IMG/VR virus record: IMGVR_UViG_3300013212_000045
Span: 1-37,792 of that record
Strand: one strand, 5' to 3'
DNA: 37,792 bases
From: a virus
The notes below the pieces were generated by a model. The model saw only the letters and a list, made by a program, of their open reading frames with translations. It searched no databases and was not told where the DNA came from. Of this stretch, positions 1-37,792 are shown in pieces. The position numbers were made by a program, and so were the translations under genes. Position 1 is the first letter of the stretch; each line of letters begins with the position of its first letter.

Positions 1-1380
1 AATTTCTAAATAACCACCGTCAGATACTGTTGCTCCTCCGCCAATAAACCAAAAATCATTATCGGCAATAGTTCCTATTATACCTCTTTTTCCTGTTGAT
101 GGTCCAACTATTGTAATATTATCTTTAAATACCGAAGTTCCATTTACATTAAGCATGCCTGTTGGAGCGTCTCCGCCTGTATATTGTCCTAAATGCATTT
201 GCATTAATGGACTAGGTGATTGAATGTAATAACTTCCCGGAATGAGCGGATTTAAGTCTCCAGTATTTAATGTTGGATATGTATCTCTAGGATTTACACC
301 ATCTGCAGATTGTATAATATTCAGATTTCTTCCAATAATATAACTTCCTGTATTGTTGCTTGCATGATCCCAGAATATTATCGCTTGTTCGCTCAGCGAC
401 ATGTTTCTATTACCTAAAGAATCAAATATTTCAAATAAGGTTTCTGCATAAAAACTTTTAGCTGACGCTATACCAGTAATAGATATATCACTTGCCTGCA
501 TTTCATCTGAAAATAAGGATGGTCCATTTATTGTAAGATTATTAACATTGCTTGTTAAGGTTACATTATCTATCCAAACAGTATCGGTTCCGCCTGCAAA
601 TCCAAAATCTTTAGAATATACAAATTGTATCGTATGCAATCCGGAGCCATTTATAATAAAAGAATCAGTTGTTGTTGGTATTGATCCAGAATAGGCTTTA
701 ATTATTCTACCATCTACTTTTACAAATAAGTAATCATAGTCCTGTTCGGTTGATGTTCTATACGTGTAAGATAATTTTGTTACGGCTGTTGGAAGATTAT
801 GAGTATACTCTATGCCAGATTTACTCCTATCCGGTATGCTACCTGATTGTGCTTCGCCTGACACGATAGTCCAGTCTGCATCATTACCCGCACTTTGGGT
901 AAATGGGGACATTGTGGCGAAAACATGCGTAAAAAATGGGCTGTTTGCAGTAGCAACTGGGTTAATAATAACCGATCCTAGTATGTCTAATTTAGCGTTA
1001 GCATTTGGGGTAATAGTTCCAATTCCTACACTTGTTCCATTATCAAAAATTGTAGAATCTCCTATTGTAGTTCCGCTTGTAAATTTAGCCACTCTATTAA
1101 GTGTACCAGATATAGTACTAGCACCGCTTGTTAGTAAAGTCCATGCAGATGTTGTAGTAGCCGCAGTATTAGATCCACTTAAATAATATATTTTACTAGT
1201 AGAAGTTTCTAATAATAGAGAATAATTTGTTTTAAGTTTATCAGGAATACTTGCGAATGCTGCGTTTAAGCTAGAATTATCAAAAGTTGTCACAGATCGA
1301 ATACCACCTCTAGAATCAGTGATATCTGTTATTGAAAATAGTGGGTTACTATGCTGGAGTTGATCGCCTAATGTAATCAT
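1..1380 (-). CDS. Phage tail-fibre/structural protein, C-terminus beyond window
   Basis: An open frame runs from an ATG at 1378-1380 to the window edge with no stop (460 codons visible). My translation begins MITLGDQLQHSNPLFSITD. It contains a segment of the kind GTSVGIGT..PNAKLDI, which recurs in trimeric phage tail fibres ahead of beta-rich shaft or tip domains, and it is rich in S, T, N and G. It lies directly downstream of the collagen-like fibre gene (18 bases apart), which fits a tail-fibre operon. No catalytic motif is visible. The end of the gene, where a chaperone or receptor-binding tip would be expected, lies outside the window. Confidence 0.75.
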   Translation of the reverse strand, partial: MITLGDQLQHSNPLFSITDITDSRGGIRSVTTFDNSSLNAAFASIPDKLKTNYSLLLETSTSKIYYLSGSNTAATTTSAWTLLTSGASTISGTLNRVAKFTSGTTIGDSTIFDNGTSVGIGTITPNANAKLDILGSVIINPVATANSPFFTHVFATMSPFTQSAGNDADWTIVSGEAQSGSIPDRSKSGIEYTHNLPTAVTKLSYTYRTSTEQDYDYLFVKVDGRIIKAYSGSIPTTTDSFIINGSGLHTIQFVYSKDFGFAGGTDTVWIDNVTLTSNVNNLTINGPSLFSDEMQASDISITGIASAKSFYAETLFEIFDSLGNRNMSLSEQAIIFWDHASNNTGSYIIGRNLNIIQSADGVNPRDTYPTLNTGDLNPLIPGSYYIQSPSPLMQMHLGQYTGGDAPTGMLNVNGTSVFKDNITIVGPSTGKRGIIGTIADNDFWFIGGGATVSDGGYLEI

Positions 1381-1398
1381 ATTAGTATTGTTTTTTCT

Positions 1399-3828
1399 TT
1401 ATTGTGTTGTTATTGCAGTATTCCATGTGTTATCTGCATTTGATACGTATAGTTTATATGCTACAGAAATTCCAGTAAGAGTTACAATTGTTATATTATT
1501 TGTAGCCCTAGTGAATGCTCCAACTTGATTAATAGTAGAACCTGTAACTGTTAATTGCGTTAGGTTATTATAACTTGCAGGATATGCAAATACTACTCTC
1601 CAACCAGCTCCTCTACCTGCGGTAGCCCCGTCATTAACTGTAAATGTTTGAGATTGAGTACCAAATCTATAATTTTGAAAATTTTGAATATCTGTCGCGG
1701 AAATAGTATCTATAGTTGCTTGAGGTATTGGTAGGGATGTTGGTCCAACTTGCATATAACCCCAATAAAATAAATCTTGAAAACTTAATGATGTTGAAGC
1801 TCCGGATCCATCAGTTCCTGTAGCTCTTACAATTTGATATGGTGTTGATGTGCCAGAAGTTATTAATCCCGTTCTTGGTTTTGTTAATCCTATTGAATAC
1901 GATGTATTTGTTGATAACCCCGTGGCTGTAAGTGTACTACTAGTTGCATTGGCGACGGGTAGAGTTGGACTAAAGGTGTAACTTCCACTGACTGCAGTTT
2001 GATAACCTTGAGTTGTAGTTTTAACAGGAATTGTAGCAGTTCCACTAAAATTTACCTTTGCGCCAGTAGGAACAATCAAGCTTAAATTTGTGTTTGCTCC
2101 AGCACCTCCAATATCTGTGGTACCGATAGTGGTAGATGGAAATATGGTAGTTCCATTATTTTTATATATTAACCAACTAGAAGATACTGATGGTACAACT
2201 ATTGTTGTTGCGTCTAACTGTAGGCTTAACTGTGAACTTGCTACTGTAAAATCACTATTGTATGATAGAATTAAAGGATCTCCTACTGATGTTCCAGCAC
2301 CGCTTAATGGAGCTGTTTTGTAGATTGTAGATAATCCTTGGTCTCCCTGAACTCCTCGAGCACCTTGGACCCCTTGAATGCCTTGAGCACCTTGAGCACC
2401 TTGGACCCCTTGAGCACCTTGAGCACCTTGGACCCCTTGAGCACCTTGGACCCCTTGAGGTCCTATAGGTCCTCCATAAGAAGGTGAGAATACATATTGT
2501 CTTCCTACTACAAATGAACCATACCCGCTAACCCAGTTGCATTCTAAAACTTTCCATGGAGCATCAAGCACATCAGTAATTAAGTATGTTGCTATAACTG
2601 TTTGGTCAATAACATCCCGTACCTGTAGGTTAACAACACGCCCGCTAGCGGCATAAAAATCTATGTCATTTAGCCAATTTGTTTGATTAGCTCCGTTAGA
2701 ATCAATATCACTTAAAGCAAAAGTATTATTACTGTTAACAGCTGAATTCGAAAATATAAAACTTCCATTACTAGGGCCACCTTCACCTGATGCTTCACAA
2801 AGCCATCTTGCTGAATTAGCACCATCAAATCCGCCATCACCTTGAAAACCTTGAGGTCCTTGGGCACCTTGAATACCTTGGACTCCTTGAGGTCCTTGTT
2901 CTCCTTGGTCTCCTTGAGTACCTTGAGCACCTGCTTTTGCATATGATAATATAAGTTCAGTACCTACCGGCCATGAAGCTCCAATTTCCGATACAGTTCC
3001 TCCAATATATAATAATTGAATAGTATTATATGTTCCGGTACTTACACCAGTTATTTTATAGTCTAAATATTCAGTTGTTCTACCTGGTCTGGTAATTCTT
3101 AAACTTCCTTTAGGTGTAATCATTGAAGTAAACCAGGCTGATGTATTACCTAAATCAGCGTCGGTATTACTTACTATAATCGTAAGCGTTGGGCTAGGAA
3201 GGGTTGTTATATTACTAAATGTAATTGCCTTTGATGCAACACTAATTCCATTATAATTTCCTACTAAAAATCTTAAACTGTCTCCACCATAATTTCCAAC
3301 AGAACCCTGTGTTCCTTGGACTCCTTGGACTCCTTGGATTCCTTGAGCACCTTGATTTCCTTGAGGTCCAGCAACTCCAGGAGTTCCAGGTGTGCCTATT
3401 GCAGATGGTCCTTGTGCTCCTTGCCGACCTTGTGCTCCTTGTCGACCTTGCGTTCCTTGAGCACCTTGTGTTCCTTGCGCACCTTGGTAACCTTGAGGTC
3501 CTCGTTGGCCTTGGTCTCCTGTTGTTGTAGCAACTGCAGCGGGTATCCATACTCTGTCTCCAATAAGGGCTCCTGCACCTATTAGAACTGTATCATCTGA
3601 GGTTACAATATATAATTTAAGTACTTTTTCAACATCATCATCAACATTAATAGTTCCATCATTATTAGTTCCCATTACCCTGAATCCATGAATAACTTGT
3701 CCAATTAAATCCAAGTTGTAATCCATTTCTGGGTGAAATAAGGCTCTTCCAAGTTCTCCAGGATATAAAGGGTCGTAATTACCCAATGGTCCGCGTTCTC
3801 CAGAATTTTGTAAATTATCTTGTGGCAT
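1399..3828 (-). CDS. Collagen-like phage fibre/adhesin protein (809 aa)
   Basis: The protein has an N-terminal non-repetitive region (about residues 1-100) that may attach to the virion. Three collagen-like blocks of Gly-X-Gln/Pro triplets follow, near residues 101-178, 299-333 and 455-500, separated by two beta-rich globular segments. A Ser/Thr-rich C-terminal region of about 300 residues ends the protein. The triplets are mostly GAQ, GTQ, GVQ, GIQ and GPQ. Collagen triplets in phage proteins form trimeric rods in fibres, so a role in a tail or head fibre that touches the host surface is likely. The start is an ATG just after the preceding gene; a TATAAATA octamer lies at 3835-3842 but overlaps that gene's last codons. 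Confidence 0.85.
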   Translation of the reverse strand: MPQDNLQNSGERGPLGNYDPLYPGELGRALFHPEMDYNLDLIGQVIHGFRVMGTNNDGTINVDDDVEKVLKLYIVTSDDTVLIGAGALIGDRVWIPAAVATTTGDQGQRGPQGYQGAQGTQGAQGTQGRQGAQGRQGAQGPSAIGTPGTPGVAGPQGNQGAQGIQGVQGVQGTQGSVGNYGGDSLRFLVGNYNGISVASKAITFSNITTLPSPTLTIIVSNTDADLGNTSAWFTSMITPKGSLRITRPGRTTEYLDYKITGVSTGTYNTIQLLYIGGTVSEIGASWPVGTELILSYAKAGAQGTQGDQGEQGPQGVQGIQGAQGPQGFQGDGGFDGANSARWLCEASGEGGPSNGSFIFSNSAVNSNNTFALSDIDSNGANQTNWLNDIDFYAASGRVVNLQVRDVIDQTVIATYLITDVLDAPWKVLECNWVSGYGSFVVGRQYVFSPSYGGPIGPQGVQGAQGVQGAQGAQGVQGAQGAQGIQGVQGARGVQGDQGLSTIYKTAPLSGAGTSVGDPLILSYNSDFTVASSQLSLQLDATTIVVPSVSSSWLIYKNNGTTIFPSTTIGTTDIGGAGANTNLSLIVPTGAKVNFSGTATIPVKTTTQGYQTAVSGSYTFSPTLPVANATSSTLTATGLSTNTSYSIGLTKPRTGLITSGTSTPYQIVRATGTDGSGASTSLSFQDLFYWGYMQVGPTSLPIPQATIDTISATDIQNFQNYRFGTQSQTFTVNDGATAGRGAGWRVVFAYPASYNNLTQLTVTGSTINQVGAFTRATNNITIVTLTGISVAYKLYVSNADNTWNTAITTQ
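2338..2472 (-). repeat. Collagen-triplet DNA repeat, block 3
   Basis: Nearly perfect tandem 9-base units (GGT GCT CAA and relatives on the coding strand) encode the third Gly-X-Gln block of the fibre. Blocks this uniform can gain or lose units by slippage, so fibre length may vary between related phages. Confidence 0.85.
2830..2935 (-). repeat. Collagen-triplet DNA repeat, block 2
   Basis: Repeats of the same 9-base type encode the short second Gly-X-Gln block. This block is less uniform than block 3. Confidence 0.75.
3301..3519 (-). repeat. Collagen-triplet DNA repeat, block 1
   Basis: This is the longest collagen-coding run. It includes GPS, GTP and GVA triplets, so it is less uniform than block 3. 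It encodes the first rod segment after the N-terminal domain. Confidence 0.8.
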
Positions 3829-3833
3829 GCTCT

Positions 3834-4343
3834 TTATTTATATTTATTATATAGTTTCTTTAATTTTTCTATAGAACTTTGAAAATAGACTGAAATATAA
3901 CCACAATCAATATAGTCATATTGTAGTAAGATATATTCATCAAGTTTAAAACTATCAAAAAGTTCTTTGACTTCAATCATGTCAATTAAATATCCTCTAT
4001 TTAGATTTAAAATTGAAATTTCATTAATATTTGAAGTTTTTGTTATAAACTCTCCTTCTGAATTATAGACCAAATTTTTATCTGTGTCATTTTTATCAAA
4101 ACTAAATGATTTTAATTCAAAAAGATTAAGTGACTTACAATCTAAATTTTCAAATCCAGAAGGGTTTGCCCATCGCTCAATAAATGCTATTAGAATATCA
4201 ATATTCCCGAATTTAACAGTTTTAGTAACATCGGTGTGATGTTCCCTGATAGAAAAAAGCATATTGAAAACTGGACCCTCATTCTGTTGAATTTGGTCCA
4301 GGTATTTTAGTGCAATATTAAGAGATATTCTGTCAAGTATCAT
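3834..4343 (-). CDS. Hypothetical protein (169 aa)
   Basis: I do not recognise a family. The protein is soluble, with mixed helix and strand propensity and no signal peptide, membrane segment or metal motif. Its C-terminus is Lys/Tyr rich (KLKKLYNKYK). The ATG follows the stop codon of the preceding gene with no gap, and the next gene starts 5 bases after its own stop, so it is probably co-expressed with the collagen-like fibre gene. A small fibre-assembly or baseplate role is possible from position only. Confidence 0.65.
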   Translation of the reverse strand: MILDRISLNIALKYLDQIQQNEGPVFNMLFSIREHHTDVTKTVKFGNIDILIAFIERWANPSGFENLDCKSLNLFELKSFSFDKNDTDKNLVYNSEGEFITKTSNINEISILNLNRGYLIDMIEVKELFDSFKLDEYILLQYDYIDCGYISVYFQSSIEKLKKLYNKYK

Positions 4344-4727
4344 TTATTGGAAATATTTTCTTAAAAGGAATGTAACTACAGCACCGCTTGTTCCTAATAG
4401 AGCAATAAGTACCTTAACAACACCATTTTTCCATCTGACAAGAGATTTATGTTCTTCAATTAGTTTATCCCGTTTAACAATCCAATCCTCTTGTTCCTGT
4501 CTAAATTCTGAATTCTTTTTATTTTCCACAATTACACCATCAAAGGGATTCAAGAGTTGTTTTTTTAATCCTTTAATCTCTTCTTTCATTTCATTTTGAT
4601 TCTCCATTAATTTTCCTAGAGTGTTCTCTATTTGAATATAATTAGGGTCTTCAATTCGTCTTTTAAACGAAGAAAACAAATCATATAGTTCAAGAATCAT
4701 TTCTTGTGGGCTGCGGTCTTGCTTCAT
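4344..4727 (-). CDS. Coiled-coil protein with C-terminal membrane anchor (127 aa)
   Basis: I start it at the ATG at 4725-4727; a longer frame would need a TTG start. Residues 1-95 are charged and helical (coiled coil likely). Residues about 100-122 (VVKVLIALLGTSGAVVTFLL) form one membrane segment followed by a short basic tail (RKYFQ). This layout resembles tail-anchored phage proteins such as XhlA-type haemolysin or holin-associated proteins, but no specific signature is present. It is the first gene downstream of the hairpin-borne promoter at 4740-4779 and the TATAAATA at 4799-4806. Confidence 0.7.
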   Translation of the reverse strand: MKQDRSPQEMILELYDLFSSFKRRIEDPNYIQIENTLGKLMENQNEMKEEIKGLKKQLLNPFDGVIVENKKNSEFRQEQEDWIVKRDKLIEEHKSLVRWKNGVVKVLIALLGTSGAVVTFLLRKYFQ

Positions 4728-4739
4728 ATACAACAATTG

Positions 4740-4779
4740 GGTCTTTTTGGTCTATGTTATATATCAGACTAAAAAGACC
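4740..4779 (-). promoter_or_regulatory. 14-bp hairpin with GATATATAA motif in its loop
   Basis: On the minus strand GGTCTTTTTAGTCT pairs with AGACCAAAAAGACC (13 Watson-Crick pairs plus one wobble). The 12-base loop is GATATATAACAT, which holds the GATATATAA motif found upstream of other genes here. It sits between the stop at 4810 and the start at 4727. It may stop read-through transcripts, or it may mask the leader in them while a promoter in the loop starts a shorter, open mRNA. Confidence 0.6.
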
Positions 4780-4798
4780 TAATGTGGGTATTACTATG

Positions 4799-4806
4799 TA
4801 TTTATA
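4799..4806 (-). promoter_or_regulatory. T4-type late promoter octamer TATAAATA
   Basis: An exact TATAAATA, continuing as TATAAATACATAG on the minus strand, lies 3 bases after the stop of the gene ending at 4810 and about 70 bases upstream of the 4727 start. T4 late promoters consist of this octamer at -10 with no -35 box. Confidence 0.6.
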
Positions 4807-4809
4807 GGA

Positions 4810-5154
4810 TTATTTGCGTAACTTTGCGGTAAAGTTATGGGCTCCTTTTGGAAGTGTTTGGTCGTATGGTCCTAAGGCCTTTCCATCTTGTACTAATTTA
4901 ATAGCTTCTTTGTCTGAAGTTGCTTCAACCTCCCAATCCCAGTCCATTCCGTTTTTATCATCAAAAAAGACTGTGTATTTATCTTTCTTTGCTTCATCAA
5001 TTCCAGAGCCAATTTCAGGAGTTCCATAGTGTGCAATCCATTCTTCTCTAGACATGTTTGCGGCTTGAGCCTGCATTCCTAAGAAATCATACTCGTGAAG
5101 AACTGTTGCAGTGGCTTCATCAATGAACTCTTCAAATAATTTTACTTTTTTCAT
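4810..5154 (-). CDS. Predicted head-packaged internal protein with capsid-targeting peptide (114 aa)
   Basis: The N-terminus MKKVKLFEEFIDEA matches the capsid-targeting peptide of T4 internal proteins (MKTYQEFIAEA). It has the T4 prohead-protease cleavage pattern (I/L/V)-X-E: IDE followed by Ala. Cutting there would leave a mature product of about 101 residues containing YTVFFDDKNGMDWDWEVEAT, a small beta/alpha fold I do not recognise. Three neighbours (5162-5710, 6168-7019, 7031-7675) share this start, and the first 30 bases are almost the same as those of the next gene, so the leader looks duplicated. It is likely made late, packaged in the head and injected; the mature function is unknown. 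Confidence 0.75.
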   Translation of the reverse strand: MKKVKLFEEFIDEATATVLHEYDFLGMQAQAANMSREEWIAHYGTPEIGSGIDEAKKDKYTVFFDDKNGMDWDWEVEATSDKEAIKLVQDGKALGPYDQTLPKGAHNFTAKLRK

Positions 5155-5161
5155 ATCTTTA

Positions 5162-5710
5162 TTAATTTTTTGGCCAGATCATTAGAGTTCCTGGATCGTT
5201 CCATTCTAACCACCAACCTGTTTTTTCAACTGTTGTTCTAAACTGTTTTAGTACTCCATTAGCATATTTTGCTGAGTTGCTGTAGTAATCAAAAATTGGA
5301 TTACCTCCAAGTTCTTCTCCATTATCACCTGCGATCCAAATTCCTTCAGTTTGTCCGTTGAATTCCTCAGAAGTTCGAACAGTTTTAAGTTTGTATTTAG
5401 TTTCTAATAGGTTCATCAATTCGTCTCTAGTAGAATTTTTTGCTTCATTAGTAACTGCTTCATTCCAAACTACTCCACCTCCAACATCTTCAATATGAAA
5501 CTTGGCTCTTGGAAATTCTTTACGCATTGCTTCAAATTTTGCCGGTAAGAGGTCTCTAATATCTACAATCTCTTGTCCAACTACTTTATTATATTCAATA
5601 GCAACTATAGTCCATGGACCACTTTCTCCAGCCTTAACACCTTTCATCATTTTACCCCAAGAAGTCGTGGCTTCTTCGATGTATTGTTCAAATAATTTTA
5701 CTTTTTTCAT
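5162..5710 (-). CDS. Predicted head-packaged internal protein with capsid-targeting peptide (182 aa)
   Basis: It begins MKKVKLFEQYIEEATTS, a capsid-targeting type peptide with a candidate cleavage site IEE followed by Ala. The rest (WGKMMKGVKAGESGPWTIVAIEYNK and onward) is a soluble mixed fold with a basic N-terminal half, and I recognise no known domain. The leader DNA, including the bases before the ATG (AAAGATATG), is nearly the same as for the gene at 4810-5154. It ends 7 bases before that gene starts, so they form one transcription unit. Confidence 0.75.
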   Translation of the reverse strand: MKKVKLFEQYIEEATTSWGKMMKGVKAGESGPWTIVAIEYNKVVGQEIVDIRDLLPAKFEAMRKEFPRAKFHIEDVGGGVVWNEAVTNEAKNSTRDELMNLLETKYKLKTVRTSEEFNGQTEGIWIAGDNGEELGGNPIFDYYSNSAKYANGVLKQFRTTVEKTGWWLEWNDPGTLMIWPKN

Positions 5711-5729
5711 ATCTTTGTTTTATTATATA

Positions 5730-6155
5730 TTAAATAAAAAGGAGTAGTACTACTCGTTTGCCAGTATGTGGTTCAACTTTATGCCATTCATCTGACGTGT
5801 GAGCTGCAATATCATAAAGGTCTCTTTCTACAATGATGGGTTCTTCTTTATTATAAAGAGTTTCACCACCTTCAAATTCTTGAGTAGATGTTAATAATAT
5901 CGAACATCCGACTTGACACCATAACATATGATTGTTAGTTCCAGTATCAATATGCCAATCATGTCCTTTGGGAGAATGTTCTACTCTCCAATAAGATTCT
6001 GGTTTAATTACAAAATCAAAATGCTCTCTAAGAGTACTAACAATTTTTAAAATTGTTGGATTAGTTTCACGGGATATTGGAATAGAAAAAGCATCACCAT
6101 TTGGTAATGATTCATGGTCTTCCTTATTAATAGCATTTTTAATTAGAGTTCTCAT
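5730..6155 (-). CDS. 2-oxoglutarate/Fe(II)-dependent oxygenase, prolyl-4-hydroxylase-like (141 aa)
   Basis: It probably hydroxylates a protein or other substrate using Fe(II), O2 and 2-oxoglutarate. The metal triad is visible: His68-X-Asp70 in DWHIDTG and the distal His125 in EWHKVEPH. Arg134 in TGKRVVLLLF sits where 2-oxoglutarate is bound, 9 residues after the distal His. EFEGGETLY (residues 93-101) is the usual strand motif. The domain is complete but minimal for the family. It sits between two head-protein genes (19 bases on one side, 12 on the other). Such enzymes recur in T4-like phages of aquatic bacteria, usually with unknown targets. Modification of a virion protein is inference. Confidence 0.8.
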   Translation of the reverse strand: MRTLIKNAINKEDHESLPNGDAFSIPISRETNPTILKIVSTLREHFDFVIKPESYWRVEHSPKGHDWHIDTGTNNHMLWCQVGCSILLTSTQEFEGGETLYNKEEPIIVERDLYDIAAHTSDEWHKVEPHTGKRVVLLLFI

Positions 6156-6167
6156 TGCTACCTGATT

Positions 6168-7019
6168 TTATTTCCACTTTAAGTTTAATTCGTCAGTCAT
6201 TGCATCCATTAGGTCATTAAATTTAGACGGATCTTTCATTACTGCTTTTATCTTAGTTTTTATCTCATCATCAGATAGTTTCAAGTTTCTTACCCAACCT
6301 TTAGCATCTGCTAGATTCATCGGGTCTTTAAAGAAATCTTTTGCATTGGTAGATTCACTAACAACAGATTCACTAACTAACTTTCCATTAATAAATAATC
6401 GATAACCTTTTTTACCATCTTGAGTAAATATGTATGATATTCCTTTTCCTGGATTTTCTTTCTTAAGTTTATCCATTTCAAATTTAAGAAGTTCCATATC
6501 GACCTTTTCATTAATATCTACAGATTCTGCGATTGGCTTTTCTGGCATGTATTTGTACTTATTGTAAAGATTATTAGAAAGAATATAACTTTTTACAAAC
6601 TTTTCTAACTGATCAACACTATTAAATATATGTCCGCCGAAATCAATATCATAACCTCTGTAGTATTGGTTATATTTGGCAGCAAGTTTTCCACCGTTCA
6701 TTTTCTCCCATTCTTTCTTAAAAAGAATTTGGTCATTTCCGACAATTTCGTCTGGAAAAACGTCTTTAGATTCATTAATGAACTTTTTTAATAACTTTGG
6801 ATTAGACCGGGTACCATTAATCATGTCTCTAACAACATATTTCTCTGCAGAATTTTTATGTTGAATTACATATTTGGCAAGTTTGTTTCCATCTAAATTA
6901 TTGTCATCAATAAAGTTTTGGGTAGCATCCTGTCCGGTTGCTAGATTAATATGGATTTGATGTGCATCTTGCGAGATTTTCTCAGCAATGAATTGTTCAA
7001 ATAGTTTTACTTTTTTCAT
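6168..7019 (-). CDS. Predicted head-packaged internal protein with capsid-targeting peptide (283 aa)
   Basis: It starts MKKVKLFEQFIAEKISQ; the predicted prohead-protease cut is after IAE at residue 13. It is the longest member of the local set. The body is lysine rich and helical with no recognised catalytic motif. The middle holds INEKVDMELLKFEMDK and the segment GISYIFTQDGKKGYRLFING; the C-terminal 60 residues are helical (DDEIKTKIKAVMKDPSKF). A second IDE/INE-like site near residue 175 could allow further processing. The basic, helical character suits a DNA-associated injected protein, but this is inference. Confidence 0.75.
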   Translation of the reverse strand: MKKVKLFEQFIAEKISQDAHQIHINLATGQDATQNFIDDNNLDGNKLAKYVIQHKNSAEKYVVRDMINGTRSNPKLLKKFINESKDVFPDEIVGNDQILFKKEWEKMNGGKLAAKYNQYYRGYDIDFGGHIFNSVDQLEKFVKSYILSNNLYNKYKYMPEKPIAESVDINEKVDMELLKFEMDKLKKENPGKGISYIFTQDGKKGYRLFINGKLVSESVVSESTNAKDFFKDPMNLADAKGWVRNLKLSDDEIKTKIKAVMKDPSKFNDLMDAMTDELNLKWK

Positions 7020-7030
7020 GAGTACTTATA

Positions 7031-7675
7031 TTATTCTAATTCATATCGGACATCTGCGCCGAGTTTGCCGAATTCTTTATCTAACTCCATTTCAGTTGCA
7101 TCTGCGTCGCGTTGACCTGAGACTTGAAACATAAAATAATTAGGGTATTCTTCAGCGTGAAAAGCAGAACCCTCTAACCAATTAGAAACCATTTGGTGGC
7201 TCTTTTTAGAGGTTGGATATACATATAGTTTGGTATTTCGTTCGTTTACAACACCTTCATTTGTACCTCTCTCATTCCAAATAGTTTGTAACCATGCTTC
7301 TAGTGCTTTAAGCTCTTTAACAGATTTTGGTTTGCCATATTCATCCATGAATTCTTTTCTGAATGCAGTGAAAGAATCTGACTCTTGGGCCATAATATGA
7401 ATGTCTCCCATTTTGGATTCGCCAACAAATGATTCGTTGACTTCAAATCCATCTGCTTGGATTGCTTTCTTAGCCTTACGTAATTCAACCGCATTAGGGG
7501 CTTTAACAACCATCTCTTCAGAATCTATACCAGGCTCTGCAATTGCATCAACTCCAGCATTCATCAGAATATTTTGAATGTATTCTACATCATCTTCATC
7601 AGTGTTGTAATTAAAAGTAAATTTAAATGATTTTCCTTCATTTAAGAACTCTTCGAATAATTGTATGTGTTTCAT
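7031..7675 (-). CDS. Predicted head-packaged internal protein with variant capsid-targeting peptide (214 aa)
   Basis: The N-terminus MKHIQLFEEFLNEGKS is a variant of the shared leader with a predicted cut after LNE. Residues 17-78 (FKFTFNYNTDEDDVEYIQNILMNAGVD and onward) look like a small ferredoxin-like alpha/beta unit. The C-terminal part (residues about 140-214) holds a second alpha/beta unit. I do not recognise the family. It is acidic, unlike the lysine-rich 6168-7019 product. A GATATATAA motif at about 7700 lies just upstream, overlapping the stop codon of the nucleotidase gene. Confidence 0.7.
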   Translation of the reverse strand: MKHIQLFEEFLNEGKSFKFTFNYNTDEDDVEYIQNILMNAGVDAIAEPGIDSEEMVVKAPNAVELRKAKKAIQADGFEVNESFVGESKMGDIHIMAQESDSFTAFRKEFMDEYGKPKSVKELKALEAWLQTIWNERGTNEGVVNERNTKLYVYPTSKKSHQMVSNWLEGSAFHAEEYPNYFMFQVSGQRDADATEMELDKEFGKLGADVRYELE

Positions 7676-7698
7676 AGTATTAATATAATGTGTTTGTT

Positions 7699-8154
7699 TT
7701 ATATATCAAAATTTTCAAGATAGTTTATAACTTGGGCCCAACTCTCAAATCCTGGTTGTCCAAACTGAATCCATTCTCCACGGAATTCGGCAGCTCCATT
7801 ATTTGGACGGTCGTCGATTAAGAAATCTCCAATACAAAGGTCTTTACGATGTGAGATAATTAACCTCTTGTGGGCATATTTGCCCAAGTTCTTTTGCACC
7901 CATCTGCGTTTTGATGAGAAGCTTGTTGCATTACTCCAAGGTGCAGTCGTGAGGAAATAAATGTCAAATTTATCCCATAGGTATTTAACCGCTTCAATAG
8001 CACCTGGAATAGGTTCAGGGTCTTCAAAAAGTTCTTTGTCGATTGAAGTTAACCTCCCAAGTTTTTCAACTGCATTGGGTCCATGTCTACGGATTGCATG
8101 GCTCTCTAAGTCTACCATTACCCCGTCTAAATCAATGTAAAGTATTTTTTTCAT
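7699..8154 (-). CDS. HAD-family 5'(3')-deoxyribonucleotidase-like protein (151 aa)
   Basis: It has the HAD catalytic motif I DLDGV (Asp8 nucleophile, Asp10 acid/base), motif II Ser/Thr in YFLTTAP (about residue 71), and the acidic motif IV in FLIDDRPNNG (about residues 116-125). The order and length fit the NT5C family, which dephosphorylates deoxynucleoside monophosphates and here could act in salvage of degraded host DNA or in pool control. It is the first gene after the promoter module at 8172-8204, so it is likely expressed early, unlike the head-protein genes downstream. Confidence 0.8.
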   Translation of the reverse strand: MKKILYIDLDGVMVDLESHAIRRHGPNAVEKLGRLTSIDKELFEDPEPIPGAIEAVKYLWDKFDIYFLTTAPWSNATSFSSKRRWVQKNLGKYAHKRLIISHRKDLCIGDFLIDDRPNNGAAEFRGEWIQFGQPGFESWAQVINYLENFDI

Positions 8155-8171
8155 AGTGTTTTAATTATAAT

Positions 8172-8204
8172 GTAAATATAAACAAAAAACCTGACACGGT
8201 AAAA
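8172..8204 (-). promoter_or_regulatory. Phage promoter module, copy 1
   Basis: The minus strand carries the core TATATTTACAT, 16 bases downstream of TTTTACCG. The same pair recurs at seven other places in the window, always just upstream of a gene. TATATTTA resembles the Bacteroidota -7 box TAnnTTTG. The upstream box lies in the loop of the terminator hairpin at 8190-8211. Confidence 0.7.
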
Positions 8205-8211
8205 TGTCAGG
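8190..8211 (-). terminator. Terminator hairpin overlapping promoter copy 1
   Basis: CCTGACA pairs with TGTCAGG around an 8-base loop (TTTTACCG on the minus strand), followed by TTTTTT. It ends transcripts of the 8234-8476 gene. The same hairpin recurs at 37031-37052. Confidence 0.75.
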
Positions 8212-8233
8212 TTGATTATTTTCAAAAAAGTTA

Positions 8234-8476
8234 TTAATATTTATCGTTTTGTCTTCTTTCTTCTCTTTTATATAATTGTCGAAAGAGCATAGATAGCCCA
8301 AAGAATAGTCCCGCAATACAATACAAAGCGAAATTCGCCCATAACAAACTTCCAGTCATCCCTATCAGCCAGTATTGGACGGCGTCGAACCCCAAAGGGT
8401 TGAAAAACAGGGCTAACATCATAGACCATGTCGCCAGACTTGATTTGGTTATTTTTATTTTTTGTATAAGTTTCAC
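8234..8476 (-). CDS. Small two-helix membrane protein (80 aa)
   Basis: It has two hydrophobic segments (about residues 13-31 and 44-66) and a basic C-terminus (KREERRQNDKY), so the C-terminus is probably cytoplasmic. I recognise no family. It lies between the ferritin gene and a terminator, so it closes a transcription unit. A longer overlapping frame starting at 8489 lacks membrane character and is less likely to be real. Confidence 0.6.
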   Translation of the reverse strand: MKLIQKIKITKSSLATWSMMLALFFNPLGFDAVQYWLIGMTGSLLWANFALYCIAGLFFGLSMLFRQLYKREERRQNDKY

Positions 8477-8499
8477 TATCAGGGTCCATATTATTCAGA

Positions 8500-8997
8500 T
8501 TATGCTTTAAAATATATTTCTTCGAAGTGAAGAACGTCTAATTTATTATTAACATTGATTAATTCTAATGCAGCTAGAAGGTCAGAGTACTCAATAACAG
8601 AAGTTGTTTGTATTTCTCTGTAACCTTGTAAGAAATCAAAGGTCGCTAAGTCAATTCCAAAAATTGATTGAGAATCTTTCATATACTTGTTAAAAAGATT
8701 CAGTTCTAATTGATATGCTTTTTCAACAATATCGGCTAAACTTGTAAATTTAAAGTTAGGTTCAACCTTTGGTAGGGTAGGAATACAATTCCAATCTACT
8801 AAATATTGTTGTAATTTTTGAGCATGTTCTAATTCTGATGCTGTTTCACCAGCAAAAAAAGCTGTTGCATTTTTGTAATTTTTATCTGAGCACCAATTGT
8901 GTGCTGCATTATAAAAATAATGTGCAGTATACTCATCGCCGATTCTGGCATTAAGCGTATTTACTACCACGTCACTAAGGGTCATTGGATTTACCAT
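8500..8997 (-). CDS. Ferritin-like iron-storage protein (165 aa)
   Basis: It is a four-helix ferritin by length (165 aa, the usual size of bacterial ferritin) and by ligands. Glu22 lies in helix A (GDEYTAHYFY); Glu55 and His58 lie in helix B (ETASELEHAQ), with the same 33-residue spacing as Glu17 to Glu50 in E. coli FtnA. Glu98 lies in helix C and Glu128 or Gln130 in helix D. Ferritins oxidise Fe(II) and store it in a 24-mer shell. It shares a region with head-protein genes and follows a GATATATAA motif near 9020. A role in iron control or oxidative protection during infection is inference; a Dps role is less likely because the dinuclear-site residues are present. Confidence 0.8.
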   Translation of the reverse strand: MVNPMTLSDVVVNTLNARIGDEYTAHYFYNAAHNWCSDKNYKNATAFFAGETASELEHAQKLQQYLVDWNCIPTLPKVEPNFKFTSLADIVEKAYQLELNLFNKYMKDSQSIFGIDLATFDFLQGYREIQTTSVIEYSDLLAALELINVNNKLDVLHFEEIYFKA

Positions 8998-9031
8998 AAA
9001 TTAATTTATTTTTTTATAGTTTATATATCCA

Positions 9032-9601
9032 TTAATTAAAAAGTTTCTTTAGGTTACATTGTTCAACAATTTGTTTAACCTTTTTGATATAACTAGGGTC
9101 TTCGGCATAACTTGCATCTAAATATTGATAGTACTCCGATTCGCTCTTAATATTACCTAAGTATCGACTTTGGTAGAATGCATAATCATAGACGCTCTCC
9201 CTCCATGAATTATATTCAGCATGGTTAAGATTGGTCCCGATTGATGTGGTTATCCTGGATTTAGCCTCTCTCATACCAAAGAGATTATTGTTCTCAAGGA
9301 AAACTTCACTCTTCCATTGGCCAGTTTCTATCATCGATTGTGCCATAGGAATCCATGGAAACTTTACATTTAAGTCATCAAGCATGTTTGCCATTTTCTC
9401 CTTACTAAAAGAATCCTTTTCATTAATTAGGGTGATTCTCTCTTCTGATGTTAAATTTTGAATAGAATTTCGGAGTCCAATTTCATACGCAATAAAACTT
9501 GCGCTAGCAAACATAATTAAAAAAATAGTTCCGATCTTTAAATAAATAGACGCTTTAATTCTTTTAAATACTAAAGAATCGCTACAATAAGTGTAAATCA
9601 T
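9032..9601 (-). CDS. Membrane-anchored glucosaminidase-type cell-wall hydrolase (189 aa)
   Basis: The N-terminal half carries one transmembrane or signal-anchor helix (about residues 21-42, LKIGTIFLIMFASASFIAYE). Residues 75-189 form a Bax/FlgJ-type N-acetylglucosaminidase domain with the signature AQSMIETGQW...ENNNLFGM; Glu92 is the expected catalytic acid. The weakly hydrophobic anchor rich in Ala and Ser resembles signal-anchor-release lysins, which would let it reach the periplasm without a holin. It heads the unit behind promoter copy 2. It is a second lysin candidate alongside the amidase at 15157-16053, or an enzyme for local wall remodelling. Confidence 0.8.
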   Translation of the reverse strand: MIYTYCSDSLVFKRIKASIYLKIGTIFLIMFASASFIAYEIGLRNSIQNLTSEERITLINEKDSFSKEKMANMLDDLNVKFPWIPMAQSMIETGQWKSEVFLENNNLFGMREAKSRITTSIGTNLNHAEYNSWRESVYDYAFYQSRYLGNIKSESEYYQYLDASYAEDPSYIKKVKQIVEQCNLKKLFN

Positions 9602-9624
9602 AATTTATATTTTAATATTAATAT

Positions 9625-9657
9625 GTAAATATAAACAAAAAACGGGACACGGTAAAA
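9625..9657 (-). promoter_or_regulatory. Phage promoter module, copy 2
   Basis: TATATTTACAT core with TTTTACCG 16 bases upstream on the minus strand. It precedes the glucosaminidase gene by about 24 bases. Confidence 0.65.
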
Positions 9658-9684
9658 CTTTTATTGAATTATTTTCAATAAAAA

Positions 9685-9706
9685 AAGCGTACCATAAGAT
9701 ACGCTT
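9685..9706 (-). terminator. Rho-independent terminator
   Basis: AAGCGTA and TACGCTT form a 7-bp stem followed on the minus strand by a run of T. It ends the unit whose last gene is 9715-9882. An 8-bp hairpin (TTATTGAA/TTCAATAA, 9661-9681) lies between it and promoter copy 2. Confidence 0.75.
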
Positions 9707-9714
9707 TAATTCTT

Positions 9715-9882
9715 TTAACCCGGACCACCAACTCCAAACATTACCAAGTCTTCTGCTTCATGATAATCTAAATCAAAAAAATCATAGTCACTGTGAACTA
9801 CTTCATTAATTTGATCCTCGTTAATCTTTTCTTTAATTCTTGGAATGTCTATCAAAGTGGCTTCTTCTTTGATAAACTCCAT
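9715..9882 (-). CDS. Small acidic protein, possible truncated capsid-targeting peptide (55 aa)
   Basis: The ATG at 9880-9882 opens a 55-codon frame starting MEFIKEEATLIDIP and ending MFGVGGPG. EFIKEEA resembles the end of the capsid-targeting peptide (EFIAEA in T4) without its basic start. The rest is acidic and helical (DYDFFDLDYHEAEDL). It has a GATATATAA motif about 30 bases upstream and a strong terminator 8 bases downstream, which supports a real gene. Function is unknown; it may be a head protein or a decayed copy of one. Confidence 0.6.
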   Translation of the reverse strand: MEFIKEEATLIDIPRIKEKINEDQINEVVHSDYDFFDLDYHEAEDLVMFGVGGPG

Positions 9883-9914
9883 TATATTAAAATATTTTTA
9901 GTGTTAGTACTAGT

Positions 9915-10109
9915 TTATATATCGCCTTTAATACGGTCTTCCCAGTAACTTGCATAATCTGCAACAGTTCCTTTGAATTGTCGGATTTTTACTAATCTAG
10001 GGTCCTCTCCTTTTCCAGCCTGAACTGGATTGATTTCACCGTTAGGTTGGGTTTCTTCCAATCCGATTGTTTTGGCCTCATCAACCATAAATTCTTTAAA
10101 TGTTTTCAT
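9915..10109 (-). CDS. Small protein with T4-like capsid-targeting N-terminus (64 aa)
   Basis: MKTFKEFMVDEAKTIG is the closest match in the window to the T4 internal-protein leader MKTYQEFIAEA. A cut after VDE would leave about 53 residues (AKTIGLEETQPNGE and onward) with a C-terminal helix WEDRIKGDI. Its last codons GAT ATA TAA form the GATATATAA motif seen before other genes. It starts 10 bases after the membrane-protein gene at 10120-10461. A packaged internal protein is the most likely role; the target is unknown. Confidence 0.7.
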   Translation of the reverse strand: MKTFKEFMVDEAKTIGLEETQPNGEINPVQAGKGEDPRLVKIRQFKGTVADYASYWEDRIKGDI

Positions 10110-10119
10110 TAATTATATA

Positions 10120-10461
10120 TCACGATATGTAATTTAATAAGATGTAGCCTAATTTGTACCCAACAAAGGCTCCAATTGCAGATGGTACTGGAAATACTAT
10201 TAGTTTTCCCAAATCAGTAACATATTTAGGTCTATTTAGAATTCTACCCATATATGAGTAATAAATCAAATACCCTAATAGGACTGCAATATCTGTCTTA
10301 GTTGATATAAATACTATTAGAGTAGCTCCAATAAAGGCAAATATAAAGTTATCTCTAACACCTTCCCAAATTTCCCTTCGGGATGCTGAATTGTAATCTC
10401 TTACAATTTTTCTTACTTTTATTTTGTGCTTTTTACTTAATTTTGGTATAGGATTATGCAT
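10120..10461 (-). CDS. Membrane protein with basic N-terminus (113 aa)
   Basis: Residues 1-35 are strongly basic (KLSKKHKIKVRKIVRDYN). Hydrophobic segments follow near 38-54, 58-70 and 87-110. No family is recognised. Membrane position with a basic cytoplasmic head could suit a holin-like or infection-exclusion role, but nothing in the sequence decides it. It precedes the small head-protein gene by 10 bases. Confidence 0.6.
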   Translation of the reverse strand: MHNPIPKLSKKHKIKVRKIVRDYNSASRREIWEGVRDNFIFAFIGATLIVFISTKTDIAVLLGYLIYYSYMGRILNRPKYVTDLGKLIVFPVPSAIGAFVGYKLGYILLNYIS

Positions 10462-10468
10462 ATTTTAA

Positions 10469-10645
10469 TTACTTAGCATTTGATATATTATTAATAGAAT
10501 CAATTAAAACGTTAATTAACTCAGAAATAATATTAATGCTATAAGATTCTTGCATTGTTTCATAATCATTAACGTCGATTATTGTTTTTGCTTCTTTTTT
10601 ACCGCGAGTGATTTTAATTTCAATTGTTGTTTTTTCTTCTGTCAT
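10469..10645 (-). CDS. Small hypothetical protein (58 aa)
   Basis: The ATG at 10643-10645 opens 58 codons (MTEEKTTIEIKITRGKKEAK to NNISNAK). The N-terminal part is a charged beta segment; the C-terminal half is helical (ISELINVLIDSINNI). It ends 7 bases before the next gene start. The compact spacing and coding-like codon use support it. No family is recognised. Confidence 0.55.
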   Translation of the reverse strand: MTEEKTTIEIKITRGKKEAKTIIDVNDYETMQESYSINIISELINVLIDSINNISNAK

Positions 10646-10665
10646 AATAGTTGCTTAAGAGTGAT

Positions 10666-10728
10666 TTAATCAATGTATTTGTAATTTTTTAATCTACACT
10701 CGTTTATAAATTTATAATATTGTTCCAT
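10666..10728 (-). CDS. Possible 20-residue peptide
   Basis: An ATG frame encodes MEQYYKFINECRLKNYKYID just downstream of two copies of GATATATTAAA (near 10738 and 10760). It is the only reading frame in this gap. It is too short to separate from chance; treat as tentative. Confidence 0.2.
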   Translation of the reverse strand: MEQYYKFINECRLKNYKYID

Positions 10729-10777
10729 TTAATATATCTTTGGTTTACCTTTTAATATATCTATGAATTTTTAAAGA

Positions 10778-11842
10778 TTAATTGGAAAGTGGAAATTTTA
10801 TTGAAGGATGTGATTTATAATCTTCCATGTAAAAATCACAAGGAAGCAGTCTATTAACCAAATCGTCGATTGTATTATATGTAATTTCATCAAGAGCAGG
10901 ACAATCAAACTTTGGTAACTCTAATCCTTCTCTCTGAATTTGTTCTTTACAACCCTCTATTTGATTTAAGTAAATATGACAGTCACCAAGATTTCCAATT
11001 AATTCATCAGGAACCATGTTAACCATATTTGCAAGTATCTCTAGCAATAATCCGTAGGATGCTACATTGAACGGAATCCCGAGTGGAAAATCGCACGAAC
11101 GTTGATTCCACATTAGGGAGATTGCTCTGATTGGAATATCAAACTCATCTAACATATTAAACCCTGCTTCTATATGATAACCTTTATTTCCGTGTTTAGT
11201 ATGAAGAAGGTTTATTCTTTCATCTTCACTCAACTCTCTTGTATAAAGTTGAAATCCATAATGGCAAGGTGGAAGAACCATTTGGTCCAGCTCTCCAACA
11301 TTCCAGGCATTAACCATTAATCGCCTACTGTCTGGATTCTCTTTAAGGTCATTGATTAGATTTTGAATTTGGTCTATAACAATTGTTCCAATTTCTTTAT
11401 GATTTCCATTATGGCCTACTACTGTTGTCTTATTAGTATTCCATTTTTTCCATTGTGAACCATAAATTGGACCTAAATCTCCATAAACCCCTGCAAAATC
11501 ATCATCAGTTTTTATTTTTTCAATGAACTGTTCTATTGGTAAGGGTTCATTACCAGCCCATTTTAAATAATTCTGGTAACAGTCTCCATCCCAAATATGA
11601 CAATTATTATCAACCAAATACTTAATATTTGTATCACCACGTAAGAACCAAAGAAGTTCTGTTACGATTGTTTTAAAAGGCATTTTCTTTGTAGTAAGGA
11701 GTGGAAACCCTTCGGACATTTTGTGTCGTATCTGTCTTCCAAAAACTGAGACTGTTCCTGTACCTGTCCGGTCACCTTTTTTTACTCCATTGTCTAATAT
11801 ATCTTGGAGTAGGTCAGTGTATGTTTTGTCTAAGTTGTTCAT
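10778..11842 (-). CDS. thyA: Thymidylate synthase (ThyA type, 354 aa)
   Basis: It converts dUMP to dTMP using methylene-tetrahydrofolate as methyl donor and reductant. Visible signatures: the phosphate-binding RTGTGT (25-30), IWDGD around the active-site Trp84, YGDLGPIYGSQW (120-131), DSRRLMVNAWN (171-181), the nucleophile Cys193 in LPPCH, and RSCDFPLGIPFNVASY (248-263). Asn259, which distinguishes dUMP enzymes from dCMP hydroxymethylases (Asp there), is present. It is longer than the 264-residue E. coli enzyme because of an insert near 85-115, as in Lactobacillus, and a second insert of about 35 residues near 205-240. Its ATG overlaps the stop of the SHMT gene (TAATG), so translation is coupled. 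Confidence 0.93.
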   Translation of the reverse strand: MNNLDKTYTDLLQDILDNGVKKGDRTGTGTVSVFGRQIRHKMSEGFPLLTTKKMPFKTIVTELLWFLRGDTNIKYLVDNNCHIWDGDCYQNYLKWAGNEPLPIEQFIEKIKTDDDFAGVYGDLGPIYGSQWKKWNTNKTTVVGHNGNHKEIGTIVIDQIQNLINDLKENPDSRRLMVNAWNVGELDQMVLPPCHYGFQLYTRELSEDERINLLHTKHGNKGYHIEAGFNMLDEFDIPIRAISLMWNQRSCDFPLGIPFNVASYGLLLEILANMVNMVPDELIGNLGDCHIYLNQIEGCKEQIQREGLELPKFDCPALDEITYNTIDDLVNRLLPCDFYMEDYKSHPSIKFPLSN

Positions 11843-13002
11843 TAGTCTTTAATTACTTTAATAATATTTAGGGCAATCTGTTTAAAGTATTCCCTATCAG
11901 CTCCTTTTTTGGTAACCATTGCTGCTGTACCTATTCTTATACCAGAAGTATCGATAAAGTTTCTACTATCATTTGGTACGCTGTTTTTATTAACTACAAT
12001 ATTGTATTCAGATTCTAAAGTATCGGCTACCTCTCTTCCAGATTTATCTCCAGTATGAATAAGAATTATATGGCAATCTGTTCCAGAAGTTGTTAATTTA
12101 ACACCATGCTCTGTAAATATGCTACACATATATTGTGCCATTTCTAGAACATTTTGAGCATAATCGGCAAATAGTGGATTTAACGCTTCTGAAAATGCCT
12201 GTACTTTACCCGCAACCTGATTCATTAGGGGTCCACCTTGAGTTCCTGGAAAAACTGCGCTATTTATTTTTTTAGTGTACTCTGGGTTGTTCCATAGAAT
12301 CATTCCTCCTCTGGCACCTCGTAAGGTTTTATGTGTTGTTGAGGTTACAAAATCGGCCCATTCGATTGGAGAGTCATAAATACCCCCAGCAATTAGTCCA
12401 CTATAATGAGCCATATCAACTAATAGATAGGCTCCTACTGAATCTGCAATCTCCCTGAATCTTTTAAAATCTATTTGGCGAGGGTATGCTGAAGCACCTG
12501 CAATAATTAGTTTTGGTTTTAACTCCAAGACTTGTGTCTGTATTTTATCATATTCTATCCAACCATCCTCGTCAACTCCATAAAAATGATTGTTAAACCA
12601 TTTTCCACTAATATTTGCCGGAGAGCCATGCGAAAGGTGTCCTCCTGCTGAAAGGTCCATACCTAAAATAGTATCGCCTGGGCTAAGGAACGCCTTGAAT
12701 ATTGCAAGATTTGCGTTGGCTCCACTGTGGGGCTGAATGTTGGCAAACTCACAACCATAGAGTTTGGTCAATAATTCAATTCCGTAGTTTTCTAACTCAT
12801 CGTAATGTTTACAACCATTATAGTACCTTTTACCAGGGTAACCTTCGGCGTATTTGTTAGTAAAATCCGAGCCACAAAATTCTTTTACAGCCTCAGAAGT
12901 AAAGTTTTCTGATGCAATAAAATTATGTTCGTTGTCTTGTCGACTGATTTCGTTTTCTAATATGTTTACAATTTTTTTATCTTTGGTATCTACAAATCCC
13001 AT
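11842..13002 (-). CDS. glyA: Serine hydroxymethyltransferase (386 aa)
   Basis: This PLP enzyme transfers the serine hydroxymethyl carbon to tetrahydrofolate, giving glycine and methylene-tetrahydrofolate, the cofactor of the thymidylate synthase next door. Signatures: EGYPGKRYYNGC (53-64), QPHSGANAN (90-98), VDMAHYSGL (195-203) and the PLP lysine Lys225 in STTHKTLRGARGG. At 386 residues it is slightly shorter than the 417-residue E. coli enzyme, mainly at the C-terminus. The 1-base overlap with thyA implies the two are made together. A tight SHMT-TS pair in a phage points to boosted one-carbon supply for dTMP synthesis. Confidence 0.93.
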   Translation of the reverse strand: MGFVDTKDKKIVNILENEISRQDNEHNFIASENFTSEAVKEFCGSDFTNKYAEGYPGKRYYNGCKHYDELENYGIELLTKLYGCEFANIQPHSGANANLAIFKAFLSPGDTILGMDLSAGGHLSHGSPANISGKWFNNHFYGVDEDGWIEYDKIQTQVLELKPKLIIAGASAYPRQIDFKRFREIADSVGAYLLVDMAHYSGLIAGGIYDSPIEWADFVTSTTHKTLRGARGGMILWNNPEYTKKINSAVFPGTQGGPLMNQVAGKVQAFSEALNPLFADYAQNVLEMAQYMCSIFTEHGVKLTTSGTDCHIILIHTGDKSGREVADTLESEYNIVVNKNSVPNDSRNFIDTSGIRIGTAAMVTKKGADREYFKQIALNIIKVIKD

Positions 13003-13086
13003 ATACTTTTTCTTTTACGTTTTATTCTATTTAACAATACCTGAAATATTAGTACTATTACCTGTATTTTCTTCTTCATTGATAAT

Positions 13087-13392
13087 CTATTCTTGTAAAT
13101 CTTCTAACTCAGCAAAAAATATTTCTTTTTTTTCATCATAAATATTTTGTCTGGTTTCAGACATATTAGTCAAATCATCATACAATGAGTCACTATATGA
13201 TTCCTCTCCATCTTCTTCAATTGGATTCATATCCCAAAAATTATCTTCAATGTATTTTTTCATTTCTTTTTCGGTCATGTCGGTCAATTCTGGGTAGTCC
13301 GATACGGTAATAGTTACAGGGGCATGCCAAACTGCAATACAATGGGATTCTATTAATCCAAAACTAATTTTTTTTGGTGTTTGTTCTGACAT
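13087..13392 (-). CDS. Acidic hypothetical protein (101 aa)
   Basis: I place the start at MSEQTPKK (13390-13392); an ATG four codons earlier (13404) is also possible. It begins inside the end of the small membrane-protein gene at 13364-13495 (29-base overlap). The C-terminal half is very acidic (EEDGEESYSDSLYDDL, EIFFAELEDLQE). Very acidic small phage proteins are often DNA mimics or inhibitors, but no specific match is seen. The gap of about 80 bases to the SHMT gene holds no convincing gene. Confidence 0.55.
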   Translation of the reverse strand: MSEQTPKKISFGLIESHCIAVWHAPVTITVSDYPELTDMTEKEMKKYIEDNFWDMNPIEEDGEESYSDSLYDDLTNMSETRQNIYDEKKEIFFAELEDLQE

Positions 13393-13495
13393 AATCTTTA
13401 ACATTTTTATCTTTTACTTCTGGACATATTATTACTTCGTATATTACAAAGATCCATGCTGCTGCAACGAATGTGCCTAGTATATAAAGTCCCAT
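13364..13495 (-). CDS. Single-pass membrane peptide (43 aa)
   Basis: I start at MGLYILGTFVAAAW (13493-13495) directly after the stop of the 13497-13889 gene; a longer frame would run deep into that gene. Residues 3-23 form one membrane helix, followed by a charged tail (KDKNVKDYVRTNTKKN). Function is unknown. Confidence 0.5.
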   Translation of the reverse strand: MGLYILGTFVAAAWIFVIYEVIICPEVKDKNVKDYVRTNTKKN

Positions 13496-13496
13496 C

Positions 13497-13889
13497 TTAA
13501 TTAACCGATTCTTTATATTCAAATGTAGCATCTTGTGTGTGTACTCTAAATATTCCAATATCATCAAAAAGCTGCATAATTATTTTTTCTTTTTGTTCAT
13601 TTCGGGTTTCAATGTACCTGTATCGAAAATTATCTTTAGATAAACCACTGTATATTTTTCCAGTTTTGTAATACCGGTCTACGTGAACTGACATGCCTGA
13701 ATTAAAGAAAATAAGAATGTCTCCTTTGTCATTTCCACTGAACACTGCTGTTATGCTTGTAGGTTCAATTTCACTTATAGCATGCGTAATTCTATCCGTT
13801 TTGGCAACGCGATCATAATATTTTACAAATGTTTGCGCACTCACCGACATTGAAATGAGTAGCATTAATAATAATAATAATTTTTTCAT
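13497..13889 (-). CDS. Exported protein with Bacteroidota-type signal peptide (130 aa)
   Basis: The N-terminus MKKLLLLLMLLISMSVSAQT is a classic Sec signal peptide with cleavage after SA; the following Gln is typical of Bacteroidota secreted proteins. The mature part (about 111 residues) is beta-rich (RITHAISEIEPTSITAVFSG, FRYRYIETRN) with no known motif. A phage-encoded exported protein next to a lipoprotein (13912-14136) and membrane proteins suggests an envelope change such as superinfection exclusion or lysis support; this is inference. Confidence 0.65.
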   Translation of the reverse strand: MKKLLLLLMLLISMSVSAQTFVKYYDRVAKTDRITHAISEIEPTSITAVFSGNDKGDILIFFNSGMSVHVDRYYKTGKIYSGLSKDNFRYRYIETRNEQKEKIIMQLFDDIGIFRVHTQDATFEYKESVN

Positions 13890-13911
13890 AATGTTTTATA
13901 TTTAAGTTAGA

Positions 13912-14136
13912 TTAATATGTATTGCAAATTAATGTTCCTGGAGTTGGTGGTGTTCCTTTAAATGATTGTTGGATTATTTGACCTGTGCAAATATTTCGAA
14001 GTTCATATCTTCCTGAAGGATAATTAATACTATAATTGTTATAATATACATTTTGAACCCTACTACAATCACAATTTTCTTCTATTGTACATGCAAATAG
14101 TAATGGTAAAAACATCAATATGATTAATTTTCTCAT
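13912..14136 (-). CDS. Small lipoprotein (74 aa)
   Basis: MRKLIILMFLPLLFACTIEEN is a signal peptide with lipobox LFAC and lipidated Cys16. The mature part has three further cysteines that could form disulfides (CDC near 23-25, NICTG near 49) and ends LICNTY. Small phage lipoproteins serve as outer spanin subunits or as receptor-blocking exclusion proteins; neither is decided here. The spanin reading fits the amidase and a possible inner partner at 17453-17743. Confidence 0.65.
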   Translation of the reverse strand: MRKLIILMFLPLLFACTIEENCDCSRVQNVYYNNYSINYPSGRYELRNICTGQIIQQSFKGTPPTPGTLICNTY

Positions 14137-14151
14137 TTGTTTTAATTTATA

Positions 14152-14367
14152 TTAACTATTGATTTGCTCGTCTTCTGATTCTTTGTCAAATCTTGTTAGA
14201 AAGAATGTGTACGCTTTGTACCCGATAAATGTGAACCACGAGATTATAAGAATCTCTAGTACACCACCTGGATATTTTGTAAAAGCCCATAACATTACAC
14301 TAACTGTAAGCATTAGCACTCCAATGGAACCGATTGCGGCAAAAGTTGCCTTGATTTTGTTAATCAT
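14152..14367 (-). CDS. Small two-helix membrane protein (71 aa)
   Basis: Membrane segments lie at about residues 10-30 and 35-57, joined by a short Pro-Gly loop (KYPGG), with an acidic C-terminal tail (RFDKESEDEQINS). Size and topology suit a holin-like protein, and the endolysin is about 800 bases away, but no holin signature is seen. Confidence 0.55.
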   Translation of the reverse strand: MINKIKATFAAIGSIGVLMLTVSVMLWAFTKYPGGVLEILIISWFTFIGYKAYTFFLTRFDKESEDEQINS

Positions 14368-14383
14368 TATATAAAATTTTAAG

Positions 14384-14692
14384 TTAAACGCTCTCGTTAT
14401 CTGTGAAATCTTTTAGGTCTTTTATTTCTTGTTCTAATTCATTTACTCTCCATTCATAATCAAAAAGTTCTTCCGAAGTAATCTTCCCATGTTTACATAA
14501 TTTTACTGCAGCGGCTAGTTCCTTTTTTGCAGATTGTAACATTTTATAAAGATGAGAATCTGATTGCTTGTAAGATTCAGTGTCCCTATTAAATTTAATA
14601 TTTTCAGTGCTTTTTTCTTTATTAATTACATTAAATGAAAATTGTTTGAAGCAGCTTAAGAATTCTTTGACGGAGGTTTTAATTGTTCCCAT
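14384..14692 (-). CDS. Coiled-coil hypothetical protein (102 aa)
   Basis: The C-terminal 60 residues form a helical hairpin or coiled coil (LYKMLQSAKKELAAAVKLC, DYEWRVNELEQEIKDL). No family is recognised. It lies after the terminator at 14763-14792, so it probably has its own start in the A+T-rich stretch between, where CCTATATAAATTATAAA near 14705 resembles a -10 region. Confidence 0.5.
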   Translation of the reverse strand: MGTIKTSVKEFLSCFKQFSFNVINKEKSTENIKFNRDTESYKQSDSHLYKMLQSAKKELAAAVKLCKHGKITSEELFDYEWRVNELEQEIKDLKDFTDNESV

Positions 14693-14762
14693 TCGTTAGA
14701 TTTATAATTTATATAGGGTTGTTCCTATTTGTTTCATTATATTTATTAAAGATTTAAAAACA

Positions 14763-14792
14763 AAAAAGACCTTAATTGCTTAAGGTCTTTTT
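14763..14792 (-). terminator. Strong bidirectional-looking terminator
   Basis: A 13-bp perfect stem (AAAAAGACCTTAA with TTAAGGTCTTTTT) with a 4-base loop. On the minus strand it ends in a T run and follows the gene at 14815-15099 by 22 bases. Confidence 0.85.
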
Positions 14793-14814
14793 AAAATCTA
14801 ATCCGGTCTGATTC

Positions 14815-15099
14815 TTATATAGAACCAGGTTGTAAAACTGAAATTGCTTTAGCAACCATAACTGAATCTCTTACGGTAAGAGCTCCTGAAGATTGTGCCA
14901 TTTGAGCAGCTTGGATTAATACATTTACTGCACCTGCTGGATTCATATCTTCAATTTGATCGAAGATCGGTGTGATTTCTTCAGCACCGGATTCATTTGT
15001 TGGAATTGCAGCCTGAGGTCCTTCATTTCCAAGAACTGATTCTTGGGTAAAAACTCTTTCAGATTCTGGATTCTGGTCTAATACGCTTTCTTTTGCCAT
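14815..15099 (-). CDS. Hypothetical protein, possible virion or scaffold component (94 aa)
   Basis: The N-terminal third is polar and disordered (MAKESVLDQNPESERVFTQE). The rest is helical and Ala/Val rich (NVLIQAAQMAQSSGALTVRD). It is a single-gene unit ahead of a strong terminator, a layout used for abundant products. No family is recognised. Confidence 0.55.
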   Translation of the reverse strand: MAKESVLDQNPESERVFTQESVLGNEGPQAAIPTNESGAEEITPIFDQIEDMNPAGAVNVLIQAAQMAQSSGALTVRDSVMVAKAISVLQPGSI

Positions 15100-15156
15100 T
15101 TTTTATTTGTTTTTGATTTAAAATTATTATATAATATATTTTAGGATAGTTTCATC

Positions 15157-16053
15157 CTATAGTGATTTTAGCATTTTAATTAGGTCTGGTTGAGGTGACA
15201 TGTCTGTCTTGTCGCGTCTTGTGTTTGTATGAGTCAATAACCCTTTAACCTTTCCGGCCCATGCATCTTTACTAAATTCAAACGCTTCGGTTGGTGTTTT
15301 AGTGGTTAACCATTCAACAAGTCCTTTTTTGATATTAATACCATTACGTTCTTTAATGAATAGTATAAGTTCTCTAAGTGATTCGATTTGAGCCTCTGAG
15401 TATTTGTGATAATATTGAAAACCTCTAAACTTATATCCTAGGTCGCATACTTGGTCTGGGTGGACTATTGTTCCTGTATATGTTTTAAAAACATTACCAA
15501 CCTTTGTTAGTGGTCCAAAATTGCATACTTCAATTCCAACGGAATTATTATGCATGTGCTGAGAACCATTATCTCCTAGGTGGGCTCCAAATCCTCCATC
15601 TGGCATGCATTTTACAATTACACCATCATATTTTGTATTTTTACCATTAACTGAAGGTCCTCCAATTAAGAACTCAGTTGCAATTCTACCTCTAGTATCA
15701 TCATTCCACTGGTCTACAACTGCAAGTGGGTTGTCTCCTCCTGCTGTATGATGTAGGAATAAGTACTCTGGCTTATTAGGCCCTGCGTGGTACTCATCTT
15801 TATCAAGATAATAAATCTCAAAAGCATTTAATGTAATTTCGCTGTCTAGGTGTTTTTCAAGGTCTGCACCAAAAATTAATCTTTGTGTAGTAGGACCAAC
15901 AAGTCCATCAATTGCCAAACCATGGCTTCCTTGAAAATTCTTAACTGCCAATTCTGTTCCTGGACCAAAGGTTCCATCAACTTTAACTCCTAAGGCTTTT
16001 TGTAGCAACTTAACATCTTCGCCACTATCTCCTCTTTTTAATAAATTTCTCAT
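15157..16053 (-). CDS. N-acetylmuramoyl-L-alanine amidase endolysin with peptidoglycan-binding domain (298 aa)
   Basis: Residues 1-62 form a PG_binding_1 domain (RGDSGEDVKLLQKAL...VDGTFGPGTELAVKNFQ...GLVGPTTQ). Residues about 90-240 form an amidase_2-type zinc domain: LFLHHTAGG (His101, His102), the substrate-side HMHNNSVGIEVCNFG (168-180) and a later His in the third metal region. It cleaves the bond between muramic acid and L-Ala of the stem peptide. There is no signal peptide, so release needs a holin or host route. Its start overlaps the upstream gene by 4 bases (ATGA). Confidence 0.88.
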   Translation of the reverse strand: MRNLLKRGDSGEDVKLLQKALGVKVDGTFGPGTELAVKNFQGSHGLAIDGLVGPTTQRLIFGADLEKHLDSEITLNAFEIYYLDKDEYHAGPNKPEYLFLHHTAGGDNPLAVVDQWNDDTRGRIATEFLIGGPSVNGKNTKYDGVIVKCMPDGGFGAHLGDNGSQHMHNNSVGIEVCNFGPLTKVGNVFKTYTGTIVHPDQVCDLGYKFRGFQYYHKYSEAQIESLRELILFIKERNGINIKKGLVEWLTTKTPTEAFEFSKDAWAGKVKGLLTHTNTRRDKTDMSPQPDLIKMLKSL

Positions 16054-16475
16054 TCTAATATGTTTTTTAAATTATCAATACATTCTTGTACTTGGTTATA
16101 AATTACTTCAGGATTTTTATGTTCAAAAATACATCTATAAACTGTCTTATTAGACATAAGATGAATCAGTTCACATCTCAAAATGTATTTTGGTTTTTTA
16201 AGTTGGAGCGGTTGTAAGTGAATTACATTCCAAATTTGAGTTTTAGCCTCTCCAATAAATCCACACTCAGTTACAACATTTGCAGTTAGTAAGTACTCAT
16301 TGCTAGATATTGAAGCAAATTTTTGAAGCTCTTTGATACCATTCGCAATTAAATAGAGTCTATACGCAGTTTGATGTGCTGAATCAAGAATTGCACGTAA
16401 GGCAGTTGCTTCTATTTTCTTACTAATATATGGTTTTGATAGTTTTACCTTTTCAAATAGGACTTCAATTAGCAT
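16050..16475 (-). CDS. Hypothetical protein (141 aa)
   Basis: A soluble mixed fold with two short conserved-looking cysteines (ECGFIG, LRCELIHLM) and a helical C-terminus (YNQVQECIDNLKNILE). It overlaps the endolysin start by 4 bases and the membrane protein upstream by 7 bases, so all three are co-translated. No family is recognised. Confidence 0.55.
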   Translation of the reverse strand: MLIEVLFEKVKLSKPYISKKIEATALRAILDSAHQTAYRLYLIANGIKELQKFASISSNEYLLTANVVTECGFIGEAKTQIWNVIHLQPLQLKKPKYILRCELIHLMSNKTVYRCIFEHKNPEVIYNQVQECIDNLKNILE

Positions 16476-17257
16476 ACATTTTTTTCTTTAATAGGTACAA
16501 AGTTTCTATGTACATTATCATATACTTGCATAACATCAGGTGCACTTATTGTTCTAGATTCTCCGCTTTTATCTATTAATCCAGGTTCTTCTTTAACATC
16601 TATTACATCAAATTCTATTGGAGTGTTATTAGATTCGGTACGTTTAGCTAATTCTTCAATTAAATCTTCCTCATCAACAAAATCTTCAAGAGAAGCCCTT
16701 TCCCAGTCATAAATTTCATCTTGTAAAGAATCGTATGAATCAACAACCTTTCTCATTGATTCAACCTCTTCATGAATTACATCTAAGTCTTCAACCCGGA
16801 TTGGTTCTACATCATCTTCTGGTTTAATATAATCTACCAATGATTTTATAAATCCAAGAGCTACGATTGGTAGGATTGCTCCTGAAACACCTGCAAGTAA
16901 CCTTTTTTGTGCTATAGGTTCCCATTCTATCAGGTTAAATAATTCTACCCATCCTTGATAATCTTTAATGTTTGTATAAGAATGGTACATGTTTCCCTGC
17001 ATCTGCATTAACGTAATTAAAATAAATAGACCCCATACTAGAGTCTTATTCATTTTATCGAGTGTAATTAGGGCAGCTAAAGATGCTGCAGCCCCAACTT
17101 CAAATCCAATTGCTAATGAAATTGCTAACCATTCTGGATTTGACAATTTAAAAAAGTCAACCACGTGAATTGTTGATATGATACTCACTAATAGGTAAAG
17201 TGAAACGAACGTTCCAATTATAAATCTATTAACTGCCTTGCTCTTTGTTGATTTCAT
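16469..17257 (-). CDS. Four-helix membrane protein with acidic cytoplasmic tail (262 aa)
   Basis: Four membrane segments are visible at about residues 11-33, 43-66, 71-89 and 120-146. A 110-residue acidic C-terminal tail follows (EDDVEPIRVEDLDVIHEEVESM). The arrangement (two helical hairpins plus a long tail) is not a standard holin. Coupling to the endolysin by overlaps suggests an envelope or lysis-timing role; this is inference. Confidence 0.6.
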   Translation of the reverse strand: MKSTKSKAVNRFIIGTFVSLYLLVSIISTIHVVDFFKLSNPEWLAISLAIGFEVGAAASLAALITLDKMNKTLVWGLFILITLMQMQGNMYHSYTNIKDYQGWVELFNLIEWEPIAQKRLLAGVSGAILPIVALGFIKSLVDYIKPEDDVEPIRVEDLDVIHEEVESMRKVVDSYDSLQDEIYDWERASLEDFVDEEDLIEELAKRTESNNTPIEFDVIDVKEEPGLIDKSGESRTISAPDVMQVYDNVHRNFVPIKEKNVC

Positions 17258-17453
17258 CGTCTTCTTGTTTTTTATAAAAAATCTTATTAACTAATAGATC
17301 CGGATTATCTAGGGCCTCAGCTCGACCAGCACATCCACAATCTTCATAACCCAGTGCCTTTGCAATCCTGTCGGCTGCAATGTCGGCTCTAACAAATTTG
17401 GCAGCTTTCGCTAGATCGCTGCCAAATCCTTGGGTTCTTTTCTCAATAGCCAT
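17229..17453 (-). CDS. Small protein with CGC motif (74 aa)
   Basis: The central segment RIAKALGYEDCGCAGRAEALDNPDLLVNK matches a recurrent small protein of Bacteroidota phages, where a CGC(x)xRA segment is followed by a hydrophobic stretch. No catalytic role is known to me. It overlaps the membrane gene downstream by 29 bases and the upstream gene by 1 base. Confidence 0.55.
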   Translation of the reverse strand: MAIEKRTQGFGSDLAKAAKFVRADIAADRIAKALGYEDCGCAGRAEALDNPDLLVNKIFYKKQEDDEINKEQGS

Positions 17454-17743
17454 TACTTAGATTTCTGCAATGCCTCTATTTCTGCTTCGATTTGATTTTG
17501 TCTTTGAACATCCAGAATTTTTCTGTCCGTTGCCTGTATCATTCTTTTCTCAGCGTTTAATCCTTCAATTTTAACATCCTTTGATGTTGGAAGTTGATTA
17601 ATGATTTCAGTGTTTGCCTTATTAACTTTCTTTAAGGTTGTTACCTCAGAGTCAATACTGCATGATTTAAAATATACAAGTACTAGTAGCACTGCAATAA
17701 CTTTAAGACCATGTGTCGCAAAAAATTGATTAATTTTGTTCAT
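17453..17743 (-). CDS. Membrane-anchored coiled-coil protein, possible inner spanin (96 aa)
   Basis: One N-terminal membrane helix (residues 11-27, LKVIAVLLVLVYFKSC) is followed by about 65 residues of helix (VTTLKKVNKANTEIINQ, RQNQIEAEIEALQKSK). This topology matches i-spanins, which span the periplasm with an outer lipoprotein. The lipoprotein at 13912-14136 is a possible partner. No sequence signature confirms it. Confidence 0.5.
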   Translation of the reverse strand: MNKINQFFATHGLKVIAVLLVLVYFKSCSIDSEVTTLKKVNKANTEIINQLPTSKDVKIEGLNAEKRMIQATDRKILDVQRQNQIEAEIEALQKSK

Positions 17744-17777
17744 AATTGTTAGTTTTGTTATTTATTATTTATCTCTT

Positions 17778-17996
17778 TTAAATAAATCTATATCCAATGT
17801 AATCACACTTCTCGCTCGAACACTTTGTATTTTTTTGTGGTGGATTTGATGTTAGTATTGAGTTAGGTTGTGAATCAAATAATTCGCTCCCACATTTAGG
17901 ACATGCAATTCCATTTAATCGTGGTTCATTAAAATATACCCTGCTTGCAGAAAATGCCATGGCATTATTTTGCTCTAATGTTTTTAATTTTTTCAT
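17778..17996 (-). CDS. Small zinc-ribbon protein (72 aa)
   Basis: It has two cysteine pairs, CPKC (33-36) and CSSEKC (59-64), spaced as in a zinc ribbon, with an N-terminal segment KTLEQNNAMAFSASRVYFNEP. It lies just downstream of the residual 3' end copy of the aminopeptidase gene (18001-18036), so before the endonuclease inserted it was probably the next gene after the peptidase. Confidence 0.55.
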   Translation of the reverse strand: MKKLKTLEQNNAMAFSASRVYFNEPRLNGIACPKCGSELFDSQPNSILTSNPPQKNTKCSSEKCDYIGYRFI

Positions 17997-18000
17997 CTTA

Positions 18001-18036
18001 CCTATTATTTATTTCTTTTATTTTTTCAGGTGTTAG
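18001..18036 (-). repeat. Displaced copy of the M42 aminopeptidase 3' end
   Basis: On the minus strand this encodes LTPEKIKEINNR-stop. The aminopeptidase gene itself ends LTPEKIKEINNK-stop at 18898-18936. The two 36-base stretches match at 30 positions and lie exactly 900 bases apart. Within the coding part, only the last codon changes an amino acid (Lys/Arg). It has no start codon and is preceded in frame by a stop. Confidence 0.85.
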
Positions 18037-18056
18037 GGATTATATTAAGAATCGGT

Positions 18057-18767
18057 CTATTGTTTCTTTTTACAATTGTCAAAGTGCCATCTAACCATTG
18101 CTGCTTTATTGCCAATTTTATTACAATGTATACATTTTGCAGTTTTCACAATTGATTGACCTTTAATCCAACCTTTAGGTACTTCATCAATATTATTGAA
18201 TCTCCTATTCTCTTTGGTATTTGGGTCATGATAAACGTTTACTCCTGTATTTAATTCTCTTAAATATTCTTTAAACTCTTCGGAAGGTTTATAATTAAAC
18301 TCTTGTTGTTTTTTCTTAATTTTAGCTTTGGTTTCTTCTGACAATTTGTTTCCTAATTGGCCTAATCTCATTTTTTCTAATGTTTGCTTACTAAAAACCC
18401 TACCTTTTAATTTTCTAGACATCTTAGCTCTATGATGATCTGATAGTGGAATTCCTTCTTTGTTATAAAAAGTAGAAGTTTGCTTTGCTCTATTATAAAA
18501 AGATTCATTAAACCCTACATTAAATCTATTATGTAGTTTAATTTCAAGTTCTAAAGCCTCTTTTCGCGAATTAAAAACGGAGACAATAACATACTTGTAA
18601 TCCTGTGGATTAATCTTTTGGTCATCGCGAAATTCTTTGTCTGATGAACTTGAAAAATATTTGACACCTAAATCTTTAGATGGTTCTGTAGTTGAACTCC
18701 TTGTGCCGTAATAATGTTTTCTGAGTTTTGTGTTGGTAATCCTATACACATAGTGATATATGTTCAT
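18057..18767 (-). CDS. GIY-YIG homing endonuclease (236 aa)
   Basis: Residues 4-100 are a GIY-YIG nuclease domain of the variant type YVYRITN...HYYGTRSS. Conserved downstream blocks follow (DLGVKYFSSSSDKEF; EALELEIKLHNRFNV), then helix-turn-helix NUMOD-type repeats (LSDHHRAKMSRKLKGR, FSKQTLEKMRLGQLG). A C-terminal zinc finger of CxxC...H...C type ends it (CIHCNKIGNKAAMVRWHFDNC). It sits between the aminopeptidase gene and a displaced copy of that gene's 3' end, so the peptidase gene end is the probable target. Its leader contains the interlocked repeats at 18777-18892. Confidence 0.9.
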   Translation of the reverse strand: MNIYHYVYRITNTKLRKHYYGTRSSTTEPSKDLGVKYFSSSSDKEFRDDQKINPQDYKYVIVSVFNSRKEALELEIKLHNRFNVGFNESFYNRAKQTSTFYNKEGIPLSDHHRAKMSRKLKGRVFSKQTLEKMRLGQLGNKLSEETKAKIKKKQQEFNYKPSEEFKEYLRELNTGVNVYHDPNTKENRRFNNIDEVPKGWIKGQSIVKTAKCIHCNKIGNKAAMVRWHFDNCKKKQ

Positions 18768-18776
18768 AATTTTAAA

Positions 18777-18892
18777 ATATATTTAGTCGTTATAATATAT
18801 ATCTTTATTTTTTATGAAGCTTAAAAGAAAGGTCCTTGGATATGAACATGAAATAAGAGAACGACCAAATATATCTTTCTACCAAGGACCTT
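18777..18892 (-). promoter_or_regulatory. Homing-endonuclease leader with interlocked inverted repeats (pseudoknot) and internal promoter
   Basis: Repeat A at 18777-18791 pairs with A' at 18860-18874 (15 bp in the minus-strand RNA, counting one G-U). Repeat B at 18829-18839 pairs with B' at 18882-18892 (11 bp, AAGGTCCTTGG/CCAAGGACCTT). Read in the RNA the order is B', A', B, A, then the ATG, which is an H-type pseudoknot. A ends 9 bases before the start codon. A GATATATA promoter motif at 18796-18804 lies between B and A, so transcripts from it lack A' and leave the start free. Confidence 0.7.
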
Positions 18893-18897
18893 ATAGA

Positions 18898-20004
18898 TTA
18901 TTTATTATTTATTTCCTTTATCTTTTCAGGAGTTAATGCCTTCAAAAACTCGACAAATAATCGTATAGCATACTTAACATCTTTTTTATGAGCTGCCTCT
19001 ACAGTAGTATGCATGTATCGTAGGGGAGTCGCCAAGATTGCAGTTGGTGTACCCTCTAAAAAGAAGGACATTGTATCATTACCCATTGAACCGACTGTTA
19101 ATTGAACCGGAATCTTTTTATCCTTTGCAATTTCTCTTAACATTTTGTTAATTTTTCGGTGGTTTTGTGCAGTGTACTCCAGGCATGGACCCTCTCCACC
19201 TTTATTATCTCCATCTTTTGCCTTGTCTATTTTAGGAGTATCGGTTGCGTGACAAACGTCATGAACCAGGGCCAGGTCAGCCTGAAGTGTTTTTGCAATT
19301 AAGGTGGCTCCGTGAAGTCCTACCTCCTCTTGAACAGAATTTACTACATATAAATCATAAGGTAATTTCACATCTTCCTCTACCAGCTTTCTAAGTGCTT
19401 CGGCAATAATATAACCACCAATCTTATTATCTAATGATCGACCTACATAGTAGTCTCCAATCTCCTCTAATTGGGTGTCAAATGTAATAAGGTTTCCAAC
19501 CTCAACACCAGCTTTTACAACAGCCTCCCTGTCTTTAAGACCCATATCAACCCATAATTCTTCTGGATTATAACCCATTGAAGTGTATTCTTTTCGGGTA
19601 TGAATTGCTGGCCATCCAAAAAGTCCTCTCAATTTTCTACCATCATGAGTGTGTATCATTACCGTTTTAGAAGGTGCAATCATATTATCACTTCCACCAT
19701 GTCTTTTAACACGGATCATTCCATCGCTTTCAATATGGGTAATAATCCATGCAATTTCATCACAATGTGCTTCAATTACAACTTTAGGCGTCCATCCTGG
19801 TACGTAATCTCCATTTTTTGATTTTTTCTGGAGTAGGGCGTATGTAGTTCCATACGCGTCAGTTTTTACATTACCATCTACTAATGGTCTAACATAATCT
19901 TCCCAGATCTTTTGACCCTCTGTTTCTTGGGCTACTGGAGAGTATGCGTTAAGGTAGTTATAAAGAAACTCCTTATTTTTCTTCAATTGTTTCGTTTTCT
20001 TCAT
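18898..20004 (-). CDS. M42-family metallo-aminopeptidase (368 aa)
   Basis: It is a dinuclear-metal aminopeptidase of the M42 (glutamyl aminopeptidase/PepA-TET) family. Expected ligands: His80 and Asp82 in EAHCDEIAW, Asp192 in SLDNKIGG, catalytic Glu226 and ligand Glu227 in QEEVGLHG, Asp249 in LVHDV, and His332 in RYMHTTVE. Length is normal. M42 enzymes form 12-subunit shells that trim peptides in the cytoplasm. In a phage it could recycle amino acids from degraded host protein or mature a phage protein. It overlaps the upstream nuclease gene by 32 bases. Its last 12 codons are repeated at 18001-18036. Confidence 0.88.
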   Translation of the reverse strand: MKKTKQLKKNKEFLYNYLNAYSPVAQETEGQKIWEDYVRPLVDGNVKTDAYGTTYALLQKKSKNGDYVPGWTPKVVIEAHCDEIAWIITHIESDGMIRVKRHGGSDNMIAPSKTVMIHTHDGRKLRGLFGWPAIHTRKEYTSMGYNPEELWVDMGLKDREAVVKAGVEVGNLITFDTQLEEIGDYYVGRSLDNKIGGYIIAEALRKLVEEDVKLPYDLYVVNSVQEEVGLHGATLIAKTLQADLALVHDVCHATDTPKIDKAKDGDNKGGEGPCLEYTAQNHRKINKMLREIAKDKKIPVQLTVGSMGNDTMSFFLEGTPTAILATPLRYMHTTVEAAHKKDVKYAIRLFVEFLKALTPEKIKEINNK

Positions 20005-20755
20005 TATATTGGTTTAATCGTTTCATAAATTCTTTAAAGTAATGTTTTATGTCTCCCTGCGTTAGTGCAAATATTTGTGGTTTGTCTTCTGTTTCTGAAG
20101 CGATCCAAATTTCACAGCCTGATGGTACATTTCCAGTACGTTCCCAAAATGCTATTGCATACCCTGCGACTTGACAAAAATAATCTTCAATCCACTCGTC
20201 CCGTTTGGGCTTTCGACTGTTTTTATAGTCTATAATTAAGATTTTGTTTCCAACCATTTCGGAAGCATTATCCAGAGTTCCTGCATATCCTCGACCTGAC
20301 CATATAAATTTCTCAGCAGCAAGTACCTTGACAACTCGATCAAAGAAATCTGGATGGTGGGTCCAGAACTTCAAGAAGAATTCCCAACCAGCCTTTAACC
20401 ATGTTTCCCCTAAGGGATCCTCATTGAACTGGTTGACTTCTTTATCGGTCTTTGATATGAATATCAATTGGGCTAAACGTTGATTCGGCGTACCTTCGAG
20501 TCCTTTGTATAATTCTAGGAGACGGTGCATAATAGTACCTCGATTCATCGATAGATTTGAGATTCTATCGGCCTCTTCATGTCCAATCTTGTCTCGCCAT
20601 TCGTCCAGTCCGCTTTGGTCCTTTGTATTTCCAAGAATTGTTGTCATACTTGGATAGGTTCCAAGCACTAATCCGTTTTGAGTTACTTTATAATATCGAC
20701 GGCCATTAATTTCTACCCGTTCAATAGACTCCATTAAAACATTGAAATTATCCAA
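19973..20755 (-). CDS. PD-(D/E)XK nuclease, RecB/MGME1-like exonuclease (260 aa)
   Basis: It carries the RecB-type nuclease motifs in order: RGTIMHRLLE (about residues 73-82), Glu in AAEKFIW, GYAGTLDNASEM (Asp of the core), IIDYKNSRKPK (D-Y-K catalytic core) and the trailing QVAGYAIAF. These cut or resect DNA ends in recombination and repair. The N-terminal YPSMTTILGNTKD segment is typical of phage and mitochondrial members. It overlaps genes on both sides (32 and 22 bases). Confidence 0.85.
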   Translation of the reverse strand: MDNFNVLMESIERVEINGRRYYKVTQNGLVLGTYPSMTTILGNTKDQSGLDEWRDKIGHEEADRISNLSMNRGTIMHRLLELYKGLEGTPNQRLAQLIFISKTDKEVNQFNEDPLGETWLKAGWEFFLKFWTHHPDFFDRVVKVLAAEKFIWSGRGYAGTLDNASEMVGNKILIIDYKNSRKPKRDEWIEDYFCQVAGYAIAFWERTGNVPSGCEIWIASETEDKPQIFALTQGDIKHYFKEFMKRLNQYNEENETIEEK

Positions 20756-21156
20756 TTAATAAAGAATCCAATAGTTGCTACGATTCCGGCAAATAGGATG
20801 TTTCTAACTACGGCAGTCCATGTAAAGTAATCATTGTCAGGATATAGTACAACAAGATACTGTGCACTTCCTGGAATTTTACTTATTTCAGGATATGAAA
20901 GGTCTGAAAGTCCGTATTTAATTAAAATGTCATTGATAGGTCCCAATTGTTGAAATACTATCGATTGTTGTACCATGTCTGGTTGACTTAAAAATTCATT
21001 TTGAATTTCTACAACACCATAAATTCGACCAATCATGTCAACTCTAAGTCCGGCAGCGGTAAGTTCTGGCTCGACGGCCTTAACTGCTTTGTAATATTTA
21101 CGGGTAATCCATGCCTCTTTAAAGAATCGAGGCCAATATAATAGTGCATTTTTCAT
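20734..21156 (-). CDS. Tail-anchored membrane protein (140 aa)
   Basis: A soluble N-terminal region of about 110 residues (basic at first, RFFKEAWITRKYYKAVK) is followed by one C-terminal membrane helix (112-138, VVRNILFAGIVATIGFFINWI). No family is recognised. It heads the peptidase and nuclease unit, with TATAAATA at 21171-21178 upstream. Confidence 0.6.
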   Translation of the reverse strand: MKNALLYWPRFFKEAWITRKYYKAVKAVEPELTAAGLRVDMIGRIYGVVEIQNEFLSQPDMVQQSIVFQQLGPINDILIKYGLSDLSYPEISKIPGSAQYLVVLYPDNDYFTWTAVVRNILFAGIVATIGFFINWIISMF

Positions 21157-21170
21157 AGTGCTAATTTTTA

Positions 21171-21178
21171 TATTTATA
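21171..21178 (-). promoter_or_regulatory. T4-type late promoter octamer TATAAATA
   Basis: An exact octamer, in the context AATATAAATATAAAA on the minus strand, 14 bases upstream of the ATG at 21156. It suggests late expression of the 18898-21156 unit. Confidence 0.55.
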
Positions 21179-21209
21179 TTCTATATTTTAGATTTGTTTC
21201 TAAATTAAA

Positions 21210-21235
21210 AAAGGGACCCTTTACAGAGTCCCTTT
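21210..21235 (-). terminator. Terminator of the tRNA-Leu/RNA unit
   Basis: AAAGGGAC pairs with GTCCCTTT (8 bp) and is followed on the minus strand by a T run. It closes the region that starts at the promoter near 21598. Confidence 0.8.
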
Positions 21236-21482
21236 AGTTTGGATAGGTCAGAGGCCTTCTGCCTACCGAGACCTCGTCGTTGAACTTCTGAAAGCCAGAG
21301 CGTACCGAGACACTGTTTGTTTTAGAAGGTCACCAACATCACCTTCAGTGGTAGCTTTAGGAATACTTATCTATTCCAAGGTTTCGAATTCTTTTATGTC
21401 TTGTTCTGAAAGACTCAACGACTGTTTCATCGTTACCGCACGCCACTACTTGATACCTCAACGCGAACTGGTTTTAAGATTG
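21236..21482 (-). ncRNA. Unidentified structured RNA region downstream of tRNA-Leu
   Basis: No gene of useful length fits, and the region looks richer in G+C than its flanks. It lies between tRNA-Leu and a terminator, so it is transcribed with the tRNA. Local helices include AACGA/TCGTT, GTCTT/AAGAC, GGAATA/TATTCC, GAAGGT/ACCTTC and AGGTC...GACCT enclosing GGC/GCC. A 12-base unit, GTCTCGGTA(C/G)GC, occurs twice (21261-21272 and 21300-21311). A 19-codon frame (MKQSLSLSEQDIKEFETLE) is present but has no other support. T4 also makes stable non-tRNA RNAs from its tRNA cluster. No known family is recognised. Confidence 0.5.
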
Positions 21483-21561
21483 TAGGCCGAAAGGGAGTCG
21501 AACCCTCACGCATAAGCGTCACCGTTTAAGGATGATGTGTCTACCATTCCACCACCGGCCT
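21483..21561 (-). tRNA. tRNA-Leu (UAA)
   Basis: A complete cloverleaf: acceptor AGGCCGG/TCGGCCT, D-arm GTGGAATGGTAGACAC, and anticodon stem TCATC/GGTGA with loop CTTAAAC (anticodon UAA). It has the long variable arm of a leucine tRNA (CGCTTATGCG), T-arm GAGGGTTCGACTCCCTT and discriminator A. CCA is not encoded. It reads UUA, a codon expected to be frequent in A+T-rich phage genes. Confidence 0.95.
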
Positions 21562-21569
21562 AAATTTAC

Positions 21570-21598
21570 AGGATAACTGTTGTTTGAATAAAAGTCAA
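21570..21598 (-). promoter_or_regulatory. Strong promoter for tRNA-Leu
   Basis: On the minus strand TTGACT and TATCCT are separated by 17 bases, ending about 8 bases before the tRNA 5' end. It also fits a Bacteroidota TTG/TAnnTTTG reading. It differs from the repeated phage module. Confidence 0.65.
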
Positions 21599-21637
21599 GT
21601 TTGTTAGTTTGCTGAACGTATCCTTTAAAATATTGTT

Positions 21638-21814
21638 TTAAGCATTTTTAGCTTCAGAGATATGAGTTCTCACATCTTGAGCCAAAGTCTTAATAGTTTG
21701 CATTGCTTTACGAACTCTTGTTCCTGCAGCGCCATTTTGTTTTTCTTCAAATTTAGCAGCGTCTACTCTAATAGAATCAACAGCCTCTACGATTTGATTT
21801 AATAAATCTTCCAT
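21638..21814 (-). CDS. Histone H1-like (Hc1-type) DNA-binding protein (58 aa)
   Basis: The ATG at 21812-21814 opens 58 codons. The segment FEEKQNGAAGTRVRKAMQTI matches the hallmark of small Bacteroidota histone H1-like proteins (EKGNKAAGTRARKALQEL), in a helix-turn-helix hairpin. The family is thought to bind or compact DNA. The phage copy lacks the long Lys/Ala/Pro tail of chlamydial Hc1. A possible role is to coat phage DNA or compete with the host chromatin protein. It sits upstream of the tRNA-Leu promoter, with a CATATATAA motif before it. Confidence 0.8.
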   Translation of the reverse strand: MEDLLNQIVEAVDSIRVDAAKFEEKQNGAAGTRVRKAMQTIKTLAQDVRTHISEAKNA

Positions 21815-21864
21815 CTTGTTTGGTTTTTAAATTCTTAATTTATATATGAGCTTTAAATAAAGTT

Positions 21865-22077
21865 TCAAGAATTAAATGTTTTTCCATCTACTAATATTGA
21901 AATAACTGGCTCATCGCTATTTGACGTAATATATTTAACATAGGCCTTTGGGTTCTTAATGTTATCATACACTTTAATTCTGGTTGCATAATGAACCTCA
22001 ACTACACTTCCACCTGGAATGGCTGATTGTGGGTTAGTTCGGAACTCCTGTCCGACAAATACTTTATTCTTTTCCAT
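21865..22077 (-). CDS. Small hypothetical protein (70 aa)
   Basis: A beta-rich small protein (GQEFRTNPQSAIPGGSVVEVHYATRIKVYDNIKN). The repeated valines and GGSVVEV suggest an SH3-like or OB-like barrel, but no family is recognised. Its start lies inside the end of the upstream gene (14-base overlap). Confidence 0.5.
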   Translation of the reverse strand: MEKNKVFVGQEFRTNPQSAIPGGSVVEVHYATRIKVYDNIKNPKAYVKYITSNSDEPVISILVDGKTFNS

Positions 22078-22306
22078 TTAGTACTACTTTTCTAATTCTG
22101 TTAAATAATTTTTCAAGGTCTTCTATAGAATCTACTGACCATTTTTCGGTCTTTAAGATAAAGAAACAATCATTGTCTCTATCAATTCCAAGACTTGAAT
22201 GTGCTTCTATTTCTAAGAATTCTGCTGCATCCGGGATTGATAAACAATTACCATCTTGTGAAAATCTGAATAATGCCTCTTCTAATATTAATTCTTGTTC
22301 GTCCAT
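22064..22306 (-). CDS. Small acidic hypothetical protein (80 aa)
   Basis: Acidic and mostly helical (MDEQELILEEALFRFSQDG, SIEDLEKLFNRIRKVVL). No motif is recognised. It starts 1 base after the zinc-ribbon gene's stop and overlaps the next gene by 14 bases, as usual in compact early phage operons. Confidence 0.5.
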   Translation of the reverse strand: MDEQELILEEALFRFSQDGNCLSIPDAAEFLEIEAHSSLGIDRDNDCFFILKTEKWSVDSIEDLEKLFNRIRKVVLNGKE

Positions 22307-22307
22307 A

Positions 22308-22523
22308 TTATTTCTTTTGTTTTAATTTCATGCTTTTAGGCTCACTAATAATTTTTAGGTAGGATGCCTTGTCTTTTAGGCACTTTGTACAATAAGGTGC
22401 ATAATACTCGTCATGATTTGTTTCGACTCCTCGATGAGCCTTCCGGGAAACTGTGTATAAGTCTTTGCTAGGAAAATCTTCTAAGCAATTTGTACATACT
22501 GTTGTTGATACTTGTCTTGCCAT
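22308..22523 (-). CDS. Small zinc-ribbon protein (71 aa)
   Basis: Two CxxC pairs, CTNC (10-13) and CTKC (45-48), about 30 residues apart form a zinc knuckle or ribbon. The C-terminus is lysine rich (KSMKLKQKK). Possibly nucleic-acid binding; partner unknown. It is one base from both neighbours. Confidence 0.6.
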   Translation of the reverse strand: MARQVSTTVCTNCLEDFPSKDLYTVSRKAHRGVETNHDEYYAPYCTKCLKDKASYLKIISEPKSMKLKQKK

Positions 22524-22524
22524 C

Positions 22525-22860
22525 TTATTGTGCGTTAAATGATTTAACTTTTTTTACATAACCTTGTTTATATCCAGTGATAGTTCCTTCATCTTCATCG
22601 TCTTCATAGTGCCAAATAGGAACAGGTTCGGTTCCAATATATGAACGTAAGTCTCGGTGATGTACTTTTTTATGAATTGCATTATGAGCCGGATGGGCAT
22701 CAATAAATGCACCATCTAAACGATTCCAAAGTACTTTAGATTGATGTGGACTTCCAGTTTCCCAAGGTAACCAAACCTCGACAGTATCTCCAGCATAAAT
22801 CATTTTGCCAAAAGAATCTCTTCCAATCCAATATGCTTTCTTATAGTTTCTAATTGTCAT
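22525..22860 (-). CDS. Hypothetical protein (111 aa)
   Basis: The N-terminal segment GKMIYAGDTVEVWLPWETG resembles the opening strand pattern of small beta-barrel phage proteins such as YopX-type products. Several His and Asp residues follow (DAHPAHNAIHKKVHHRD), then an acidic stretch (YEDDEDEG). The His-rich centre might bind metal. No firm family. Confidence 0.5.
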   Translation of the reverse strand: MTIRNYKKAYWIGRDSFGKMIYAGDTVEVWLPWETGSPHQSKVLWNRLDGAFIDAHPAHNAIHKKVHHRDLRSYIGTEPVPIWHYEDDEDEGTITGYKQGYVKKVKSFNAQ

Positions 22861-22861
22861 C

Positions 22862-23107
22862 TTATTTTGTATAGTTTCGGTCTAAAAGGTCATGCCATGT
22901 AAGTACTCCAACCAAATGCGGAAGTGACCATGAATCAGTGTACATTTCAAAATCTCCATCATAATTTGTAAAATTAATTTTGTAGATTTCCGGAAGAACC
23001 GTTACTATACAAAGTCCATTAACAAATTGATTACTTTTAACAGTTTTAAATGAGTTTCTCTCTAAGAAACTTGCCACATAAGGATTAACAATCTCTTCCA
23101 TTTTCAT
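22862..23107 (-). CDS. Hypothetical protein (81 aa)
   Basis: A small alpha/beta protein with alternating strands (GLCIVTVLPEIYKINFTNYDGDFEMY) and a C-terminal helix (LVGVLTWHDLLDRNYTK). It starts inside the last codons of the ligase C-half gene (23-base overlap). Function unknown. Confidence 0.5.
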   Translation of the reverse strand: MKMEEIVNPYVASFLERNSFKTVKSNQFVNGLCIVTVLPEIYKINFTNYDGDFEMYTDSWSLPHLVGVLTWHDLLDRNYTK

Positions 23108-23996
23108 ATATTGCTTTTACGGTTGGAAATCTTAAAGAGATTCCTTTATCGGTGAATGATTCTTCAAAAAATTGTACTGTTATTTGTTTTCCAATGATTT
23201 CTCTAGGATTCTCAAAGTAGTAACGTTTCTGTTCGTGGTTAAATCCACTACCAACTTGAACTCTGTAACCTTTGTGCTCGATTACAACGTTTCTCATCAT
23301 CATCTCTTCAACCTCCTTACCGTCAACAATAACTCTATTGACTGCATTCTCGATGTCAACTACAATATATTCTGCATCGTAGAATTGTTTTACCTTAAGT
23401 ACATCATTACTACGTTTTCCTTGGTAAGGAGCATCTTTACGTAACATTAGTCCTTCCCATCCGTTCTCTTTTGCAGTTGTAACATGAAACATTAACATTT
23501 GCTCATCAATAAGAATTGTTTGTGGCAAATAATCAATATGATTAAATTCTCTTTGAAAGAAAAGGTTATCCAATTGAACATTTCTAACTGAGAAAGGTGT
23601 AGTACCCTCTTTTTTAACAAATTCATCCATTGTTAGGAGGTCGAACATATAAAAGAATGGATTTTCAATTGTATGGTCTTTACGTTTAATTTCTTTAATA
23701 ATACCTTGAAAATTTTCATTTCCATTAGCATCCAACATACAAATTTCTCCATCAATAACCATATTCTTTAGGCCTAATGAGATAATCTCAGCGTCCAGGT
23801 TCTTAAGAGTTAGGAATTCATTTCCAGCTCTAGAGAAATATGTAGGTTCTCCATTCTCATTAATGATACAAATACATCGGCAGTTATGTACTAATATGTC
23901 ATTTGCAAAGAAATTTTCATTATCTTCTACTTGAAGGTCATATTTGTCGTAACTTTTATTTAATTTTTTAATTGATTTAATTCTAACATTTTCCAT
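23085..23996 (-). CDS. DNA ligase C-terminal half with N-terminal split-intein C fragment (303 aa)
   Basis: Residues 1-38 (MENVRIKSIKKLNKSYDKYD...ANDILVHN) are an intein C fragment: block F (DNENFFANDILVHN) ends in the conserved His-Asn just before Cys39, the +1 nucleophile. Residues 39-303 continue an ATP-dependent DNA ligase: CRCIC (rest of motif I, Arg40 follows KLDG-C), VIDGEICML, FYMFDLLT (motif III), EGLMLRKDAPYQGKRS (motif IV) and DVLKVKQF (motif V). Trans-splicing with 24901-25710 would give a ligase of about 429 residues. Its first 37 bases overlap the end of the endonuclease gene. Confidence 0.9.
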   Translation of the reverse strand: MENVRIKSIKKLNKSYDKYDLQVEDNENFFANDILVHNCRCICIINENGEPTYFSRAGNEFLTLKNLDAEIISLGLKNMVIDGEICMLDANGNENFQGIIKEIKRKDHTIENPFFYMFDLLTMDEFVKKEGTTPFSVRNVQLDNLFFQREFNHIDYLPQTILIDEQMLMFHVTTAKENGWEGLMLRKDAPYQGKRSNDVLKVKQFYDAEYIVVDIENAVNRVIVDGKEVEEMMMRNVVIEHKGYRVQVGSGFNHEQKRYYFENPREIIGKQITVQFFEESFTDKGISLRFPTVKAIYENGRDC

Positions 23997-24850
23997 AACT
24001 TTTCACTATTTAGTTCTTTAATATCTGATTCCCATAAAACAATAACTTTAAACCCGAACGATTCTATTTGTTTGTTTCTTTTTTTATCATGTTCCCAAAT
24101 TTCTTTAACAATAACATCTCCACCCCATTTACAAATAATATCATTCTCTTTGTATTTCAAAGGATTTCCATGCCAATAATCTCCATTAATTTCAATCACA
24201 ATATTTAAACTTGGTATAATAATATCAGGTCTAGGATTATATCCATCAATTGTAAAATCATACGTATTATCTTCAGATGTGAAATTTATATTTAATTCAT
24301 TTAATAATAGTTCTACTTTAATGTGTGGCTTTGATTTTCTTCCCGAGTTCATGTATCTTCCAGGAATTTGAACAGCATTTAAAACTCCATATTTTTCAAA
24401 AATAGTACTTGTTATTTTATCTTTAATTTCTAAAGATTGGAATACATTACTAACTCCATATTTTTCAATCACTGTATTGTTTCTTTCTTCAAACTTATAA
24501 CTATTTTTACCCAAAACATTAGTATCTCCATATTTTTTTAGGCATGTTTCTTCATATAGTTTTCTGCATGAATCCATATTGGCGGCTCCTTTAGAAGACC
24601 TTGTATCATAACCAAACTCTTTTAATTTGCTTATTATTTGCCCGGCACCTATTCCTGGATAATTAAGTTTCTTTGCAATTTGAAGCGCTGATAGTCCATT
24701 GATAAAATACATTTCATACAAATACTCTTTAGTTATTGAATCCCTATACGATTTAACATTGTTTAGATAAATTTCACATCTAGCAGAATGTCCTTTTAAT
24801 TGAGGTTTTCTATCAAATTTTTTGCCACAAATACATTCGAAATCAAACAT
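23960..24850 (-). CDS. Vsr-like (EDxHD-type) homing endonuclease between split-intein halves (296 aa)
   Basis: The N-terminal finger is CICGKKFDRKPQLKGHSARC (CxC...H...C). Central DNA-binding repeats follow (EKYGVSNVFQS and EKYGVLNAVQI; KKYGDTNVL). The C-terminal Vsr-like nuclease core has YNPRPDIIIPSLNIVIEINGDYWHGN and WEHDKKRNKQIESFGFKVIVLWESDI. This family is known from phage genes split by inteins. It is a free gene with its own GATATATAAC leader motif and a small hairpin (CTTAAA/TTTAAG) before the ATG. It probably cuts ligase genes lacking the insertion at the KLDG coding site. Confidence 0.88.
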   Translation of the reverse strand: MFDFECICGKKFDRKPQLKGHSARCEIYLNNVKSYRDSITKEYLYEMYFINGLSALQIAKKLNYPGIGAGQIISKLKEFGYDTRSSKGAANMDSCRKLYEETCLKKYGDTNVLGKNSYKFEERNNTVIEKYGVSNVFQSLEIKDKITSTIFEKYGVLNAVQIPGRYMNSGRKSKPHIKVELLLNELNINFTSEDNTYDFTIDGYNPRPDIIIPSLNIVIEINGDYWHGNPLKYKENDIICKWGGDVIVKEIWEHDKKRNKQIESFGFKVIVLWESDIKELNSEKLWKMLELNQLKN

Positions 24851-24862
24851 AATCTTAAATTT

Positions 24863-24875
24863 TTATTTAAGTTAT
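24863..24875 (-). promoter_or_regulatory. GATATATAA promoter motif before the ligase-locus endonuclease
   Basis: AAAGATATATAAC on the minus strand lies about 15 bases before a CTTAAA/TTTAAG hairpin that ends 4 bases from the ATG at 24850. It matches the motif before the other three endonuclease genes. Confidence 0.5.
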
Positions 24876-24900
24876 ATATCTTTATTTTTCGAGTAAAAAA

Positions 24901-25710
24901 TTAGACGGTGATTAATAATTTTTCATCTCCATTTAATTCATCAGTTCTTCTCCAGCATTTTAATTCGGGCAACCACACTCTATGATTTCCAGTCAGTTTT
25001 ATTTTTTTGCCATCTTCTAATTCAATCTCAAACCATTCTGAATTATCTCCGCTAATATCATCTAAATTAACCATCCAATCTTTGATAGTTTTAAATTCTA
25101 TTTTATTGGAATGCGTATTGTATGATTTAATTCTGCCTTTAACTCTATTGTCTACTACTTCTTTTATAGTTAACTTTGTACCATCTTCAAATTCAATAAT
25201 AGAATCCTTATGCAAACATCCGTCTAATTTACGACTTACAAACCAAGTATCATTAAAGTCTACCTTCTTTGCCATTTTCTCATCATAAGAATTGGCCAAT
25301 GCAACATCGAATGTAGGAATTAAATCAGGAATTACCTTGTTAATCATAGAGGTTGTAGAACGGGTCTTAAGGTTTCTATCAATAATAGAGAAAATCAAAT
25401 CCTCGTGTTTCTTATTTGCTTCTACGAATCCATTTACCAAACTAATTGCAGTATGTCCTGTAATAAATCTTATTGATAAATCATCCAATAGTTTAAAAAG
25501 ATCGCTGTAGCCATATTTAACTAAATTAGAATTCTTCTTGCAATTAGCTGAAGTTACTCCATACTGTTTAAACGTATTGTATGTGTATTCTAAAGCATTA
25601 CGAACTGCTTCGTTGTTGGCATACTTTTTAAGTACATTTAACTTGTCAGTGTTTGAGTTTGTAGCATTTTGTGCATCTACGAATTCTTGTATTTGTTCTA
25701 AATTTGTCAT
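24901..25710 (-). CDS. DNA ligase N-terminal half with split-intein N fragment (269 aa)
   Basis: Residues 1-164 are the ligase N-terminal region, ending in the nucleotidyl-transfer motif KLDG with the AMP-accepting Lys161. Residue Cys165 starts an intein N fragment of 105 residues: block A (CLHKDSIIEFEDGTKL), then block B with the T-x-x-H motif (TGNHRVWLPELKCW, residues 240-253), ending EKLLITV-stop. There is no endonuclease domain inside. The frame stops cleanly, 50 bases before the endonuclease gene. Alone it cannot be an active ligase because Arg and later motifs are on the other polypeptide. It heads the unit behind promoter copy 3. Confidence 0.9.
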   Translation of the reverse strand: MTNLEQIQEFVDAQNATNSNTDKLNVLKKYANNEAVRNALEYTYNTFKQYGVTSANCKKNSNLVKYGYSDLFKLLDDLSIRFITGHTAISLVNGFVEANKKHEDLIFSIIDRNLKTRSTTSMINKVIPDLIPTFDVALANSYDEKMAKKVDFNDTWFVSRKLDGCLHKDSIIEFEDGTKLTIKEVVDNRVKGRIKSYNTHSNKIEFKTIKDWMVNLDDISGDNSEWFEIELEDGKKIKLTGNHRVWLPELKCWRRTDELNGDEKLLITV

Positions 25711-25733
25711 AAATTGTTTGTTTTAATTATAAT

Positions 25734-25767
25734 GTAAATATAATCAATATATTTGAATCCTGAAAAC
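25734..25767 (-). promoter_or_regulatory. Phage promoter module, copy 3
   Basis: GTTTTCAGGATTC followed by TATTGATTATATTTACAT on the minus strand, 24 bases before the ligase N-half ATG. The upstream 20-base stretch AAAAAGTTATTAACAATTTG (plus strand) also occurs next to copy 8 near 37065. Confidence 0.7.
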
Positions 25768-25805
25768 TTTTTGTGAAGTATTTTTAAAAAGTTATTAACA
25801 ATTTG

Positions 25806-25875
25806 AAGCCAGAGCAGGATTCGAACCTGCACCGCTTGACTCTGCAAGCAATTGCTACCGTTACACCACCTGACT
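25806..25875 (-). tRNA. tRNA-like gene with irregular anticodon arm
   Basis: Acceptor AGTCAGG/TCTGGCT (7 bp with two G-U pairs), a D-arm-like GTGTAACGGTAGC and a perfect T-arm (GCAGG TTCGAAT CCTGC) are present. The central arm pairs best as TTGCTTG/CAAGCGG (7 pairs, two of them G-U) around a 6-base loop CAGAGT, with no U33. Forcing a Cys(GCA) reading breaks two stem pairs. It may be a degenerate tRNA, a tRNA-like RNA, or contain a sequence error. CCA is not encoded. Confidence 0.5.
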
Positions 25876-26034
25876 AATGCAATTATGGCTGATTAAGCCT
25901 CACGAAATTTGTTGCCTTCCGAGCTCAGTTGTTATATCGACAAAACTGAATTTCAAACTACGCTCTTGCCTGCGCCCAAGAGTATGTCGGCGCCTTTGAG
26001 GATAGGCGCATCCATCTGAGTAATCAACTCATTG
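25876..26034 (-). ncRNA. Structured spacer RNA between tRNA-like elements 1 and 2
   Basis: There is no gene here. Several local helices fit the minus-strand RNA: GAGT/ACTC, GCGCCT/AGGCGC, CTCTTG/CAAGAG, TCAGTT/AACTGA and GGCT/AGCC, in series over about 150 bases. The density of perfect short stems is higher than in the A+T-rich gaps elsewhere. No known RNA family is recognised. Confidence 0.4.
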
Positions 26035-26151
26035 TGGTCAGTGTAGGATTCGAACCTACATTTTTAGCAAAGGCCTTTACTAAAAAACTTACACTGTTTT
26101 TATAGAGTGGTGTCGTCCCACTGTAGCGTCTACCAATTCCGCCAACTGACC
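26035..26151 (-). tRNA. tRNA-Leu-like element with expanded central region
   Basis: Acceptor GGTCAGT/ACTGACC, discriminator A, a D-arm of leucine type (GCGGAATTGGTAGACGC) and T-arm GTAGG TTCGAAT CCTAC are all good. Between the D-arm and T-arm lie about 67 bases instead of the usual 30-35. They hold AGTGG/CCACT with loop GACGACA, a possible outer TACA/TGTA pairing, and a hairpin TTTTTAG/CTAAAAA around AAAGGCCTTT. No normal Leu anticodon with U33 can be placed. It may be an interrupted tRNA-Leu or a non-decoding tRNA mimic. Confidence 0.55.
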
Positions 26152-26306
26152 ATTTCGCTAATGTTAAAAACTGAATCAATCTTCCTAAAAAACACTAACT
26201 TCCTACTTACTTATATGGGCGCGGCCATCCCGTTTTAAATATAGTTTTACCTGAAACTTCTTTGGGTTGTTGATTGACCACTCCCACCTACTCAAGTAGT
26301 TTTTAG
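26152..26306 (-). ncRNA. Spacer RNA between tRNA-like elements 2 and 3
   Basis: No gene is seen. Two short hairpins are visible (CTACT/AGTAG near 26290 and ATGG/CCAT around CCGCGC near 26225). It is presumably a processed spacer of the RNA transcript. Confidence 0.3.
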
Positions 26307-26363
26307 TGGAGATTGAGGAATCGAACCTCATGCTTGTACAGTACAGCAGCATCCAGCATCTCC
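26307..26363 (-). ncRNA. Short tRNA-like RNA lacking a D-arm
   Basis: GGAGAT pairs with ATCTCC as a 6-bp acceptor followed by A, and a T-arm TGAGG TTCGATT CCTCA is intact. The 27 bases between form only one hairpin (TGCT/AGCA with a 13-base loop containing the palindrome GTAC-T-GTAC). At 57 bases it is too short for a bacterial tRNA. It could be a decayed tRNA or an acceptor/T-arm mimic. Confidence 0.4.
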
Positions 26364-26385
26364 TAGCTCTGCAGAGCCATTTTTA

Positions 26386-26599
26386 ATTTACCAATCTGGG
26401 TCTTTCTTGTAGCTTACCGAGTTATCAGTTACGGAGCTTTTACAAGAGCAGGGTTTCTGGTTTGCTAATCGTACTATAAACCCTTTTTCGTATGTCGTTA
26501 GCCTAACAGCAAGCATTGGTAAATCTAAAGAACTTGACCTGACCTTCCAGATAGTACATGTCACAATTAATTTGGCGCCGTGTTATGTAGCAAGTTCTT
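26386..26599 (-). ncRNA. Two-domain structured RNA
   Basis: Domain 1 (26386-26524) is closed by a perfect 10-bp helix ATTTACCAAT/ATTGGTAAAT. Inside are TCTTGTA/TACAAGA (26405-26411 with 26441-26447), stacked GCT and CCG pairs, GGGTTT/AAACCC (26451-26456 with 26478-26483) and GTTA/TAAC. Domain 2 (26528-26599) is closed by a 9-bp helix AAGAACTTG/CAAGTTCTT around ACATGTCAC/GTGTTATGT (8 of 9 paired). No gene fits here. It begins 6 bases after the stop of the 26606-27187 gene, so it may be processed from that mRNA. Confidence 0.55.
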
Positions 26600-26605
26600 C
26601 TATTA

Positions 26606-27187
26606 TTATATCATTACATCAACAAATTGTTTCTTCCAATCTAACCAAGGTTCAGAAGTTACTCCGAAGTGAGTTAAATACTTCCAATGCATAAACAATT
26701 TGCGTTCATTCCAGTCCCTATAGTTCTTAATCAGGGCATCTTGTCTGTCCAATTCAGATTTATATGCATCTGATTTTTTTGCAAGTGCCGTAAAACTATT
26801 ATCAAGTTTTGCAAGACGTTTTACTGCCTTTTCTGTTGATAAACCTTGCATTGCTAAGGTGACTATCAATTCCTTCAAGTTAACAATTTTATCCACCATT
26901 GAATTAAGTGTCGGAACCGTTGCATTATAAGAGGTCTTTGCAGATTCTCTTGACTTTTGAAACCCTTCAAAGTTTCTTTGTAATTCTCCATCCTCTTGGT
27001 CCTCTTTTATTAGGGCTTCCGGGTCGATTCCATACATTTGATCGAATGCTTCTCCGGCTGGGATTGGTGCAGAGCCTGCTAAACTTGCAATTTTTTCATC
27101 TTTAGTTTCTGAAAGAACTGCAACGTAACAATTACCTCTTTGGGTTCCTAGGAGCTCTTTAACCTGTTTTTCTGTGTATAGTTTCAT
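26606..27187 (-). CDS. Hypothetical helical protein (193 aa)
   Basis: Mostly helical. An N-terminal segment (MKLYTEKQVKELLGTQRGNCYVAVL) precedes an acidic linker (EDQEDGELQRNFEGFQ) and a coiled-coil centre (STEKAVKRLAKLDNSFTALAKKSDAYKSEL), then a Trp-rich tail (HWKYLTHFGVTSEPWLDWKK). No catalytic motif or family is recognised. It starts 1 base after the stop of 27189-27536. Confidence 0.55.
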   Translation of the reverse strand: MKLYTEKQVKELLGTQRGNCYVAVLSETKDEKIASLAGSAPIPAGEAFDQMYGIDPEALIKEDQEDGELQRNFEGFQKSRESAKTSYNATVPTLNSMVDKIVNLKELIVTLAMQGLSTEKAVKRLAKLDNSFTALAKKSDAYKSELDRQDALIKNYRDWNERKLFMHWKYLTHFGVTSEPWLDWKKQFVDVMI

Positions 27188-27188
27188 A

Positions 27189-27536
27189 TTATTTTTTTTG
27201 GTATTTTCTTAAATATTTTCGGAAATTTGTAGTTGCTCTAACGATTATATCGATTCTGCTCTCAAGGTTCATTTCCATAATACGTTCAACACAATCATAA
27301 AATTTACCAGGAGTGTATGTTGATTCTCTTAGGACCCTTTGGGTTTTATTTAATTGATACATCGTGCTTTGTGCATATCCACGATAACTTAAACCAGAAT
27401 ATTTACGGCGGACATATCCACTTTCATAGCTTAAATAATCACATCCAGTGATTGGGTCATGAAAACATTGAGTTCCATTATTTGCCTGTCTTTGTGTTGT
27501 TAATTCAATTAGCCCGATTGTTTGTGTCTTTGTCAT
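27189..27536 (-). CDS. Basic hypothetical protein (115 aa)
   Basis: A basic protein rich in Arg, Tyr and Lys (YVRRKYSGLSYRGYAQSTMY) with a basic helical C-terminus (RKYLRKYQKK). Nucleic-acid binding is plausible from charge, but no motif is seen. It is the first gene after promoter copy 4. Confidence 0.55.
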   Translation of the reverse strand: MTKTQTIGLIELTTQRQANNGTQCFHDPITGCDYLSYESGYVRRKYSGLSYRGYAQSTMYQLNKTQRVLRESTYTPGKFYDCVERIMEMNLESRIDIIVRATTNFRKYLRKYQKK

Positions 27537-27560
27537 GATTTCTTTGTTTTAATTAGATAT

Positions 27561-27593
27561 GTAAATATAATCAATAGTTTTGAATCCGGAAAC
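27561..27593 (-). promoter_or_regulatory. Phage promoter module, copy 4
   Basis: GTTTCCGGATTC then TATTGATTATATTTACATATC on the minus strand, 24 bases before the ATG at 27536. A variant of the shared 18-base element (GTTAAATTTATGTTAAAA, plus strand 27602-27619) lies upstream across the stop of 27609-28049. Confidence 0.7.
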
Positions 27594-27608
27594 TATTTTG
27601 TGTTAAAT

Positions 27609-28049
27609 TTATGTTAAAATTTCACAATATGTTTCGTAGTCAATATTCTTAGAAGTATGCGAAATCTTTTTCATAGTTCGGGCCCTTTCCAAGATTCTTG
27701 CAACAATTAATTGATCAGCCTCTTGGTCTTCCGGCCAGTCATTGTATAACCATTTGAACTCCTCTATCTCATCTAACTGCCATTCAATTGTGGCATTCAT
27801 CCCTCGATTAATCAGTTCACTTCTAAGAGCATTAAACCTGAGATGGATATACAACAATTTGTCATAAAAGAATGTAACGTGTCCACTACCAAGTGTAAAA
27901 GATTGTTGAATATTGCCTAACATCGACTTTCCCTCTTTCTTGGCCCTTTTAATTGCAAGAGCATTAGTCCTCAGGATTTCTCGATACTCTGCAACAAGGT
28001 GCTGGTCGCATAATTTTATCGGTCGGATATGTGCATTAATTCGTGTCAT
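27609..28049 (-). CDS. Hypothetical protein (146 aa)
   Basis: It starts MTRINAHIRPIKLCDQHLVAEYREILR; this opening, a His/Glu-rich N-terminus followed by a basic helix (KRAKKEGKSMLG), resembles the pyrimidine-dimer glycosylase start of T4 DenV ([26 protein letters not shown]). The later DKLLYIHLRFNALRSELINRG also parallels DenV (FFYNKGAFLYKRYIELTNELVNRG-like). The 146-residue length suits the family (138 in T4). This would be a DNA glycosylase/AP lyase repairing cyclobutane dimers or damaged bases. I rate the match as good but unverified. Confidence 0.7.
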   Translation of the reverse strand: MTRINAHIRPIKLCDQHLVAEYREILRTNALAIKRAKKEGKSMLGNIQQSFTLGSGHVTFFYDKLLYIHLRFNALRSELINRGMNATIEWQLDEIEEFKWLYNDWPEDQEADQLIVARILERARTMKKISHTSKNIDYETYCEILT

Positions 28050-28050
28050 A

Positions 28051-28290
28051 TTAATCTCCTGAATCGACAGTATGAATTACAGTGTAGGTCTGGTCTTCAA
28101 TAAGGACATCAAATCCATACTCATTATAACATCTACCTAAGTTTCTAGAAGTTCCTGACCCAGGTACTTTAAATTCTTGTAGGGCTTGATATTGGTCTCC
28201 TGTTGATTTGTTCCAACCATTTGCGGTACCCAAGTTAATTACTCCGTCTTTTGCTCTTTTGATTGCCTCTGTAATGATTTCTGTGTTCAT
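28051..28290 (-). CDS. Hypothetical protein (79 aa)
   Basis: A small alpha/beta protein with an N-terminal helix (TEIITEAIKRAKDGVINLG) and a C-terminal strand pair (YGFDVLIEDQTYTVIHTVDSGD). No family is recognised. It is the first gene after promoter copy 5 and ends 1 base before the glycosylase-like gene. Confidence 0.55.
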   Translation of the reverse strand: MNTEIITEAIKRAKDGVINLGTANGWNKSTGDQYQALQEFKVPGSGTSRNLGRCYNEYGFDVLIEDQTYTVIHTVDSGD

Positions 28291-28312
28291 ATTGTTTAGT
28301 TTTAATTATAGT

Positions 28313-28345
28313 GTAAATATAAACAATAAACTCCAAACCCGAAAG
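28313..28345 (-). promoter_or_regulatory. Phage promoter module, copy 5
   Basis: CTTTCGGG box then TATTGTTTATATTTACAC on the minus strand. The box lies in the loop of an ACTCCA/TGGAGT hairpin (28330-28353), so terminator and promoter overlap as at copies 1 and 8. The 18-base element GTTAAAATTATGTTAAAG is at 28354-28371. Confidence 0.7.
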
Positions 28346-28373
28346 TCTGGAGTGTTAAAATTATGTTAAAGTT

Positions 28374-28532
28374 TTAACCTAAGAATTCTTCGTCTTCGTC
28401 AAACTCAAGAAGATTGTCCGTTTTGGTCTCTTTTTTAATCTCGTTTCCATTATCATCTAAATGGGGAGCACTATGTAATTCGTATGCGGCATATATACCT
28501 ACAATTACAAAATAAATTATAAATCCTATCAT
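28374..28532 (-). CDS. Small single-pass membrane protein (52 aa)
   Basis: The ATG at 28530-28532 overlaps the endonuclease stop (ATGA). A hydrophobic segment (residues 1-17, MIGFIIYFVIVGIYAAY) is followed by a very acidic tail (NLLEFDEDEEFLG). It belongs to the same transcript as the endonuclease and was probably the next gene after 29227-29862 before the endonuclease arrived. Confidence 0.6.
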   Translation of the reverse strand: MIGFIIYFVIVGIYAAYELHSAPHLDDNGNEIKKETKTDNLLEFDEDEEFLG

Positions 28533-29092
28533 TTTATTTTATTTTTACAATTTTCAAAATGCCAACGTTGCATTATATTAACTCCACCCGATAAATTACA
28601 ATGAGGACATGTTGAAGTTTTAAATGCACCTCTAGAAATTCCTTTCGTTTTCTCCGATATTCTTTTGCCACATTCTTTGTATTGCTCCTGTGTTCTGGTA
28701 ACCTTTTTTCTTTTTATTTTTTCAGCTTCTGCCATATCTCCAAAAAGTTCTTCATAACTTTTACCTTTAAAGAATTTTTTAATCTTATCTTTAGCTTCTT
28801 GGGTATGATTTGATCTGAATCCCTCTCCTCCTTTTGTAATGTTATACCCTATATAATGATCCGTTGAATTATATTTATTAATCCAATAGATTTCACGTTC
28901 ACTTAGTATTTGCATACATGAAATTCCATCTTCCAGTATTTCCTTGATAAAGTGTTCTTTGCCATATTTTTTTATAGCCCTGCTCTGTATTTCGCCCGAG
29001 CCTAGATAATTAATTGATTTTTCTACTGATTTTGTAGATAATCCAATATAAATTTTGTTGTTGATTGTGTTAGTTATCTTGTAGATATACAT
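28529..29092 (-). CDS. GIY-YIG homing endonuclease (187 aa)
   Basis: A canonical N-terminal GIY-YIG domain (YIYKITNTINNKIYIGLS, with the downstream YLGSGEIQSRAIKKYG and EREIYWINKYNS, catalytic Glu in REIYW). The linker GYNITKGGEGF is followed by a helical region and a C-terminal zinc finger CPHCNLSGGVNIMQRWHFENC, the same type as in the other two GIY-YIG genes here. The leader at 29101-29209 has the same interlocked repeats as the 18057-18767 gene. Confidence 0.9.
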   Translation of the reverse strand: MYIYKITNTINNKIYIGLSTKSVEKSINYLGSGEIQSRAIKKYGKEHFIKEILEDGISCMQILSEREIYWINKYNSTDHYIGYNITKGGEGFRSNHTQEAKDKIKKFFKGKSYEELFGDMAEAEKIKRKKVTRTQEQYKECGKRISEKTKGISRGAFKTSTCPHCNLSGGVNIMQRWHFENCKNKIK

Positions 29093-29100
29093 TGTGTTTG

Positions 29101-29209
29101 AGTTTTATTTTGTTGTTAGATTATATATCTCAAACATAAAAGAAAAGGTCTCCAGACAAACCATTTTAAGATAACAACAAAATAAAACTGAATGTATTAG
29201 GAGACCTTT
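29101..29209 (-). promoter_or_regulatory. Homing-endonuclease leader with interlocked inverted repeats (pseudoknot) and internal promoter
   Basis: A (29101-29118) is a perfect 18-bp inverted match of A' (29172-29189). B (29144-29153) is a perfect 10-bp match of B' (29200-29209, AAAGGTCTCC/GGAGACCTTT). In the minus RNA the order is B', A', B, A, ATG, with A ending 8 bases before the start codon. AGATATATAA at 29121-29130 lies between B and A. The layout equals that at 18777-18892, but the paired sequences differ. Confidence 0.75.
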
Positions 29210-29226
29210 GTATAATTAATCAAGTG

Positions 29227-29862
29227 TTACATCCACCAGCGTTCGATATTTTGTTCCATTAATTTGAATAATAATTTTCTTGCTCTGTCATGATTAATAT
29301 GTCCGATGTTCATTGCAATAATTTGTTTGTCCTCTTCGCGACCCTCTCTACCAAAAACTCCCTCTCCAGCTAGAACTCTTTTATAAATCAATGGGTATTT
29401 TTTAAAGTAGTCATCAAAGTTCTCTTCCAACAATTTGGACTCCCAAGATGATAGTGTTGGTTTGTCCGGAACAGGTTCAAACCAATGTTTTGTCTTGTGA
29501 TAATCAGAGTACTCAGAACTATAAAACTCGTCTTGAACCAGTCCCATTAACTTAACGCATAATCTCATAGTACGGGCATCCTCTTGGGCTCTGGTATGTA
29601 AATCTCTACGACCAATATAATCGGCTTGAGCAGATAATTTATGTTTCATTATATCAAAGATGTAATGAGAATCCCAATGTCGGTCCTTCCAAATGATAGG
29701 TAACCAATACCAAACACTTTGTATTCCTCGCTTGATAGTTATATGTAAATACTTGCCATCATGATTCCACCAAGCTGGAATGTATTTTAGTTTTCTTACA
29801 ATCCAAGATTCCTTTTCTCTTTTTTCGGCCCATTCGTCGAATATGTCTAATTCTGGTTCCAT
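29227..29862 (-). CDS. Conserved-type phage hypothetical protein (211 aa)
   Basis: A Trp-rich soluble protein. The middle WKDRHWDSHYIFDIMKHKL resembles a recurrent hypothetical protein of diverse phages. The C-terminus DKQIIAMNIGHINHDRARKLLFKLM is helical. There is no known enzyme motif. Its 3' end abuts the endonuclease leader (stop 17 bases before repeat B'), so it may be the homing target gene here. Confidence 0.6.
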   Translation of the reverse strand: MEPELDIFDEWAEKREKESWIVRKLKYIPAWWNHDGKYLHITIKRGIQSVWYWLPIIWKDRHWDSHYIFDIMKHKLSAQADYIGRRDLHTRAQEDARTMRLCVKLMGLVQDEFYSSEYSDYHKTKHWFEPVPDKPTLSSWESKLLEENFDDYFKKYPLIYKRVLAGEGVFGREGREEDKQIIAMNIGHINHDRARKLLFKLMEQNIERWWM

Positions 29863-29865
29863 ATC

Positions 29866-30261
29866 TTATATTAATTTTAGTGCTTCAAATAATCCTTCCT
29901 CAAGGGCATCTTCCCAACTTCTGTGTAGTCCCCAATCAACTCCATTTGGAAGGTTTTGCCAATCCCATTCCTCAGCCGCTAAATCGGTTGGATTTCCAAT
30001 AAATCTACTAATCATGTAGCAAAATTTAGGGTATGTTGTCTGGTCAATATCGACGTCTACGTAGATTTGATGTACCTCTCGCAACCATTTTTGTAAGAGG
30101 GCCTGGTTTGGACATGGTACATATTCTGTACAACTGATACATGCTCCAACTTCTCCAGGATAGTTTCCATCTACCATATAGTCAGAATTCCTGGTTTCTA
30201 TGTTAAATCCTTTTTCGGCTGCCAGTTTGGCTGTTTCTATAGTTATATATTTCTCTCTCAT
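29866..30261 (-). CDS. Hypothetical protein of a Bacteroidota-phage family (131 aa)
   Basis: The centre has Cys residues CISCTEYVPCPNQALLQKWLRE, and the C-terminus RSWEDALEEGLFEALKLI is a pattern often seen in small proteins of Bacteroidota phages. No function is known to me. It ends 3 bases before the next gene start. Confidence 0.55.
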   Translation of the reverse strand: MREKYITIETAKLAAEKGFNIETRNSDYMVDGNYPGEVGACISCTEYVPCPNQALLQKWLREVHQIYVDVDIDQTTYPKFCYMISRFIGNPTDLAAEEWDWQNLPNGVDWGLHRSWEDALEEGLFEALKLI

Positions 30262-30262
30262 A

Positions 30263-30457
30263 TTACCAATCCTCTTCGTGACTTATATCTAATGTTGTTC
30301 CAGTTTTATGGCTCTTAACCTTTAATCCCATGCCCATTCCGTAAGGAGTGAATGTATAATCATAGTGACCGTACTCTCCAAAGAGTTCTTTAATCTTTGC
30401 TTGCCATTCTTGGAGTTCCCTCTCCTGTCTTTCAGTTAATGTAAAACTTGTTGTCAT
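30263..30457 (-). CDS. Small hypothetical protein (64 aa)
   Basis: I choose MTTSFTLTERQERE (ATG 30455-30457) because it overlaps the stop of the exonuclease gene as ATGA; an ATG four codons earlier lies inside that gene. It has an N-terminal helix then strands (YDYTFTPYGMGMGLKVKSH). Function unknown. Confidence 0.5.
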   Translation of the reverse strand: MTTSFTLTERQERELQEWQAKIKELFGEYGHYDYTFTPYGMGMGLKVKSHKTGTTLDISHEEDW

Positions 30458-31134
30458 GCCTTGTAACATTTTCTAAGTAACATTACTACATCCATTGCAT
30501 CTTCGACTGCATTGTGAGTTACCACACCATCGATTCCTGCACGTTTTTTACATTCGTCTAATCCTGGAACGCTCTCATCGTTAATCCAATCAACAAATAG
30601 GATTCCTGGGTCCAATACTCGACTACGAATTGAAAAGACTTGTTTCCATCTTGGAAGTTTCTCTAAGAATTTCTTGTCAAATCCTGCAAAGTTTTTACCA
30701 GCGCAGTTCAGGTAGGTTTTTACCATATTCGAACCTAAGATTGGATATGCAATACCGTCGACAACTTTCATTTGTTTATTCAAAAAGTTAGGGTCTAAAT
30801 CAACCAAACCATTTCTGTAACAAAATTGATATAGTGCCTCTACAACCTCATCTTCATGATAAAACTTGGCTCCAAATGATTCCTCAACCAGTTTCTTTTC
30901 ATCTTCGGTACGGGCTTCAGAATGGTCCTTCATCGCCTGAATTAAATCCTTGTTTAAATTTAAGGCAAAGATACTACCATAAACGCTCTCACGTTTAATA
31001 ACCGCGTGGAATTTTGGTAGCTCTTCGAATGGAAGTTGATTCAGTGTGTCTTCAATCACTGCTCCAATACTTAAAATTTGACAGTTTTCAGGGTCTAATC
31101 CTGTGGTTTCGATATCCAGGGAAATGTACTTCAT
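30454..31134 (-). CDS. DEDD-family 3'-5' exonuclease (226 aa)
   Basis: DnaQ/RNase T-like fold with Exo I LDIETTG (Asp7, Glu9), Exo II KNFAGFDKKFL (Asp153) and Exo III VTHNAVEDAMDV (His207, Asp212), which is the DEDDh type. It removes nucleotides from 3' ends of DNA or small RNA using two metal ions. An insert of about 70 residues between Exo I and Exo II is longer than in oligoribonuclease. A role in DNA repair or RNA turnover is possible. It overlaps its neighbours by 4 bases on each side. Confidence 0.85.
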   Translation of the reverse strand: MKYISLDIETTGLDPENCQILSIGAVIEDTLNQLPFEELPKFHAVIKRESVYGSIFALNLNKDLIQAMKDHSEARTEDEKKLVEESFGAKFYHEDEVVEALYQFCYRNGLVDLDPNFLNKQMKVVDGIAYPILGSNMVKTYLNCAGKNFAGFDKKFLEKLPRWKQVFSIRSRVLDPGILFVDWINDESVPGLDECKKRAGIDGVVTHNAVEDAMDVVMLLRKCYKA

Positions 31135-31346
31135 AATCCTTTTTCTTTTTTATAGATTTCTAATAGTTTTTTATAAGAATAGTTAGGAGATTTATTTACC
31201 TCATTAAATATACACCATTCTGCAAATTCAATAGCAAATAAACCTGCTAGCCTTTCATGTTCGATAGATACAAGTTCTACCATTCCTTCATAATGCTCTT
31301 CAACATCATTAATAAACCATTGTTGGAATCTTTCGTTTAGTGTCAT
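31131..31346 (-). CDS. Small hypothetical protein (71 aa)
   Basis: The start at MTLNERFQQW (31344-31346) overlaps the previous stop as ATGA. Helical, with FAIEFAEWCIFNEV in the middle, a pattern frequent in small Bacteroidota phage proteins. Function unknown. Confidence 0.5.
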   Translation of the reverse strand: MTLNERFQQWFINDVEEHYEGMVELVSIEHERLAGLFAIEFAEWCIFNEVNKSPNYSYKKLLEIYKKEKGL

Positions 31347-31537
31347 AGGTTTTCTATTTCTGTTTTTACATCGTACCAATATTTCTTTCCAGTTTCTTTT
31401 ATTAGCTCATTAACTGCTATTAATGCACATCGTTTGGCATTTTCTTTTTCTTTTAAATGTCCTTGCTTGTCATAATCAAACACACTTCCATTATACATAG
31501 CATTTCCTATTTCGTTTGCTTTTTCTTTTGGTGTCAT
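31343..31537 (-). CDS. Small protein of Bacteroidota-phage MTPKEKA type (64 aa)
   Basis: MTPKEKANEIGNAMYN...AKRCALIAVNELIKE matches the common short phage protein whose hallmark is MTPKEKA(x)n AK(x)CALIAVDEI. The function is unknown even though it is widespread. TATAAATA lies at 31554-31561 upstream. Confidence 0.6.
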   Translation of the reverse strand: MTPKEKANEIGNAMYNGSVFDYDKQGHLKEKENAKRCALIAVNELIKETGKKYWYDVKTEIENL

Positions 31538-31553
31538 AAATTAATAGTATTTC

Positions 31554-31561
31554 TATTTATA
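31554..31561 (-). promoter_or_regulatory. Candidate late promoter octamer TATAAATA
   Basis: An exact octamer (TATAAATAGAAATACT on the minus strand) lies 16 bases upstream of the ATG at 31537. It is inside an early-type gene block, so it may give late expression of this short stretch or be fortuitous. Confidence 0.35.
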
Positions 31562-31563
31562 TT

Positions 31564-31926
31564 TTAAATCCTAGAAAAGTTTATAAATTCTGTAGCAACT
31601 CTTGCATCATTAAAGATTTTTAAGGCACTTTTAAAACTTACCTTTCTGCCGGATTTGGTTGTTAGGTGCTGGAATCCTGACTCTTCGAATCGGTCATCAA
31701 CTCCCCAAATCAAATAATAATTCTCTACAACCTGTCCAGTCTTCTTATTATAAGATGTCTTGTAGGTTACTTCACCGCGATTACTCCATTTCTCTGAAGT
31801 ATATGGTCTTTGTTTTGATTTACCAAGAGCAATTACCCTAGGTAGTTCATTGCCATCTTCTAACCGCTGGTAGCTCATTAAGATTTCAACGGTTTTAAGG
31901 TCTTTATGTACTATAAAATTTCCCAT
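31564..31926 (-). CDS. Hypothetical protein (120 aa)
   Basis: Basic, beta-rich protein (GKSKQRPYTSEKWSNRGEVTYKTSYNKKTG) with a helical tail (RVATEFINFSRI). No family is recognised. It starts 1 base after the KTSC gene stop. Confidence 0.5.
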   Translation of the reverse strand: MGNFIVHKDLKTVEILMSYQRLEDGNELPRVIALGKSKQRPYTSEKWSNRGEVTYKTSYNKKTGQVVENYYLIWGVDDRFEESGFQHLTTKSGRKVSFKSALKIFNDARVATEFINFSRI

Positions 31927-31927
31927 C

Positions 31928-32149
31928 CTATTCCTCTAGTTTTTCAAAATCAAATTTGCCTTTAATCAATTCGTTTAGGGCAATTCCTTGTGATTTGGCA
32001 TTAGCGAATTCTTGATAGACCTCTTCAGGTACTTCCATGTATTGATATGTTGCATGACAAAAAACAACATAAAGAGTCTTTGATTTATATTCATACGTTG
32101 ATGCATTAATCGTCGATGAATCGTAGGTGTTTGTTTGTGTCTTAATCAT
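31928..32149 (-). CDS. KTSC-domain protein (73 aa)
   Basis: The whole protein fits the small KTSC domain: SSTINASTYEYKSKTLYVVF, then YQYMEVPEEVYQEFANAKSQGIALNELIKGKF. The domain is found alone or fused to lysyl-tRNA synthetase-like and other proteins. Its role is unknown; RNA or tRNA interaction has been proposed from fusions. The start overlaps the upstream gene by 8 bases. Confidence 0.75.
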   Translation of the reverse strand: MIKTQTNTYDSSTINASTYEYKSKTLYVVFCHATYQYMEVPEEVYQEFANAKSQGIALNELIKGKFDFEKLEE

Positions 32150-32336
32150 TTTCTTGTTCTTTTGCTATTAAATTTTTATGTTTCTCAGTAAGTGTCACTA
32201 CTAATTCTTTGTAGGTATCAACAGCATCGTTTGCATTAACCGTTTTAGCTCTTATTAAATCTAACGTTTTAGCATCTTTAATCATGATTGTGTCGACACT
32301 TAATTCTACCAAAATACTTCCAATTACTGTTTTCAT
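32142..32336 (-). CDS. Small hypothetical protein (64 aa)
   Basis: Two strands (VIGSILVELSVDTIMIKD) then helices (NAVDTYKELVVTLTEKHKNL). No family is recognised. It is the first gene after promoter copy 6. Confidence 0.5.
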   Translation of the reverse strand: MKTVIGSILVELSVDTIMIKDAKTLDLIRAKTVNANDAVDTYKELVVTLTEKHKNLIAKEQEND

Positions 32337-32371
32337 GTGAGTTGTTTTTAAATTGTTGTTTTAATTATAAT

Positions 32372-32405
32372 GTAAATATAATCAATATGTATGATTCCGG
32401 AAAAT
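32372..32405 (-). promoter_or_regulatory. Phage promoter module, copy 6
   Basis: CGATTTTCCGGAATC then TATTGATTATATTTACAT on the minus strand. The 18-base element GTTAAAATTATGTTAAAG (32413-32430) spans the stop codon of the upstream gene. Confidence 0.7.
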
Positions 32406-32424
32406 CGGGAGTGTTAAAATTATG

Positions 32425-33015
32425 TTAAAGTTTATTGAGTGGATATTCATTGCTCTCGCATTCTTCACGTTCAGGGTGCCATTGCACTGCCCAAATCTTT
32501 CTAGCAACATCCTCTATTCCTTCAACTATTCCATCTTCCGAAGCATGGGTAATCTCAAAGTTTTTTGCTATCTTACTACAATATTGATGGTGTCGAGAAT
32601 TAACCTCTATAAGATCTCCATCATTATCATAAACGTGATGAAACTCGGATAGTCTGTATGAATGGTCATCATCATCATCAAATGTATCATTGAGATGATT
32701 TTCAGTAAGTGGTTCGGATATATTTGTTACTTCTCCACCAAAGTAGTGGTTTAAGAGTTGCATTCCTCTGCAAATTCCAATTATTGGTTGGCCATTTTCA
32801 AGAGCACTCCGGATCCATTCGGTTTCTCTAGCATCTCGTTTTGGACTTTTACCAATATCTCCACCTCCGCAAAGTATTAGTGGAGCATCGATGTTTTTAC
32901 ATTCGGTTCCTAAGAAATATGGTTTGTACCCATTTTCAATTAACCAATCTTGATACATCTGCTTTTCAAGTTCTCCATAAGGTGGAGCCACTAATACTTT
33001 AAGCGGTCTAATCAT
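32425..33015 (-). CDS. Class-I glutamine amidotransferase / C26 peptidase-like protein (196 aa)
   Basis: The catalytic triad is visible: nucleophile Cys82 in IIGICRGMQLLN, and His180 with Glu182 in AVQWHPERE. EVNSRHHQYC (137-146) is the typical His-rich segment of gamma-glutamyl hydrolases of the PuuD type. It would cleave gamma-glutamyl amides or glutamine. The substrate in a phage is unclear; polyglutamylated folate is one option given the SHMT and TS genes, but that is a guess. The last codon overlaps the next gene. Confidence 0.8.
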   Translation of the reverse strand: MIRPLKVLVAPPYGELEKQMYQDWLIENGYKPYFLGTECKNIDAPLILCGGGDIGKSPKRDARETEWIRSALENGQPIIGICRGMQLLNHYFGGEVTNISEPLTENHLNDTFDDDDDHSYRLSEFHHVYDNDGDLIEVNSRHHQYCSKIAKNFEITHASEDGIVEGIEDVARKIWAVQWHPEREECESNEYPLNKL

Positions 33016-33419
33016 TAAAATGGGTTGTTATAAGATTCACGACCTTCGGCATGTTCATCGCATAGGGTTGCCATCCAGCCTCCACCTCGAAGTTCTCCTA
33101 GTTCTCCACATTTTTCACAAGTAAGATATGATGCATCTTCGGCCAAACGGATTCGGTTGTGCATATCATCAGAACATTCATTTGTATAGAATCGTAAACC
33201 TCCAAACTTTTCTTTAACTTGACAGATTTGTTTGTCCCATCCAAGTTCAATAAGGTCTACTATAAGTCGTTGTACTATTCCTAGCCAGCCATTATCAACA
33301 CTAAAGAAACCTCTAGCCTTGATGGGATCCCGTCCAGTGTACCAACCATTTTCAAGTCCTCCGATGCCCTCTAAAAAGGCATTAAATTCATCGTCGGTCA
33401 TATAGTTATTGTTCTTCAT
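33015..33419 (-). CDS. Phage hypothetical protein with zinc-binding C-terminus (134 aa)
   Basis: QVKEKFGGLRFYTNE (67-81) is a hallmark of a widespread phage hypothetical family. LTCEKCGELGELRGGGWMATLCDEH supplies CxxC...CxxH, a likely zinc site. Function unknown. It overlaps both neighbours by 1 base. Confidence 0.65.
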   Translation of the reverse strand: MKNNNYMTDDEFNAFLEGIGGLENGWYTGRDPIKARGFFSVDNGWLGIVQRLIVDLIELGWDKQICQVKEKFGGLRFYTNECSDDMHNRIRLAEDASYLTCEKCGELGELRGGGWMATLCDEHAEGRESYNNPF

Positions 33420-33790
33420 TATTTTATTTGAGTATAAAGTTTGGTTAATATTGTCTCTTTTTTACCTCGGATTATCTCTTCCAGGTCTGCTCTCTGTTTA
33501 GCAACTTCTTGTATGATTCTTTTAACAGCTCTCTCCGTTACTTTTGGATTCAAATTCAATGGATAGATTTGTTTTGTGTTAACAATTTCTGCCTTTTCGA
33601 CATCAATAATCAGGTCTAAGTGAAGTGAAGGTACTTGAATATAAAATTTTGCTACATCAGGGTCTTTTAGTGGAGTTTCTGCCTTAGGGTGATACAACAA
33701 CTTTAGAATATTTCGGTAACCTCTTAAGTCTTCCGAAGATAATTCTTGTCTAAATTTTTTAGCAAATTTAATTCTTGTTCTTCTAAACAT
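33419..33790 (-). CDS. Hypothetical protein (123 aa)
   Basis: A strongly basic N-terminus (MFRRTRIKFAKKFRQ), a middle with strands (AKFYIQVPSLHLDLIIDVEKAEI) and a helical C-terminus (VKRIIQEVAKQRADLEEIIRGKKE). No family is recognised. Confidence 0.5.
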   Translation of the reverse strand: MFRRTRIKFAKKFRQELSSEDLRGYRNILKLLYHPKAETPLKDPDVAKFYIQVPSLHLDLIIDVEKAEIVNTKQIYPLNLNPKVTERAVKRIIQEVAKQRADLEEIIRGKKETILTKLYTQIK

Positions 33791-33795
33791 AACCT

Positions 33796-34371
33796 TTAAT
33801 TTAAAAATTGTAAAACCCTATCTTTAACCCCTTGTTGTTTAATTCCCTCTTTTTCGTTTGGTGTCCATACAAAGTTTTTTAAACCCCATTTATGCACATT
33901 TCCATAATTGTCCGCTTCTCCTAATTCTAAGTCATCAATACAAACCCAATTTGTAATTTCTGGATGGTCAGTTAGATACTGTCGGATTTCGATGCATCGC
34001 TGTTGTTCATACATCGTTCTTCGAGACCATTCGAATTCATCTGGTTTGTCGCAACCAATATATCTTTTAGTGAATGCTATTGGAGCCTTCAAGATTCCTT
34101 TTGCCAGGTAATATTCTCCAATTTCCTCAAGGGTTGCATGCAATCTCCAATCTGAACTTACTACAATTTCGGCACCAGTTTCTTCCAAGATTTGGTTTAA
34201 TACCTTAACTGCCTTTTGGTCAAAGTCGTCAAATCTTATGTCAACCGGAGCCAGTGCAAGACTTGTTTGTCCAGGATTAAGTTTAATATACTTACTCCAT
34301 TTCTTTGCTCGACCTCCCCAGTTATTGTAGAGACATATTACTCCGTCATTGTCTAAAAATAATACCTTCAT
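33796..34371 (-). CDS. HAD-family phosphatase of the Swiss-Army-Knife RNA-repair type (191 aa)
   Basis: HAD motif I LFLDNDGV (Asp7, Asp9), motif II VVSSDWR (Ser72, Ser73, with Trp-Arg), and an acidic motif IV near NWVCIDDLELG. SSxWR is characteristic of the HAD_SAK set first described from RNA-repair proteins. It could remove 3' or 2',3' phosphates from broken RNA. The N-terminal motif has Asn between the Asp residues, as in many HADs. The RNA-repair role is inference from the family name. Confidence 0.72.
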   Translation of the reverse strand: MKVLFLDNDGVICLYNNWGGRAKKWSKYIKLNPGQTSLALAPVDIRFDDFDQKAVKVLNQILEETGAEIVVSSDWRLHATLEEIGEYYLAKGILKAPIAFTKRYIGCDKPDEFEWSRRTMYEQQRCIEIRQYLTDHPEITNWVCIDDLELGEADNYGNVHKWGLKNFVWTPNEKEGIKQQGVKDRVLQFLN

Positions 34372-34376
34372 TTTTA

Positions 34377-34562
34377 TTATTTAAAGTCGTAAGGAAATGT
34401 TGATAATGCAAAACCTAATCCGCCTCCGAATAGAGCTGTTACAACTCTAGCCTCTTCAGGCCATGTAGTAATGTCAAATGATAATTCTACAAATGATACG
34501 AGTAGATACGTAATTAAAAATATAGATGCTGCGATTCCAATTCTTATTGCTAGTGTTTTCAT
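34377..34562 (-). CDS. Small two-helix membrane protein (61 aa)
   Basis: Two hydrophobic segments (5-27, AIRIGIAASIFLITYLLVSF; 38-56, VVTALFGGGLGFALSTF) with a short loop. A glycine-rich second helix (GGGLGF) is notable. Role unknown. Confidence 0.5.
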   Translation of the reverse strand: MKTLAIRIGIAASIFLITYLLVSFVELSFDITTWPEEARVVTALFGGGLGFALSTFPYDFK

Positions 34563-34789
34563 GATTTATATTGAATTAATTCTAATTTTGTATTTTTATA
34601 GTGTTCTATTAATCTATCTTTAATGTGGGCTCTAATTGCCCAACTTAATTCAGTTTCATTTGAAAGTTTTTGCCAATATAAATCTATTAACCTTCGAGAC
34701 CGTACTATTTGTGAAAGTGTAGTACACGAATCTATCGTTTTAACTATCCATCGCTCAATTTCTTCAAATGTGTTTCCTTCTGCTGCCAT
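34559..34789 (-). CDS. Small hypothetical helical protein (76 aa)
   Basis: Mostly helical (MAAEGNTFEEIERWIVKTID; LSWAIRAHIKDRLIEHYKN). No family is recognised. It overlaps the membrane-protein gene by 4 bases. Confidence 0.5.
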   Translation of the reverse strand: MAAEGNTFEEIERWIVKTIDSCTTLSQIVRSRRLIDLYWQKLSNETELSWAIRAHIKDRLIEHYKNTKLELIQYKS

Positions 34790-34790
34790 A

Positions 34791-34997
34791 CTATAATTTT
34801 GTTAGTGGTACCCACTGTCCTTCTTTATACTTGTGTGGGATTCCGTTAATAGTTCTAATTTGTGAATAAGGGTCGACATTAATATCTTCCTTTTTAAGTT
34901 TTCCAAGTACGTTTTCAAAGTCCTCTTGGGATGTTCTCTGTCTTACCGTACTTGGGTCAACTTTCTTTTTTCTACGAGGTCCATTATAATATGCCAT
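34791..34997 (-). CDS. Small basic hypothetical protein (68 aa)
   Basis: I place the start at MAYYNGPRRKKKVD (34995-34997), just after the stop at 35000; an earlier ATG lies inside the upstream gene. Basic at the N-terminus (GPRRKKKVD); the rest is short and charged (FENVLGKLKKEDINVDPYS). Confidence 0.5.
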   Translation of the reverse strand: MAYYNGPRRKKKVDPSTVRQRTSQEDFENVLGKLKKEDINVDPYSQIRTINGIPHKYKEGQWVPLTKL

Positions 34998-34999
34998 AG

Positions 35000-35404
35000 T
35001 TATACGGTATGTTCGATTCTTACACGAATGCAATTCTGTGGCAATCTATGAATATGTCTATAGTTATTAATATAACCCATCATGTTTGCACTACCAACTG
35101 CATTAGCTGAATGGATTACAACATCAACAATAGGAGCTCCATCCAACCATTGATTGACCAGCCATTTAGTGCAATCCATTCCAGTCTTCTCTGTAATATT
35201 ATCATAGTTCAGTTCGTAATTATTGTAAACATTACTTTTCCATTCAGCCATTGCAGTGTCTCCCAAGTCATGGTCTAATGAAATTAAGTCAATGTTCTCA
35301 AGACCAATTTCGGTAACTTTATCTACAAACTCTTCGTAGTTTCTAACAACAATCCAGTCCTTTTCAACTGGGGTTCTTACGTCATCTAAATATACTCTAA
35401 TCAT
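35000..35404 (-). CDS. Cyclic-phosphate-processing receiver-like protein (134 aa)
   Basis: It matches the cREC family pattern: RVYLDDVRTP at the N-terminus (acidic pair Asp7, Asp8), DLISLDHDLGDT (catalytic acidic loop), KTGMDCTKWLVNQWL and VVIHSANAVGSANMMGYI near the C-terminus. The receiver-like fold is proposed to act on cyclic phosphate ends of nucleic acids. With the HAD protein at 33796-34371 it hints at an RNA-end repair function. It is the first gene after promoter copy 7. Confidence 0.78.
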   Translation of the reverse strand: MIRVYLDDVRTPVEKDWIVVRNYEEFVDKVTEIGLENIDLISLDHDLGDTAMAEWKSNVYNNYELNYDNITEKTGMDCTKWLVNQWLDGAPIVDVVIHSANAVGSANMMGYINNYRHIHRLPQNCIRVRIEHTV

Positions 35405-35428
35405 TTTGTGTTTGTTTTAATTTGATAT

Positions 35429-35461
35429 GTAAGTATAATCAATAAGTTTGAATCGGGAAAA
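35429..35461 (-). promoter_or_regulatory. Phage promoter module, copy 7
   Basis: TTTTCCCGATTC then TATTGATTATACTTACAT on the minus strand (one core substitution). The 18-base element GTTAAAATTATGTTAAAG (35470-35487) spans the upstream stop codon. Confidence 0.7.
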
Positions 35462-35481
35462 CTTTAACTGTTAAAATTATG

Positions 35482-36717
35482 TTAAAGTTTTAATTTTGTA
35501 AGTATTCCTAAACCGTGAGATTCTTCATAATTATAGAAATTAAGGTCATATTTAATACTTAAATCTTTACACGCTTGGTAAACCTCAGGAAAAGATAAAG
35601 TGTCATGAAATAATGTAATGTCGGCATGTTTAATACACCATTCTCCACATGCGTAAGTATCTTCGTATGTGTGAATAATATCAACATGGGCCAAATCATA
35701 CATCTCAGGATTGTCTTTAATATAATCCTCGTATGAACTTCTAATAAGATTTATATTTGTAAATTCCGCAAGATTTGATTTAGTAGCCTCAAGCATATCT
35801 CCTCTTAATCCAGCATGTATGTCTCCAATAAAGGTATCGACGCCGTCTACTGCGTTAAAGTAATTTGCAAAGGCAGATGTTGAATATCCAAATTCAACGC
35901 CAAATTCGATTGCTTTTTCTGTTTTTATACCTGATCTTTTTATTAAATCTTGCAAGATTGTTGGTATATTTCCCCAAGCCGTTGGTTGTTGGGTTGCCAA
36001 CTTTGGCCATTCTCTTGTTTGTGGAGTAAAAATTGTGTGCATTTCTTTGTTTTTTATATATTTATTAATAGCTGTTTCAATCATCGGTGGATATATTGAT
36101 CCACATTCGAATGTAGATTCAAAGTTTGCATCTATTGTACCTATCCAAAATTCTTCTAGAATAATATCGGTAGTATCTACTAAGTACTCAATATTTAAGT
36201 TTTTTAAATGTTGATGATTTGCCCACCAATAATTTGCGCTAAAATGCGGATGAAACCCATCTATTCTTCGTCTGTAGTTAGGGCCAACTGCATCATATCC
36301 ATTGTCTAGCATTTCAATGTTAGGTCTCCAATCACAAAATGTAACCCAGTCGCATGAATTTCTCCACTCATCTTGAAATATTTCACGAGTAGTAACGCCT
36401 TTTGAATGAAAATAGCAATAGTATCCTTCGACCTCATCTGCCATTTTTTTAAGATTTAATAGCGTTATTTTAGATTCTCGATAGTCAGCCGGATACTGTG
36501 ATTTATCAATTTGAATAACGGTAGGAATTATCTTCTTATAGTTTTTAACAATATCTAAAAGCCATTGAATTCTATCCGGAGATGGAGATGCTATATGTAA
36601 TTGTACTGAATCGCATGCATCATATAAACCACCTAAAAATAATTTAGTTAATTGATCTTGTATAATGCTTTTGTAGTTACCATCGAGGTATGTGTGGTAA
36701 AATATAATTTTTTTCAT
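35482..36717 (-). CDS. Glycosyltransferase-methyltransferase fusion (411 aa)
   Basis: I start at MKKIIFYHTYLDGN (36715-36717); the longer frame runs into the upstream membrane-protein gene. The N-terminal half has a glycosyltransferase pattern common in Bacteroidota surface-polysaccharide clusters: YYCYFHSKGVTTREIFQDEWR, GYDAVGPNYRRR, HFSANYWWANHQHLK. The C-terminal half has SAM-methyltransferase motifs: AIEFGVEFGYSTSAF (motif I, with Glu in place of Asp and Gly-rich loop), VDIIHTYEDTYACGEWC and ITLFHDT. Candidate substrates are host surface glycans, virion glycans or modified DNA; the sequence does not decide. Confidence 0.75.
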   Translation of the reverse strand: MKKIIFYHTYLDGNYKSIIQDQLTKLFLGGLYDACDSVQLHIASPSPDRIQWLLDIVKNYKKIIPTVIQIDKSQYPADYRESKITLLNLKKMADEVEGYYCYFHSKGVTTREIFQDEWRNSCDWVTFCDWRPNIEMLDNGYDAVGPNYRRRIDGFHPHFSANYWWANHQHLKNLNIEYLVDTTDIILEEFWIGTIDANFESTFECGSIYPPMIETAINKYIKNKEMHTIFTPQTREWPKLATQQPTAWGNIPTILQDLIKRSGIKTEKAIEFGVEFGYSTSAFANYFNAVDGVDTFIGDIHAGLRGDMLEATKSNLAEFTNINLIRSSYEDYIKDNPEMYDLAHVDIIHTYEDTYACGEWCIKHADITLFHDTLSFPEVYQACKDLSIKYDLNFYNYEESHGLGILTKLKL

Positions 36718-36727
36718 AAGTATTATA

Positions 36728-36982
36728 TTAAAAAACATAGTTTTGTTTATAAACCCGTTCATAAGCTCCGTAAATCCAACTGTAGATTATCATGATTGCG
36801 CAAAAAGAATCTAAAATTGCTACAATCCATTTTACAAAGTCTGGTGTTGTTGGTTCGAATAGGAAAAGTAATCCAAAAAGACTAAGTACCCATCCAAACA
36901 TTATCATTCCTAAAAAGAACGCAAAAATATATGTTACTAATGGCCCAACCAATTCCCAAATAAATTCTAAAAACTTTTTCAT
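36728..36982 (-). CDS. Small membrane protein (84 aa)
   Basis: Two long hydrophobic stretches (about 10-41 and 49-70) with aromatic ends (YSWIYGAYERVYK). No family is recognised. It is the first gene after promoter copy 8 and precedes the glycosyltransferase fusion by 10 bases. Confidence 0.55.
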   Translation of the reverse strand: MKKFLEFIWELVGPLVTYIFAFFLGMIMFGWVLSLFGLLFLFEPTTPDFVKWIVAILDSFCAIMIIYSWIYGAYERVYKQNYVF

Positions 36983-37012
36983 AATTATATTTTTCTAGTT
37001 AAAATTAGATAT

Positions 37013-37045
37013 GTAAATATAATCAAAAAACCTGACACGGTAAAA
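37013..37045 (-). promoter_or_regulatory. Phage promoter module, copy 8
   Basis: TTTTACCG box and TATATTTACATATC core on the minus strand. About 65 bases here are nearly the same as the region of copy 1 (8168-8235). Confidence 0.7.
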
Positions 37046-37052
37046 TGTCAGG
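37031..37052 (-). terminator. Terminator hairpin overlapping promoter copy 8
   Basis: CCTGACA/TGTCAGG, 8-base loop, T run on the minus strand. It ends the endonuclease transcript from 37074-37748. The sequence is identical to 8190-8211. Confidence 0.75.
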
Positions 37053-37073
37053 TTAATTATTTTCAAAAAGTTA

Positions 37074-37748
37074 TTAACAATTTGGTTTAAATTTACATCT
37101 TTCTAAATGCCATCTTTTCATATTTGAAGCTCCTCCTATTTTATTACAATAAGGACATTCTACTTTTTTCTGAGGTATATCCTTAAGTACTCCTTTTAAT
37201 CTATTACTTATATTTAATTTGCGTTCTTCTGTTAAATTTTTACCACTTAAAGATTCTTTTATTTTTAATTTAGTTTCTTTAGTGCGTTTTTTACCAAGAG
37301 AAGGATGCACCAATCTATTCTTAGCAGAATTACTCATTTTTAATTTACTTTCTGGAGTATGCCTTTTACCGGTTTGTTTATTTCGTAATTTAGCTTTGAT
37401 TTCGTCCGACATAGGTTCTAATTTTAAACCAATAGTAGTCCACCCAGATGCTGTTTGTTTGCATCTATTATAAAATTTTGAGTTTTTAGCTACTTCAAAT
37501 TTATTATGCAATTTAATTTCAAATAATAAAGCATCTTTTCTATTATTAAAGATAGAAACTATTTTTAGTTTAAATTGGTTTGGATTTTGTTTAAAATTAT
37601 TTACAAAATCTTTATCACTTGAAGATGTAAAATATTTAATACCTAAGTCTTCTTTTGGATGTAATTTGCTCGATCTTGAGCCATAATAGTGTTTGTTTTC
37701 TATAAGAGAAGTTACTCTATAGACGTAGTGGAATTTAAAATTTTTCAT
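37074..37748 (-). CDS. GIY-YIG homing endonuclease (224 aa)
   Basis: Same family as 18057-18767: HYVYRVTSLIENKHYYGSRSS, DLGIKYFTSSSDKDFV, DALLFEIKLHNKFEV in the nuclease domain. Three NUMOD-like repeats follow (MSDEIKAKLRNKQTGKR, HTPESKLKMSNSAKN, RTKETKLKIKESLSGK), then a zinc finger CPYCNKIGGASNMKRWHLERC. Gene ends 22 bases before a terminator. Its target gene would lie upstream of the window. Confidence 0.9.
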   Translation of the reverse strand: MKNFKFHYVYRVTSLIENKHYYGSRSSKLHPKEDLGIKYFTSSSDKDFVNNFKQNPNQFKLKIVSIFNNRKDALLFEIKLHNKFEVAKNSKFYNRCKQTASGWTTIGLKLEPMSDEIKAKLRNKQTGKRHTPESKLKMSNSAKNRLVHPSLGKKRTKETKLKIKESLSGKNLTEERKLNISNRLKGVLKDIPQKKVECPYCNKIGGASNMKRWHLERCKFKPNC

Positions 37749-37792
37749 TTAATTAAGATATTTTTAGTAGTTATATTATATATCTTTTAAAA
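37749..37792 (-). promoter_or_regulatory. Endonuclease leader with GATATATAA motif, cut by window edge
   Basis: AAAAGATATATAATATAACTACTAAAAATAT on the minus strand aligns with the leader of 18057-18767 (GATATATATTATAACGACTAAATATAT). AAGATAT/ATATCTT forms an inverted repeat. The partner repeats A' and B/B' would lie outside the window. Confidence 0.55.

What the first reader, a model, noticed from the sequence alone, without database searches (positions are those of the whole stretch)
23085..25710. DNA ligase gene fractured by a split intein with a free-standing homing endonuclease between the halves
The upstream gene ends as ligase N-terminus + 105-residue intein N fragment (starts Cys165, T-x-x-H block B). 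The downstream gene begins with a 38-residue intein C fragment (ends His-Asn before Cys39) + the rest of the ligase. Between them lies a complete Vsr-like endonuclease gene. Both breaks carry intact splicing residues, so this is a working arrangement rather than a broken gene. Fractured genes of this type are known from environmental phage sequence for other replication genes; a naturally split intein in a ligase adds a new locus and possibly a fast trans-splicing pair.
Basis: partly seen in the sequence, partly recalled or inferred. Interest (0 to 1): 0.88.

Follow-up and report, generated by a model that had tools for sequence, protein, structure and literature searches.

The report
Phage ligase fractured by split intein
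A virus of bacteria carries its DNA-repair ligase gene in two pieces, with a DNA-cutting "homing" gene between them; each piece ends in half of a self-splicing protein that should rejoin the two ligase halves, and relatives show the whole insert jumping between phages.

Summary
On the minus strand, 25710-24901 encodes 164 residues of an ATP-dependent DNA ligase plus a 105-residue intein N-fragment. 24850-23960 encodes a 296-residue Vsr/EDxHD-type endonuclease. 23996-23085 encodes a 38-residue intein C-fragment plus the remaining 265 ligase residues. The three frames differ. Syntenic relatives (e.g. L002, 98%/92% identical in the two exteins) carry the uninterrupted 429-residue ligase, so the empty site is exact: the break is K-L-D-G^C-R, inside the catalytic motif I. 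I found nine more fractured ligases at the same site in other viral contigs. In all ten, Cys1, Thr-Gly-Asn of block B, His-Asn and Cys+1-Arg are invariant. Two have lost the endonuclease yet keep both splicing halves. In one pair (L174/L175) the element differs at 4 of 1385 nt while the flanking exons differ at 23-30%: a recent homing event. Best reading: a "fractured gene" (Dassa et al. 2009) in which protein trans-splicing restores the ligase and the free-standing endonuclease spreads the element. It is a well-supported new member of a known kind. No splicing was shown. I could not read Dassa's gene list, so whether ligase was already on it is open.

The parts
25219..25710 (-). Ligase N-extein, 164 aa, ends at motif I ...SRKLDG (catalytic Lys four residues before the splice junction)
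   Evidence: phrog_114 ATP-dependent DNA ligase 3.9e-24; T4 DNA ligase 6dt1 8e-10; 98% identical to intact ligase of L002
24904..25218 (-). Intein N-fragment, 105 aa, Cys1, block A CLHKDSIIEFEDG, block B LTGNHRVWL; stop codon 24901-24903
   Evidence: NCBIfam intein_Nterm over its cut-off; NrdJ-1 split intein 8ubs; predicted fold matches Npu DnaE split intein 4qfq, Foldseek E 7e-6
24851..24900 (-). AT-rich spacer (12% GC) between N-half stop and endonuclease start; no copy of the phage's promoter-like motif
23960..24850 (-). Free-standing Vsr/EDxHD-type homing endonuclease, 296 aa; mostly helical N-terminal part, nuclease domain about 172-296 with D209, E220, H227, D255
   Evidence: NCBIfam vsr 3e-8; PHROG homing endonuclease families; profile hit to I-Bth0305I 3r3p 6.8e-7; model pLDDT 90.6, matches 1cw0 and 3r3p
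23883..23996 (-). Intein C-fragment, 38 aa with its own ATG, block F YDLQVEDNENFFAN, block G DILVHN; first 37 nt overlap the endonuclease gene
   Evidence: NCBIfam intein_Cterm 33.2 bits, cut-off 15.6
23085..23882 (-). Ligase C-extein, 265 aa starting Cys(+1)-Arg; rest of the nucleotidyltransferase domain and OB domain
   Evidence: PF01068 3.2e-13 and PF14743 2.2e-9; phrog_114 1.3e-44
25732..25747 (-). Promoter-like motif TTGATTATATTTACAT upstream of the ligase N-half; none between here and 23085
   Evidence: 10 matches in the window (at most 3 mismatches) against 3.0 expected, 0 of 100 shuffles as many

Best explanation
A phage ATP-dependent DNA ligase is encoded as a fractured gene. The two halves are translated separately; the intein fragments (105 + 38 aa) associate, fold as one HINT domain and splice in trans (Cys1, Asn38 of IntC, Cys+1), giving a 429-residue ligase with an unscarred KLDG-CR motif I. 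The endonuclease in between is a homing enzyme: it is predicted to cut the uninterrupted ligase gene of a co-infecting phage near the motif-I codons, so that repair copies the whole 1.3-kb IntN-endonuclease-IntC block. Shown by sequence: the anatomy, empty sites, conservation, endonuclease decay with retained halves, and a recent transfer in relatives. Inferred: splicing, association of the halves, and the cleavage site.
For: Both intein halves recognised by curated models. N-fragment model resembles Npu DnaE split intein. Extein sum equals the intact ligase, with gap 0 in close relatives and full synteny. Ten distinct loci fractured at the same codon, with invariant C1, TGN, HN|C+1-R and a start codon opening each IntC half (ATG in nine, TTG in L029). 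dN/dS window vs L029: N-extein 0.07, IntN 0.12, endonuclease 0.24, IntC 0.08, C-extein 0.12 (dS near saturation). L068 and L125: endonuclease reduced to remnants with stops while both splicing halves stay open. L174 vs L175: element 4/1385 mismatches, exons 112/477 and 205/689, identity extending 24 nt upstream and 17 nt downstream. Inteins more alike than exteins in distant pairs, e.g. window-L025 53% vs 27%, L025-L125 79% vs 53%. Patchy occupancy: the window groups with empty L002/L004, L029 with empty L036. Contigs of L172 (223 kb) and L174 (200 kb) have no other ligase. Endonuclease fold and profile match Vsr and I-Bth0305I.
Against: No experiment shows splicing or cleavage. The window is a 37.8-kb fragment, so a second ligase elsewhere in this genome is not excluded, and the contig of L173 does hold further ligase-like matches. 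The Glu found at position 176 in most relatives is His here, so activity of this endonuclease is not certain. A mixed infection or assembly fault is not excluded for the window alone, though nine other loci make it unlikely.
Confidence: 0.93

Rival explanations
1. The ligase works as two non-covalently associated polypeptides; the intein fragments only hold them together, or are relics, and no splicing occurs (as in the genes-in-pieces ribonucleotide reductase of phage Aeh1).
For: A gene broken by a homing endonuclease that functions as two distinct peptides is on record for ribonucleotide reductase (described in PMC10448857). Three relatives (L068, L172, L173) have Asp in place of the block B His, which might mean reduced splicing there.
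Against: C1, terminal Asn, penultimate His and Cys+1 are invariant in ten loci and the intein halves are under purifying selection; a docking device would not need them. The break lies four residues from the catalytic Lys, between motif I Lys and Arg.
Confidence: 0.04
2. The halves are decayed or non-functional and another ligase (host or phage) does the work; the element is a parasite on a dead gene.
For: The window is a fragment; the contig of L173 has additional ligase-like matches.
Against: dN/dS of both exteins well below 1; no stops or frameshifts in any of ten fractured pairs; one ligase only in intact relatives up to 256 kb and in two long fractured contigs.
Confidence: 0.02
3. Sequencing, assembly or mixed-strain artefact joining unrelated genes.
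For: The contig is metagenomic.
Against: Independent contigs, L029 (halves 77% and 73% identical, endonuclease 58%) and eight others, have the same order and junctions.
Confidence: 0.01

Closest known systems
Fractured genes with split inteins and Vsr-like endonucleases (Dassa et al. 2009, NAR 37:2560; from memory and from citations, text not held)
   Same: Phage replication/repair enzyme split by a split intein, separate endonuclease gene between the halves, Vsr/EDxHD-type nuclease.
   Different: Host gene here is an ATP-dependent DNA ligase broken at motif I; whether ligase is among the eight enzyme types of 2009 could not be checked. Here empty sites, endonuclease-loss stages and a recent transfer are all seen for one insertion site.
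Split DNA polymerase B with intein and HNH endonuclease in Pseudomonas jumbo phage MIJ3 (PMC6892783)
   Same: Same three-gene layout in a jumbo phage.
   Different: Different host gene and an HNH rather than Vsr-type endonuclease.
NrdJ-1 split intein (PDB 8ubs) and Npu DnaE split intein (4qfq)
   Same: NrdJ-1 is the best sequence match of IntN among solved structures; Npu DnaE is the best fold match; similar fragment sizes (DnaE about 102+36, from memory).
   Different: Low identity (about 20-33% over the aligned parts); different exteins; splicing untested.
EDxHD homing endonuclease I-Bth0305I (3r3p) and Vsr mismatch endonuclease (1cw0)
   Same: Nuclease fold; D209, H227, D255 conserved.
   Different: 16-20% identity; different N-terminal part; His instead of the common Glu at position 176.

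Membership tests
Fractured gene (Dassa et al. 2009) | Conserved enzyme gene broken in two by a split intein, each half carrying one intein fragment | tested here: met
   exact empty sites in L002-L024
Fractured gene (Dassa et al. 2009) | Free-standing endonuclease gene between the halves | tested here: met
   ORF 24850-23960, different frame from both halves
Fractured gene (Dassa et al. 2009) | Host is a phage DNA synthesis or repair enzyme | tested here: met
   ATP-dependent DNA ligase; record is an IMG/VR viral contig with tail and lysis genes
Fractured gene (Dassa et al. 2009) | Protein trans-splicing restores the enzyme | not testable with these tools
   needs co-expression and mass spectrometry
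Class 1 split intein | Cys/Ser at position 1 and block B T-x-x-H in the N-fragment | tested here: met
   Cys1; TGNH at IntN 76-79; NCBIfam intein_Nterm over cut-off
Class 1 split intein | Penultimate His, terminal Asn, Cys/Ser/Thr at +1 in the C-half | tested here: met
   HN|C invariant in ten loci; intein_Cterm over cut-off
Class 1 split intein | HINT fold | tested here: met
   N-fragment model only (mean pLDDT 72); top Foldseek matches are inteins, best 4qfq E 7e-6; only residues 1-51 superpose closely, Z about 7
EDxHD / Vsr-type homing endonuclease | Vsr-like nuclease fold | tested here: met
   1cw0 Z 12.1, 3r3p Z 10.2 over residues 172-296; profile hit 3r3p 6.8e-7
EDxHD / Vsr-type homing endonuclease | Catalytic Asp/His/Asp residues | tested here: met
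   D209, H227, D255 (and E220) invariant in 39 homologues
EDxHD / Vsr-type homing endonuclease | The Glu at the start of the nuclease domain | tested here: inconclusive
   Position 176 is Glu in 24 of 39 homologues but His in the window and in all seven other ligase endonucleases of the alignment; mapping of the family's named Glu to this column is my inference
EDxHD / Vsr-type homing endonuclease | Cuts the uninterrupted allele and drives copying of its own gene | not testable with these tools
   Indirect support: L174/L175 element near-identical within diverged exons

The most novel reading that the evidence does not exclude
The split at ligase motif I is kept because it serves the phage, for example by delaying ligase activation until both halves are made and spliced. 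Two lineages that lost the endonuclease still keep the halves apart, and one sub-lineage splices without the block B histidine.
Probability: 0.1. Interest if true: 0.65.

Novelty: new member of a known kind. Interest (0 to 1): 0.47.

Why it matters
One insertion site now shows several stages of the life of a fractured gene: empty, occupied with endonuclease, endonuclease decaying with the split kept, and a recent transfer between phages with diverged ligases. That makes the origin and persistence of naturally split inteins testable by comparison. It also supplies about nine natural split-intein pairs, some with an altered block B, for trans-splicing tools, with an easy read-out because the halves of ligase motif I must be joined for activity.

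Tried and rejected
Group I intron or RNA-level splicing: no Rfam intron match in the window at gathering score. Frameshift or read-through giving one polypeptide: three different frames, and each half opens with its own start codon. Bacillus phage vB_BcoS-136 seemed to match IntC plus C-extein, but its ligase is an uninterrupted gene. No cultured phage record holds this ligase intein; nearest IntN relatives are in UvsX-like recombinases of Erwinia and Yersinia phages and in Salicola phage SCTP-2. The genome-contig scan found no relative. The careful maximum-likelihood tree did not finish; the quick tree is used only for the neighbours of the window and of L029. Co-conversion in the window against L002-L005 shows no clear identity peak at the junction, so a recent acquisition is not shown for the window itself. 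Literature searches for a fractured or intein-bearing phage DNA ligase found nothing, but the library lacks Dassa 2009 and the I-Bth0305I paper.

Full report
Observation. All coordinates and residues in the finding are correct. The window is one viral contig fragment of 37,792 bases. On the minus strand: N-half 25710-24901 (164 aa ligase + 105 aa IntN), endonuclease 24850-23960 (296 aa), C-half 23996-23085 (38 aa IntC + 265 aa ligase). The three lie in different frames; the endonuclease starts 50 nt after the N-half stop and overlaps the C-half by 37 nt.

Identity of the pieces. phrog_114 (ATP-dependent DNA ligase) matches the N-half over model positions 85-250 and the C-half over 250-497, contiguous across the break. 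Pfam gives the ligase adenylation and OB domains for the C-half. NCBIfam intein_Nterm and intein_Cterm are over their cut-offs and fall exactly at the junctions. The IntN model, though of moderate confidence (pLDDT 72), has Npu DnaE and other inteins as its top fold matches. The endonuclease matches Vsr, profile search finds I-Bth0305I and Vsr, and its model (pLDDT 90.6) superposes on Vsr 1cw0 (Z 12.1) and I-Bth0305I (Z 10.2) over residues 172-296.

Empty sites. Close relatives L002-L005 carry the same ligase without interruption, in the same gene neighbourhood. The N-extein is 98% and the C-extein 92% identical to L002. The break sits in motif I...RKLDG^CRC.... The catalytic Lys is on one polypeptide and the motif's Arg on the other. 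Of the loci fetched, 111 (many duplicates) have the two exteins abutting.

A family of fractured ligases. Profile searches and classification give ten distinct fractured ligases at the same site: the window, L025, L029, L068, L081, L125, L172, L173, L174, L175. Their ligases are as little as 25-28% identical to the window's. Cys1, TGN of block B, and HN|C+1-R are invariant; IntC opens with its own ATG in nine of the ten and with TTG in L029. Three (L068, L172, L173) have Asp where block B normally has His.

Function is selected. dN/dS between the window and L029 is 0.07-0.12 for exteins and intein halves and 0.24 for the endonuclease (dS near saturation, so values are rough). In L068 and L125 the endonuclease is a remnant with stop codons, about 200 nt separate the halves, and both halves remain open with all splicing residues except the block B His of L068. 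A dead gene would not look like this.

Mobility. L174 and L175 share an element with 4 differences in 1385 nt inside exons that differ at 23% and 30%; identity runs 24 nt upstream and 17 nt downstream of the element. That is the signature of recent homing with short co-conversion tracts. In distant pairs the inteins are more alike than the exteins. Occupancy is patchy at the tips of the ligase tree. For the window itself no co-conversion peak is visible, so its insertion may be old or its donor lineage unsampled.

Only ligase? Intact relatives of 199-256 kb have one PF01068 ligase. The fractured contigs of L172 (223 kb) and L174 (200 kb) have no other ATP- or NAD-dependent ligase; L173 does have others. 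For the window's own genome this cannot be settled.

Expression. A motif TTGATTATATTTACAT lies directly upstream of the ligase N-half and of several other genes; none occurs between 23085 and 25700, so the endonuclease and the C-half are probably read from the ligase promoter (inference).

Known context. The arrangement is that of Dassa et al. 2009, cited in many held papers but not itself held. A split PolB with an HNH endonuclease is known from phage MIJ3. No held paper found describes a fractured or intein-bearing phage ligase. I therefore file this as a new member of a known kind; ligase as host gene may or may not be new.

Verdict. Real, almost certainly functional, and instructive as an evolutionary series, but not a new kind of system.

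Noticed in passing
L068:6451-6762, L172:5577-5894, L173:5614-5931: Related ligase inteins with T-G-N-D instead of T-G-N-H in block B, the His being normally important for the first splicing step; all other splicing residues kept.
   Followed up: partly
window 28529-29092: Another free-standing homing endonuclease gene (phrog_314); alignments of L002, L003, L004 and L007 jump from about 28528 to 29233, so it is absent there: a second optional insert.
   Followed up: partly
window 18057-18767 and 37074-37748: Two further phrog_314 homing endonuclease genes, making at least four endonuclease genes in 38 kb.
   Followed up: no
window 25732-25747, 27559-27574, 32370-32385, 35427-35442, 37011-37026, also 8170 and 9623: Repeated promoter-like motif TTGATTATATTTACAT, all on the minus strand upstream of genes; 10 matches against 3 expected.
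   Followed up: partly
window 26035-26151: tRNA-like sequence of 117 nt (Rfam 40 bits) with a long insert in the middle, not called by ARAGORN; a second weak tRNA at 25806-25875 with an odd anticodon loop.
   Followed up: partly
window 23960-24850, residue 176: All eight endonucleases of fractured ligases in the alignment have His at 176 where most relatives have Glu, a subfamily mark near the active site.
   Followed up: partly
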